From the NCBI RefSeq assembly GCF_026914265.1, contig NC_069127.1, positions 18,859,045 through 18,923,044 on the forward strand: a stretch of DNA of 64,000 bases. The letters are read 5' to 3'. The DNA is from Mya arenaria (lineage: Eukaryota > Mollusca > Bivalvia > Myida > Myidae). Positions within the stretch are counted from its first letter, which is position 1; each line of letters starts with the position of its first letter. Positions 1 to 64,000 of the stretch are shown here, piece by piece. The notes under the pieces were generated by a model that saw nothing but the letters and a program-made list of their open reading frames with translations, made no database searches and was not told the origin of the DNA. Both the position numbers and the translations under genes were made by a program.

Positions 1-973
1 CTGTACACTGAGAAAGTTTGACAGCATTTAGGTAAAAAGCTGCTGAATAAGAGACAAAAAGGTCTGCATTATCTGAAGTGCATTGTTAAGTACTTGTCAT
101 ACTTACTGAGTCATAAGAACATTTTAATAGACTGTCTAGATGGTAAACGGTTTTTAAACCTATTGAAACAAATATTGACGTCCAGATTTCAGCACTGTTG
201 GCACAATTCATATACAAGTCCACCTTCCACAGTCTAATCTCTTATTACATGTTATAGAACTTACTACATGTCCTTGCAAAATAAAAATCTTCACAAACAA
301 ACTAGAGTTTGTTTATTTTTTAACTCAGACAAGCTAAAATGATGTTAGAAAATTATGAAGTCATAACAAGAGATGTACCAAAGCCTTACTATTGGTATTT
401 TGACTAGAATAAACATTGATACATATACATTTTGTCATTTTTTCAACATATTAACAAGATTCCCCTGTTATACTGAGGATATAACATTAAATGCTATCAG
501 CAAAAATAATATATTCTCATTTTATATATACATGCATGCATATATATATATATATATTTATTGTGCTAACGGCCGCCGGCCTATACACAAACATATGTAC
601 ATATACAAAGAATCATGGTCAGTGTTTATACTAATATACATACATTGTACAACAAAAGCTTTTCACAAAAGAAGTTTGTAAAAACAATATTCATATGACA
701 CATGCCTAACATTATCAAATTCTAATATGGCAATTACCGTACATGTACCATAAGTTTACATTACTGTTGCATTGTCATATTCAAACCTTCGTTCTAAGTA
801 TTTGTCAGATTACTATATCACACATCCAACATACACAAATTTAATTATTTGATGTCTTGTCCAAATATTGTTACTATGAGATGATTAGCTATTCACTCAA
901 TATAATGGGAGTTAATTCTGTTAAAACGGTAAAGAATAGCTAATTTAGGTTATGTGGACAAATAAAATTGAGT
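1..973. other. AT-rich flank, no gene seen
   Basis: No supportable exon is visible apart from what may be the 3' UTR of the minus-strand gene that ends at 974. There is a short TA microsatellite near 535-557. The 102-codon frame at 373-681 is low-complexity (YIYIYIY) and is not treated as a gene. Confidence 0.5.
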
Positions 974-2147
974 CTATGTCACCACAGTGAGCACGACAGA
1001 TTCTGCTCTAGCTTGACAAATACTTGGTTCGATTACGTGCCTGGAAATAATTTTTAAAATATACAATAATACATTATAGATCAATATAATAATTATAATC
1101 AGTTACATTTACATGAAAATGACATGGCAATCAGAAGACCCATGCTCAATTCCCGGTAGCGCCATTGACCGATTTTTATGTGGTCTACAAAAAATGACTT
1201 TTTTAAAAACATTCAATCATTGTTAAGTTGGAAAATCTTTCAGTTGAGAAGAAACCTAAACATTCTGTAGTTGCTTCAATACTGTATGAATTGTGGATTG
1301 GTTTTGTTTGAAATGTAATGCAATGTCATGCATCCCATTGATCAGTTGTTTCAATTACTCGTGATACCAAGCTCCAAAGTCACCATGTGAAATGTACCAA
1401 AAAGAAGAGACAAACGTCTCTAGACTGCCTGCATGGTGCACTAAACTGTATAGTACAGTTGATGTAAATTTATAATTGTAACTGCGCCACCATCTTTTGC
1501 TTGTGGTCTAGACAGCATTAATTGCACGTGACCCAAAAAGTGGGAAAGTAATGATGTCATCACAGTTAGTGTGTAAATCCAAATCACAAGTCAAAATCTG
1601 TCATGAAGTTTGATAAACATGTAAATAGAAACAGTTTTACATGAAATGGCTCCATCATCTTCTTTGATATGTTTTTTTTTTTAAATCAAAAATGAATCCA
1701 TTCAAATGTCCATAAACTCGTCACTTTAAATAATGTTATTCATAGCCCATCGGTATTCAGGGTCATCAGTACCGTATATTCATCTCACTCTCAGCCTAAC
1801 TCGCATTAATTTGGGGAAATATTACTCGTAGTCGTTGCATCATTGTTAATCCCGATAATAAATTGCGTTTTGTAAAAAGTTTCAACTGGAATATTTCTCT
1901 AAATGAAAAGGCGTGTATTTTTAAAATTCAATTACCCGAAATCATTCAGAACCCAGAACGGCGTGTTTAAATCCGTGTCCGCATCATCCCCGGCCACACG
2001 CTCGATATGGACGTCTTTGTCTGCTAAATAAGCAGATGCGAACTCCGACAACGATTGGTTAAGGTTGATGGCCTGGATCGTCGATGTTTCTGTTTTGTTG
2101 AGGATTGTTTTCACTTTAAAATAACAAGCAGCTGACGATGCCGCCAT
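974..2147 (-). CDS. Small two-exon gene, unknown family (about 92 aa)
   Basis: I do not recognise this family. Exon 1 is complement 1936-2147, starting ATG and MAASSAACYFKVKTILNK, and ends in a GG|GTAATT donor. Exon 2 is complement 974-1040, following a TTATTTCCAG acceptor. The two-base and one-base phases fit, and the joined frame runs to a TAG at 974-976, giving about 92 residues ending VVLTVVT. The protein has no signal peptide or membrane segment; the middle is acidic (about residues 45-62, rich in Asp). CpG density is raised around the start codon and upstream (about 1930-2650), as at an animal promoter. What is seen is a clean splice pair, matching phase and an open frame. That it is a real conserved small protein is inference. 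Confidence 0.5.
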
Positions 2148-2356
2148 TGCAGACGATATTCAGAGTCACCTCCCTTGATGGTTATACTAAAACACGGCAT
2201 CGATGCTCGAAATGCGGATATGTTTTGCGAATTCGTTAAAACTAGTCGAAGAATGCATTTTTTCTTTCTTTTGAAGCACAGTTGATAGACGAAAAACTTA
2301 ACGTGTAATTGGCAGACAATAAAGTTAGAATTTTTGCAACATTATGCACAGGGCCT

Positions 2357-2662
2357 ATGTTTAGCACAGAGCGTCGTGGAATAGACGAGTTCAGGCTCCG
2401 GGCTTTACCACATCCTCACCGCAATCGAATCTCCTCGGCCAACAAGCTGCAATGTTATCTGTGTAACGGAGTCGTTCGGAAATTTCCGTGGGTTGTCGAC
2501 AATGACGTCGCCGTAGCAGCTCGGCGATCACAAAGCTGTAGAGAATGTCGATGGATAGCCGAATGTCAGCTTCGAATCACCAGGGAAACCCGTGACATAG
2601 GTTTAATACTCGGAAATGAAGTCTGCGAGTTGTTTTTTAATGATCATGTAAAGCTAATTTAA
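2357..2662 (+). CDS. Doubtful 101-aa ORF in a CpG-rich block
   Basis: The open frame starts at an ATG (MFSTERRGIDEFRLRAL) and is rich in Arg and Cys, with CYLC and CREC pairs that could form a small metal site. It lies divergently 210 bp from the start of the small minus-strand gene, in a block with far more CpG than its surroundings. It could be the first exon of a divergent gene, or simply a chance frame in a CpG-rich promoter region. No family was recognised. Confidence 0.2.
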   Translation: MFSTERRGIDEFRLRALPHPHRNRISSANKLQCYLCNGVVRKFPWVVDNDVAVAARRSQSCRECRWIAECQLRITRETRDIGLILGNEVCELFFNDHVKLI

Positions 2663-3479
2663 TTTTTCCAAGAAGTTATTTTATTTTATTTGCTCCCAAT
2701 TTTTCGGGTCGGCGGGCAAAGTAAAAATAAAACAGTTCATGATCTCTTTTATTTTTATTTCATTTTAGCAAAAACTTGGGTCGGCGGGTTTGTAAATCAG
2801 ATTATTAAAAAATGATGGCCTTATATAGAAATATCATCAATAGTTAAATAAATTTATATTTCTAACATTTTAATGGATTAAATAAGATTGATTTCTGATT
2901 TGGATTAATGTTGATTTTAGGAGAAGAGTTTTCTGTCATAACATGTAACTCAAGAGACTGTCCCCTCAAAGGTCTGTGTTGGAGTCTTTGACACTAATAA
3001 TAATTCAAGGAAGTCCTTGTTCACCATTTTTAAAGTTTTATTCAAAAGCTGGATAACCAACATATATTTATAACACAAAATGGATTGTCCACAACTGCAA
3101 CTTAAAATGATTATCTTCGGAGGTCCTAACTATATGGCTGTCAATTCGTGACTGATTAAAGCAAGTTACAAGTTTTAAAAAAAGCTATAGAACATACAAG
3201 GAATTACCAAAGTGCAACAAACATATTAATAAAAACAGTATAGGAACAAGTTATTATGTAATCAATAATAAACATGTTGCATTTTATTCACATGTCCATA
3301 ATTAAACAATATTTTGTAAATCAATCTTTTTCAAGAGTTCTGTCCAAGTTAAATCATAATAGTTCATAGATTATAATAAATTGTTGGTTGATAGTTGTTG
3401 GACAGTCATCAATCACATGGCTACTTGTCTTGCAAATTTTGAGTTTTACACTATAGAAAAGTTAAATTTATTCCTACCT
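2663..3479. other. Non-coding, AT-rich
   Basis: Nothing gene-like was found. The phrase GGGTCGGCGGG occurs twice (near 2706 and 2781), each next to A/T-rich tracts, suggesting a small local duplication. Confidence 0.4.
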
Positions 3480-4120
3480 AGCTTGCCCTTGGTTGCGGTT
3501 ATTGTTACGATTGGGTCTTCTGCTCCACTTCTGGGGCTGACCATGGTAGGAACCTTGCTGGGGCTGAGGTGTGAAGGTCTGCTGTCTTGGTGACTGTGTT
3601 GTTGCTGTTGGTGAGGCTGATGATATTGGTCGGCATGTTGTGGAATCCACTAATGTTTATTATGGTGAGGCTGATGAATTGGCCCTGGCTGCATGGTGCC
3701 TTGTCCTTCCATAAGCATGTGGCTCATCATGTCAGAGTTTTCAGTTTGGAGTCAACATTATTTACGGTTGAGACTTCAACAGTGTCAACTGATTTTTCTG
3801 CCCTTATGGTTGCTTTTTGAGCAGCATCTAATGTGACGAAGTCCTGGGGTTGTACAATTTTACATAATGTAAAGGTTAGACCATCTACAAACGTAGCAAT
3901 GAGCCACTCCAAAGGCATACCGTGGTCATTGGTGGCTCGCCATCTGATTGATCTTTAGACCAAAACCTGCATCACTGCCATCAAATTGCTTGAAGGCTTA
4001 GATTAGCTGGTACTTGTTTTCGCGAGTTTGTCCTGGAAGTGAATGGTACCATGCCAGAGTTTGGCCTGCCGAATAGAATTGGAAGGTTGATTTCACCCTT
4101 ATCCTCATTGTTATTGTACA
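3480..4120 (-). mobile_element. Gag-like fossil of an LTR-type retroelement
   Basis: On the minus strand, a series of gag-like stretches lies in order across 4120-3480: a 'LAWYHSLPGQTR' segment resembling the conserved W-x-x-L region of retrotransposon gag capsids, then 'WLIATFVDGL' and 'QPQDFVTLDAAQKATIRAE', which match the usual gag pattern of a short hydrophobic 'F-DGL' motif followed by an Ala-rich helix. A Gln/His/Pro/Ser-rich stretch follows. The copy is clearly broken in several places and no pol or LTR was recognised nearby, so it is an old fragment. Family assignment beyond 'LTR-type gag' is not possible by eye. Confidence 0.5.
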
Positions 4121-4671
4121 GGTTAGTACAAATGCTTAAAAAATTCAATTAAACTGGATTTTTTATTTTTTATATTCATTTCGGCATTAAAATTTTATGC
4201 GCATAACATACGGTCATATCAGAAAACATAAAAACTGGACTCAATAGGGTCAAAAATATATTTAAAGTTAAGTATGTTTAATACTTCACCTTTTGCTGTA
4301 TCCTGCATGTAAGATTTACTACACTAAAAGGTGTATCGCGAATGAAATGGGTCGATATTACTACACCAATAAATAGAATATAGTAATATTTTTTTAATTT
4401 TTTTTTTATAAATGCTAACAGCTAACCGTATTCAATTACATAATGTTTCCTGAAAATATTTAATGTGTCCTGTGTTTTTGTAGTGCACTATGTTACTGTG
4501 GTAGTCTTTATTGAATCAAATGTCATTCATTTTAATTCATTTCACACTTTGTCTGACAAGGTTATTAATCCGTTTTCTCTGGGCGTAGAATTTTTTTTTT
4601 TGCTTAGTAGTTGGTCTTTGAAGCTTCCCCTCGTTGTACTGTTATGTATATGAACTATACCTTTTCACATC

Positions 4672-5075
4672 CATTGTGTTTCAGTTGGTTTATGTATATT
4701 ATTAATTTTGCAACTTTTCTGGGCTCCGATGTAGATGTTATGTAGTTACCCCCTAATGTAATTATTGTGATTAGAAATTGAGTTGTTCGTTGATGAAGCT
4801 GGGTGATGATGCCTTCATTTCACCTTTTCCGAAGAACTGTGCCTATAAATTTCTCATTTGTTACATCCAGTGCGTTTTTGCTGGTTAATGTTTATTACAT
4901 ATTTTGTGATCTTTCTGGGGTTCGATGTAGATTTTATGTCGTTACCCCCTAATGTAATTATTGTGATGTTGGGTTTGAAATTGAGTTGTTCGTTGATGAA
5001 GCTGGGTGATGATGCCTTCATTCCACCTTTTCCGAAGAACTGTGCCTATAACTTTCTCATTTGTTATCAATTTCA
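4672..5075. repeat. Two-copy tandem duplication, about 190-200 bp
   Basis: Two adjacent copies (about 4672-4863 and 4864-5075) share long runs such as TACCCCCTAATGTAATTATT, GAGTTGTTCGTTGATGAAGC and TTTTCCGAAGAACTGTGCCT. They differ at scattered bases and small indels, so the duplication is not very recent. No coding potential is evident. Confidence 0.75.
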
Positions 5076-5955
5076 ATAAAATTTGAAATGTAAACCGATT
5101 ATAAAGCATATTCCATTACAGGTTCCAAAGAAAATGTTTTTAAAAATATGAGTTATGAGTGGATTTCAGTTCGATTTTCGAAAAATTGCTATTTTTTAAC
5201 TCATTTTTTTGACAAATATCAATAAAATTTGAAATATAAACCCTTTAAGAAGCATGTTCCAATATGTATACAATAAATTGTAACACCCTGTTTTTGTAAT
5301 ATTGGCCAAAAAAGAAAATGTCGCCAAACTTTACAGTTTGACGTTCAAGTAAAGAATGATTAAAGGAAAATATAGTAGGTTAGTCTTGTGCGGTGAAGAT
5401 ATAGATATTGACCAATGAAATTGTGAATTAAATATATAGAACCTGTTGAAGTTATCTCCCCATACGGAACATTGTACATGCATGATGATTACATGAACTA
5501 AATGAAAGAAAATTACAGGGACTGCACAAGTGACAAAACAAAACGGACTGCTTGGGTGGAGTTAACCTGGTTACATTTGTTTTCAACATTAATGTCTGAA
5601 AATTGTGTAAGCTTACTAAAAATTTAAACAAGAATAAAAAGGAAATAAAAATGCTGATAGAACAATATCAATTCTGTACAATGGTGATTTCATTTAGGCC
5701 GAGTTATTTGCCCGCAGTCAGCAGTATTGGTCTTTGCCCTTCAGGCAATACAGCTGACCTCGGACAAATATGGAATCTTCTTATAATAATGTGAAGATAT
5801 AAAAATGTTATTAATATCTTCACAATTGTTGTAAAATAAAGCTTAAATTAAACATGCTTAATTATATAATGTGCTAAAACAGCTAAATCATGCAAAACCC
5901 TTGTTACTTAAAGTAACATTGACAAAAATATCCAAATAAGACTTTACATGTACCT
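5076..5955. other. Non-coding, AT-rich
   Basis: Nothing supportable was seen. 'TCAATAAAATTTGAAAT' recurs near 5070 and 5219, a small diverged duplication. Confidence 0.4.
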
Positions 5956-6799
5956 TGTTGTGTTTTGTCACTCTGGTCCTACATGCCAGTCTCCATCTGA
6001 TCTCAAGATTTGTTAACTTAAGGTGGGCCACCGTCTTCATGACTTCCAACTTTATTGGCTGAAGCCCGAGCCTGAAATACATTTTAAAATGTTTTAATCA
6101 AATTCTAACACAAATACAACTGGGGACCCAATATACCTCAACTTGACTGACAGGGGATCTTTTTAAGGAAAATTGTGATTTATTAGGTCAGAAATATTTT
6201 TGACAATGTGAACTTCTAATTAGACATTGATTTCAGACAATTTATTTCATATCATATAGAAATGTGAGATAAATCAGTTTATGAAGATCTCTACCCCATT
6301 CGTCACCATCAGATTCTACAAAAGGTATTGGTTCTTGCTGATGACGTTGCAGTTGGCGGTGTTTAGGATGATGACGATGATGACGCATGCAACGAAAAAA
6401 AGCTGCCATATTGAAAATAATCTAAACATATTTGAAATTCTATACTTAAAAGCTGCCGTGTCGTGGTATGATTCTGTTTGTATACTGTGTGTCTTAGTGA
6501 TATGAACCATCTGTAGGTCAGGTAGTAAGTAGATCGTTCAAGGGTCACCGGAATACTCTTGTGTTCCGCTCATAACAAGAAAGTAGTCCCTCTTTCACAC
6601 TAAATTTTTCAGTTCTTTTGTCTGGATGCAGGCATTTGTAAATCACTTTTGCATTGACTATGCATACTTGAAGTAAATTGCAAACAAACAGTTGTACCAG
6701 CAGGTAGAATGGCAGGTTTCCTTTCTTTGCACGGCGATTCAGTCTGGCATGCCATCCCTCAACATTGTTGTTTTTTCGATTCTTTTGGGTGGGTTTCAT
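5956..6799 (-). pseudogene. MULE-type (FLYWCH-associated) transposase C-terminal fragment
   Basis: Complement 6545-6799 encodes NNNVEGWHARLNRRAKKGNL followed by PFYLLVQL. This is the well-known C-terminal block of MULE-like transposase proteins found with FLYWCH zinc fingers in animal genomes (NN-VEGWH-RLNR--k-GNLPFY-L---L). The catalytic DDE region is not seen upstream, so the copy is truncated. A second small open stretch at complement 5956-6069, between an AG and a GT (AAG|GTACAT), could be a downstream exon of the same locus; its sequence (IRWRLACRTRVTKHNK) is not diagnostic. It may be a dead transposon or part of a domesticated gene. Confidence 0.55.
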
Positions 6800-8943
6800 G
6801 GATATTTCATTTATTCAACAATATATATAATATACAATAAACATCATTAAAATTAAACATTATACATGTGTAGCATACAATAATATTAATCAAGATTCAT
6901 TATATGAATATTATATGTATTTATAATTTTGCTAGAATATCCATGAAATTGAATTTTAACAAATTTAGAAAAAAGCCAAACCAAAAAAAGGCAAGTATAT
7001 CAACATCATATTGATTTTGGAAGAGTCAACGTAGTATGCTTATGTTATAAATCAATAAGTCACTAATGTTATAGTCGATGACTTGTGTCGTTGACAATTC
7101 AGAGTAGAATGATCAATTTGTATATGTTAATAAGGGCGTGTGCAATGAAGCGGGAAAAGGAGAGAAGGGCATTATCAACCAATCAGTCACTCTCAAAAAT
7201 ATTGATCAACTCGCATAACGAGTATTGAGCGCTGACGCAATCGGACATCGATGGATATGAAGGACAGTAACGCATATAGGACTATAGCCGCATAGCATGA
7301 CTCTAAACAAAATGAGACAACAAATTCACAAATGATACAAGACAATATACTAAACGAATCCATACCAAACACAAAAACGGATAAATTATGGAAATATGCA
7401 CCTTGCTACATAAAAAAAGTAAATCTAACTTTAGTACTAATAGACTAAATGGTAATGCTGGAATCACCGTTGATCCGTTTTTGTATCCTATATTCTATCA
7501 AACGTTATATTTCATGGCAATCCCAAAATAAATGTACAAGCGTTTCTGCACAGATTTCACAAAAGGAGCTTAGTTTTTCAACAATTTTCATTTTATATAA
7601 CAAAGAATTGGTTGGTTATATTCTGTGGACTACTCGTGTTTGCAACCATTGAATATGAGTCCTTTGTACAGTTAAATACATAACTATATACAAATTTCTC
7701 ATTAATATTCATATTTTCGTACAATAACCATTTTGCTGACTTTAAATTAGAACATCAATTTTGTTAACAAGTATTTTGTATATAAATATCTTAACATCCT
7801 CAACATCATTGTTTGTATGGATGTAGTCTAAAATAATAGACGTGTTATACGGGATTCTTCCAATCCCTAACGTCTAAACGGGAATGTGCAAAAAAACGGG
7901 GGTGTTTTAAAGATATTAATTGTTTTAAGTGAAGTATTTTATGGTTGAAATTGATCATAAAGAGTTATATTCATATTTTACCATGTAAGTGAAATGTTAT
8001 TTTGCACTAAACAAGCATTCAATGCATTAAAACAAGTTGTTTACCTTTTCAATAAAACGAAAGTTGACTGACACAGAAAACAATTATGCGAAGGGGAACA
8101 ACTCGATACAATCGTAATAACTCGGCCTCCTCCGACAAAGCTTCGAGATAGACCTTGTTGCACAACCGTAATAACTCGGCCATGGTCGAAATGTTCCGAG
8201 CGATTTAATACTGATCCCTGAAAGCCTTGCAGGTGCCCTTCATGTATATATTGTTATGTTTTGACAGAATGAAATGAAGAAAAGCCGTCAAACTCATAAT
8301 TATAAGTTGGATATTTATTTTTTGTGTACGAAACTAATGTAAAATAACATTATCTGGTAATATTTCTTGTTTTTATGATATTTTATTGACGCCATATGTT
8401 TTAACCCGGAATCCTGATCGGAACAACTACCCACTTTTGATACTAAACAATTTGTACGTGAAGGATTTGCCATATCAAAAATCTAAAAAAATCCGTCAAC
8501 GTACAATTATTTGGACTAGTATGGATGGAGTGGCCGTAGTAGCACTCACCATGAAGCAACCGACCACATCCCACTCTGAATCCATGTGGTGTTGACATAT
8601 CGAAGGAAGGTGTCCATTCGTCCGTCATTGGCATCATTCATTGTGTATTCAGATTCATAAACTTACAAAAGTGATTGAAGAGTAAGTTTCATGATGCTTT
8701 TTGGGAGCAAATTCTCGCTTTATTTTTATTTTTGTCATCCCAGTGTTGAGGTTCATGCCATTTGTGAGAATTTTGAAGGCCTCTGACATGTGTGCCTTTT
8801 ATACTCACGTGAAACCTGTACATGATCCAGAGCTTGGGGACGGAAGCTGGTGCCAATTGTGCATATGTATTCTGCAGAATGAAGTCATTACTGCATGCAT
8901 GTTGATGGTTTTAGCTGGATGCAGAGAAAGTTACTTAGTTTAA
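6800..8943. other. Long non-coding stretch
   Basis: No gene was recognised. 8095-8200 holds two copies of 'CGTAATAACTCGGCC', perhaps the edge of a repeat. The frames around 8386-8637 on both strands overlap each other and show no family signature. Confidence 0.35.
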
Positions 8944-9175
8944 ACATATTTATTTTACAACGATTGTGAAACAAGTTATTACAACATTATATTAATCACT
9001 CTCGTTGGCACGATTTTACGCGAGAGTGTGGTCTTGTGTTGTGGGGGAAACTGGAGAACCCGGAGGAAACCCACTTGTCCGGCTTGGTGACCACAAACCG
9101 AACTCACATGCGCCCAAGCCGGGAATCGAACCCGGTGAGAAGCGAGTGCGCTAACCACTGCGCTAACCGGACAAC
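8944..9175 (-). mobile_element. tRNA-derived SINE (V-SINE-like), minus orientation
   Basis: Read on the minus strand the element begins GTTGTCCGGTTAGCGCAGTG, with an A-box-like TAGCGCAGTGGTTAG and a B-box GGTTCGATTCC about 35 bp later. It then has a conserved body containing GGAGGAAACCCACTTGTCCGG (plus-strand wording) and an AT-rich tail (TTTCACAATCGTTGTAAAATAA). A second copy with the same head, body and tail lies at 22630-22868 on the plus strand. The organisation matches the molluscan V-SINE/RUDI type known from the literature; that name is an inference from memory. Confidence 0.85.
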
Positions 9176-9615
9176 CAAAAAAAAGTTACTGTTGAGCCAT
9201 GCCGATATTCAATGTTTTTTGGTCATTTGCCCTTGTCCTTAACTTCTTTCATTTTATTGTCCTCAGCTTTGTGTTTGTGAATGTGGCATTTTAATTTTTT
9301 TTTACGTATTATCTCCCATTTCCTCATTTTCAGTTATGAGCTGATTTAAAAGGGTTGACATCAATACATTCTCAAAACCTTCATCATGTGTTTCCATGTA
9401 AGAATAAGTGAAGTTTGTTTTTGGAAGTATCAGCAGTCTCCAAATCTGAGGTCGATTCCAATTTAGCCTTCTGTCTGGATGGAAGAGTTTTAAAGATTAT
9501 ATGAAGATCAATTTTTTCTTGCTTTCTTTGGTTCTGATAAGCCTCATCCTGCTCTTTAGCCACGGTGGCTGTGACAGCTGTCTTGAGAGGCTCGTTTAGG
9601 GGAAATACATATTAA

Positions 9616-9709
9616 AGTTGAAATTACTTTCGTAGAACAAGATAAAACATATGTTTTCTGGCAGAAGTTGAAATTACTTTTGTAGAACAAAGAAAACATT
9701 TGTTTTCTG
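9616..9709. repeat. Direct repeat pair, about 45 bp
   Basis: Two adjacent copies (9616-9660, 9666-9709) of AGTTGAAATTACTTT-GTAGAACAA followed by an AAACAT-TGTTTTCTG ending, separated by a few bases. Confidence 0.7.
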
Positions 9710-9884
9710 CAAAAAGCTGTGTAGTTTGTGCTGCTTGTTGCAGTCAACTCTGTGCAATTGGTGCTTACATCATGTACATGAACCTGAAGTAGTTGTGTAT
9801 TTTAAGCAACCAAAATCTAGTATTGTCAAAAGTCGCTCAGGTAGCTAAAAATATTTTTGTTTTGAAGCCATGTGTCATCACAGT

Positions 9885-11466
9885 GCAAACACAGTAAACC
9901 ATATACTCTGTATCAAACATCTTTATATAGTGAGCTTGATCATTGTTAACCTGACACTTTATCAAACATCGTATAAAGTAATCAAGCATCTCTATAAAAT
10001 GGCCAGCGACATTGATCATTGTTAATCCAAACTCTGTAACAAACATTTTATATAGTGATCTTGATCATCGTTAACCAAACTCTACATCAAATATCTTCAT
10101 ATAGTGACCTTGATAATTGTGAACCATAAACTCTGTATTAAACATCTTTATATAGTGAGCTTGATCATTGTTAACCTAACTCTGTGTCAAACATCTTAAT
10201 ATAATGACCTTGATCATTGTAAACCAAATTCTGTATTAAACATCTTTATATAGTGAACTTGATCATTGTTAACCACACTCTATATCAAACATCTTTATAT
10301 AGTGACCTTGATCATTGTTAACTACACTCTATATCAAACATCTTTATATAATGACCTTAATCATTGTTAACCACACTTTATATCAAACATCTTTATATAG
10401 TGACCTTGATCATTGTTAACCGCACTTTATATCAAACATCTTTATATAGTGACCTTGATTATTGTTAACCATACTCTGTATCAAACATCTTTATATAGTG
10501 ACCTTGATCATTGTTAACCAAATTCTTTATCAAACATCTTTATATAAAGAGCTTGATCATTGTTAACCTAACTCTGTATCAAACATCTTTATATAGTGAC
10601 CTTGATCATTGTTAACCACACTTTATATCAATCATCTTTATATACTGACCTTGATAATTGTTTACCATACTCTGTATCAACAATCTTTATATAGTGACCT
10701 AGATCATTGTTCCCATAAACTTTGTTTCAAACATCTTTATATAGTGACCTTGATCATTGTTAACTACACTTTATATCAAACATCTTTATATACTGACCTT
10801 GATCATTGTTAACTGGACTTTATATCAAACATCTTTATATAGTGACCTTGATCAATGTTAACCACACTTTATATCAAACATCTTTATATAGTGACCTTGA
10901 TCATTGTTAACCGGACTTTATATCAAACATCTTTATATAGTGAGCTTGATCATTGTTAACCACACTCTATATCAAACATCTTTATATAGTGACCTTGATC
11001 ATTGTTAACCAAATTCTGTATTAAACATCTTTATATAGTGAACTTGATCATTGTTAACCACACTCTATATCAAACATCTTTATATAGTGACCTTGATCAT
11101 TGTTAACCACACTCTATATCAAACATCTTTATATAGTGACCTTGATCATTGTTAACCACACTCTATATCAAACATCTTTATATAGTGAACTTGATCATTG
11201 TTAACCACACTCTATATCAAACATCTTTATATGGCGACCTTGATCATTGTTAACCACTCTCTATATCAAACCTCTTTATATAGTGACCTTGATCATTGTT
11301 AACCACACTCTATATCAAACATCTTTATATAGTGACCTTGATCATTGTTAACCACACTCTGTATCAAACATCTTTATATAGTAAACTTGATCATTGTTAA
11401 CCACACTCTATATCAAACATCTTTATATAGTGACCTTGATCATTGTTAACCATACTCTGTATCAAA
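9885..11466. repeat. Satellite array of a 49-bp unit, about 32 copies
   Basis: The consensus unit reads CCTTGATCATTGTTAACCAC then ACTCTATATCAAACATCTTT then ATATAGTGA, 49 bp in all. It contains a perfect TGATCA palindrome and a GTTAAC palindrome. The first five or so copies are diverged and irregular in length. Copies from about 10250 to 11450 are much more uniform, a gradient expected when unequal exchange homogenises the interior. Open frames across it on either strand are artefacts of the 49-bp period. Confidence 0.95.
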
Positions 11467-12975
11467 GAAAATATGAAAATAATGTTAAGAAATTTGATTT
11501 TGTCATGCTTTCAACAAGTTGTAAATATAGATAAGGAACTTGTGAGTGTTTTTACATAAAGGCATTTTTATCATCAGTGCTCAGCCAGTGGAAGAAATAA
11601 TGACAAGTGTTTGTCCAAATCTTGAACTTGGATATTAGACTTTTTTCTCATTGTTAGATTACATTGTTAATTAACAAACATTTTGAAAAATGCCATCATG
11701 AACAAGCAGCTTAATTGGCTAAATGCTATAATATACATTTCATTTTTTTCCATGTACCTATTAAAAATTATATGCTTTTATTTCAAGGTGATTAGCTCTT
11801 TTCTATGTTTTTATATGTTATGTAAATAATGTGTTTATCATAGCGGCCATAGCTCATGGAGCTAATGTTGCATATACCCCACTTCAAATAAATTTTCTTA
11901 TTTCAGATAATTGTTAATGTTTAAAAGGACTCGCTTATGATTTGTTGAATGCTCTTTTTGTGTATTACGAAATAAACTGTTGCATTAGGAGTGTAAAACC
12001 AAAAGCTGGAAACTTTCAGCGAATTGTGATATTTGCTCAAATATTGTCTTTGAATACTACAAATTTCATTAGTGTTAAAAATGGCTTTGTTGTTGCGTGT
12101 TTGATAGATTGACATTATCACGTGATAATATTAATGTTTTGTTAAATGGTGAAAATATCCATCATGTTTATTCAAGTCCTCATGGCCTAGTATGCCTCTG
12201 TTTCAGTTTTTTTCTTGACTTCCCAAGCGTAGGTTTATACCCCAGTTAAACTAAAAACCTTTTCATCTGTTTTTGTATTTGATCATAGAGTAAAATAATG
12301 ATAAAATAAGCGTTTTCAAATGCATAAACTGGAAAACTTGTTTTGGGGATAGGGTTAGAGTTACTCTATGCAAGACATCAAAACATGAGCGATCTCTTTA
12401 ATATAAATTATGGAACTGTACTATTATAATATTGTTAGAAATTGTATTGCCATTTTCACATTTACTATAGTATCAAATGTGTATTATTATGATCTTTTTG
12501 AGTTATTAAACAGCAATTACAAAATGTTTTGTTCTTATCATGACCAAATGGAAGGCATACATGTTTCAGCAGAAAAGCTTGTTGTATTGACAGAAAAATA
12601 TTTGGATATTGTTATAGCCTTGGTGATGCATTTGTTGGTGTGCTGTGTTAAGCCTTGACCATAACTCAATAGCTGTTTAAGGTATTCAACTGAAACTTGG
12701 TACATAGTGTTATAAGAGGCAATTTTAGGAGGCACATGTATATCATGGCCCGTAACACTTGCTTAGATTGTTGTTGAGTTATGTCCCTTGTTTAATTGAA
12801 GAATAATGACAGGACGGTGTCCTGTCTGCAGCACTCAGTAAGTGTACCATCAGAAAGCTTGAAGGTGCTCAATAGTAATTCCCATCTGTCTTTTTGTCAG
12901 TCAGTCCATCAACATTCTTATGTATCAATTATTTAAGTAGTCATCAAAGAAACTAATAATAATATAATTGTACAT
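11467..12975. other. Non-coding, AT-rich
   Basis: No exon was recognised. The 12.4-12.66 kb frame is hydrophobic and AT-driven, and lacks any family feature. Confidence 0.4.
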
Positions 12976-14950
12976 TTAATATGCCCCCTTCGAAGAAGAG
13001 GGGTATAATGCTTTGAACATGTTGGTTGGTAGGTCGGTCCGTCGGTAGACCAAAGCTTGTCCAAGTGATAACTCAACAATTCCTGGACGTATGGTCATCA
13101 AACTTGACATGGAATTGGGTAAATTATGGTAAAATGATTTTAAAGCTTGTCCCTATTGATTTTAGGGGTCATCTGGTCAAAGGTCAGGGTCACAGTGACC
13201 TTGAAGGCGAACTCCACAATTCCTGGACCTATGATCATCAAACTTGACATGAACGTTGGCCCTTATCAGTAGATGACCCCTATTGATTTTGGGGGTCATC
13301 GTGCAAAAGGTCAATGTCGCAGTGACCTTGAGCGCGAAAAAGATAACAGCTTCTCCCAGTGATACCTTAACAATGCCTTGACCCATGGCCCTCAAACTTG
13401 AACTTGGGTAGGGCCTAACCTGTAGGTGACTCCTTTTGATTTTAGGGGTCGTCGGGTCAAAGGTCAAGGTCAGTGTCTTTTTTTATCTGCAAATATCTGT
13501 CATCTTCTGAACATGATTAAAAACTATACCTTCTATCCTCACACTGAATGGTCATAATCTTAAAACTGCCTCAAAGGCATCGTGAATCGCACAACAAAGG
13601 TTAAGTTCTCCTGTCATTGATTGAAAATCTGGTATAAAAGTCACAAGTCAATATGACCCCTATTGATTTTGAGATCACTAGGACAAAGGTCGCCGTGACC
13701 TTTAGGTGAAGAAACGGTTTCCGCTCAATAACCAAAGATCCTTTGGGTCAGGAACTTCATACTTGGTATGCTTGTTGTTCATGACTAGTAGATGACCCCT
13801 ATTGATTTTGAGATTAAAAGGTCAAGGTTACATTCAGGTAAAAAACGATATGTTGGCAGTGACCTTAAGCTTAAAAATGATTTCTGCTCAATATCTAAAG
13901 AACACTTGCACCCAGGAACTTCATTCTTGGAATGCTAGTTGGTCATGACTAGTAGATGAATCCTATTGAGTTTGAGATCACCAGGTCAAAGGTCAAGGTC
14001 ACCGTGACCTTGAGGTGAAGAAACTTTTCTGCTTAATAACTGAAGAACGCTTGCATCCAGGAACTTCATACATGGTATGCTAGTTGGTCATGACTAATAG
14101 ATGACTCTTATTGATTTTGAGATCAGTAGGTCAAATGTCAAGGTCACCATGACCTATGGTGAAGAAACGGTTTCCGCTCAATAGCTAAAGAACGCTTGCA
14201 TCGTGAACTACATACTTGGTATGCTAGTTGATCATGACAAGTAGATGACTCCTATTGATTTTAAGATCAGTTGGTCAAAGGTCAAGGTCACCGTGACCTT
14301 GAGGTGAAGAAACGGTTTCCGCTCAATAATTAAAAAACGCTTGCACTCAGGACCTTCATGATGGCCCCTATTAATTTTGGGATCAGTAGGTCAAAGATCA
14401 AGGTCACAATACTTTGAGGTAAAAACGGTTTCCGCTCAATAACTAAAGAACGCTTGTACCCAGGAACTTCATACCTGGTATGCCAGTTGATAATGACTAG
14501 TAGATGACCCCTATTGATTTTCAGGTCAGTAGGTCAAAGGTCAATGTGACCTTGAGATAAAACAATGGTTTCCGCAGATTAACTAAACAACACTTTGGCA
14601 CAGGAACTTCATACTTGGTTTGCTAGTTGGTCTTGATTATTAAATGACCCCTGTTGATTTTGAGTTCAGTAGGTCAAGGTCAAAGTGACCTTCAGGTAAA
14701 AAACAGTTTGTTGGTCACCAGTCACACTTCTTTAGGCTCAACAACTAATGAAAGCTTGGACCCAGGAACTTCATACTTGGACCAAGGAACTTCATACTTT
14801 GTATGCAGGTTGGTCATGACCAGTAGATGACCCCTATGTTTGTTCGTCTCCAGTCCAAATTTCCTGTCCATCATTGATTATTTCTCACCTACGACCACAC
14901 AATGGGGGAGACAAGCCCTTTTTCAAAAAAAGCAATCTAGTTTTTTATTG
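12976..14950. repeat. Modular repeat element with ERE-bearing units of about 140-150 bp
   Basis: The element opens with GCCCCCTTCGAAGAAGAGGGG, a small hairpin, and a GGTCGGTCCGTCGG stretch. It then runs through about a dozen degenerate modules containing 'GTAGATGACCCCTATTGATT', 'GGTCAAAGGTCAAGGTCACC', 'GGTTTCCGCTCAATAAC' and 'AGGAACTTCATACTTGGTATG'. It ends near a CAATGGGGGAGACAAG stretch. Modules vary in length by deletion. The GGTCA-type half-sites in each module include perfect AGGTCA-nnn-TGACCT palindromes at 13996-14010, 14141-14155 and 14285-14299. No transposase frame is present; the element looks non-autonomous or satellite-like. Bivalve genomes are rich in dispersed repeats of this architecture (inference from general knowledge). 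Confidence 0.8.
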
Positions 14951-15747
14951 CCTATGACAGGCACACGTTACATCATTAATGTATTCATTTCTAAAACAAA
15001 GTGGCATATAGTCGAGCGCGCTGTCCTTAAACAGCTCTTGTTTTATCTTAAAGTGGGATAAATGTGCCTTTTCATGAAGATTTGACTCTAGGTAAGCTAA
15101 TAGGCCAACTTAAACCCGGTGCCAATACCACAATGGTTGAAAACTCATTCAACGATTCAAACAGAGTTTTGTTTGCATATGTGAGAATGGCGCCATTTGG
15201 AACACTTCTGCTATTTTCCACTGAAGTCGTTAAATTAAAGGTAAGGTAAACAAGTCACTGAACGTTTTGTTGTAGTGAATGTGACAATAGAATAACAAAA
15301 AAACATTCAAAATGACCATCGATTGTATTGCTTAACGCCAATGAGCAGCTGCCAATAAATAATAAATAAAAAGTACCAGTAACTTCAAAGATGTACATGT
15401 ATCACATGAAGCATCCAAAAACGGAGGAGTTTTTCAAAACCTGTGTAAAATCGACACAAACTACTGTGTTATTGATTTCAATTCAATTCGTTTTAGAAGC
15501 ATTATCACCATTAAAATTTAATTTAGAGGATCCATATTATTTAATATTTAATATTCGGGGGGTGAAAGCGAAAAGGTTCTATCTTCTTTTTTATTAAATG
15601 TCACTTAGAACCTTTTCGCATTCACCCGTTGAGTTGAGCCGCACCTACTCCCAGACCTCACTGATGGACAAATAACCTTGTACCTATCTAACAAGAGTCA
15701 TTCGGCCATCACCTTCCAACACAAAAAAGGAAAACAAATAAGTAACA

Positions 15748-18700
15748 TTAATTTTTATTTTCTTGCATCTTGCCTATCACAGCATCCCTGAGAAGCTCAT
15801 ACTCGCCTAGATGATTGTAGATGTGTGCTGATATCCTCACATACAAGCGGCCCTGTACACTCTTGACAGGTACCTGTAACAAGTAAGAAGTTTGTACATG
15901 GGAGTCATAGAATGATTTCCAATGCCCATGTAACATTAACACGCTTTATCAGATGGGAATCTGTTGTGCCAGTATTTGCAAACAACCGAGCCGTACAGAA
16001 AACCCGAACCATTTCACACCAAAGCTATTATTTTTTCCGTCAAAAGAAACCTTATGAAAGATACAGAAGTATTTCTTCTGTGAATCTACAAAGTTCAGGT
16101 TTTTATACCTAGATAAACGATATGCGTATAAATCTTAATAACAATGGGGAACATTAATGAACTCCCATTTAATAACATCTTATAAATTAATTCATCGAAT
16201 ACAACACATGTTTCTACGCATCACAAACCTCCATATTATACTGGTGGTAGAGGTCGTTCTGTATTTTCTCGGCGACGGAGTAGTCCGCTGGTTTCTCCTG
16301 GGCGTACAGCGATGGTGGAAGGCCTACGAGACTCATGCTGCCTAAAACATAGTTGAACACAGTAGCTCAGCATCTCAAGAAAAAAACGTCTTTATAAATT
16401 GTACTGTTAACTTTTGTATTATTAGTTGATAAACCGGGGTTTGAAAATACTGCCAGCTGGCTTTATTTAATAGGATGCATGGAAACTACAAGGACAAACC
16501 CAGCAACCTATATGATGTCATAATTTGTTTTATTGTTTAACGGCACAGGCATACACAAAACATGCATATCATTTATTAATATACATATATATTGTTGGCA
16601 ACTACCGCCTTCGAACAGTCAGTTTCATTGGAGGGTTACGATTTACGTGTTGCCAAATTTATACTTCTATTAAAAATGTAAGGAGTTGAGTTAAAAGTTA
16701 AGAGTAATCTGTCTGAGAAATGTTTGCGTGTTTTATCATTAAAACTCACAGACGGCATTTGCGTTGACATTACCCACTCCATGGCCACACAACCTCCTTG
16801 AAGAATTAACCAAAGGCATAGAGTGGGTCATGTCAACGGAACTACCGCCTGTGTTAATACCCATTACATGCTTTACAAGAACAGTTGTCTTAATCAGCTT
16901 ACCAAACATGTGAGGCGGGGCCGCAAGTTCTGTTCCCCAGGCCTTGACAAGCATATCTCCTGAAATGTTCCCGTACAGATTGGAAGAGTGATACACAGTA
17001 TTTGTATGATACATATTTGACAAGAAATACAAAATTAATATGATACTCACTAGTAAAACCTCATCTTCTGTGTATATACGAATAATAAATGAAACGATGA
17101 CAACTTTTTTTAAGTCATATAACAAATTTCCTAATTCGAAGATAGTGTCCTAATTTATATTGCAACAACGAACAACGATATACAGCCATAAAATACTGCT
17201 TGACATTTAAAAACAAATATACCACCATCGTTCAAACGAGATTTCCGCGTAGGTACTGAAGTTTTAGTGTACGAACCAAAGCTCGATCAAACGCATGAGG
17301 ATCTGATAAAATGTTACATTAACAAAGCCTACCAGCCTTTTTAGCCAAGTCATGGGTGTAGTTGAGTATGGATTCTACTCCCAAGGTTTCCCAGAAATCT
17401 AACACCGTATGGAGAGCCAGGAATGGGCTGTAGTCGTGCAAACCTGTATCGATATACATAAAAAACATAAAACACGGATGTCCAGAGAGCACGGATGCCC
17501 TTATATGCAGCGTAAGGGCCAAAATTTGGCCCATATTTCATAAATGTGCGATTTTATGAGTTCTACAACATAATAACATCAAATACCTTCCTGAAATATA
17601 TCATGAGTGTATTTAAGTGACTAATAAATTTTAAGCTATGAGCGACGCAATTTCAATAAGTTCAAAATTGCCAATTTCTGCTACTGCACGGGCCAACCAA
17701 GGGCAAAACTCTGCTTGTGCCATCACGTGCAAACCTTCATCGCCTGAACAACGTTCACCAAAGGTATATGACTCGAGGTGAAATAATGTGTAGTTTTGAG
17801 CGAAACAAGTCCAAAACAACTTTTGCTAATTCAAGGACCATTACTGTGGATATACTGTGTGCAGCGGCAAATAAAGCCCCTGGTGCACAATTTTATCACC
17901 TGCACAACATTTCCCCGAGTTTAATGACTCTAGGTGCACTAGTTTCGGAGTTTTTTAGCGCAAGACGTCCATAAATGCCATATTTGCTAAATCGAGGGCC
18001 ATTACTCTAATTTTAGGAAATGCAGCAGGAAACTAAACCGAGGTGCAAAACTTCAATACCCCCAACATGCCTCTAATATTCATGGCTCTAGGTAATATAG
18101 TTTTGTAGTTTTGAGTTGTAGTTTGAACGACACAAGTTCGCATAATACGGACTTACGGACGGAATCACAAACGGACAAGGGCAATTCTATATGCCCCCCC
18201 CCCCCAATTTCTGTTTGGGCATAACAAATTATTTTAAACATAAAATCAATCAGGGTAGGGCTCCACCACACTGTAATTCGTATGCAGCTTCTGGAAGACA
18301 GATACTTTGCAACCCACGTATGAAAATAGCAGTGTCCTTTTGATTGAAACTGTTCAGTGCAAAACTGGCAACACCTTCACAGTTATCGTGATTTTTTCCA
18401 GAACTTAGAAGTTATATCCAACGACCCAGAACTTATAAGTTATATCCAACGAACCCAAATGACCAGAAAATAGTGTCTGCAGAACAAAAGAACTAACATT
18501 CCAAACCGTAGAGCAGTGTGTCGTGAAATAACAGCAATTATAATCAGGGATCCTATTAGTGGTCAGTTATACAGTAATAAGAAAAGTGACGTCACATTAA
18601 ATAAAATGGCAGTTTTGTAGCGGTATTCGGTATATATATATACACATCTATATGTATACTTTTTGTTTCGATTAGTAAGCGTTTATGTTTTTTGTGTTGA

Positions 18701-21700
18701 TACAAACTACCAATATCGGAGATTTGATCTAGGTATGTTTTATTATGTTTACTTCGTTTACACTTGTGAAACCAAAACAATTACCAAAAAGTATACTTAA
18801 AAAATAAAGTGCTTGAAATAGATTGACAATATGCGACTGCCACAATACTGATATGATGAGGCATGTTGATAAAACAACTTAAAAATTATAATAGATGTTA
18901 TTTTGATTATTATTATTATTATCATCATTATTATTCAACACGCATTCACTTCGAAACCCAACTCAATCACCGTTAAACATATATATGCACATTTTACTTG
19001 ATTCAACAAAGTTATAATACCCCCCCCCCCCCCTTCCCCTTAAAAGAAACGGTGAATGAATGTTTAGGAGGAAATAATGCAAATAAATTTAACAAGATCT
19101 CTAGTTTATTTTTATTCACATCACAATATAAATGTTTTATCAACAATGTTATAACCACGTTTATGAATAACAAAGTATGTACAAATAAATGTTACGATTA
19201 AAGTATATTGTATATACAAATAAAATAGTACATTTTTTGTACTAATATGAACATGAACCAATTATGTTAAAATACTACAGTCACATGGTATACGATATAG
19301 CAATATTATTTACAGCACAATTAAAAAGTACATTGCAAAATACCCCTTAAGACAAGTTTATATAAGTTCATATTCAATGTTCGCATGTGTTCCTTTAAAA
19401 TATCTTTTAAAACGAAATCTGCACCCCAGCCCTTGTCACTTCCCGTTGCTCAGAGCTGCTCGATTTTCCATTCTTCCAGGCGTAATCGTATCTTGAAACA
19501 TTTTTTCTGACCGCTGTCGAAAGCTTGTCATCCTTCAAAATCACTCTTCTGATGTAAACTTTACAATTGTTTTGAAGACATTTAGACAACTGCTGCTGAA
19601 GGTTACCCCCCGAAAAAATGTTTCGTTCCCATCTTTTTTCCGAACAAAATCCACGGCGACACATTTTTCTGAATACCACATACTTTCTGCAGCGGTATTT
19701 TGGCTGAATGGCAACCTCATAAATAGCAGGGACTTTGGTTTGGTCGCCAAACAATTCTTTAACTCGGAAACCGCAAGCTTTTCTAGGGATGCAGGTTTCT
19801 TCTTCGACCTTCAGTGTTGACATAATCAGTTTCCAGGGGCTCCAATTCAATTCCCTTAGCAGGAAGTTGTTTTCGGGAACGTTTTCGCGTCGCAGCTTTG
19901 GGAGATTTTTATCAGCAAACTTATCAAGACTTCTTTTGGGTTTCCTAAGACGTTTTAGTGGGGACTTGGCTCTGAAAGCAGGCACTTTCATTGCTCCCAC
20001 TGCCTTCTTTGTTTCAACAGCCTTCTTTGCTGCCACAACTTTCTTTGCTTCCGAAACTTTCTTGGCTGCGACTGCTTTCTTTACTCCAACCTTTTTTGCT
20101 GCCACAAATTTCTTCGCCTTCGGAAGCGGCTTGTCAGACTTCGATGACGTGTCTGAATCAACGTCCATTGGGGCCTTGTCCCTCAGGTCTCCGAACAGCT
20201 TATCTAGGTCTTTGTTCACTGTCCCGCATCGAGCTCGAACCTCCTTCTCATAAGAAGTGAATAGATCGTCACTCTTCTCACGATAGCAAACGGTCATTAG
20301 AAAGTCGAAAACATTCTTGAAGTCGCTGAGCCTCAAATGCTGACCTCCGGTGCGCTTAGCAATATCCCCGTAGAAATGGTCTGCGCCGTAGCTTGCGCAC
20401 TGGACACTGTAAATGCGGACGCCAATGCCAGCCAGAGCATCTGCCTCTTTTCTCCAGTCCAGTTTCAGCTTGTTTTGGGGATAGTTGGGTTCATGAGGGT
20501 TACAGTCGCCAATCATGACGAGTGCCCTCTGTGTGCCCGGTGTCCAGGACAATTTAGTGCGTACCTCGTGTAGGACAAGCTCGTAACATTCGTCGCTGTC
20601 GCCACCGCTCGTTGCTTTCACCTTTTGCACAAAATCCATTAGTTTTGCAATGTCAGTGGTAAGATCAACGTGTTTCGTTATGTAGTTGTGCTTGTCGCAA
20701 TAATCACCGTGCGCGAAGATACCAATCCGAATACCGGGGATGTCAGCCTGCAGCCTCTGTGCCATATCGGAGACGCGCCCTCGAACTTCTGCGAGGCAGC
20801 TCGACATACTCCCCGTCGTGTCGAATGAGAAAACGATCTCCATGTTACCGTTCGGTAGAGCCATACCGAAGCCTTGAAAAAAGAGGAACACCCGGTAAAA
20901 ATATTGCATACACGTATGTTAATCAATGCATGAACAAATTTAAAACCAATAATAAACACATTTAAATGTTTATTTTACATTCAGTCGAGAACCATTTTAA
21001 GAAGCATACCTGATGTTATATAAGGGGGAGCTACTGTACGCAAAATTCTTCGAAGCTGTTTTTGAGTTATCCGTTTGTATATTGACACATTGGTTTATCA
21101 CACTGAAGCGAAAGCGCGGTATTTATACTGCCGCATTGAACGAACAATCGCCAACGCGCATGTCCGTATCGACTTCGTGAATAGACTTGTAAGCGGTAAA
21201 CATAGCATCAGTGACGTTATATTTCACAAATAGAATGCTCTAATAATAGTTAATGTATATTTGTTTACAAGTGACCTAGTTATAGTTGTAAATTTCATTA
21301 TTTAGAAGGTAGCAGAGAGCTGTATATATATTTCCTTGAAAATGATAACGTAAATGTACTTTTTGTTTCAGATTCATTTAATAGGTTGAGAAACCATATC
21401 AATATTTTTTTGTTCTGCATGATAAGTCCACTTTCATAAAATAATTTCAAAATAAGCATTGCGGTCAGTCATCTACTGTGTCTGCATAATAAACACATAC
21501 TTTCGATTGTTCGTGTTGTTGTTGTTGTTTTACTTTTGTTAGTTTTTAATAATTATTTTGAAAACAGTAGTCAAACAATGATGAACAATTGTGCTCCAAA
21601 AGAAGAAAAAATGCCATTTTGGAATGTTTTTTTGAAAACAATTTTATTTTATATCACATTAAATTGAGTATTTATCGTGATCAAATTTACCCACAAACAA

Positions 21701-24700
21701 TGCTTTAGTAAGATATAAAGTAAATCAAATAAAATGCATTGCATTATGTCAATATCAGCGATAGTGTGGTGCTGTTGTGTAAGTAATAGATAATGCTCAT
21801 TAAATATTGAATGAGAGAATAAGAGCACTAGTGGATCCAGAGGTGGCGCAAACAGAGGGGGCGCACCCAGCGCCCCCCCCCCCCCCCCCCTAGAAAAAAT
21901 GGTCCATGTTTACTGTCTATTTCAGCGTAGGAGAAGAAAAGTGATAAAATGCACTCTTTCAGACAAGACATTGTAAAACTTTTCCCCAAAAACCAAGTTG
22001 TTAACTTTTTTAACCAAATTAATTTCAGTTTGGAGGGAAGGCGCAAGTCAAAAGGTTATGCCCCTAAGTTATGCCCACTCTAATGTCAAGTCCTAGGACC
22101 GCCCTTGAAGAGTAAGACAATTTGAAAATGGTTAAGTAAAGAGATTAATCATAGTAATTTAATATATTAAAGAAAAAAAATAAACAAATCAAAACCTATT
22201 GATTATTAGGTTTATAATCATTATATCAGATACAAACTTAAAAGCATATTCAAATTGATAGAAAATATATGATGACATTAAAACGGGAAAAGATGTTTTC
22301 TTGTAATAATAAGAGCCAGATAAAATAAGTGTTCACTTACCAGCCCATATAAACTCTGAGTTAAAACCAGACCCAAAACCATGCGAAACTATCAAGGGCC
22401 GAGTTTTTTCCTGCAATTCTCTCCTTACATACATAAGGGCAGTTCCTTTTGGGGCACACAGCCATTTGTGAGCATTAGTTACATAGTAGTCAGCATCCAG
22501 GGAGCTGATGTCTAGATGAAGGGAGCCTAGAGCATGGGCTCCATCAACCAGCACTGGTATGTGCCTGAAATTGGTTTCAAATATTGCATGTCACTCTTGA
22601 ACAGAAAGATCCTTGAGAACCAAATACGTGTTGTCCAATTAGCACAGTGGTTAGCGAACTCACTTTTCACCAGGGCAACCCGGGTTCAATTCTCAGTCTG
22701 GGCCCAAGTGAGTCTGTTTAGTGGTCACCAAGCCGGAAAAGTGGGTTGTCTCTGGGTACTCAGGTTTCCCCCACAACACAAGACCACACTCTTGCGCAAC
22801 ATCGTGCCAACAAGAGTGACTTAGTATAAGTTATCATACCTCTTTTCATAATCGTTGTAAAATATATAATGCTTAAACTAACCTAATACAGAATTTGCTT
22901 TGGTCATAAATAGGTGCATCATTGGATACAAACTGTTTATGATTCTGCATATATTGTGTAAAGCGCATTGGATCGGTCATTAGACTTACTTTTCATGGCA
23001 AACTCTGATGATATCTTTGATTGGCATAACGAAAGGTGTATTACTGGAAATGTGGTCAAACACTGCCAGTTTTGTGCCCGCCTCTAGGTTTCTCTCTACC
23101 AGATCAACCAACTGTAATAAAAAACACATCATTTATATTTGTTAATAAAACTCGTAAAATTTGAAATGTTTAACAGATTCTGCAAAACGTATGTTTTTAT
23201 AATAATAATTATTACTTTAATACAGGTATTTTTTACCATTTGCACAAACAGAAAAGCATTGTTCATTTAAATAACTCTATGCATATGAACAACCACCCAC
23301 CTGCTGCTCGTCTGTGATGGGGAAGTCCACGGTTGCCTGGCAAAGATGAGCTCCAGTCTGCTCACAACACCAGGATAACATTTTCTTAACTGCGCCTGGA
23401 AAGAAGAACACAACCAAACATACATAAAATTCATTGTAATAATATATATTATATTGATATAAAAGGTTGCGTTTGATGACTAACATGAAACCTATTTAGT
23501 AACTTGTCAAGGAAGTAACTTGAGTGACTACAAAAGGAAGGTGACAGTATTTGTCAAGGATGATAGATGTATTGAACTATTGAAAACTAAACAACAAAAA
23601 TCACTTCTTCCATTCCCGGCCATTTCTTCTATATCAATTCTATTACTTTCAAAAATTATTTCTTAAGTGAGCATATGTGTACCTTGGGTACATATCACCT
23701 GGTTTACATTATGTCCTTGCATTATGCTAAAATTCCATGAAAGATGCATGTAGAACCTCTTCATAAAACCAAGCTCGAGGGATTCTAATATATTTAAAGT
23801 TATATTTCTTATACAGTATCATACACATTGCAAGACCTACCGTATGTGGTACTGAGGCAGAACAATTTTTCCCCAGGCCCCAGAGGCACACTCTGTATGA
23901 CCGTATTGAGCGCAGTTGTAGCATTCTCCACCAAAACAAGGTCACGGCGATCACAACCTAAAACAGTGCATCTTGTCATTCTTGAATAGTTTAGGGACCA
24001 AGATTAATCACATTTGTAAGACAAGAAGAATTCAACATTTGTCCTTCGAAAAACATACCCCCAAAATATTATTACAGTACCAACAAACTGTGCGATCCTC
24101 CTGGTTACATAGACCAGCCTGGGTAGTAACTCACGATCATAAAACCTCAGTGGTTGTTTTTCCACCCACACCTGGTACTTCTGTGAACAACAAGGCCAGG
24201 GTGGTTATAATAACACAAGGAATAAATACCTTTTTAATGAACTTTATGGTAAGGTATTGTATAATAAGCCTCTGACTGTAAAAAGTAATCATACTTGACA
24301 CTAAACATCAATTATCCACATGCCTTTCATAAAAGACATCTCTCACTAAAACTTTTAAACGTGTACAATTTTGGACAAAGAAATGTTAATATTACTATGG
24401 GATTTCTTTAGTTATGCATTTGTCATTATAAGTACCATACCTGGGCTGTCTCGAGAGCTTCTCTCAAAACACCACCGAATGCTCCATGATTCAGAAATAC
24501 ACAGTCTTCCTAAAAATCACAAAACTCAATCATAGCCTCAGCATTCAGTTTTGTATTTAAACCAATCTACCTAAACTCTAAGTTCCTTAACACTACCTAA
24601 GATTCACCCCAACTATATGTACATGTATACCTCCAACTACCCACATACTCCTCAGTTTTTATCACTACCCAAACCAAAAAATACACCTCATACCTTCATA

Positions 24701-26018
24701 ATAACACATGAAGATCAACCCAAACTTGCCAGATAAATTCATGAAACCCAACTGAGTAAACATGTAACATTAGTGTTAATATATAGCACACATAATACAA
24801 TATTCTTCTATAGTTCTTACCTCTAAGTGAAAATGTTTATTCCTCATATCTTTCCCAAAGTGTGGTGTTTCAGTTCTGTATTTATCAAATTTTGGACAAG
24901 TAAAAGGAGCTGGTGGTGGTGTATATTCTTCCTGTAAAAAACATAAAATTGTTAAACATTCATCGAGGAACTTATTGGTGACATGATGTTAATTATAAGC
25001 CCAATCAATGTAGCGTTTAAGAATGTGCTTTAAAAAAACCCTCAAAGCCCACAGTCGATTCTGAAGACATATTTCATATTAAAAGCAACTTACAATAATA
25101 TTCAGTACTTATATAATTCAATGGCCAATTCATCTGACACAAGAAAACATGGTGTTTATTTATTTCATCTGTAAAAATATGGCCAGTTATCACTTCTATC
25201 TTTAATCCTTTTATATATATGTTTTATTCCTGTAGAGTAGGGCCTGGGGCAAAGCACTGTTCATACATTTTATAAGTGCCACATTATTTTTACCTATACA
25301 GGTGTTGAGCAGGTGTGTAAGCGACCCAGTATCTCTGTTAGGAGAGCAATCACCATTTAAGAAAGCTAGTGCCAGTCTGGCTGAGCATATTTCTCACCCT
25401 GTTACAAAGGGGGCCCAATGAGGGACTGTGACTGTACATTATATGTACTCAATATCGTACCAGTGTATTCGTCGAGATCATTTTTTCCTTGTAATCCATC
25501 CTGGAAATTCAGTGACAAATTCCAACTTGGCAGGGGATTATGTCACAGTATCATTACTAATACAAGTGTTGAGCAGGTGTGTAAGCGGCCAGGAAGCTCA
25601 GTCAGTAGAAGAGCACTCACCATGTTAGGGAGGGGTAGGGGATTCAAGCCCGAGTCTGGCAGCACATTGTATTCTCCTTGTGACATAAGGGACTGTAGAC
25701 AGCATACATTGAGACTATCACCTCTGATAAGTGCTTTGCAGAACTTTAACATTTTACGATGCCTTGGCATTCCACCACAAACCTCTGCCTCAGGAACGTG
25801 ATTTATAATTAAGAAAAAAACTCAAACTTCAAAGCCATCCCCATGTTCAACCTATCTTGTAGGACAAACATTGACACATGCTCATTTTTCAGGTGCATAT
25901 AAATGTAGGTAAATGCTAGGAAATAATAATAATAAATTGTAATTACATTTGACAGATCCAGCAGCTCCTGTACATTTGAGGCATGGAATGACCCAAAGTC
26001 CCTTTTTACTGTAGACAT
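15748..26018 (-). CDS. PLP-dependent class V aminotransferase family, isopenicillin-N-epimerase-like; 12 exons, 435 aa
   Basis: Complement exons are 25947-26018, 24821-24931, 24441-24509, 24081-24171, 23841-23957, 23301-23395, 22990-23111, 22341-22564, 17333-17443, 16903-16959, 16229-16341 and 15748-15873. All phases agree and total 1308 bp ending in TAA. Family hallmarks in order: FLNHGAFGG near residues 66-74, QPLRFYDRELLP, ENATTALN, the PLP-binding DGAHALG (Asp233), and the Schiff-base lysine in NAHKWL (Lys259). IWAGLHDYSPFLALHTVLDF and WGTELAAPP follow, then a C-terminal LYVRISAHIYNHLGEYE. The family includes bacterial isopenicillin-N epimerases, plant L-cysteine desulfhydrase and fungal Egt2 (hercynylcysteine sulfoxide lyase). 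The substrate here is unknown. No targeting signal is evident, so it is probably cytosolic. Intron 8 is 4.9 kb and contains a separate VWA gene. The start codon lies 264 bp from that of divergent TMEM9. Confidence 0.93.
15874..16228. other. Intron 11 of the PLP enzyme gene
   Basis: The sequence is AT-rich and contains no recognised element. The plus-strand frame across it (15912-16112) shows no family feature. Confidence 0.5.
17475..18215. repeat. Modular dispersed repeat in intron 8 of the PLP enzyme gene
   Basis: It opens with CACGGATGCCCTTATATGC and ends in CGGACAAGGGCAATTCTATA followed by TGCCCCCCC. Between these are three diverged modules of about 160 bp with phrases such as 'TTTGCTAATTCAAGGACCAT', 'TTTGCTAAATCGAGGGCCAT' and 'GACTCTAGGTGCACTAGTTT'. 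The end motif is shared with the element at 46975-47622, so the two belong to one architectural class. No transposase is present. Confidence 0.65.
18216..19090. other. Intron sequence with simple repeats
   Basis: It holds a TATATA run near 18632, an ATT/ATC triplet run near 18905-18935, and a poly-C tract at about 19021-19033. No exon was seen. Confidence 0.45.
19407..20864 (-). CDS. VWA-domain protein with histone-H1-like lysine-rich linker (485 aa), nested in an intron
   Basis: The start chosen is the ATG at 20864 (MALPNGNMEIVFSFDTTGSM), eight bases inside an exon whose acceptor is a pyrimidine-rich ..TTTTTTCAAG ending at 20873. Residues 8-210 form a von Willebrand A domain with a MIDAS of the D-T-T-G-S-M-S type (Asp15). 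A later TSGGDSDECYELVLHEV segment and ALVMIGDCNPHEPNYP fit the VWA subtype seen with alpha-kinase vwkA-like proteins. Residues about 245-320 are a Lys/Ala/Val repeat (AAKKVGVKKAVAAKKVSEAK type) closely resembling a histone H1 tail. The remaining ~165 residues are Cys- and Arg-rich (CRKYVVFRKMCRRGFCSEKR) and match nothing I know. The coding region is one exon; a short 5' non-coding exon probably lies at 21010-21104. AATAAA-type signals occur on this strand near 19107-19120. Confidence 0.88.
   Translation of the reverse strand: MALPNGNMEIVFSFDTTGSMSSCLAEVRGRVSDMAQRLQADIPGIRIGIFAHGDYCDKHNYITKHVDLTTDIAKLMDFVQKVKATSGGDSDECYELVLHEVRTKLSWTPGTQRALVMIGDCNPHEPNYPQNKLKLDWRKEADALAGIGVRIYSVQCASYGADHFYGDIAKRTGGQHLRLSDFKNVFDFLMTVCYREKSDDLFTSYEKEVRARCGTVNKDLDKLFGDLRDKAPMDVDSDTSSKSDKPLPKAKKFVAAKKVGVKKAVAAKKVSEAKKVVAAKKAVETKKAVGAMKVPAFRAKSPLKRLRKPKRSLDKFADKNLPKLRRENVPENNFLLRELNWSPWKLIMSTLKVEEETCIPRKACGFRVKELFGDQTKVPAIYEVAIQPKYRCRKYVVFRKMCRRGFCSEKRWERNIFSGGNLQQQLSKCLQNNCKVYIRRVILKDDKLSTAVRKNVSRYDYAWKNGKSSSSEQREVTRAGVQISF
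20873..21009 (-). other. Intron in the VWA gene 5' UTR
   Basis: The donor ATCAG|GTATGC (complement of 21010/21009) and the acceptor TTTTTTCAAG|GCTTCGG (20873/20872) define a 137-bp intron upstream of the start codon. Confidence 0.6.
21101..21127 (-). promoter_or_regulatory. Core promoter of the nested VWA gene (TATA plus initiator-like)
   Basis: On the minus strand TATAAATA (21120-21127) stands just upstream of TTCAGTG (21101-21107), an initiator-like TCAGTG. The spacing is about 23 bp, slightly short of the usual 28-31. It lies about 90 bp upstream of the inferred 5' UTR donor, so the gene appears to carry its own promoter inside the host intron. Confidence 0.4.
21826..22110. mobile_element. 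Candidate short element with imperfect inverted ends
   Basis: The left side AGTGGATCCAGAGGTGGCG and the right side, read in reverse as CTTCAAGGGCGGTCCTAGGAC, are weakly similar. The interior has a GGCGCACCCAGCGCCCCCC poly-C block. The layout resembles small MITE-like repeats, but the inverted ends are poor. Confidence 0.3.
22630..22868 (+). mobile_element. tRNA-derived SINE (V-SINE-like), plus orientation
   Basis: It begins GTTGTCCAATTAGCACAGTG, with A-box TTAGCACAGTGGTTAGCG and B-box GGGTTCAATTCTC. The body (GGTCACCAAGCCGGAAAAGT, then CACAACACAAGACCACACTC) and the tail (ATAATCGTTGTAAAATAT) match the minus-strand copy at 8944-9175. It is inserted in intron 7 of the PLP enzyme gene. Confidence 0.85.
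25300..25700 (+). mobile_element. Two fragments of a second tRNA-like SINE
   Basis: 25558-25690 has an AGCTCAGTCAGTAGAAGAGC A-box-like segment and a GGATTCAAGCCC B-box-like segment inside GGCCAGG...TCTGGC. A diverged relative precedes it at 25300-25415, sharing 'GTTGAGCAGGTGTGTAAGCG' and 'CAGTCTGGC'. Both are in intron 1 of the PLP enzyme gene. Confidence 0.5.
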
Positions 26019-26282
26019 TATCAAGTTACTTTAATCTTTTAGTTGAGCTGAATATCTGATGCACTAGATTTTGTCTCCAAAATTGACATAAACCAAACAT
26101 AACATCACAAGCTTTGTTCAAAATCAATGGCAAAAATAGAAACAAGGGGAATAACTAGACCTTTTTGTACAAATCCCTTTTTACCGTTTTGTCTAGATTT
26201 CTCAGGATAGGGCAGCGGTTTATGAACTGTCATAAGTTATGAAGATCTAAATAAAGTCAATAAGTTGTTTTCTCTAACCGTA
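26019..26282. promoter_or_regulatory. Shared head-to-head promoter region
   Basis: Only 264 bp separate the ATG of the minus-strand PLP enzyme (26018) from the ATG of plus-strand TMEM9 (26283), so both 5' UTRs and core promoters must lie here or overlap. There is no TATA box or clear CpG island. Confidence 0.6.
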
Positions 26283-29200
26283 ATGATGGCATCACTTACT
26301 TTTATGGGCAGTCATTCATGTTTTGTATCAGCCTGCATTTTACTTTCTGTACTCATATCACAATGCGAGGTAAATTTTACGATTTCCTGTAATTTTATTG
26401 GTGAAAATATCTGGGTGGGGTAACATGTATTTATTTTATTTTTTAGAGTTAGGGTGACTTGTACCTTGGACCAATTATCTTACTCCCAGCTTGTACTAAA
26501 CTTGGTGTTATAGTTACATTTATGTTAACGGTAAGGGTTAGTTTTAGGGCATCAAATTGTTACGGACCAAGGGTACATAGAATTACCGGAATCTCCCTAA
26601 CTACCAAAAGCCACCGGAATCTACCGGAATCCCCTGAGAAATAACTTAAATTTAAAACTTAATATTGTTTTAGTTTATATAAGTGTTTGGAGGTGTTTTA
26701 ATTATTTACTACCCATTATATATCATTATGAGCGTATGTACGTACATACTATCTGAAAGGGTACGGGGATTCCGGTAGTTTTCATGTCAGTATACAACGA
26801 CTATAATGAGTATAAGTCTGTATTTAAGGAATATGGATAAGGATTCCGGTAGTTTACCGCTGATTATGTTTTGACCAAGCTACCGGAATCCCCTGTGAAT
26901 TAGTAAAATAACTAAATTTCAATACTATTTCAAGTATTTTAATGCTTGAATATAGAATGAAGTAAGAGTTTTAATCTAAAAGTGACAAGGATTCCGGTAG
27001 TTTACCGCTGATTATGTTTTGACCAAGCTACCGGAATCCCCTGTGAATTACTAAAATAACTAAATTTCAATACTATTTCAAGTATGTTAATGCTTGAATA
27101 TAGAATGAAGTAAGAGTTTTAATCTAAAAGTGACAAGGATTCCGGTAGTTTACCGCTGATTATGTTATGACCAAACTACCGGAATCCCCTGTGAATTACT
27201 AAAATTAGTAAAATAACTAAATTTCAATACTGTTTCAAGTATGTTAATGCTTGAATATAGAATGAAGTAAGAGTTTTGATCTGAAAGTGACAAGGATTCC
27301 GGTAGTTTACCGCTGATTATGTTCTGACAAAACTACCGGAATCCCCTGTGAATTACTAAAATTATTAAAATAACTAAATTTCAATACTATTTCAAGTATG
27401 TTAATGCTTGAATATAGAATGAAGTAAGAGTTTTAATCTGAAAGTGACAAGGATTCCGGTAGTTTACCGCTGATTATGTTCTGACAAAACTACCGGAATC
27501 CCCTGTGAATTACTAAAATTATTAAAATAACTAAATTTCAATACTATTTCAAGTATGTTAATGCTTGAATATAGAATGAAGTAAGAGTTTTAATCTAAAA
27601 GTGACAAGGATTCCGGTAGTTTACCGCTAATTATGTTATGACCAAACTACCGGAATCCCCTGTGAATTACTAAAATTATTAAAATAACTAAATTTCAATA
27701 CTATTTCAAGTATGTTAATGCTTGAATATAGAATGAAGTAAGAGTTTTAATCTAAAAGTGACAAGGATTCCGGTAGTTTACCGCTGATTATGTTATGACC
27801 AAGCTACCGGAATCCCCTGTGAATTACTAAAATAACTGAATTTCAATACTATTTCAAGTATGTTAATGCTTGAATATAGAATGAAGTAAGAGTTTTAATC
27901 TAAAAGTGACAAGGATTCCGGTAGTTTACCGCTGATTATGTTATGACCAAACTACCGGAATCCCCTGTGGAGCGGCCAGACCCCAAACTCCTGCAGGCAC
28001 TCAGGGCTTTCCAGCCCCACCTGGTCGTCATTATCCTAGGGGGGGAAACGACGTATCGGCAACATCATCTCCAAGACAGATCGCCGGAGATGTTCTACAT
28101 CTAAGGGATGTACTCCTGGACGCGGGCGTACAAGAAGTGTACCTCTGTGGCATCACAGAACGCGGTACCTTCCCGAGGAGCGTGGACTTAACCCACCGGA
28201 GTTTCAACGCCCAGAGGAAAAAGATCAACGAAATCTTTAATGACAGCGGCAGCTATTTGTGTATGAAAAATATAAGATTCCCTAAACATTATTTAAAAGA
28301 TTTAGTTCATCTTGATGAGACAGGGTTGAAAAAACTATTTTTCCTCATTCGCGTGGTTATGTTTTGAATTAAATGTGACTTGTTCTTATTGTTTACGAGA
28401 AATAAATTTTCATTTATATCGGTGAATTTGTTTTCCCCATTCAACATAAATAACATTATAAAGGATCAAGAAACAGATTCTGTCCGACATCCATCTATGT
28501 ATTATTGGTACTCTATTGTCACGTGTTAGCGGTCTTCCCTTCCAGCTACAGTAACATCATTCATATTGAAAAAAGAAATATATAGATAGAACACGACACA
28601 AATATACAACAAAATATCATTTTCAAAAACGTAATTCAAATACTCCTATTGTATTCTACGTTAAATCTGAAAAAGAAAACAGTATTGAAATTTAGTCATT
28701 CTGTCTCACAGGGGATTCCGGTTGGGGATTTGGTCAAATCGTTATAATCGACAATCCGACCTGCAAACTACCGGAATCCTTGTCACTTTCTTTATATGGA
28801 AATATGATTATAAAGGTGTACCTCGTAGAACATTACATATATTAAAGCTTAAAAATACCCCAAACAACATTTACGTAATGTTTAATTAGATTTGGGTACC
28901 AAAAATATTTCAGTAAAGTTTAATTATTATTTCTCAGGGGATTCCGGTAGCTTGGTCAAATCGTTATAATTGGCAATCCGACCTGCAAACTACCGGAATC
29001 CTTGTCACTTTCTGTATATGGAAATATGATTATAAAGGTGTACCTCGTAGAACATTACATATATTAAAGCTTAAAAATACCCCAAACAACATTTACGTAA
29101 TGTTTAATTAGATTTGGGTACCAAAAATATTTCAGTAAAGTTTAATTATTATTTCTCAGGGGATTCCGGTAGCTTGGTCAAATCGTTATAATTGGCAATC

Positions 29201-32200
29201 CGACCTGCAAACTACCGGAATCCTTGTCACTTTCTGTATATGGAAATATGATTATAAAGGTGTACCTCGTAGAACATTACATATATTAAAGCTTAAAAAT
29301 ACCCCAAACAACATTTACGTAATGTTTAATTAGATTTGGATACCAAAAACATTTCAGTAAAGTTTAATTATTATTTCTCAGGGGATTCCGGTAGCTTGGT
29401 CAAATCGTTATAATTGGCAATCCGACCTGCAAACTACCGGAATCCTTGTCACTTTCTGTATATGGAAATATGATTATAAAGGTGTACCTCGTAGAACATT
29501 ACATATATTAAAGCTTAAAAATACCCCTAACAACATTTACGTATAGTTTAATTAGATTTTGGTACCAAAAACATTTCAGTAAAGTTTAATTATTATTTCT
29601 CAGGGGATTCCGGTAGCTTGGTCAAATCGTTATAATTGGCAATCCGACCTGCAAACTACCGGAACCCTTGTCACTTTCTGTATATGGAAATATGATTATA
29701 AAGGTATACCTCTTAGTACATAACATATATTAAAGATTAAAAACACCCCAAACAACATTTAAGTATAGTTTAATTATTATTTCTCAGGGGATTCCGGTAG
29801 CTTGGTCAAATCATTATAATCGGCAATCCGACCTGCAAACTACCGAAATCCTTGTCACTTTCTGTATATGGAAATATGATTATAAAGGTATACCTCTTAG
29901 TACATAACATATATTAAAGCTTAAAAACACCCCAAACAACATTTAGGTATAATTTAATCAGATTATGGTAGATTCCGGTGGATTCCGGTAATAAGGGGAT
30001 TCCGGTAATTCTATGGACCGACGGACCAATTGCAAAATTGCTCCCTGGCCTAGGCTTTGCCAGCAAATATAGATAATTCAGCAATGAGCTTGAACCACCC
30101 CCCTCCCTCTTTAGATATGCTTTTAAGCAAAATTTAATGAGTAATCGGTTATCAATAGGATAGAATGCACTATGCATTAATCATTGTCCCTTTTTCGTAC
30201 ACATACCCTCAAATTAGTTGCAAGCTATTTGATACCCTGATTTGGTACTCAATGGGAAACACTATAAGTAAAAATTGGGTGTATTCCCCCTTCCCATCAT
30301 CAGAGATAAAGATAACGTGCATAGTTGCGTATATATATATGCAATTATAAGTAATAAAAGACGCAATTATTCTAAAAATTGGCACATTACAAAAGGTACA
30401 ATGAAAGGCAGAAATGCAAGTTGATAAAGATAATCATGTTGTGAATTAAAAATAAAAATTGGAAACTCAATTCGTCTAAATTTGGTGGACATATTTAACC
30501 TCAGTGAAAGATAGTCCGTTGTTTCCGTGCTTGTTTGATCATTTTCCAGAAGCAAATCAAAAATAAACGGATGCCTCAGAGTAATTGACTATCTATTAGT
30601 ATAAAGGTATTTTATTTAGTATAAGTAAATACGATGCTTTATGATCAAAGGCATGCAGGCGGAATATAACAAGTTTTTTCTGCAAGATTTCCCAAAACAA
30701 TGTCAAAAGAAAGAGGACAAAAAAATTCAGTCAAAACTCAATCAAACACGTTGACAAATTATTTGTATCCACCACAATCTGAGACAATAGTTTGGGAGAT
30801 CTTAAATGAATTAATTATTAACAGGTTTTAAAAAGGGCAAGTTGCTGAAGAAAGGGACAGGGTGTAAATTGTGAAAATGGCACATTGTGTTAGGCTGTGG
30901 ATAACTTGAATATTATAAAATTGACAAACGAACTTCTAGCGACTTTCTGAACAATCTGGCCACTGTAAGAAATGTGTTTAATGGAAGTGTTGTTACATTG
31001 ACATTGTTTTGTGTTTTTGCTTAATAATGAATTATTTATCACACACTATTTTTGATTATTCACAGGGTGCCACCTCAACAAAGACAAGTTTTGAGGATGC
31101 TAGATGCAAGTGTGTGTGCCCGAAATTTCAGAAGGATGCTAACAGCACTGTAAATGAACGTACGGTCTTCATAAGTCCCAATGCTGACCCTAACAATTGG
31201 TATACATCTTTTTTATCCTTTATATAAGTTTTATTAACGGATATTAGGATAATATTCTATGGCATATTCTAGTTTTGGGTTTTGACTTGTGGGGCCGGAG
31301 GGAATGAAACGGGTGGTTTCCACTCAATAACTTTAGTAATAAAACTGTGTGCAGGGGTTTGTGGGGTGAAGTCATTGTTACTAAAATAGAAAAAAATATT
31401 TCTGCTTTATAACATTTATCATCCTTGATGGAGTAATGATGAAACTTTGTGTGGAGGAAGTGTATGTAAAGACCTAATTTGAGATTAATCTATTGCTTTC
31501 AGGGTCAAGGGCACTGCTACTTTAAAAAGAAAATGGTTTCTCCTCCGTATTTTAAGTGTTGATGGATAGTTATAAAATGTTAGAGTTTATGTAGCTTGGG
31601 ATTGTATGATTGTTACTAAAATATAAAAACAACATTTCCATTCAGTAGCTCAAGTTCGATTTAGAATCATACATTAATGAAAAGTTTTGTTAAAGAAACT
31701 TATGTGAAGACATACCTTAGCTTTGCTTTTGGTCAATTGTGTCAAGGTCGCTGTAACTAAACACAAAAAGATGAATTTTGCATTGCACTTTTCATGTTTA
31801 CAATTGTATATATTTATCTGTCTTTCAGCAACTGTGACTTTGTGGTCGGTGACAAGATTGACTCCAAGTTCTGTGCCATGTGCCAGTGTAAATATGAAAA
31901 CAGAAATACAGCTACAATTAAGGTAAATGTTGCTTTATCATATCTGCGTATGTTTTTTGGAGATGCCTTAGTAAATTCCTGTAAAGAATTATATTTTAGA
32001 AATTGCATGTTGATCAAATAACAAGCGTGAACAGAGTCATCACTGTTTTGCCTCATTAAGGTACTCATTTGTACAATGTAGTTCTTTGATATGATATATA
32101 TCATCATGGTTGTTCTTATCCAGTCCAAACCCTTCAACATTTACAGGTAGTTGTGATCATAATCATCTGCGTAACTTCGCTGTTACTGATCTACATGCTG

Positions 32201-35068
32201 TTCCTCCTGTGCCTGGACCCACTGATTGCCCACCGCCCCACCGCATACCAACAACACATGGACGAGGTCGTTAATTTGGTAACTTCGCTTACAGGCCGTG
32301 GATGCCTCACTTTCTCTAACACCCAGGCTTGCTACAAACAAATACCGATTATAGAGTTTTTATTGGCTCATGCTTGTTTAATTCTAATTGTGTCAAAGTT
32401 TAATGTCCTTGGAGTTGTTTGTGGTCATGAATGTGACCTTATTTGAAGGTCATGCATATAAAATGTCCCCACTCCCTACATTAAGATTTACATGTATCTA
32501 AATACATGATCAATTTAAATAAATTGAGAAATTCAAGAGGATAAACAAGTTTGTAGCCTGCTTGTCGATGTTGTGATATGTATAATCAAGGTTTCTGTTT
32601 TAATGCTTTTTATCTCTGATTAAACCATTTAACTAGAATGAACAAGACATCTGCTAGATTGTCTTTAAAGCTGCACTCTCACAGATTGAACATTTTGACA
32701 ACTTCATTATTTTTTGTCTTGGAACGAGCCAATTTTTGCGAAAATCCATGGAAACCAGTTAAATAAGACTGCTGACAAAAAGTTAGATCGCAGATTTTTA
32801 TATTCAAGTTCAAAAGTTGATGTTTTATACATTTTTCTTAAATTGTTAGTAACGGTTTAAGCCATTAAACATTAATTTTCGAATGGAAATATAAAAATCT
32901 ACGATCTGTTTTTTTGTCAGCAATCTTATATCATTGGTTTGCAGATATTTATGCAAAAATTTGCTCTTTCCAAGACAAAATGAAAAAGTTGTAAAAACGG
33001 TATATCAGTGAGAGTGCAGCTTTAAATACACTAAATAGGAGCAGAAAAGTACACATGTAATGTAGTATTATGCAGTACATTACACAGGAGCATTAGTACG
33101 ATACATGTACATGTACAAATACTGCTTATACATGTACAAATCTAGTACAATGTCATTCCAGAAACCTTGGTTAGTCATCTGCATGTTGTGGGGCACTAGT
33201 TGATCATTATATTAGTTACAGTTTATTGCCGTAATCAGAGCACGCATTTAATTTTTAACTACCCTGTGAAATATCCTATTGCATACTTTAGTATGGTAGA
33301 AGTTTTTACTTTTTAAGTAGAAATTAACCAAATACAGAGAAAAGAAATTCAAACAGGTATTTAGGAATTTGCATTCGTCTTGCCAGAAATTGAAAAAGAT
33401 ACTAACAAGCTGCTTGATATAACAACGTGGAATATCACATTTGTTACTCAATCTAAATATCATTTGTGCCTGTTGCGTACATTTTTTTTTGCACTTTACA
33501 TCTGGCAAGTCAACCTTGATCTATAATGTATGTTGGTATTATAATGCAAAGCATGGACAACAAAAAAATCACATTGTCCAGCATATTCCCATGTTGTTCA
33601 ACATCCTTGTTCTGCCATTCATAATCCATTCTTACAGTGAAGAGATCTGAGCGCAAATTGTCGGAAAAGAATGACTTGAAACAAGTTTGCACATAAACAA
33701 GTTTGCACATATTTATGTTATACAACAAGTTACAGGGTGTCATGCACACGAATCCAATCTCTAAGCCTGTGTGCAACTGATCCTATCATAGGATAAAGTC
33801 CATAAAACATAAAAATAAAGACATTCAAACTATCGTATTTTTATCGTCTCTAAACTGTTGATAGGATCCATTTAAGAGAAGTTTGAAAAAAAAAATGATG
33901 TTCAGGCCCGCGCCTTTAAGCCTAGCAGAATGCTACGCCACTGAATCGCATGTGGTATTTACAGAAGCATGTTTGCAGTTGATTAGAATAACATCACATG
34001 GGAGAAGTCAAACTAAACCTGTTTCTTATATATTGTTAGCATGACCTGAACTGACCTAAACCCATGTACTCTGCATTAACTTTGAGGCATTCAGTCATTG
34101 ATTATATTTTTAATATCAGTGAAACTTAGACCTATTTTGGTTAACCTTTATTCCATAAGTGAAATCACTTGTGTACAGTCTCATGCTTCTTGTAGAAAAC
34201 AAAAAGATTGACTCTTGTTCAACATGCTTAAAAATATATAGTGCATATGTCATTATGGCATATTTTCCATTATAGATATTTTTTAAAAGATATTTCAGAA
34301 CTGAAGATGTAAATGCAAATAACAAATAAAGTTCTCTGAAAGTGCGGTTATTGCAAGTATCATTCATTGTTTTTAGAATAAAAATATAAAATAAAATAAT
34401 AAAAAAATGTTTAAAATCAGAAATGGAATGGCACACAGTTTGAATGTTTTGACAACTTTTTTTTATTTTCTGTCTTGGAACGAGCCAATTTTTGCGAAAA
34501 TGCATGGAAACCAGTTACTTAAGATTGCTGACGAAAAATAGATTTTTATATAATTTAAGTTAAAAAAATTAATGTTTTATGGGTTTTTTTTCTTAAACTG
34601 TTAGTAACTGTGTAAGCCATGAAACATTAGTTTTCAAATTAAAATATGAAAATCTGCGATCCGATCTTTGTCAGCAATCTTTTATCATTGGTTTAAAGAT
34701 ATTTACGCTAAAATTTGCTCTATCCCAGACAAAAAATAAAAAAAAGTTGTCAAAACGGTATATCAGTGAGAGTGCAGCTTTAAAGTACGTACTACAGGCT
34801 GACCAGTTATGCAGACATCTTGGTTTGAGATCACAGGATAAAAATAAGATAAAAATGATTTGTTTAAAAAACCAAACACTTGAATTATTTATGACAGGAT
34901 GACCAGTCAGTAACCCAGGTGCCGCAGTTTGAAAGCGCGGGAACAAGGCCAAGACTCGGACGCCAGAAATCTGTCATGAACTACGTCTCTGACGAACAGC
35001 GGCGCTGGAAATCAACCGTTCAGGAACAGAGGAAGAACATTTATGATAAACACACAATGCTGAACTAG
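26283..35068 (+). CDS. TMEM9: TMEM9 (transmembrane protein 9), five exons
   Basis: Exons are 26283-26369, 31066-31199, 31829-31922, 32147-32266 (or to 32278) and 34898-35068, all in phase, giving 201 or 205 aa against 183 in human TMEM9. Exon 1 is a signal peptide (hydrophobic ACILLSVLIS). Exons 2-3 form the Cys-rich luminal domain: EDARCKCVCPKF, then NCDFVVG and CAMCQCKYENRNTATIK, with an N-x-S/T site (NST). Exon 4 carries the membrane helix and LDPLIAHRPTAYQQH. Exon 5 is the cytosolic tail, ending with the family signature RRWKSTVQEQRKNIYDKHTM. Human TMEM9 is an endolysosomal type I protein linked to v-ATPase and Wnt signalling and to CLC transporters; that role is by homology. Two exon-4 donors (GAG|GTCGTT, TTG|GTAACT) keep frame. 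Intron 1 carries the inverted-array element and intron 4 two MITEs. Confidence 0.92.
26839..27971 (+). repeat. Left array: eight units of 148 or 157 bp
   Basis: Units start with GGATTCC at 26841, 26989, 27137, 27294, 27451, 27608, 27765 and 27913. The spacing is 148, 148, 157, 157, 157, 157 and 148, the difference being a 9-bp AATTA(G/T)TAA-type insertion. Each unit contains an inverted pair, GGATTCCGGTAGTTT and AAACTACCGGAATCC, about 30 bp apart. Units are nearly identical, so the array is young or homogenised. Confidence 0.95.
27971..28367 (+). pseudogene. SGNH/GDSL-hydrolase C-terminal fragment (cargo of the inverted-array element)
   Basis: The plus strand encodes PDPKLLQALRAFQPHLVVI, then a GGND block (SGNH block III, Gly-x-Asn-Asp). 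It continues with VYLCGITERGTFPR, HRSFNAQRKKINEIF and DLVHLDETGLKKL. The D-L-V-H at 28299-28310 is the block V Asp-x-x-His dyad. The first part and the rest are in different frames, with the shift at a run of seven Gs (28039-28045) just before GGND. Block I with the nucleophile Ser is absent, so only the C-terminal two-thirds were captured. Stop TGA is at 28365-28367 and AATAAA at 28401. GC content is far above that of the flanking arrays. Relatives occur in animal transposable elements, where such domains serve as esterase-like accessories (family knowledge). Confidence 0.7.
28711..29990 (-). repeat. Right array: six units of about 184-226 bp, inverted relative to the left array
   Basis: GGGGATTCC starts occur at 28711, 28937, 29159, 29381, 29603 and 29787 (spacing 226, 222, 222, 222, 184). 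Each unit carries GGATTCCGGTAGCTTGGTCA and CAAACTACCGGAATCCTTGT, that is, the left-array palindrome in opposite orientation, joined by a different ~140-bp spacer (GGTGTACCTCGTAGAACATT type). The last unit and the end lose one spacer segment. Confidence 0.93.
32664..33026. mobile_element. Palindromic MITE, 363 bp, copy 1
   Basis: The element starts TTTAAAGCTGCACTCTCAC and ends GTGAGAGTGCAGCTTTAAA. Most of its length pairs as one long inverted repeat: TTGTCTTGGAACGAGCCAAT with its inverted partner near 32955-32985, and GACTGCTGACAAAAAG with its partner near 32915-32930. Target preference for TTAA or TTTAAA is suggested by the ends. It lies in TMEM9 intron 4 (exon 4 ends at 32266 or 32278). Confidence 0.88.
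34435..34784. mobile_element. Palindromic MITE, copy 2
   Basis: This is the same family as 32664-33026. It shares GTCTTGGAACGAGCCAATTT, ATGGAAACCAGTTA and the right end CAGTGAGAGTGCAGCTTTAA. The left terminal repeat is degraded, so the copy is older or truncated. It is in the same TMEM9 intron, in the same orientation. Confidence 0.85.
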
Positions 35069-35336
35069 TTTATTAATTAGTTTATTGGTAAATGTTTGTA
35101 TGTATAGATATGTATGGTACATGTAGATGATCATGATGTTATACATGAGTTGATTACTGAGTTGAGGAAAAATATGTTTTATAGATAAACACATACCACA
35201 CAATTCCCAACTAATAATGAACAAGTTGATTTTAAAAGTACATGTATGTAGATGATCTTGATCCTGTTGTAAGCTGATTATGGAATAGAGGAATACTCTG
35301 TTAAATATACAAATACACACTTCATTTTTTGCTAAT

Positions 35337-35639
35337 CATAATGCACTAGACAATTGTAACCACGGCCCCCGCCAAGTCGGGGGGTATATCGGTGAATTGG
35401 GCAGTGTTTTTACCTTCCAGGTGTCGGGTGAATGAGGTGGTTTTGTCTTCGTGCAAAATATAGCGGGGAATGGCCTTACATAGGGTCCCTGGGGTGCGGG
35501 GGTATTTGGTAGGGATTTTACCATCATTTCATCCCCGCAGGGCGGAGATTTTACCCAGAGTTGGCTGGACCGAAAGTCAAAGTCCCCGCTATTCCCTGGA
35601 CCTGGGAGAGCCGTGGTTACAATCGACTGGTGCATAATG
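35337..35639. mobile_element. MITE, 303 bp, with 29-bp terminal inverted repeats
   Basis: The left end CATAATGCACTAGACAATTG continues into TAACCACGG. The right end in reverse complement reads CATTATGCACCAGTCGATTG and then TAACCACGG. The interior is GC-rich (GCCCCCGCCAAGTCGGGGGG and similar) in an AT-rich setting. No ORF belongs to it; the frames on both strands are by-products. It lies about 270 bp beyond the TMEM9 stop codon, possibly within its 3' UTR. Confidence 0.88.
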
Positions 35640-37655
35640 ACTTAAGTCCATTAATTAAACTGGAGATTAATTATTATCATCCTGTTTGCCCTTCTTACAG
35701 TCTCCACTCCCCTACCCCACTCAATGTTTGTTATTTGACAATAATTAAATTCAGCCTTGGAGAAAATTATAGTTATGAAAGTCATGGAAACAGCACCAAA
35801 ATTGAATAACAAATTAAATAATTTCAAAGCATATTCTACTCTTAGTTTGTGTTTTGTATAAATAATTGTTTTAATTTTATTTGTTTGCATGTTACTTCAA
35901 ATCTTCTTTGTATATTGAATTATTTTATTTATACTGGTTTGCACATGGTGCATATGTTCAGAACTGTAGGAAACTACATTGAAATTGAATTGATTATGTG
36001 TGTAGCTGTTCCTAGGGAAACCATTTCTTTTCTTTAATATGATTTCTCTTTCCTCTCTTTTTTTATCCATGATTTTGTTGGTAGGCAACTATTGATAATT
36101 TACATTCAACCTTACATCTGGAGTCTGCAGAAATGTATTTCCATCATTTAAGGGCTGTATTTTATTTGATACATTCATTCATTATCACCTAGAAAAAGTA
36201 GAATCTTGTATTTTTTATATTATTAGATGATACTGATAGTCATATTTGAACAGCATTGGTAACATAAACATAGAAACAGTGATTATATTGTTTCTATAAA
36301 ATCTGCACATAGGCTTAAATTACCAGAAGTAATTGATGTCTTAAATATTAAAATGTAGCTAAAACAAAGCTAAACTTTTCTGTTTAAGAAAAATATGTTT
36401 TCTTGAAAAATATTAAAAGTGTCTGTGATATAATCTTCAACTGGTAATGGAGGAAAGACCGTGTGCATCTGAAAGATTTACAAAAAATGCAGTTATTTTA
36501 TGTTCTGCTATGATATTTCTCTTTTTATTTTTCCCCGTTTTCATAGTTTTATATTCACAAATCAGAACTGCTTACCTGGCAGGAAGAAAAACAAAATACC
36601 ATTATAGAAATCATAAATCTCTTTATAAAACAAATGCCCTTCATAGCAGATTTCACCAATGAAAATCATAATGAAAGCATATACCGGGTACATTATCAAG
36701 TCCATTAATTTAGAACATGTAACTTCTCACCATATGATATATTTCTAAACTCATAGCATTGGTATTGAAATCATACCTCTGCTGAATCAAGATTAAGGTC
36801 AATTTATTTTTGTTTTTTATTCATTTTGAAGTTTGAAAACCTGCCTGTCTGATGGTGATAAACATACCTATATTCAATTTGGCATGGCCTAGCTAACAAC
36901 ATCTTTGGCATCCTTCTGTATGAAGTACATGTATGAAGAGTGGCAGTGTTTCATCTGCCCCAATCCTTGATTGTCTGCGGAATTATTTAAGTTTTGAGAT
37001 AGTTACGATGATTGAATATTATGTGTCAAAATACAGAAATTTTAACTGTCAGACCGCACTTGAACTAAATGTATCACTAGTATGCGCAGCCTACAAAAGG
37101 CTCAACTACAAATGGCAATGCCGGGATGGGATTTCAATGGCTTCTTCAACCATGTTTGATCACCGACTGTTCTGGTATAGGGAGTCATTGTTGCAAAATT
37201 GCGGTATAAATGTGCTTTGTTTGTTTGATTGAAAAGCATGTTTATTTGCAAACAGTAGTAGTTTAAAGGTACTAATAAATGTGATTATAATAGATAATAT
37301 AACTAGCAAGTGCAATAAGTTGTATGTTGTATGTGTTCTATTGTCAAGTGTGTTTAGGTCATGTTCACCTGTAGAACTGCAAATATCTGTGACTTGTCAC
37401 TAGAGTCACTAGATATCAATGAAAAGGTTCTTGAAGTAAATGTACATACGTTATTTTCCATTCAGATTTGTATTAATGAACAACAAGGTCTTATTTGTAT
37501 GATAATAAATAACATTCCATGGGATATGCTCCTTGTTGTTGAACTGTACTGTTGTTTTCTGTTTATATATATGGATTATATAGTATTTCTTTTTTAACAT
37601 ATATTTAAATGCATTTAATTGAATTAGAACTAACTTTAAAATGTTCTTTATTTGT
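35640..37655. other. Intergenic, 3' of TMEM9
   Basis: No exon or element was recognised. The TMEM9 3' UTR may extend into the start; AATAAA-type strings are common here and none is decisive. Confidence 0.4.
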
Positions 37656-38350
37656 TTTACCCCACCAAACAAAATTTGAGAGGGTATATTGGAGTTAGCA
37701 TGTCGGTTAGTTGGTCGGTCAGTGTTGTTCAATGATAACTCGTGAAAGAGTTGACGGATTTTGTTGCACATGTTTAACACCATAAAATACAGGGCTTGCT
37801 TGACTTTGGTTACAAACCATTATTTTTTAACATAATTATGGCCCCTTTTCAACTTATATTTTTCAAAAAAATATGGTGTCAAGAAAGTTATTCAACAAGT
37901 TGTTGAATTTAGCAAAAAATGGGACACTTGTTAAACACCATAATTATTACAAACCACCAGTCTCTTACAGAGTATTGTCCCCTTTTCAACTAAGGATCTG
38001 CACACACACACAACAGTATCTTGACAAATACTTCTGACAGGGTCAACAGATTTGAATAGTTTTTGGTAAACATGTTCAACACCAAAGAATACAGGGCAAG
38101 TTCAACTTTGGTTACAACCATCAATTGAGTTACGACCCCTTTTCAACTAAGAATGTGCCTGACCTTTGGTGTTGAGGAGATATCTTATGACAGGTACATT
38201 GGATTTAAATACTTAATATGCATGTTTAACACTTTATAATACAGGTCATGTTTGACTTTCATTTGTAACAATCCTGTTTTGAGTTATGGCATATTTTCAA
38301 AAGCATAGTTTACCATTCCTGTGTCATGGAGGTGTTCAATACTCCTGTGG
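37656..38350. repeat. Modular dispersed repeat
   Basis: It opens with CCCCACCAAACAAAATTTGAGAG and a TCGGTTAGTTGGTCGGTCAG stretch. Three or four degenerate modules of about 150-170 bp follow, with 'CATGTTTAACACCATAAAAT', 'ACAGGGCTTGCTTGACTTTG' and 'GGCCCCTTTTCAAC' recurring. This is the same architecture as the other modular repeats in the window, with a different sequence family. Confidence 0.6.
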
Positions 38351-39353
38351 CAACTCTAGAACAGGGGTGTATGCTGTCATTGAATTTGTTAAGGAAATAT
38401 GCTTTTCTGCATTCTAGCATCTTACAAAAATATATTCTGGATTCATACTTGTTTAATTCTATGTAGTCTATGAATAGGTAAAATACTCAGTGCATCTTAA
38501 AAACATATGATTTGATTGATATATTAACAGATATGCAGGAAAACTTCTTTTCTTATGAAATCAAAAAGATATATAACTTTTAATCCTTAAAAGTATTTGA
38601 CTGATAAGACATAAACATAAAGAAAAACGAAACAAAATAACAAAATTAATAAAACACAACAAACTAACATTCAAAGTAATGTAGATGTAATAATTATAAA
38701 GATTTTAATAACTATTTGCTGTATTTAGTGATGTTGTTGAAATATACAGTTGTAAAACTATTGTTCTATAGATCTGAATAAACATGAAATAATTCAGCAA
38801 GTATAGCAGTGTTGTGCATTTATACTAGTAACTGGTTATTGCAAATCACTTTCAGTATGTAATGTTGAAACTTACAATAATAATTCATACACTTAACGCA
38901 AATCAATGAAACTGTTGAATGAAAAGAATGAGTCGAATACTGGATGAGAAAGCATGTGGCTTAGGTGAAATATTATAAAAAAATATGTTAGTACTGTAGA
39001 GGCAACATCCATAACGCTTGGTGAACAATGTAGTACCCGTGTAATCTAGGTGTCAATTTTGATTATGGATCAGTCCAATCAAACAGCAGGTTAGTAGGTC
39101 AAAAATGGTAACTGGGACTAATATGACATTCAAGGGGTCACTCTACATTCTATAACAAAGATGAATACTGTTTGAAACCAATTGAGTTGGTGTTAATATA
39201 GATAAAGTTTAAGCACAACAAGAGTACAAACACGACAGTACAAACTAACTTGCTATCTAACTACCAAAAACGAAGCACAAGCACAAAAACAAACATTATC
39301 AAACGCCAACCAGAAGAAAACATAAGTTTACACAATTTTAAAAATTCCACGTT
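38351..39353. other. Intergenic between convergent genes
   Basis: AT-rich. Nothing was recognised apart from a likely 3' UTR of the minus-strand gene ending at 39354. Confidence 0.4.
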
Positions 39354-42300
39354 TCATTTAGTGCATACGACACATGTGAGCAGAGAAGTATCATCAAGCG
39401 CCAATAATCCAACCACACCAACATGATAAAGTCCTGATGCTGTTTTGGCAAATTGTTTATCCGTTATGCTGTTATAGGCCTCCACATCTAAACATAGAGC
39501 AGCTGAATATCCAGAAGAGTTAGGCAGTGAAACTAGGTAGCCACTATATTGGTGTGTCCATCCGTCAAAACACGTCTTCTGTCCTGGCACAACGAGCACA
39601 GCACCTCCCCCGAACACCTCGCACGTGACACACCGGATAACCGGCTCTGAGATGGGATTGACCGTAGTGGCGTCCGACTCGGAGGAATCTGGCCGATAGG
39701 TGAGCGGGTGCAGAAGTGAAGCGAAGCCCATCACTGAAGTGGGGCTTTCGTCGGGTATCTTCGGCAGGCAGAGAGGGGACACTGGTCCCCCCGTGGTGTT
39801 TGTTGTGGGCCCAATAGTGTAACCTGGTGAAAATAGTTTACAGTTTTTGCTGAGTGTGAAAACATGCACATATAAGTTGACGTAGTGGCAATGGTTACAC
39901 GGAAGTGGTATTTTGTCGTGTTTAAGACTTATATCAATTGGATAACCGTTGTAGTTTAAAGATGCACTCTTACTCCACAAAAAGATTAACCACAATTAAT
40001 AATATTGTTTTACTATTCCAAAAAGGATAAATAAATGTCGAAAACAATGGTTCTTATGAAGGAAACCGAGTTTAATTTGAAAGAAATGAGCATTAAACAC
40101 GGTATGTCTATCTTATGGGATTATAGTAGACCACAGTAAATCTTTTAGCATTCACCAATCATTTAATATTTCTGCGTTTTCTGCTATTAAATACACGGTT
40201 GTAATCTTGTAATCAATAATTAATATGTTCCATAAATACATTATTGAGTAAGTAGTTAAAGGTTTATCAGTCAAAATTGATTATGTTATACATGAGTGAC
40301 ATTCTAATTACTTTTACACTGAACGAGTTTTCCACAATACAAACGTGAGTGGAAAAGGCTGAAATAAAAGGTTTCAAAAATCTGTTTTAATTTAGTTTTA
40401 GTGTTCTAAAATGTTTTGGTGTAATAAGGAGCTGAGTACTTTTACGGACATATTTCATCAGAGATTTGTTGAATTTGCCTTGGAAAACGTCTTAAAACAC
40501 TGCATGTGAACACGTCTTGTGTCAAAATGTTCCTGGCGATTAAATCAACAAACCATTGTTACTTCTTGATTTAATATTTTCAAATAAAAAATATATATGG
40601 TATAAAAATAGTACCTAAAATACAGTTTCTGGTTAGACAAATGCAAATGTCTTACTCAAAATAGAAGCAATAACTACGAAACTAAATAAAAGCACTGAAA
40701 GCGTTGAAAGGCTGTAGCCAACAAGCGTGATTTTACTTTTTTACAATTCTGTTTACAGGCAATTAATATATAGAAATATTTATAGTGGCAACAAACTGGA
40801 ACCGATAAATGCCTGTCATATAAACCAAAGAATAGGTTATGTAAAATGATGATTTTTTTAAATTCAATTAGCTAGATTCATAAAAATAACTGAAAAATCT
40901 ATATGTACTAGAATATATAAACAGTGCTTTCATCTGGCAAGTTTAATGCTATTGTAAAGTTAATTAAATGAAATCCGATGATGGCTGATGACGTTTTGAG
41001 TATTTGTAGTAGGTAGGTTAAGACAGGGTATTTTAGTCAACACGTTTCAATTTTCTGCGTAATTATCTATAAGCATTCATTCCCCTCGGTTCTGCACCAA
41101 CATTGTTTAGAGTCCTCGACTAGCTTACAAATTCACGTTAATGTTGCAATCTTATAAACGTTTTTAAATAAAGTGGCCTTTTAATTTCGTACTATTTGAA
41201 ACCGCATAACACCGGTGCATTAATTATTTTAATATGTTATGTCAAAAGTAGATCTGACGACACCTAGTTTCGATTTTCAGTTCTAAAGCCCTAAACAGTG
41301 TTGATAGGTAACAGTGACAATCATTTTGCTCCTAATCTAAAAAATGTTAGTCTTCATTTACTGTGTTAAGACCAAAGGCATATAAGACCAACGGCATATA
41401 AAAGAACGTATTGATTTTCGTGAAACGCTCTGATGTGAAATTTACCAAGTAATGTAAAAAGGAAACTTTACATTTGAAATGCACCATTTTTATTGCTTCA
41501 AGAATGTTTACCTTTGAAAATATTGTTCGCGTTTACCCCGCATGATGTGGCGCCCCATCGTGTGAACACTGCAATCACTGTGAAAACAAATAAGAAAACC
41601 ATGGTAACAATCAGCAGTGGGGCTTACTTGGTCCAAGTGTACTTTTTCATGTAACTTTAATAGACAAACATTTATGCATAAGAAACATAAGAATGCAAAC
41701 GTTTTCATCTCAAATACCAAATAGTTCATGGTTTGTGCTTAAATTGTTCCTTGGGGAGGAGGCGCATTTCCGAAGTTGCGCCCCTATAGCGTCAGATCCT
41801 GCACCCACCCCTGCATGTATGTGCTCTATTTGTAAACTGTATTTCCTGATATGGCATTGCCCTCATGATGACTCTCTTTGTCGATAATAATTGGAAAAGA
41901 ACATATCGCACTGTCTTGTGTTACCTTGAGACAAATATTACATTTCAGGTGTTATATGCATGTATAACGATTCGTAATTTCACGGTATCGTCTTCAGGAC
42001 ATTGTTGACAACGAAGTTAATACCTGGAACGGGACCAGGTGCTGTGATTCTACTGCCGAGGTTGAGCATGGCGCCGGTGAGGGTGTCGTTGCGTACTATA
42101 TCTTCAACGATCTTCTCTTCGATGTCCATCTTCAGTCTGAAAACATTGAACAGTGACACCCAGAAGCCAAAATTTATATAATACAAAATTACATTGAACT
42201 TTGTGGAATCTTGTCACATGTCATTTCAATAGACACCGTATATACCGTAAGCGGCAGCGATACTTCTACGACTTGCGAAACAATCGTGAACGAAAAAAAT

Positions 42301-44142
42301 GCTTGGAAAACTGGTTTAAAGGACCATTTTATAAGATCAGATCATGCCGTATGTCCATTCATTCTAGTCATATGTTCTAATGGAGCATACACCAAAACAC
42401 CTTTTAAAGGGGCTCACGTATGATAAAAAAGCTAAAAAAAAAAAGGAAATTGCCGAAAACTGACATTAACTTGACATCGATGTGTACAATGCATTGAAAC
42501 TTACTAACTGAAGTACCACATAGTTTACAATATATTTAAGTTTAGCAGTTATTTCGTATTTTCCATTAAAAAAGATTACTGGGTATGTTTACCAGGTAGA
42601 ATTAATTCCTTATGCGTGATTGGTTAGTCGGTGTTATCACGTGATATTACCGAGGTAGGTGTATAGCTTAATTATGTCACCTTATTAGAATAAGCCTTTG
42701 TAGCTCAGTGAGTAAGACGCTAGACTTCAATTTTTGCGACGCTGGTTCGAACCCGGTCTCCGACACATTTTTTTTTACATTTTGGAACATTTTTTTTACA
42801 ATTATGATATAAAAGAGTAACACATTCTATCAGATAATTGTCCTGAGATTCGTTACAGAAAAAAAAACTTTTTTTTGGTGCCAATCTGTGACACAGTCCC
42901 TTTAAGGGAAGTTAATTTTAACGCAAAACATGTATTGCTATTTTTATAGGTTTTTTTACGGATAAAGCTTACGTTTTCAGCTGTTTTTCCGAAATCGTCT
43001 GGTTGTTTTTTATCATCATGACGATGATGCCGGTGGCGATCGAGATTGCCATGGAGATGAGGATGCAGGCAACGGCGGCCATGTACACTTTGGATTTCCG
43101 GGCAAATGCCTTCATTCTGATGACGTCTTCTTCTCCCGCTCCCGTCCCCGCTCCCTCCGTTTGATGTTTTGAGCCGAACAGGTCTTCCATAGCTGCGGGT
43201 TAAACCATTGGAGTTACTACCATGGTACTGTGAATGGAACCAGCGGTTTAGGATAGGCCTTAACTCTTGCAATGAGCCTATAGGCTAGCATACTAGTTCA
43301 ATATTCTCTGACACGAAAATCGTAACTGGAAATGCATTGAACCATTGAGAAAACATGCAATATGATTGAGTTCTAAATTACCTCATACACAAACATGTAT
43401 TACACTTTGGGGTATGTTTTTATCTAAACAAATTACATGTTTTAACTTTTGGGGTGCATTCTTGTTACCATAGATACATGGGTGTACCACATTACAAGAC
43501 AGGTTTAATCTTCCCCCAAAAAAAACTTGTTTGACTACTTTTAGAGTGTGCATTTTGGTGAAGTGAATGCATATATGTTCTGCTATATTGATATGAAAAG
43601 AACACTTGGACAACTTTTCTTTTTTCTTTCTTTTTTATTGCGAGGGGTGGTGGTGGTGGTGTGCCCCCTCCCATCTTCTCACTTGATCCGCTATTGCTCG
43701 CTTATCCTTTAACCTCTGTATGAAAATCAACGGTGTGGGATTGATGCCGTCTGCCTAGTTAGAATCCATGGTTTTATTTCAACTATCATGGGATCATCCA
43801 GAATATCAATGTTGCGATGTTTTTTTCGCAAACTAGAAAATGTTGGTCAATGTCATTTTTACAAAATCTACATGTAGGCTTATGGTACTTTAAATAGTAA
43901 TTAAAGTTTTCGGAGTGGAAAAGGGTGCGGCGACCCCCACTCTCCGGTCAATGTGCCATTTCATATATGTATTTTCAATGACCTGGGAGTGGTTCTTCAT
44001 TTGTGACTTTAAGGGTCAACGAGTATGTGTTTTCATTACTGTTTAAAATAAATATGATTTCCTTCTTACCATTTTCTACCCGTTTTTCCTTCCTTACTTG
44101 TCCGGCGGGCAGCTCCACTTCTCCCATACCGTAAGCAATCAT
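39354..44142 (-). CDS. Type II membrane protein with short-chain-collagen-C4-like C-terminal domain
   Basis: Complement exons are 44070-44159 (coding part from ATG at 44142), 42973-43192, 42024-42136, 41512-41577 and 39354-39823, all in phase, about 313 aa. Starting instead at 43190 (MEDLFGSKHQTEG) gives 288 aa. The frame is also open 5' of 44142 into an upstream exon ending at 44416, so the true start is uncertain. After a charged N-terminal segment comes one membrane span (VYMAAVACILISMAISIATG), then a short acidic helix (MDIEEKIVEDIVRNDT). A bare APGPVPG stands where collagen Gly-X-Y repeats would be expected. The C-terminal domain reads AVFTRWGATSCG, PLCLPKIPDE, VIRCVTCEVF, KTCFDGWTHQYSGYLVSL and LLTCVVCTK, matching the WGR-C..LCLP..C-x-x-C..GW..-YSGYL..CVVC pattern of 'short-chain collagen C4-like' molluscan proteins. 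Probably displayed at the cell surface. Confidence 0.82.
42690..42766 (+). mobile_element. tRNA-like sequence, SINE head or tRNA pseudogene
   Basis: TTTGTAGCTCAGTGAGTAAG (A box) and GACGCTGGTTCGAACCCGG (B box) are about 32 bp apart and are followed by a T-rich Pol III terminator-like run. The 5' GCCTTTG and the 3' end do not pair as an acceptor stem, so this is not an intact tRNA gene. It lies in intron 2 of the collagen-like gene, on the opposite strand. Confidence 0.55.
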
Positions 44143-44159
44143 TGTGTTCAGAGCGTCAA

Positions 44160-45071
44160 CTGTTAAAACAATAATAAAACAGCAGTGTGTAGTGTGTTGT
44201 AAGCACGAAGGTGCCACTGAATAGTGCAAAATATCCGCGAAATATCATATGACATTAATTCTGAATTCACCATCGCAAAAGATCATTTTTATATGTAGTC
44301 ATTTTTTTTTTAAAACAAACAAACAAAATAATTATCTTTCTTATATGAGATTCACTACGTCTTTATACATTACGTCTTTTCCCTCAAATATTGCTTTGAA
44401 TCATAAAACAGTTACCTGATTGTAATCCTTCTATGTCAGCAGGTGTCTGAATCCGTGAAATGGAGTTTGAGATAATGATTATTATACTGCAATAGAAGAT
44501 ATAAACACTCTTTCTGTGAACGAATAACGGACACGTTCACTAGTATCCATAACAACGCAAAGAAACGGATTCTTCTTCACAATATTCGGAAATAGTAGAT
44601 AGAGTCTGGCATTCATAGAACTGTTAAGGATGAAACTGAGATGATCGTTAAAACCGCTCGTTGTAAATCTTTGCCCGATTTTGTTTTATCATATTTTTAC
44701 AAAAAAACACAACATAATGCATTAAACAATCACTTTGTCAATGTATTCGGGAGTTCGAAGGCATTGGTGATAGTCGAGATAAATTATATGAGTAGTCTTA
44801 AAAAGTACGCGAAAAGCAATAAAAAATATAATATGCATCCGGAAAGACATTGTACATGGACATGTATAATAAAATTGTAATCCTCATATTACAACTGATG
44901 TCGGAATCGGAAAGTCGAGTTAAAATACATGTACAATGTCTGAAGGATGCATATTAATTATATATTGTTTTTCGCGCACTTTTCATCACTGTACTTCTCT
45001 CTTTAATTTCAAATAATTAGTTGAATAATTGGCATGAAAAATTCACTAAAAGAAAGAAAATCCCTTTGAAA
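44160..45071. other. 5' region of the collagen-like gene and flank
   Basis: A donor ATCAG|GTAACT (complement 44416/44415) marks an upstream exon on the minus strand. Its length and coding status could not be fixed. The rest is AT-rich, with the near-identical 'ATGCATCCGGAAAGACATTG' and an inverted relative at 44930-44955 forming a local hairpin. Confidence 0.4.
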
Positions 45072-45120
45072 AAGGTTGGGTATAAAAATTGACATTTTCC
45101 GTACCAAATCATAATAAAAG

Positions 45121-45153
45121 TCATCTTATCTTATCTTATCTTATCTTATCTTA
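45121..45153. repeat. CTTAT microsatellite
   Basis: About six tandem copies of CTTAT. Confidence 0.9.
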
Positions 45154-45630
45154 ATAATAACAACAAACAGCAATTAACAATTGACAGCTTATTAAATTCA
45201 CGTATTAAATACGTAATACGTTACATATTAAACTTGATACTGTTTGGATAGACACCGTATGAACAATATAATCATTAAAAAGAAACACAAAAAGGTGCAT
45301 CAAAAATAGCTCAAATTAATCAAGGATCAATAACAAACGTTCTCCCAGAATAAATAAGGTACTGCACGTTTGACACAAATTATTTTACTTTATTTCACGG
45401 AACCACTCCGTTAAAAATAGTAATAACCGTTTGAATTGCCTCTTTTGTAAATATTTTAACATTTGTTACCATTATTTGAAACCGATTTTTATCATTTGAA
45501 ATAATTAAATATGCAACGGGCGACATTTAATTGTTGCACAAAGTTAAGACGTATTATTTACAAATTGTATTGAAATTTTGAGTGCATTTCACAAAACAAT
45601 AACATTTTCATATTCCATATTGGCCAGTTA

Positions 45631-45911
45631 CGGTGGCAGAGAGGTGACATGTGTATGTTTTTATTCATCTCGTGCGCACGACATACTAAGTCGTAAGCAC
45701 GAGTTACTAAGTCGTGAGCACGAGATACTAAGTCGTGAGCACGAGATACTAAGTCGTGCGCACGAGATACTACGTCGTGTGCACGAGATACTATACCTTG
45801 TAGCTCTTGCGCACGACTTAGTAACTCATGCGCACGACATAGTATCTCGTGCGTACGACTTGGGTATGTCGTGCGCACGACTAAGTATCTCGTGTCACCT
45901 CTATGCCACCG
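45631..45911. mobile_element. MITE made of short palindromic tandem units, 281 bp
   Basis: The ends are inverted: CGGTGGCAGAGAGGTGACA on the left and CGGTGGCATAGAGGTGACA from the right, reverse complement. The interior is about ten copies of a 20-21-bp unit, TACTAAGTCGTGAGCACGAGA, in one direction on the left half and in the opposite direction on the right half. The whole can fold into one hairpin. Because the unit length is close to a multiple of 3 and free of stops, both strands stay open and read as SRAHELL/SREHEIL-type repeats. Confidence 0.9.
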
Positions 45912-46436
45912 CAGCCAGTCGTTAAATTTCCCGACTTTCTTTTCCGGAACTGTACGGAGATTTCCGTTGTTTTCCGTTGATGTGGATTTGGAATTTGTCC
46001 GGCCAGTCTTTTATACCCAACCTTGAAAAATCAAATTGATCTAGCAAAATATAGCAAAGCAAAACGATGCGTTTTTATTTCTAAATAACGGCACATGTTA
46101 AAATCTAACTCTTTTATTATCATTTTCAAAATTTAACAAACAAACAAATACTAAAACTTGCCGTTTTATTGGGCAAAACGACGAAACATGGTCCTGCCAC
46201 AAGTTGATCATCTTTGTATTTTAGGCCTGGCTTTTGCCCCTCCCCCCGTATCTGGCATGCATCTGTTCACGTCAGGTTCCCGAGTAACGTAAAAGTATAA
46301 GTGTGGCAACACGTAAACAAAGTCTCATATTGAATAGTAATCGTACAAAAAGGGTATTTGAAGTTATTTATAAATACGTTGACATCTTTTTGCAGAAGGT
46401 AAATGTGTTTTATCATATTTACATTTATCATACTGT

Positions 46437-46935
46437 ACACCAAGTTACTTCAAGTCCATCAAGTTACCTCATGTTCACCAAGTTACCCCATGTTCACCAA
46501 GTAACCTCATGTGAATCAAGTATTCTCATGTATACCATAATTACCCCATATACACCAAGTAACCTCATGGGAATCATGTAGCCTCATGTATACCAAATTA
46601 CCACATATATACACAAAGTAACCTCATGTACACGATGTTATCTTATGCCCACCAAGTAACCTCATGTACACCAAGCAACCTCATGTAAATCAAGTAGCCT
46701 CATGTTTACCAAATTACCTCATATATACCAAGTAATAGCACGTAGACGATGTTACCTCATGCTCACTAAGTAACCTCATTTACACCAAGTAACCTCATGT
46801 ACGCAAAGTAACCTCATGTGAATCAAGTAGCCTCATGTATACCAAATTACCTCATATAAACCAAGTAACAGCATGTACACGATGTTACCTCATGCTCACC
46901 AAGTAACCTCATGTACACTAAGTAACCTCATTCAC
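46437..46935. repeat. Satellite of an 18-19-bp unit with higher-order pattern
   Basis: The unit is ACCAAGTAACCTCATGTAC with many substitutions (TTACC for TAACC, TATACC, GAATCAAGTAGCC). Variants recur in the same order about every 110 bp (spacer types GTACACGATGTTAC and GTGAATCAAGTAGCC), showing a higher-order repeat. Confidence 0.88.
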
Positions 46936-46974
46936 TCACAGTAACATGTATCAATTATAAACTAAAAATGTGTC

Positions 46975-47622
46975 CATAGGACACGGATGCCCCTACTTCG
47001 GTTTTTTGTCACAGAAAATAAGCCATAATGATTTTTGAAGTATTTTTGGCAAAAAAGGGCCGTAACTCCTAAATGACTAAAGCGATTTCCATGACTATCG
47101 AACTTGATCAAGATATTATGGTCACAAACATGTGTTTAAAGTTTGGTGAGGATTGGACAAACAGTTTTCAAGAATTAGATCGGAAACAATCTTCGGGACG
47201 TATTTTTCAAGTCTTTTTTTGCAAATAAAGTGCCGTAACTCCTAAATGACAAAAGCGATTTCCATGGCTATCGAACTTGATCAAGATATTATGGTCACAA
47301 TCATGTATGTAAAGTTTGGTGAGGATTGGACACATACTTTTCAAGAATTAGATTGGAAACATATATTTTTGAAGTATTTTTGGCAAAAAAGGGCCGTAAC
47401 TCCTAAATGACTAAAGCGATTTCCATGACTATCGAACTTGATCAAGATATTATGGTCACAAACATGTGTTTAAAGTTTGGTGAGGATTGGACAAACGGTT
47501 TTCAAGAATTAGATCGGAAACAATCTTCGGGACGTACGTACGTACGTACGTACGGACGTACGTACGGACGTACGTACGGACAAGGGCAACCCTATATGCC
47601 GCCACTTTGTGGGGGCATAATA
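46975..47622. repeat. Modular dispersed repeat with three ~165-175-bp modules
   Basis: It opens with GGACACGGATGCCCCTACTT. Three modules start near 47030, 47203 and 47370 with 'TTTTTGGCAAAAAAGGGCCGT', 'AACTCCTAAATGACTAAAGC', 'TCGAACTTGATCAAGATATT' and 'GTTTGGTGAGGATTGGACA'. The end is a CGTACGTACGTACG run, then GGACAAGGGCAACCCTATA and the hairpin GCCGCCACTTTGTGGGGGC. Modules 1 and 3 are nearly identical, while module 2 is diverged. Confidence 0.8.
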
Positions 47623-47803
47623 AAAAGTGACAATAGCCCCAACACGTCCCTTTAACTAGTCAGCGATACAATGTTAAGGAAAATCAATGGGCATGATACT
47701 ATAAAACACAAGATTTGGTATTATACTAACCTTGTTCTACATAGTTTGTTCTCTTAGTTACAGACATTCATTGATAGTTCACGCCCTCCTCATGCGAAGC
47801 ATC

Positions 47804-48253
47804 ATCACGGTGGAGAACCCACTTGACTTATTTGGTAAAGTGCACGGCAACAAATGTCAACAAGTCTCGATTCAGGTAAGGTTTTTAAAGATAACTTTCT
47901 TAATATTTGGAGAATTTTTGTGAAATAAAGACCATAAACCCCACAATTAAGAGCTCTATCCACGGTAATAAAGAACTTTCTCTAATATCCCAAAGTTTTC
48001 CTGAAAATCTTGACCAACTGATTTCTCAGAGTTGAAATCTAAGGCAAAGTACACGGCTTTTGACAAATCTATCGCTTTACTTCGTGTTAGCCGTAAATAA
48101 TTCATACACACATCTTATTTTAAGAAAATTTTATGTATTTTAAAGTTTTCAGCGTGTATTGTTGAACTTCTTATAGTTATTTCCAAGGCGAAAATGAACT
48201 AAAACCAAATTGATAAAGTACACGGACATTTTAGGATGATAAAGTACACGGTC
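47804..48253 (+). repeat. Left arm of a large inverted repeat, about 450 bp
   Basis: It matches the reverse complement of 50573-51024 over essentially its whole length with only scattered differences (for example GGAGAACCCACTTGACTTAT against GGAGAACCCACGTGACTTAT). It contains three copies of AAAGTACACGG and a GATTCAG|GTAAGG splice-donor-like site. A small open frame precedes this site (ITVENPLDLFGKVHGNKCQQ). Confidence 0.93.
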
Positions 48254-49277
48254 ATTTTAGTTTATGTTTAAAAGTAGAGTGCGGTTTACAAACTAATAGT
48301 TATATAAGCATTTTCTATTCGTGACGTCAGAATGTATAGTGTTTAGTTTTTATTTAAGTTGTATCAATAAATTTTGCATTATAACGCACACCTAAACAAC
48401 TAAATATTTAGAAATCATATTTAATGAGGAGTTGAAAGATAGTCTATGGGATAATTTAAGAGAAAGTCTGCCATTATAAGTTCGATTACTTTTGAATATA
48501 CAGATCAATACAGAATCATACATACATTTCTTCAAAAATCAGATAGTTTTACTTATAAATTATAATCTGGGTCGATAGTTTTACTTATAAATTTTAATCT
48601 GGACTGACTGCGAATAAAACATATCAGTAGTTAGCGACCCGTTTGTGGTGATTATAAATTTCATGAATGTTCCTATTTTGATGTGATATAAAACAATAAA
48701 ATAGGCACATCACAATTAGTTTATACATATTTCCACATTTAAAGCATATTGTTCATACCTTTCAGTTAACGCTGAATCTTTTATTTGGTTCAGTCTGAAC
48801 AAATATTATCTGATCTACATCAGTAAAACTGCGGTCGTTCGAACAATACAGACAGGAATTCATTGTAAAGATGGACGCTCGGAGTTAGATGGGAAACAGC
48901 AAGGAGGAATGAGAGCACACTATATTACCAACTTACAGGCTAGGACTAAGACTTGAACATCTAGATAAGAGCTGAGCATGGAACATTAGAATGTTCTAGA
49001 CTAAAGGCTGAAATGTGATTACAAAATAATTGTGTTTCAAAGCTTGCTGAATTATATAAGATACATGCAGTTAAGAGTTTATTGGACATCAATTGGAAAA
49101 TGACAACAATGCATCTCTAAACCTTGTGAAAATGTTTTATGCTCAATCCGTTTTCATATTAATTTTACACAGCAATTTTTTCAGTACTGTAAGACAAACG
49201 AACATTTTGAAAGAGCACCATTTGGTAACAGTACGTTTTGCTATTTATCTTAATAAAATGTTAAACTCATCAAAACG
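48254..49277. other. Inner spacer of the inverted-repeat region
   Basis: No coding signal was seen. There is a short local duplication, 'GATAGTTTTACTTATAAATT', at 48542 and 48574. Confidence 0.4.
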
Positions 49278-50075
49278 TTATTTTAACTCGGCAACATACT
49301 GGAATGCACTTCTAACTAGACCATTGTGATCTTTCAATATGTCCTGATTAGGTGTGTTTCGCCTTAACGTGCCTTCTGAGTCCAGATTTAAACTTGAATC
49401 CTGAGCGACCTGTAGACATTTGTGACGTGTCATTCCCCTGTGTCTAGTAGAAATCTGGTCACTGAGATTGGTCGTGTAACCCAATTTGAACCCACACACA
49501 TCACAGGTTAGCTTCAATTGGCCGCTTTCGCGTCTTTCGTGTATCTTTAAGTCTTGCAAGAGCAGTTTTGCCACAATATTTGCAAACGTGCAACTTTGTC
49601 TCGCCGTGATTGCTGCACCTATAAAAAAGTCATGTACTGTCACAAGTTAGCGAGAAATGCTGGCAATGTCAGTACTTGAATATAATTTTAAAAACAACAC
49701 TATATTGCTGCTTCGCAATCAGTGTTTGATCGTGTAATCAGCATCATAAAACTAAACGACCCTGTCCACTGAAACACGAACCACATTATTATGTGAAAAA
49801 CGCAACCCCTAAAAATACGTTGAAAACACAGTCAGACGACGGCAAATCTTAACCTCTTCACGAGGGGAGTCATAATAAAAGTATAACTGTTATTCTTATT
49901 TCTCTGCGAAAAAATAAAGCTAAAAACTAACCTGTGTCTGTGTAAACACTTTCCCACAAAAACGATGGCAATTGACCAGAATGCCTTCTATCGTGGTCTA
50001 CTAGATGTTGATTTTTTATTTTGAAATGCCATTCTGCATTCTTTGCATATAGAATCATATTCATATTCTGAAATG
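49278..50075 (-). pseudogene. Decayed C2H2 zinc-finger locus between inverted arms
   Basis: Two exon-like pieces are seen on the minus strand. Complement 49932-50075 follows a TTTCATTTCAG and has a Cys pair (ICKECRMAFQNK), a shifted LVDHDRRHSGQ and a CHRFCGKVFTQ. Complement 49278-49643 contains HGETKLHVCKYCGKT in one frame and LKIHERRESG-like and LTCDVCGFKLGYTTNLSD..TRH in another. Together these resemble three or four classical C2H2 fingers with 'H-GE-K'-like linkers, but the frame changes several times and the His pairs are irregular. It is therefore likely a dead zinc-finger gene or the dead coding part of a mobile unit bounded by the inverted arms. Confidence 0.6.
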
Positions 50076-50572
50076 AAACAAATGTCACAAAATCATAAGT
50101 CTATCAAATCAGCTAGCAATCGAAGACATTAAAAGTACAAGAACACTTTCCTTTCTCAAAATTGACAAAATGAAGAGTTATTAAGCAGTTATGTGTAACT
50201 GTTTACCATGTATAATGAATACAAACACGTTTTACATATACGATACGAAAAAGATTAGGAACCCCTTTACAAAAACTTCAAGCCCTTTATATGTCAATTG
50301 CGAATATACTGTTAAAATACGGGACTGAATTTTAGTGTTATAACACATGTTTCCATGATTCATGAAAATGAGCCCATCATTTAGGCGACGCCGTCGGTTT
50401 AACTGTTAAAACGCGTTCATTCTTTCATTGCCACTCCATTACAATGAGTCTTTTCAAACATGGAGCAATGTTCAATAATGAATTTGAAGAATAGAAATAA
50501 TAAATAAATTTATAATAACTCGTTTTAACACCAGTCAGTGAAATAATGAATATATACACTGAAGGTTGTAAA

Positions 50573-51024
50573 CGACCGTGTACTTTATCAAACCTAAAAT
50601 GTCCGTGTACTTTATCAATTTGGTTTTAGTTCATTTTCGCCTTGGAAATAACTATAAGAAGTTCAACAATACACGCTGAAAACTTTAAAATACATAAAAT
50701 TTGCTTAAAATAAGATGTGTGTATGAATTATTTACGGCTAACACGAAGTAAAGCGATAGATTTGTCAAAAGCCGTGTACTTTGCCTTAGATTTCAACTCT
50801 AAGAAATCAGTTGGTCAAGATTTTCAGGAAAACTTTGGGATATTAGAGAAAGTTCTTTATTACCGTGGATAGAGCTCTTAATTGTGGGGTTTATGGTCTT
50901 TATTTCACAAAAATCCTCCAAATATTAAGAAAGTTATCTTTAAAAACCTTACCTGAATCGAGACTTGTTGACATTTGTTGCCGTGCACTTTACCAAATAA
51001 GTCACGTGGGTTCTCCACCGTGAT
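50573..51024 (-). repeat. Right arm of the large inverted repeat, about 450 bp
   Basis: Reverse-complement partner of 47804-48253. Similarity stops abruptly at 51024, next to ATCACGGTGGAGAACCCA (minus-strand wording), and at 50573 near ACCGTGTACTTTATCA. The ~2.3 kb between the arms is single-copy apart from the zinc-finger remnants. Confidence 0.93.
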
Positions 51025-52074
51025 CTTGCAAGGTCATCAATTTTTCAAAGAATATGACCGCAGTATGGTAGGTTTTCACGATTAAATACTGCTTTCAGTG
51101 TGTTCCAGCAGCGGACCCTAAATTTAACCTAGGAATAGGGCAGTTGGTGATTTTCGATCGGCGACCAGAATTTTTCTTAGATAATAAAATGGAAATAATT
51201 TTCTTATATTTTTACTTTTTTAGTCAATATCAAAACGTTCAGACAGACAAACAGACAGACAGACAGACATATTTTTATGATTAGTACAGTGTAAACGCTA
51301 CAATGTAACGCTACAATGTAAACTATCAACAACACATGTCTACAATATATTACGTCAAAGGAAAGACTAGTTACTCAACCAGGTTTTGTAAAAGAGAATG
51401 GAGTTTAAACGAGCGACCTAATTGTAATGGCAATTGTTGCCCTGTTGTATGTTTGCCGGTACTCTCACATAAAAGACACAACATGCCTTTTATTTTAAAT
51501 TTATTTTGAAGATAAACAAGCTCAAACTTACACAATAAAATCACAAACTAAAACTAGAAAGCAATATCTTCTATTTCAGTCTTTTGTTTTCTAAAGTGTT
51601 TTCCAGAATGAAAGTATAATTTACATATTTTTTTTGTAATATATAGCTGATGTTTCAAATCTTATATATGGGCTCCGGCAATAAACAAATATTGACTTTT
51701 GAACAGTGTCAGTTTCTTTGGGTTCTAAAGTGTGTATTCTCTTCTATCAACCGTTGTCCTGAAACCAAAATAAAACAGGTTCAACTTTCCATTAGGAATG
51801 CATTTAATAAAACATTTCTAAACAAATGGTCATACAAGCATCTTTAACTTTAGTTTATGTTCATATTCGATGTCAAGATGAAATATCCCTTTATGTCATG
51901 GCAGTTCAACTGAACAACGACATGATCGCGGAAAAGTACAACTTTGCCCGAATATAGTTTGTGCGATCCACACATGCTATCGGTACCAACCACCGAGCCT
52001 TGGTAAGATGCACATATCTAGCACCTTCTAGCCCTGACTTGCAGCTTGGACTGAAGTATTCCAGCATCATTTTG
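51025..52074. other. Non-coding, with a CAGA microsatellite
   Basis: A CAGA/CAAA microsatellite lies at 51241-51269. The rest is AT-rich without recognised exons. The minus frame at 51906-52163 overlaps the uncertain 3' end of the next gene. Confidence 0.45.
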
Positions 52075-54958
52075 TTATAATAAAAATAATGCACCAAACT
52101 CACCATGACATAGTTGTTGCATATACGTGTCTGGCATGGAAGTATACCCAAATAACAATACACAACTCATAATATCCTGGCTACATCTACTTGTCTGGAA
52201 TAATCTGATCGTGCCTCTCAGCTGATAGAGAAAAAAATAAGTATACTCTACTGCCTTAATTCAATCTTATTTCCCAGCCACAAATTAAGAATAGTTTTCC
52301 AAAAATAATAATACCAAGCTAACCATATTATCCTGGTTACATCTGCGTGTCTGGCATTTTCTAGCCTTGGCCTTTCTCTCGGCGAGGAAGTCTTCTCGAA
52401 TGATTTCAGCAATCAGCTGGTCCTCCGACTGAGTGTAAGTAATCTGAAAGGAAATCATCTTTAGTAATATTTTGAAAAAATCAACATAGTTTTAGCATAC
52501 TGATTATAGCATTAGATTGCTTTCAAACTCATTTTTCGCTGGATCCTTTATGATTTTGCATGAACGTTGGTATATAAATCATGTATACTACAATAAACAT
52601 GTTAGAATGTTGTTGCATGGAATATTAACACAGTCAATTTTTCTATCAGTCTCCTTGACCAAAACCATTTTAGAAATTACAATCGAAATTGGGGCACAAA
52701 TGCGAATATAAGAAGGGTCGTTCTTTGATTAAATAATAATTACTACATTTATGGCATTAACTTTCGTTCCCTCCTCCACAGCAGACGCCTCACTCCTGTT
52801 ATCTTGTTGGTCATCACTAGCATTAGCATTAGCAAGTTTCCAATTTTGCAGTTTCCTCGCTTTTTGTTTCCGTTCGTTGATGAAATCATCATGGAGTATA
52901 CCAGCAATGAGTTCCTTTTCACTTGCCGTATAGGTTACCTACAGAACATGTAATGTATCAATAAAATCTGACGACGAAATAAACAATAAACTTTACTCGG
53001 TCTATGTAATAATTATTATTTTACTGATAATAACCTTTGCATCCTCCTCCCTAGCAGACGCCTCAGTCCGGTCATCTTCTTGCTCATCTGTCTTCTCATC
53101 CTCGGCTCTCCTGGCAAGTTTCCAATTTTGCAGTTTCCTCGCTTTTTGTTTCCTTTCGTTGATGAAATCATCATGGAGTATACCAGCAATGAGTTCCTTT
53201 TCACTTGCCGTATAGGTTACCTACAGAACATGTAATGTTTCAATAAAATCTGACGACGAAATAAACAATAAACTTTACTTGGTCTATGTAATAATTATTA
53301 TTTTACTGATAACTAACCTTTGCGTCCTCCTCCCTAGCAGACGCCTCAGTCCGGTCATCTTCTTGCTCATCTGTCTTCTCATCCTCGGCTCTCCTGGCAA
53401 GTTTCCAATTTTGCAGTTTCCTCGCTTTTTGTTTCCTTTCGTTGATGAAATCATCATGGAGTATACTAGCAATGAGTTCTTTTTCATTTGCCGTATATAT
53501 CACCTTCAGAACATGTAATGTATAATGTAAATAAATATAATCTGACGTAAATGTGCTCAATATACTTTTTCAACAACAATAGTGACACACCCGAATGCAT
53601 AAATTTAGTTTTTATTTTATGCGCTGTGAAACTGGCACTTCAAATTTAGCGGTTTGTAAAGTGATACTTTTACATTGATTTGTATCGGGGATCTATTGAT
53701 GTTGTCGAGACTTAAATCTTAAATCAGACTCCACCGGGGATTAGGGCGGAGTTAACACCACCACTACGCAAGGCATCGAACATCGGAATGTCAATTTCAT
53801 TTGAAAAAAAAAACAGAAGTATTTAGTGCCAACATAATTTAAACAAGAGTTACCGCATCGTCGGGTTGAGAAGCTTTGCTCTCTCGTGTGGTCTTTCTCA
53901 TTTTCTTCTTGGCAGGCCCACATGAGACCTGAAACCAATAAGGACATCAGGATAAAGTTTTATAATATATACTTAGTTAATGCTTACATACCAATGAAAA
54001 CAGTTACGGATACGTGGCGCATCCAGCTACTTACACATTTCCAAGCAAACTTATATGTCGAACAAACGCATAAAACTCACCACCCCAATTAACTTCGAAA
54101 TGATTCAGTAGTGACCCCGTTAGACTTCAAAAAGTAAATAATGCCTTAACATACTGCTTTTGAGGATCCTTTTGCCTGAAGTGGGGGTAGCCGTCTTGGG
54201 GTGACGGCAAGGTTAGAAGGCTTATCGTCAAAGGTGACGTCAAACGCCACACCGCTTATGGCCACTTTGGCATCCTGACCTAAATGAGTAAGTATGACGT
54301 CCAACATTAACCAACTTTTATCTTCTCAATCAATTTCAGTAAAAGGTCATTTAAAACCGTGAGCTTTTAAAAAGTTTCAGAGTTGTTTTAACTGCATGGC
54401 GTGTTGCTGTTTATTCAACCTATTTTAAAGGAACTACTCACTAAAATTATAGATATGATATAAGTGTTCATTGCTAAGAAACAATCGCATGGTCGGCTAA
54501 GTTACCGTGCAAGTGTCCCGGGGTCATGGGTTCGAACCCGGGACACAGGTTTTGTCCATGGTTTGTTTAATAAAAATGTTTGTATGCATTGGTATCTAGC
54601 ATCGGATGTAGGAAAATGTATTTCTGACAAACTTTGCATAAATTATATCATTATGGATAATTTGTTATCATTGGCGTTTTGTTAACATTCATAAAGTAAG
54701 TTAAATGGACTATTACATATACATTTCATATATTATATTCAATATTAAAGATACAAATTGATTTAAATACACACCTTTGTCAAGGTCGCCAACCATTGCT
54801 TCGCCCTTCTTCAACGCCTCTTCCATGTCGCGATATTTCACCGCTCTCGGCGATGCACGGAACTGAGTATTTGACGAAATAATGACAGAAACGTCATCGT
54901 TACTTTGGCTCGGATCAGGAGCAACTTTGTTACTCTTTTTCCCAAAACAATTTCCCAT
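52075..54958 (-). CDS. Gene with acylated-type N-terminus and tandemly duplicated exons, family unknown
   Basis: Complement exons are 54775-54958, 54155-54279, 53854-53928, 53318-53503, 53035-53220, 52762-52938 and 52324-52443, then probably 52075-52221; phases fit throughout and would give about 399 aa. The start MGNCFGKKSNK has Gly2 and Cys4 plus basic residues, the usual pattern for N-myristoylation with palmitoylation, so plasma-membrane attachment is likely. Exon 2 has VAISGVAFDVTFDD, which faintly recalls the SG-AFE(L/V) segment after the palmitoylated head of SCG10-type stathmins; I do not rely on it. Exons 4, 5 and 6 encode the same 62-residue unit (YTASEKELIAGILHDDFINE then RKQKARKLQNWKLARRAED). 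Exon 7 is an older relative (ITYTQSEDQLIAEIIREDFL AERKAKARK). The units are highly charged and helical, and every repeated exon is phase 0-0. The last exon is least certain, and GT sites in it offer alternatives. Confidence 0.65.
54490..54556 (+). mobile_element. Degenerate tRNA-like SINE fragment
   Basis: A perfect B-box-like GGGTTCGAACCCGGGACAC stem-loop is preceded by GTCGGCTAAGTTACCGTGCAAG. The A box is poor. It lies in intron 1 of the acylated-type gene, opposite strand. Confidence 0.35.
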
Positions 54959-55944
54959 ATTTTCGCTAGAAATTGATTTTATTGACGAAAATCAAGCAAA
55001 AGTCAAACTGTCAACAAACAGTTACTACGCGTCTTTTTTGGAATGACGTTGACGTCAGGGAAACTGGGCGGTGTTAACATCTCGCGATAGGTGTATAACT
55101 AGGTGGGTTTTTTTCTGATGTTTAACCAGTATCATATTATTTTTCATTAACCATTGTTTGTTATTATACGATTCTGAAAATAATGAACCGATTGATGTTG
55201 TACAATCGATTGGTTATTTATTTTGCTGTTTTAGTTTTGATGATTCAGCAAACGTCACATTTGACGTCATACGATGTGACGTTTATTAAGCTGTCGTGCC
55301 TTTTATTTGGTTTATAAGTTATTGTTATGAATTTGATTTGTATAGGAAATAGTTAAACTTAATACTTACTATGATGTTGTTTTTAGCATGCCGCGTGGCT
55401 GCACCGTATTTTTTTTGTCCCCAAATATGGTCTGTTATGTCTGGTCCGTAATAAACATAACCCGTATTGTCCTTTCATCATTAAAATTACTGGTTCAGTA
55501 AAGAGAATAGAGCTAATATTCAGCAACTATTTTAACGCAATGCCAGAGGGTTGTTTTTTAGCCCGGCAGGAGACATCACTGCATAAGAGATTTGATCGTT
55601 TGCAGTAATGGTTGAATATAACCATATTAGTAAATGATTGAGTGAGTGACGTCCCTTTGGGGTATTATCGCCATTTCTGAAAGTCATTGGCAATATCATT
55701 AATGATAGGTGTTTATACGTTAACTGTTCTTTCATTGATTAGATAAGCAATTTTTATAAAATATAAGAAAACCCATAAAAAAGATTGCATATTTTGGTTG
55801 ATTTACCTCAATATGCAGTTATTGATCAAAATGCAATGTGTTTTCGCGGATGACACATTGACATGTTAGCCAAGGACAAAACAACACGACACCTTTAACA
55901 GTTTTTACATGGTTTTGTAGCAGATAATTTACTCGTTTTACAAA
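54959..55944. promoter_or_regulatory. Divergent intergenic region, 986 bp
   Basis: It separates two head-to-head start codons (54958 minus, 55945 plus). 'GACGTCA' or 'TGACGT' CRE-like motifs occur near 55044-55060 and 55250-55285 (several TGACGT/ACGTCA strings). Whether they are functional is unknown. Confidence 0.4.
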
Positions 55945-58900
55945 ATGAGCGAACTATTAGTGCACAAGATTGTAAGACAGCTTTTTAAACTGAAGTCTTG
56001 CCCTAAACTTTACTCAAGGTTGGCATCATCTTCAGTTGAAAAGGGTAGACAGCTTGAATCCTTGAACACTAATGGAAATAATATACATGGAAGTAAAAAA
56101 GATATTTCAAAAGGCCCGTCTTTGGAACATTTCATTGCCAACACAGTGTCACCGTATGTTCTGGATAACAAAGTTAAAAAGGATGAAGCGGCGGTACCGT
56201 TCATTAAAGATGATGATCTTCTTGGACTTGGGAGAAAAGGTAAAATTAATCCACTAATGATACTTGTTCATTTGAGTAGGAATTGTATCCGGAAAGGACT
56301 GAAACTACAATGATATTGGAGGAATTAATATTTGTTTGTGTACATTTAGCGAGAACTAATGCCTATTAACATAGTTTACAGCTTGATGTTGAATTTTATA
56401 TCAAAAGACAAGGAGTCTGTTAGAAGAAACAGTTAATGATTATATTTAACATCTTCAGTGTTTGATAAGTTATTAGTTCAATTATGAGGAACCCAACTCT
56501 CAAATAAGCTTATATCTGATGGTTCAGTAAACAATAAATAAATAAAATAAAATAATAAATAATATATTAAATTTTTGGTGTCTTGGGGCCCATATACATT
56601 TACTATTGTCCAAGTTTGACTTTGAGACCCAAAACTGCAAAGATTAATTGCTACATGTATTTAAGAAAAACAGTAGTGGTCGAAATTGCTACATGCGTTT
56701 AAAATAAAATGCTTTGCAATTTATACACCATTTGTCAAAATTTATTATATTGAAGATACTTTGTAACATTTTTTAATTCACTTTTCTGGATCTGAGTCCC
56801 ATGTTGACCGATAAAATATTGGTATTATTTGAATGGTTATAAGTATTTTTCTTTGAATAATAAAAATACATCAGTATCAAATTTCAAATATGAAGCTTAT
56901 CATTGAAAATTACCCAATATGTTGGAAACAAGTCTGATGCTCAAATAATTTCTTAAACACTTATGTATTTTAGTGTATTTTGACGTTTATGGCTGCCAGA
57001 TGAATGTTTCGGACACTGAAATAGCTTGGGCTGTTCTTCAGGATAAAGGTTTTGTCAGGACCTCAGATATTACACAGGTGAGCTTTGAAATACTATCAAT
57101 TTTATTATTATTCCTCTTTATAATATGTATCAGGGCCTTCTTCTGTTCTGAAAATGTCTTTGCTATTATGAAGTTTTCAACATTCATATTTCATAAAATG
57201 TCCTTCATAGGAATGAGAAGTATGAGTTCTATGCAATAAACTATAAAAACAGTGGTTGCTTATTAATTTTGAATGAGAGAGAGGGAAGGAGGACCGTAAA
57301 TAGTTAGCAGTTCAATAAATAGAGTGTGGAATTTTTGTCAGCATTTTAGTGACAACATAATAGATATTTCTTATATTTCTTACATGATATACCGACTAGC
57401 AGCAGTCTCTGCCGACAAAAAAATGATGGATGTTTAGTCAATAAGAACGGGTTTTGAACTGTAAATCATTGCAATGAAGAGATTATTGATATAAGCAGGT
57501 AAACTTGTCAATGTATATTATCTCCGTTATTATGGCATTATTTCCCTAAATTAATATTTATATTAATACTTGTTTGAATATTGGGCCTAAAAATATACAG
57601 AATAATGTTGCTTTCTCATTGGTCAGGAATCAAAAATATGGTTTCTGTGGTCGAAATTAACTACATTGTAAGGTCTGCAAGCTCAAGACTGGTTAAATAT
57701 GTGCCATGCTTGCTAAAAATCTGAATAAACATAGATGGGTTTGGGAGAAAAAATTTAATAATTTTATAACTGTATTAGTTTGGTCTTGTTATTTTCAGGC
57801 GGATGTAGTAATGGTGATGACCTGTGCAATCAGGGAGGGGGCAGAGCACAAAGTGTGGAAAAAGCTTCACTACCTCGCCAAGATGAAGAGGCGTAAGATG
57901 AGTAGAGGTGTGGGGCCACAAATGAAAATTGCCATTCTAGGTTGGTAAATTATTAATGAAACTATTGTGATCTCTGTAATTGAAGAATGAAAAAGGAAAT
58001 GCTGCTCGTGACACCCGATAAGGAAGCAGATATGTTATGCTTTCACCATGTATGTAACTGGATGAACTGTTTCTGAAGAAACTTATGGCATTTTGACAAT
58101 AGTATCAATAGAACATTCTTAAATAAGAGTTGAAGCTTAAAAAATAAATCTTAATGGAATACTGGTACAGTATGTGTAAAATAAACTAATTTGAAATTAT
58201 TTTCATTTATATTAGACTGGTTTTAATGATAATAGTTTCATGTGGTAATTCAGGTTGCATGGCTGAACGTTTGAAGACTCAGATTTTGGAACGGGAACAG
58301 TTAGTGGACATTGTGTGTGGACCGGATGCCTACAGGGACTTGCCTCGTCTCCTGGCTATCACTGAAAACCGGCAAGCTGCAGGTGAGATGAGTTGAATTT
58401 ACTTTTTTGAAGCTTATCTGTTTAGTGGAGTTATTTCAATAGCCTTGCCATCGGCATCGTCTTTGTCCCAGATCTTTAGAATTGTTCATTCCTCAAACAA
58501 CATTAAAGTATTCAAATGAAACATGTTCCCAGAGAATATACTGGTATGTGGATGTTGTACTAGGATATTGTATAATCTTAAGGGGTTATTAATTTTTTCA
58601 TAAACTAAAATCAACTTGTAACAAGATCCTGAACTGGAAATGTAATTCTAATTATCAACTCTGTATATTGATATGCTTGGTTCAATGAAAAACCATGTAG
58701 TAACTTACCCAACAGAATGTAAAATTTAATGCATCCATGATTATGATTCCCTTACACAGAATACCTGTTTCCCTGGCTTAATTTTCTGGATAGGGACCCC
58801 CCCATTTCCAACTTATTATTCACTTATTGGACCCCTGAATAATATTTTCCTGAATATAAACAGTTATATTAGGTAGTGTTGTGCCGATGATTGGTTATAA

Positions 58901-61900
58901 TCGACATTTGATCAGAAAGGCCTACGTCAGCAACAATCAATAGTGAAATTTGAACAATCAATTATAGAAACAAGGGACATAACGGCTACTGTCTTATTTA
59001 CTTAATTCTGGTTAATGCTACCTGGTAGTTTATGTTAAAATGTTAAGGTGTTACTATGTTATGTACTCTAATTCTTATCAAGTAAATAAGTCGCTACAGT
59101 ACCTTATTATTAATTTTCTTTGTAATTTAACTGCCAAAGGATTGGTTCTCAACTTCACATGTTTGTGGTTTAAAAGTAATTTTTAAAACATGTTACCCTT
59201 TACTTCTAACCATATAAGAATTTAGTTTTCTCAGTTTTCTGAAAGAAACTGTTCCTATAAAACAGAAACTGTTCTTGTAAAACAAATAGAATATTCAACT
59301 GCTTGTTGTACTTACTGACTGATTATTAAAAAGAAATTGATATCTTTCTTTGTGTTTATTTTACACATCTTTTCAATACTAAATGTAAGTCAATTATTAG
59401 AGACTGTGGTCTCATGTTCTGTAATAGTAACTTGTAAACACTAAAATATAGTGGCTTTCTGAATAAATAATGTAATTTATATAAAGAAATCTACAAACAA
59501 TATTGTAAGGGAACATTGGTTCTTTAAACTGGTACATGCACTATATCTGTTTGCCTTAAATATGATGAGCAAAGATAATTAAATAATAATTAAATCAATT
59601 AATAATTGGTCATTGACCGGTTTCATAAACCGATTATCGATAGTATTTTTCTGTCCGATTCTCAACATTAATATTAGGAAACAATATATTTACTAGAGAC
59701 CCCCAATGCGCAACCATGATGCTCCAAGCACCTCTGGCTGTACATTTCTATGGAACATGCTGTGATTCCTGTATTTTTCAGTGAATGTGTTGCTGTCCCT
59801 GGAGGAGACGTATGCCGATGTTATGCCTGTTAGGCTGAACCAGGACTCTGTCACTGCTTATGTGTATGTTCACTTTTACTCTTATCTTTCTAGCCGGGTC
59901 TCTTTGGTGTGAATGGTAGCTGACATAATAAGTGTTAGTTCATTTAAAAGTATTTGTGATTTGATAAAATACATATATATATATGCCTAGATATTTGTGT
60001 TCAAACTGGATAAAAAATTTTTTTTTAGCTTTTTTGTTTCATACTAATTCATTCTAGCTCAGTTCTAAATACAGTTGAAAGCTGATATTAAGCACTCTCA
60101 TGGCTGTTTCCTGGTTCAATACCAGTTCTTGATTCTTTTTGATAAGCCTAGAGAATGTTCGTCTGGTGTAGCTCAAACCAACGATTTTTGGGGTGAGAGG
60201 GAACACTTATACCACTAAAGACCACACTTTAGTGATTTTTACTGAGTGCTTAGTTATCAGTTAATGCTCCTCTTACTCCTCTTTTACAGGTCAATAATGC
60301 GAGGATGTGACAACATGTGTGCGTACTGTATCGTCCCGTTCACCCGTGGAAGGGAACGGAGCCGCCCGATAGATTCAATTTTAGAGGAAGTCCGCATGCT
60401 ATCTGACCAGGTACATCTAGAATTAAATGATGTGCTTTTTTCATCATTGGATACCATTATTGATACAATTAATCTAAGATTTATACATGCGTTAAATTTT
60501 GTAGATATAGGAGTTTGCTTTTTATGCCCCTAAAGGGTGTTATAAAGTAACCCCACTGTCCGTCTGTGAGTGAGTGAGTGCGTTAATCTCAGTGCCGCAC
60601 ATTATAGTTATGTCTCAACAGTAACTTTTTAATTGGATTCCATTATAATTTCAGAGAAGTTTATCATAAATAAACAGTCTCACAACAATATATACCAAAA
60701 TAAAAACATTGAGCTTAGATTGATCAATGTTACAAGGGATTTAAGATGATTCAATAAAAATTTGGCTTGAGTTTTGACTTTTTCAAGTGTATGTTGAATG
60801 TCTGTTTAAGCTTGACTCTTCAAAAAATAAGGCTATTACAGTCATCAACATTGCAAATAAAGCTTGGTTGAGGGGTTTGCTTACAAGTCAGTCTCATACA
60901 TGGTAACATGTCTCTCACTGCATACCACTTTGTATATTTATTCATTTAATTTTTTTTTTCAGGTTAGTTCAGATTTTTAAAGCTTAAATCATCTGTTTTT
61001 CATTAAAAAAGTATATATAATGTTATAGCATTGGTGTTGTTTACAAGCATTTTTTTTAAACTACTCAAATAACAACAATACAGGTTTAAATGAAACTTGG
61101 TACACATGTTCCCAGAAACAAAATGCATGTCTATTATGGCTGGTAACTGGCCTTTATAAATATTAAGTTACTGGTATGCCATTTTTTTAGCTCGACTATT
61201 CAAAGAAAAGGTGGGCTATACTACTCGCCCCAGCGTCGGCGTCCTGTTAAAGTTTTAGGGCAAGTTGGGATTTTCACTTATAAGTCCAATACCCTACATT
61301 CAATTGACTTAATACTTCACCCAGTTGTTCAGGGCCATCACAAGATGAGGTTAGATAACTCCATATTATTTTTTATACAAATTATGGCCCCTGATTGACT
61401 ATGGAACTTGGGTTAAAGTTTTAGGGCAAGTTGGAATATTTATTAATAACTTCTATATCCTTTGTTCAATTGACTTAATACTTCACACAGTTGTTCAGGA
61501 CCATCCCACAATGAGGTTACATAACTCCATATTATCCTAAATACAAGTTATGGCCCCTGATTGACTTAGGTTAAAGTTTTAGGGCAGGTTAAAGTTTTAG
61601 GGCAGGTTGGGATTTTCACCTAAAACTCCAATACCATTCATTCAATTGACTTAATACTTCACACAGATGTTCAGAGCCATCCCATAATGAGGTTAGATAA
61701 CTCCATATTATCTTTTATACAAATTATGGCCCCTGATTGACTATGGAACTTGGGTTAAAGTTTTAGGGCAGGTTGGGATATTGTTTTATAACTTCTATAC
61801 CCTTCATTCAATTGACTTAATACTTCACACAATTGTTCAGGACCATCACCCAATGAGGTTACATAACTCCATATCCTTAATACAAGTTATGGCCCCTGAT

Positions 61901-63612
61901 TGACTTAGGTTAAAGTTTTAGGCAAGTAAAAGTTAAGGGCAAGTTGGGATTTTAATAAAAAAAAAATTCTATACCGTTCATTAAATGCACTTAATAAAAT
62001 TCAAAATTATTTACGACCATCTTACAACAAGAAAAATAACTCCGTTTTAAGCCTAAATACAAGTTATGACCCTTGATTTTTTATTTTTTAATTTCCTTTG
62101 AAAGGCATATTTGTATATTCTTAACCACATTTTCATAATGGGAAATCAAGTTATTTGAATGACTTGCGTCATTGTTTGGGCGGGCTGGTGGGAGGGCAGC
62201 ATCAAAGTCACCTTATGTATCAAATAATTTTAGTTAGGTTTGACATAAAGAGACCAAACTTGGTATTATTACATCGTTATTGTATTCTAAGTCAAAGCGG
62301 CGTAGTCTTACGACAGCTCTTGTTATAAAAAACAACTTACCAGACAATTTTTTGTGATCGCTCTGTGGCAATCTGTTTACAGGTACATCCTTTTATGATT
62401 CTTTCCATTGCTAACCACATGTTTCTTCATAACATTATTAGGGAGTAAAAGAGATAACTCTACTAGGTCAGAACGTGAACAGTTATCGAGATACTTCTGA
62501 CTCTCAGCACTTCGGTTTACCAGACCTCAGTATAAAGCCAACGCTGAGTGATGGTTTCCGCACAGTATATCGGGCGCGGTCTGGGGGACGAAGGTTTTCT
62601 GATCTGCTGGATAAGGTCTCACAAGTTGACCCCGAAATGAGAATACGATTTACAGCGCCACATCCAAAGGATTTTCCTGATGAGGTTTTTCTTGAATGTA
62701 TTTCACTTGTGCTGTAATTTTACAATCAGTTTTAAAGTGATTTGTTTAACACATGCTGAACAAACTTACTGAGGATTGGATAAATTAAATGATAGATTAC
62801 AAAACTTACCAAAAAAAATTGTCTTTGAAATCTCAAAACTATAAACATGAACTTACAAATTAGAAGATAACACTGGTAATACAAACTATGAAAAAGACAC
62901 GAATAATATTTTACGGATGTGTGTCTTCTTAAAAGCTTAAGTAATCAAGTACTCTTATCATTTGTTATCCTTATGATAAAAATGAATGACCACAAACAAA
63001 AGTTTCCTTTCCCCTGCAGGTAATAGAGTTGATCAAAGATCGTCCAACAGTGTGTGGTCAGCTCCACCTGCCAGCCCAGAGTGGCAATGATGATGTTTTG
63101 TCATTCATGAGGCGTGGCTATACCGGCCAGGCTTATCGGCAACTTGTAGACAGGGTCAGGTCTATATTGCCTAGTGAGTGTTGATACCCAAAAATTACTT
63201 CTCATGTTTTGAGTTGAAAAAAGTGATCAACATGTATTGATGTTGGGTATCCTTTTCTTTTAAATTCTGTTTTTGTTTACAGCCATAGCAAATGATCTCA
63301 GAAAGTGTTTTCTTACATGTATGCTGTCATTAAGCACTTTTGAACCCTCGTGTGTTTACAGCAATAGGATGACATAAACTCAAAAAAAGAGATGATTTAT
63401 ATTTTGCTTGATTTCATTCTTTGTAATGACTAATTTCACTTAAATTCCATAAAATATAAAAAAAAAATTGTAAAATTGCAGATGTGTGCCTGACAAGTGA
63501 CTTCATTTGTGGGTTTTGCGGGGAGAGCGAGGCTGCGTTCGAGGACACCTTGGCTCTGGTGAGAGATGTCCAATACTCTATGGTGTTTGCCTACCCGTAC
63601 AGTATGAGACAG
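55945..63612 (+). CDS. CDK5RAP1: CDK5RAP1, mitochondrial tRNA methylthiotransferase (3' end outside window)
   Basis: Exons are 55945-56239, 56974-57077, 57799-57940, 58254-58382, 59782-59863, 60290-60410, 62442-62684, 63020-63173 and 63482-63612, all in phase; the C-terminal TRAM part lies beyond the window. Residues 1-30 are basic and hydrophobic, fitting a mitochondrial targeting peptide. The UPF0004 (MTTase N) cysteines are Cys106 ([10 protein letters not shown]), Cys142 ([14 protein letters not shown]) and Cys182 (LGCMAERLK). The radical-SAM cluster is Cys257-Cys261-Cys264 ([20 protein letters not shown]). [29 protein letters not shown] and [10 protein letters not shown] follow. The enzyme adds the 2-methylthio group to i6A37 of mitochondrial tRNAs, using two 4Fe-4S clusters (family knowledge). 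The exon 3 donor is CTAG|GTTGGT, chosen because it keeps ILG|CMAER. No sign of decay was seen. Confidence 0.95.
58876..59660. mobile_element. Candidate MITE in CDK5RAP1 intron 4
   Basis: The left end GTGTTGTGCCGATGATTGGT and the right end, in reverse complement (ATCGATAATCGGTTTATGAA), share a GAT(A/G)AT(C/T)GGTT core in inverted orientation. The interior is AT-rich without ORFs. The ends are diverged. Confidence 0.35.
60521..60780. repeat. Possible start of a truncated modular repeat
   Basis: TATGCCCCTAAAGGGTGTTA with a GTCCGTCTGTGAGTGAGTGAG stretch resembles the opening of the other modular repeats. Only one degenerate module follows. Confidence 0.3.
61190..62330. repeat. Modular dispersed repeat in CDK5RAP1 intron 6, about 165-bp modules
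   Basis: It opens with AGCTCGACTATTCAAAGAAA and GGGCTATACTACTCGCCCC, and closes near GGCGTAGTCTTACGACAGCT followed by CTTGTTA. About five modules in between repeat 'GTTAAAGTTTTAGGGCAAGT', 'CAATTGACTTAATACTTCAC', 'TGAGGTTAGATAACTCCATA' and 'CAAATTATGGCCCCTGATTG'. Sequence decays towards the 3' side. No ORF. Confidence 0.75.
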
Positions 63613-63782
63613 GTAAGATATGCTGTTCCTTTTATAATTTAGACATGTTTCTTCTATTACTAGTAACTTGTCAAAGGAATAAAGTTGACGTATTGCTATA
63701 GCGTAGGGGTCATCACGATGATTCTGACCTGGGCCATAACTAACAAAACTTGTTAAGATATTCACATGCAATTAAGTACACA

Positions 63783-64000
63783 TGTTACCAGGGACTATAG
63801 TCACATAACACCCTGTTACCAGGGACTATAGGCACATAACACAATGTTACCAGGGACTATAGGCACATAACACACTGTTACCAGGGACTATAGGCATATA
63901 ACACAATGTTACCAATGTTACAAGGGACTATAGGCACATAACACACTGTTACCAGGGACTATAGGCATATAACACAATGTTACCAATGTTACAAGGGACT
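63783..64000. repeat. Minisatellite, 31-bp unit, runs off the window
   Basis: TGTTACCAGGGACTATAGGC followed by ACATAACACAC repeats with a 31-bp period from 63783 (63783, 63814, 63845, 63876, 63907). A partial internal duplication (TGTTACCAATGTTACAAGGG) appears twice. It is in intron 9 of CDK5RAP1. Confidence 0.93.

Follow-up and report, generated by a model that had tools for sequence, protein, structure and literature searches.

A probable Mutator-like element of Mya arenaria with satellite-built inverted ends and a piece of an SGNH hydrolase gene

Introduction

What kind of genetic object carries inverted satellite arrays towards both of its ends and a fragment of a hydrolase gene in between, and does the hydrolase belong to it? 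The question is raised by a locus of the bivalve Mya arenaria, located in a stretch of 64,000 nucleotides (contig NC_069127.1, positions 18,859,045 to 18,923,044), called here the window, whose own numbering is used throughout. A sequence-only reading had described there a mirror-image element, with palindromic array units retained as binding sites of a transposase or recombinase. We consider that this element is, very probably, a non-autonomous, internally deleted Mutator-like element (MULE) with Foldback-type ends, belonging to a family whose full form has an OTU-MULE transposase and an SGNH gene.

Borders of the element

The element spans positions 26571-30020 (3450 bp), and an exact 9-bp duplication, ACGGACCAA, is present on both of its flanks. 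The borders first proposed, 26564-30027, were too wide, their surplus bases being part of this target duplication. The ends had rightly been seen as inverted (CATAGAATTACCGGAATC at 26576, its complement at 29998), and both the SGNH-like piece and its own AATAAA are present. The features are as follows.

26562 to 26570, no strand: left copy of the 9-bp target-site duplication (TSD) ACGGACCAA, an exact repeat of 30021-30029
26571 to 26634, forward strand: left outer terminal inverted repeat (TIR), starting GGGTACATAGAATTACCGGAATC, the family-wide end (84 exact 18-mer genome matches, control 0)
26767 to 27963, forward strand: left satellite array of 148/157-bp units with inverted GGATTCCGGTAGTTT pairs, seven spacer units matched (TRF 26839-27969; motif positions; unit mapping)
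27970 to 28367, forward strand: 3' part of an SGNH (GDSL-type) hydrolase gene (tblastn; Pfam on the reading of copy L026; alignment to the complete gene of relative C15)
28401 to 28406, forward strand: AATAAA polyadenylation-type signal, read from the sequence, 33 bases past the hydrolase stop
28713 to 29851, reverse strand: right satellite array of 222/184-bp units, inverted with respect to the left one, six spacer units matched (TRF 28730-29776 and 29565-29958; unit mapping)
29970 to 30020, reverse strand: right outer TIR, ending ...GATTCCGGTAATTCTATGGACCG (sequence and comparison of family ends)
30021 to 30029, no strand: right copy of the 9-bp TSD ACGGACCAA, an exact repeat of 26562-26570

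The genome returned no paralogue of the insertion site in its empty state: the joined flanks match fully at their own locus only, with two matches of 39-41 bp elsewhere.

A mobile family

The end core has 84 exact matches in the genome, against none for the control, and a 22-base version of the end, allowing up to three mismatches, has 150 against 12. Five of the 84 exact cores sit in a free satellite, L038. Neighbouring exact cores less than 8 kb apart make 30 pairs, 26 of which, the window element included, are ordered forward then reverse; the other four, reverse then reverse, all lie within L038, and no other order was found. Common ends are thus found elsewhere in the genome, and the arrays are tied to them, since 29 of 31 loci, among the left-array matches listed out of 244, are located no more than 6 kb from a called end. 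An origin of the pattern by chance or from a static satellite is rejected on the same two counts, that of the ends against the control and that of the array loci, among the matches listed, beside an end.

Among the 29 two-ended elements, 21 have an exact 9-bp TSD, two an exact 10-bp TSD and one a 9-bp TSD with a single mismatch, while none is found in the remaining five (L015, L016, L017, L027 and L037). With 23 exact duplications in 29 elements, and that of the window fitting 26571-30020, the supposition of a mobile element stands; shared end cores, inverted pairs and TSDs together identify a mobile DNA transposon whose ends are of the Foldback type. When compared with L026 over 130 codons, the hydrolase piece of the window displays no substitution and that of L022 a single one, with one indel each, and the three copies are flanked by three different TSDs. 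Near-identity of the pieces combined with differing TSDs argues for recent movement.

Satellite arrays and what they may bind

The internal arrays are indeed inverted, with units of 148/157 bp on the left and 222/184 bp on the right. That every unit is an inverted motif pair is nearly right: pairs of GGATTCCGGTAG(T/C)TT are there, with a few copies mutated (at 28713 and 29840, for example). The 10-mers GGATTCCGGT and ACCGGAATCC occur 17 and 13 times in the 3450-bp element and not once in the remaining 60550 bp of the window; base composition would predict about 0.002 occurrences in 3450 bp. The spacers, which had been taken as unrelated, have in fact AAGTGACAAGGATTCCGGTAGTTT and TGACCAA.CTACCGGAATCCCCTG.GAA in common between same-sense units, the rest of their sequence having diverged. 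The arms of the window element extend over 101 nt with 75% complementarity. Across the 29 elements, matches to left units are all on the forward strand and matches to right units all on the reverse strand, with right units located to the right of left ones; both kinds are present in 26 elements, and the long inverted ends consist of tandem repeats in variable number, 0-13 units on the left and 0-11 on the right. A 31-bp satellite of more than 200 units, noticed besides, resembles the end of this transposon.

The most likely role of the palindrome arrays is that of transposase-binding sites, even if one observation counts against a model of palindrome pairs: in C15, a relative presented below, the array motif is found mostly in direct pairs. 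By analogy with VANC of the Arabidopsis VANDAL elements, which are MULEs, the arrays might serve instead an anti-silencing protein of the element, with the OTU and SGNH products as candidates for this role. The passages of the VANC report used here have this protein binding motifs in rapidly turning-over tandem repeats (PMC5735166), and the arrays of the window family and of the C15 family are wholly different. Yet mutually inverted arrays mark the ends of those 26 elements, and gene-less copies retain their arrays, as expected of sites needed in cis for transposition, so that we deem an anti-silencing function unlikely and keep transposase binding as the preferred reading.

Transposase-bearing relatives

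Longer copies with the same ends are found elsewhere in the genome, with a Mutator-like transposase and an upstream OTU-protease-like region. They supply the partner that is missing from the window; the transposase is broken in the copies read. In L015 an open reading frame (ORF) of 383 aa reaches the curated cut-off of Pfam MULE over its first 200 aa, a borderline match (27.6 bits against 27.6, falling to 25.9 bits over the 383 aa), and a transposase 3' end of the same type is present between the same ends in L018, L029 and L030. An 8.59-kb element, C2, has an exact 9-bp TSD and a near-full but broken transposase; no SGNH match was found in this copy. The more distant C15 (L051 and L052 together, 7.5 kb, with a 9-11-bp TSD) has a different satellite in its inverted arrays, and its transposase is only about 53% identical to that of the window family. 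Its Pfam matches are all above cut-off: MULE at 1.5e-8 (35.4 bits against 27.6), OTU at 2e-7 and Transposase_mut at 27.1 against 21. No FLYWCH domain was detected by Pfam in the ORF pieces of L015, L018 and C15, whose N-termini may be incomplete, and a scan of viral_contigs with the C15 transposase revealed no relative. The traits of the Mutator superfamily are present: a MULE-type transposase in a same-ended partner, TSDs of 9-10 bp, inside the 8-11 bp of the superfamily, and TIRs.

The hydrolase: second gene or cargo

In the window the reading frame of the hydrolase piece shifts at a run of G near 28040; its GND and DLVH blocks are kept and the catalytic-serine (GDS) block is absent. The L026 reading, identical to it over 130 codons, matches Pfam Lipase_GDSL_2 at E 2.4e-5, under the curated cut-off. 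SGNH scores against this profile fall just short of that line (32.3 against 32.9 bits). Sequence searches of the PDB gave nothing significant, and a single-sequence fold of the window piece, a weak model (pLDDT 64.7), had no structural match at E <= 0.001. The complete gene is that of C15: two exons, 168 codons and a GT..AG intron, in the direction opposite to the transposase, with blocks read by eye as GDSY, GGND and DMVH. In both hydrolases we take these blocks to be those of the SGNH serine (GDS), asparagine (GxND) and Asp-x-x-His. The serine exon was found in C15 and not in the window-family loci examined.

Within the window family, SGNH and OTU/MULE pieces lie together beside a family end in L045, L046 and L050, all decayed, and L037 is a chimera in which a C2-type transposase flank (99.2%) is fused to the hydrolase side (97%). 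Within this family the link between the genes is drawn from the decayed copies and the chimera; in none of its copies were the two genes seen intact together. At the scale of the genome, SGNH-MULE co-occurrence is sparse: of the 137 SGNH loci, six have one of the 100 MULE loci at most 6 kb away (0.14 expected), three of the six being divergent, and with a second pair of lists five of 129 SGNH loci lie near 98 MULE loci (0.13 expected), with four of the five divergent. The hydrolase had been presented as the middle piece of the element; it is most likely not an unrelated one, for the SGNH gene is divergent from the transposase in decayed copies and in C15, and the piece is probably what is left of a second gene belonging to the family rather than foreign cargo. 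A broader proposal has about an even chance of being right: a MULE lineage would retain, among its own conserved genes, an SGNH hydrolase placed divergently to the OTU-MULE transposase, under selection across families with wholly replaced satellite ends. Acyl-hydrolase activity would then have been recruited by DNA transposons for their life cycle, separately from CR1-type retroelements and rotifer LTR elements.

Could a satellite-ended MULE simply have taken up a fragment of a host gene, in the manner of Pack-MULEs? Excerpts of two reports describe MULEs that take up host gene fragments (PMC6446971, PMC5225508), and the window copy holds a 3' fragment only, from a family in which a complete hydrolase gene was not seen. 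However, the hydrolase accompanies the transposase in both families, distant as their transposases are, with the same position and orientation relative to it, and its exon 2 starts alike in L046 and C15 after a splice-acceptor-like site. Furthermore, dN/dS against L026 is 0.26-0.30 for L045, L046, L048 and L050, L045 and L046 being close to each other, and 0.36 for L037, counted on three synonymous and four nonsynonymous changes in its homologous part. No host SGNH gene was identified in the minority examined of the 148 SGNH matches in the genome. Capture appears to us quite improbable.

A still poorer case can be made for a hydrolase brought in by a CR1-like or other retroelement inserted in the transposon. 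Such esterases, of the SGNH/GDSL type, are described in passages on CR1, L2, RTEX, Penelope-like and rotifer LTR elements (PMC3905857, PMC5408684), but the window element has no long ORF other than that of the hydrolase, the C15 gene has a GT..AG intron and the hydrolase is located within MULEs of two families, making this origin very improbable. Helitrons are not known to have TIRs or to make such target duplications. A Helitron or Helentron-type satellite carrier as in oysters, whose non-autonomous Helentrons are reported to carry satellite-like arrays (PMC7492417), is excluded here by inverted ends with 9-bp TSDs, in the presence of a MULE transposase.

A model for the family

Under the preferred reading, that of a deleted MULE with a second gene of its own, the element would be bounded by short terminal repeats (GGGTACATAG... 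/ ...CTATGGACCG), with inverted satellite arrays next to them. In a full element two genes would point outward from the middle, the OTU-MULE transposase ending at the left array and the SGNH hydrolase, complete in C15 and decayed in the window family, ending at the right array. In the window copy, deletion would have removed the transposase along with the 5' portion of the hydrolase, the left array being joined to hydrolase exon 2 and both arrays kept; it would have moved by cut-and-paste, leaving the observed 9-bp TSD, with a transposase presumably supplied in trans by a relative. The palindromic pairs most likely act as multiple transposase sites assembling the two ends, and unequal exchange would lengthen or shorten the arrays, in line with the variation in unit number. 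The hydrolase, as its apparent selection suggests, probably aids the autonomous element in a membrane- or acyl-related step. With arrays of 0-13 units, the 29 related elements of a single genome make a natural series for array growth, replacement and the seeding of free satellites.

Comparison with known systems

The layout had been thought to be without a named family. It has parallels in Foldback-type ends, in the published passages on Tm1 (PMC3169594), Muta1 (PMC5225508) and Galileo (PMC3688188), and it is not new, since Foldback-type Mutator elements such as Tm1 and Muta1 are known. Among the papers listed in searches of the open-licence literature, judged by title, start of abstract or passages, no MULE with an SGNH/GDSL gene was found.

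Tm1, a Mutator/Foldback element of Meloidogyne, is described in the relevant passages (PMC3169594) as having, like the window family, a 9-bp TSD, composite inverted ends of variable tandem repeats, some copies with a MULE transposase and MITE-like copies. In both the outermost bases are asymmetric, CGGTTAA...CCTACCC in Tm1 and, in the reverse sense, CGGTCCATAG...CTATGTACCC in the window family. According to the same passages, its units measure 13-15 bp, against 148-222 bp here, where the units hold the motif as an inverted pair, and its transposase is Phantom-like with FLYWCH, a domain undetected in the window family; Phantom elements may be without it, as a table elsewhere indicates (PMC6446971 Table 1). 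SGNH and OTU have no occurrence in the main text of the Tm1 paper (PMC3169594).

Muta1, an active MULE of Aedes aegypti, shares the superfamily, an 8-9-bp TSD, subterminal tandem repeats and the Foldback class; it differs by its 12-bp repeats and its 504-aa transposase, and the excerpts at hand mention no second gene (PMC5225508). Galileo of Drosophila shares long inverted ends with tandem repeats, and its transposase domain was shown to bind close to the end, more sites having been identified in the tandem repeats (PMC3688188); being of the P transposase superfamily (THAP/P), it offers a functional analogy for the arrays, not kinship. MuDR-6_HM, a MULE of Hydra, shares an ovarian-tumour-type domain, but is summarized as a single ORF, with no TIR and no SGNH (PMC6446971).

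SGNH genes also reside on other mobile DNA: the texim genes of fish, tied in the passages concerned to rolling-circle Helitrons (PMC4021074), and the CR1-type esterases, described in part of PMC3905857 and PMC5408684, which belong to retroelements and not to cut-and-paste transposons with TIRs. For these esterases, in retroelements or beside fish Helitrons, the idea is that the elements make use of membranes or lipids. If true, an SGNH hydrolase as the second gene of a cut-and-paste Mutator element, with signs of selection, would suggest that this need does not depend on an RNA intermediate, and would open the question to tests by comparison.

The window element and its borders

The mirror-image element described in the sequence-only reading is real, its inverted ends and its two arrays being confirmed; genome searches covered 1.216 Gb on 18 contigs. 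Its features are as follows.

26562-26570 and 30021-30029: 9-mer ACGGACCAA, exact repeat, target-site duplication (TSD)
Both ends, in inverted order: end core CATAGAATTACCGGAATC, located by motif search
Inward of the left end: left array, units of 148/157 bp
Inward of the right end: right array, units of 222/184 bp

Because ACGGACCAA is repeated exactly at these two places, the borders of the element are 26571-30020. The 10-mer GGATTCCGGT, counted together with its complement, has 30 occurrences within these 3450 bp, where composition would predict 0.002, and none in the remaining 60550 bp of the window. When the joined flanks were compared with the genome, the two halves matched their own places at query positions 1-150 and 142-300, overlapping by exactly nine bases; this genome search returned no further full-length match, only two of 39-41 bp. 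The window element is a non-autonomous Mutator/Foldback element, a previously undescribed representative of a known type. At 10008-11466 of the window a 49-bp unit, which does not share the element's motif, is repeated in tandem about 30 times.

A family of mobile copies

The genome contains the exact 18-base end core 84 times, 37 forward and 47 reverse, and its backward-read control not once; a 22-base version with at most three mismatches is found at 150 places, against 12 for its control. Among the 30 pairs of neighbouring exact cores lying within 8 kb, 26 run plus then minus and four minus then minus; these four, which take up 5 of the 84 cores, all belong to a single free satellite, L038. 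This satellite (3052-9885 of the stretch C4:63037000-63046900) comprises about 221 copies of the 31-bp unit GTGAGAAGGGGATTCCGGTATTTCTATGATT, similar to the terminal sequence of the transposon, and was probably seeded by a transposon end.

Besides the window element, our sample consisted of the other 25 inverted pairs and of 15 stretches around other ends. Exact TSDs of 9 bp flank 19 of the 26 pairs and exact TSDs of 10 bp two more (L010, L032); L024 has a 9-bp TSD with one mismatch, and none was found for L015, L016, L017 and L027. The other stretches yielded three more elements with one end changed, two of them with exact 9-bp TSDs (L034 and the element on contig C2, assembled from L035 and L049) and one, L037, where a TSD was looked for and not found. 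The 21 exact 9-bp TSDs are 70% A+T, with no consensus obvious by eye. The resulting 29 elements span 571 bp to 8.59 kb. One of them, L019 (C8:13566110-13574830), owes its 7.3 kb to an internal 1101-aa ORF that, by eye, reads like a LINE endonuclease/reverse transcriptase.

End-specific satellites

Probing the 29 elements with the spacers of the left and right units (matches of at least 45 bp counted) gave a constant layout: left-unit matches are all on the plus strand, right-unit matches all on the minus strand, and right units lie on the right side. Both types are present together in 26 of the 29, L010 and L017 having right units only and L033 left units only, with 0-13 left and 0-11 right units per element. 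The two spacers had been described as unrelated. This has to be corrected, as in same-sense alignment the motif pair and the bases adjoining it are common to left and right units, the remainder differing; the two therefore look like one ancestral unit that split into two end-specific satellites. If the arrays were independent of the ends, they should occur apart from them: the left unit has 244 matches in the genome, and the matches listed form 31 loci (a sample, 40 of 65 candidates having been scored at first), 29 of them no more than 6 kb from a called end, the exceptions being C3:77927012 and C17:16783106.

The transposase partner

The sequence-only reading had proposed looking for a longer copy with an intact recombinase or transposase between the same arrays. 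Longer copies with the family ends exist; among those sampled, the transposase gene is broken. L015, which is 5.0 kb long and has the family ends without a TSD, carries three ORFs of the same orientation (383, 97 and 77 aa); the first 200 of the 383 aa score 27.6 bits with Pfam MULE (Mutator-like transposase), equal to the curated cut-off, and the full 383 aa 25.9. The C2 element, with its 9-bp TSD, retains the transposase as broken ORFs of 223, 322 and 244 aa, and the 3' end of an L015-type gene persists in L018, L029 and L030. Upstream of the transposase lies a region containing IGDGNCLYRA, which may be read as an OTU cysteine-protease motif; the Pfam match to OTU is weak in the family (0.14) and clear in the relative described below. 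The 200-aa MULE piece has 122 matches in the genome, five places exceeding 150 aa at 81-100% identity. Outside the C2 element, at about 3502-4530 of L049 (C2:65173302-65174330), a 343-aa ORF reads, by eye, like a tyrosine recombinase.

The hydrolase as probable second gene

Over 130 codons the hydrolase piece of the window element differs from that of L026 by no substitution and that of L022 by one, with one indel each, while the TSDs of all three differ, so that the deleted form itself must have moved. In L045 and L046 the hydrolase comes after one end, with OTU and MULE pieces oriented the opposite way; in L050 MULE and OTU run in one direction, the hydrolase in the opposite one, and a family end follows. 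L037 combines both sides at a junction: in the stretch tested, 604 bases from its start onward match the C2 flank of the transposase 3' end (99.2%), and the remainder resembles the hydrolase side of L026 (97%). From this arrangement and junction, both genes most likely derive from one progenitor, which would have carried them back to back, pointing outward, and the SGNH hydrolase is probably the family's second gene. Against this reading, none of the family copies sampled has both genes intact, the serine exon of the hydrolase was not found in the family loci sampled, and the C2 element has no hydrolase match.

In the complete match lists from the window-family queries, 6 of the 137 hydrolase loci left after merging have one of the 100 merged MULE loci no more than 6 kb away, where 0.14 would be expected; of these six, three are divergent and three point in the same direction, two of the latter being apparently one duplicated pair on C8. 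A second pair of complete lists, from queries of the C15 type (below), gave 5 of 129 against 98 loci (0.13 expected), four divergent. The low share, by itself no strong proof, is compatible with most copies in the population being deleted.

Simple pairwise counting on decayed copies, as opposed to tree-based tests, gave hydrolase dN/dS values against L026 of 0.26 for L050 (dS 0.75), 0.28 for L046, 0.30 for L045 and 0.28 for L048, L045 and L046 being alike and hardly independent; the homologous part of L037 gave 0.36, from 7 changes, and the window element, L022 and L028 are too close to L026 for judgement. For the transposase against L015 the values are 0.43 (C2) and 0.47 (L050), and 0.91 and 1.02 in the remnants L018 and L029. 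These values point to a gene that stayed functional in the lineage that gave rise to the copies.

A relative with another satellite

On contig C15, L051 and L052 form a 7.5-kb relative with inverted arrays of a different satellite carrying the motif GTGAAATCCAC (95% identity in inverted alignment over 921 columns; 93% over 621 in a second comparison). It is flanked by GGGCTGATT, extendable to 11 bp; a second 9-mer pair found in the scan does not lie at the ends. OTU (Pfam 2e-7, 32.0 bits, cut-off 23.3) and MULE (1.5e-8, 35.4, cut-off 27.6; Transposase_mut 27.1, cut-off 21) lie on the same strand in two overlapping ORFs of different frames, and a place 98% identical to this transposase has a 935-aa open frame with one TAG in the match. 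On the opposite strand an SGNH gene of 168 aa is predicted, with exon 1 MAQKIALLGDSYIARLGKHCHNDLR, a GT..AG intron and exon 2; it has the blocks GDSY, GGND and DMVH, and scores 32.3 bits with Pfam Lipase_GDSL_2 (1.8e-7), just under the cut-off of 32.9. Exon 1 recurs at similar spacing on C14, C8 (twice), C11, C15:25576 and C7. Between the two families, the transposases are 53% identical and the hydrolases about 43%.

About 30 places in the genome hold only the last ~70 codons of the C15-type hydrolase (90-96% identity), a pattern that would fit a deletion form of that family multiplying as the window element did. Another set of some 20 near-identical SGNH places, with a 149-aa open frame, has 36-42% identity to either query. 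The window itself has a decayed SGNH hydrolase remnant of the C15 type at 4453-5045, minus strand, which overlaps a tandem duplication of 203 bp (4667-5066). To the left, 3.1 kb before the window begins, there is a MULE match (C6:18855689-18855928).

Proposed mechanism

The family moves with a 9-bp duplication and has its own ends, and its genome contains a MULE source gene; the arrays vary, and a deletion form has spread. A MULE transposase would act in trans on the ends, and the inverted motif pairs would bind it in many copies, perhaps as a dimer. The nearest experimental support for array motifs as transposase sites comes, by analogy, from Galileo, whose transposase domain binds close to the end, additional sites having been identified within the tandem repeats (PMC3688188). 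A rival explanation is that the arrays serve VANC-like anti-silencing (PMC5735166). As for the hydrolase, membrane or lipid work has been proposed for retroelement esterases (PMC3905857, PMC5408684); such a role, if true, would be new for a TIR transposon within the literature searched.

Comparison with known systems

Foldback-type ends with a Mutator transposase are established for Tm1, with 9-bp duplications (PMC3169594), and for Muta1, with 8-9-bp duplications (PMC5225508); the outermost bases of Tm1 (CGGT... / ...TACCC) are similar to those of the window family. MULEs are reported to be among the commoner DNA transposons of bivalves (PMC10294476). A MULE with an OTU domain is listed for Hydra (PMC6446971, Table 1), OTU is likewise present in Ginger1 and in certain Helitron elements (PMC2836005), and SGNH genes move with fish Helitrons (PMC4021074). 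The words SGNH, GDSL and hydrolase do not occur in the main text of a survey of 1631 MULE sequences (PMC6446971), nor in an arthropod survey (PMC13359780), and no MULE with an SGNH gene was found in the best-ranked open-licence literature, Repbase lying outside this scope. The Foldback/Mutator type being already known, what is new is the combination that the family probably represents: an OTU-MULE that carries an SGNH hydrolase gene in divergent orientation, together with palindrome satellites specific to each end.
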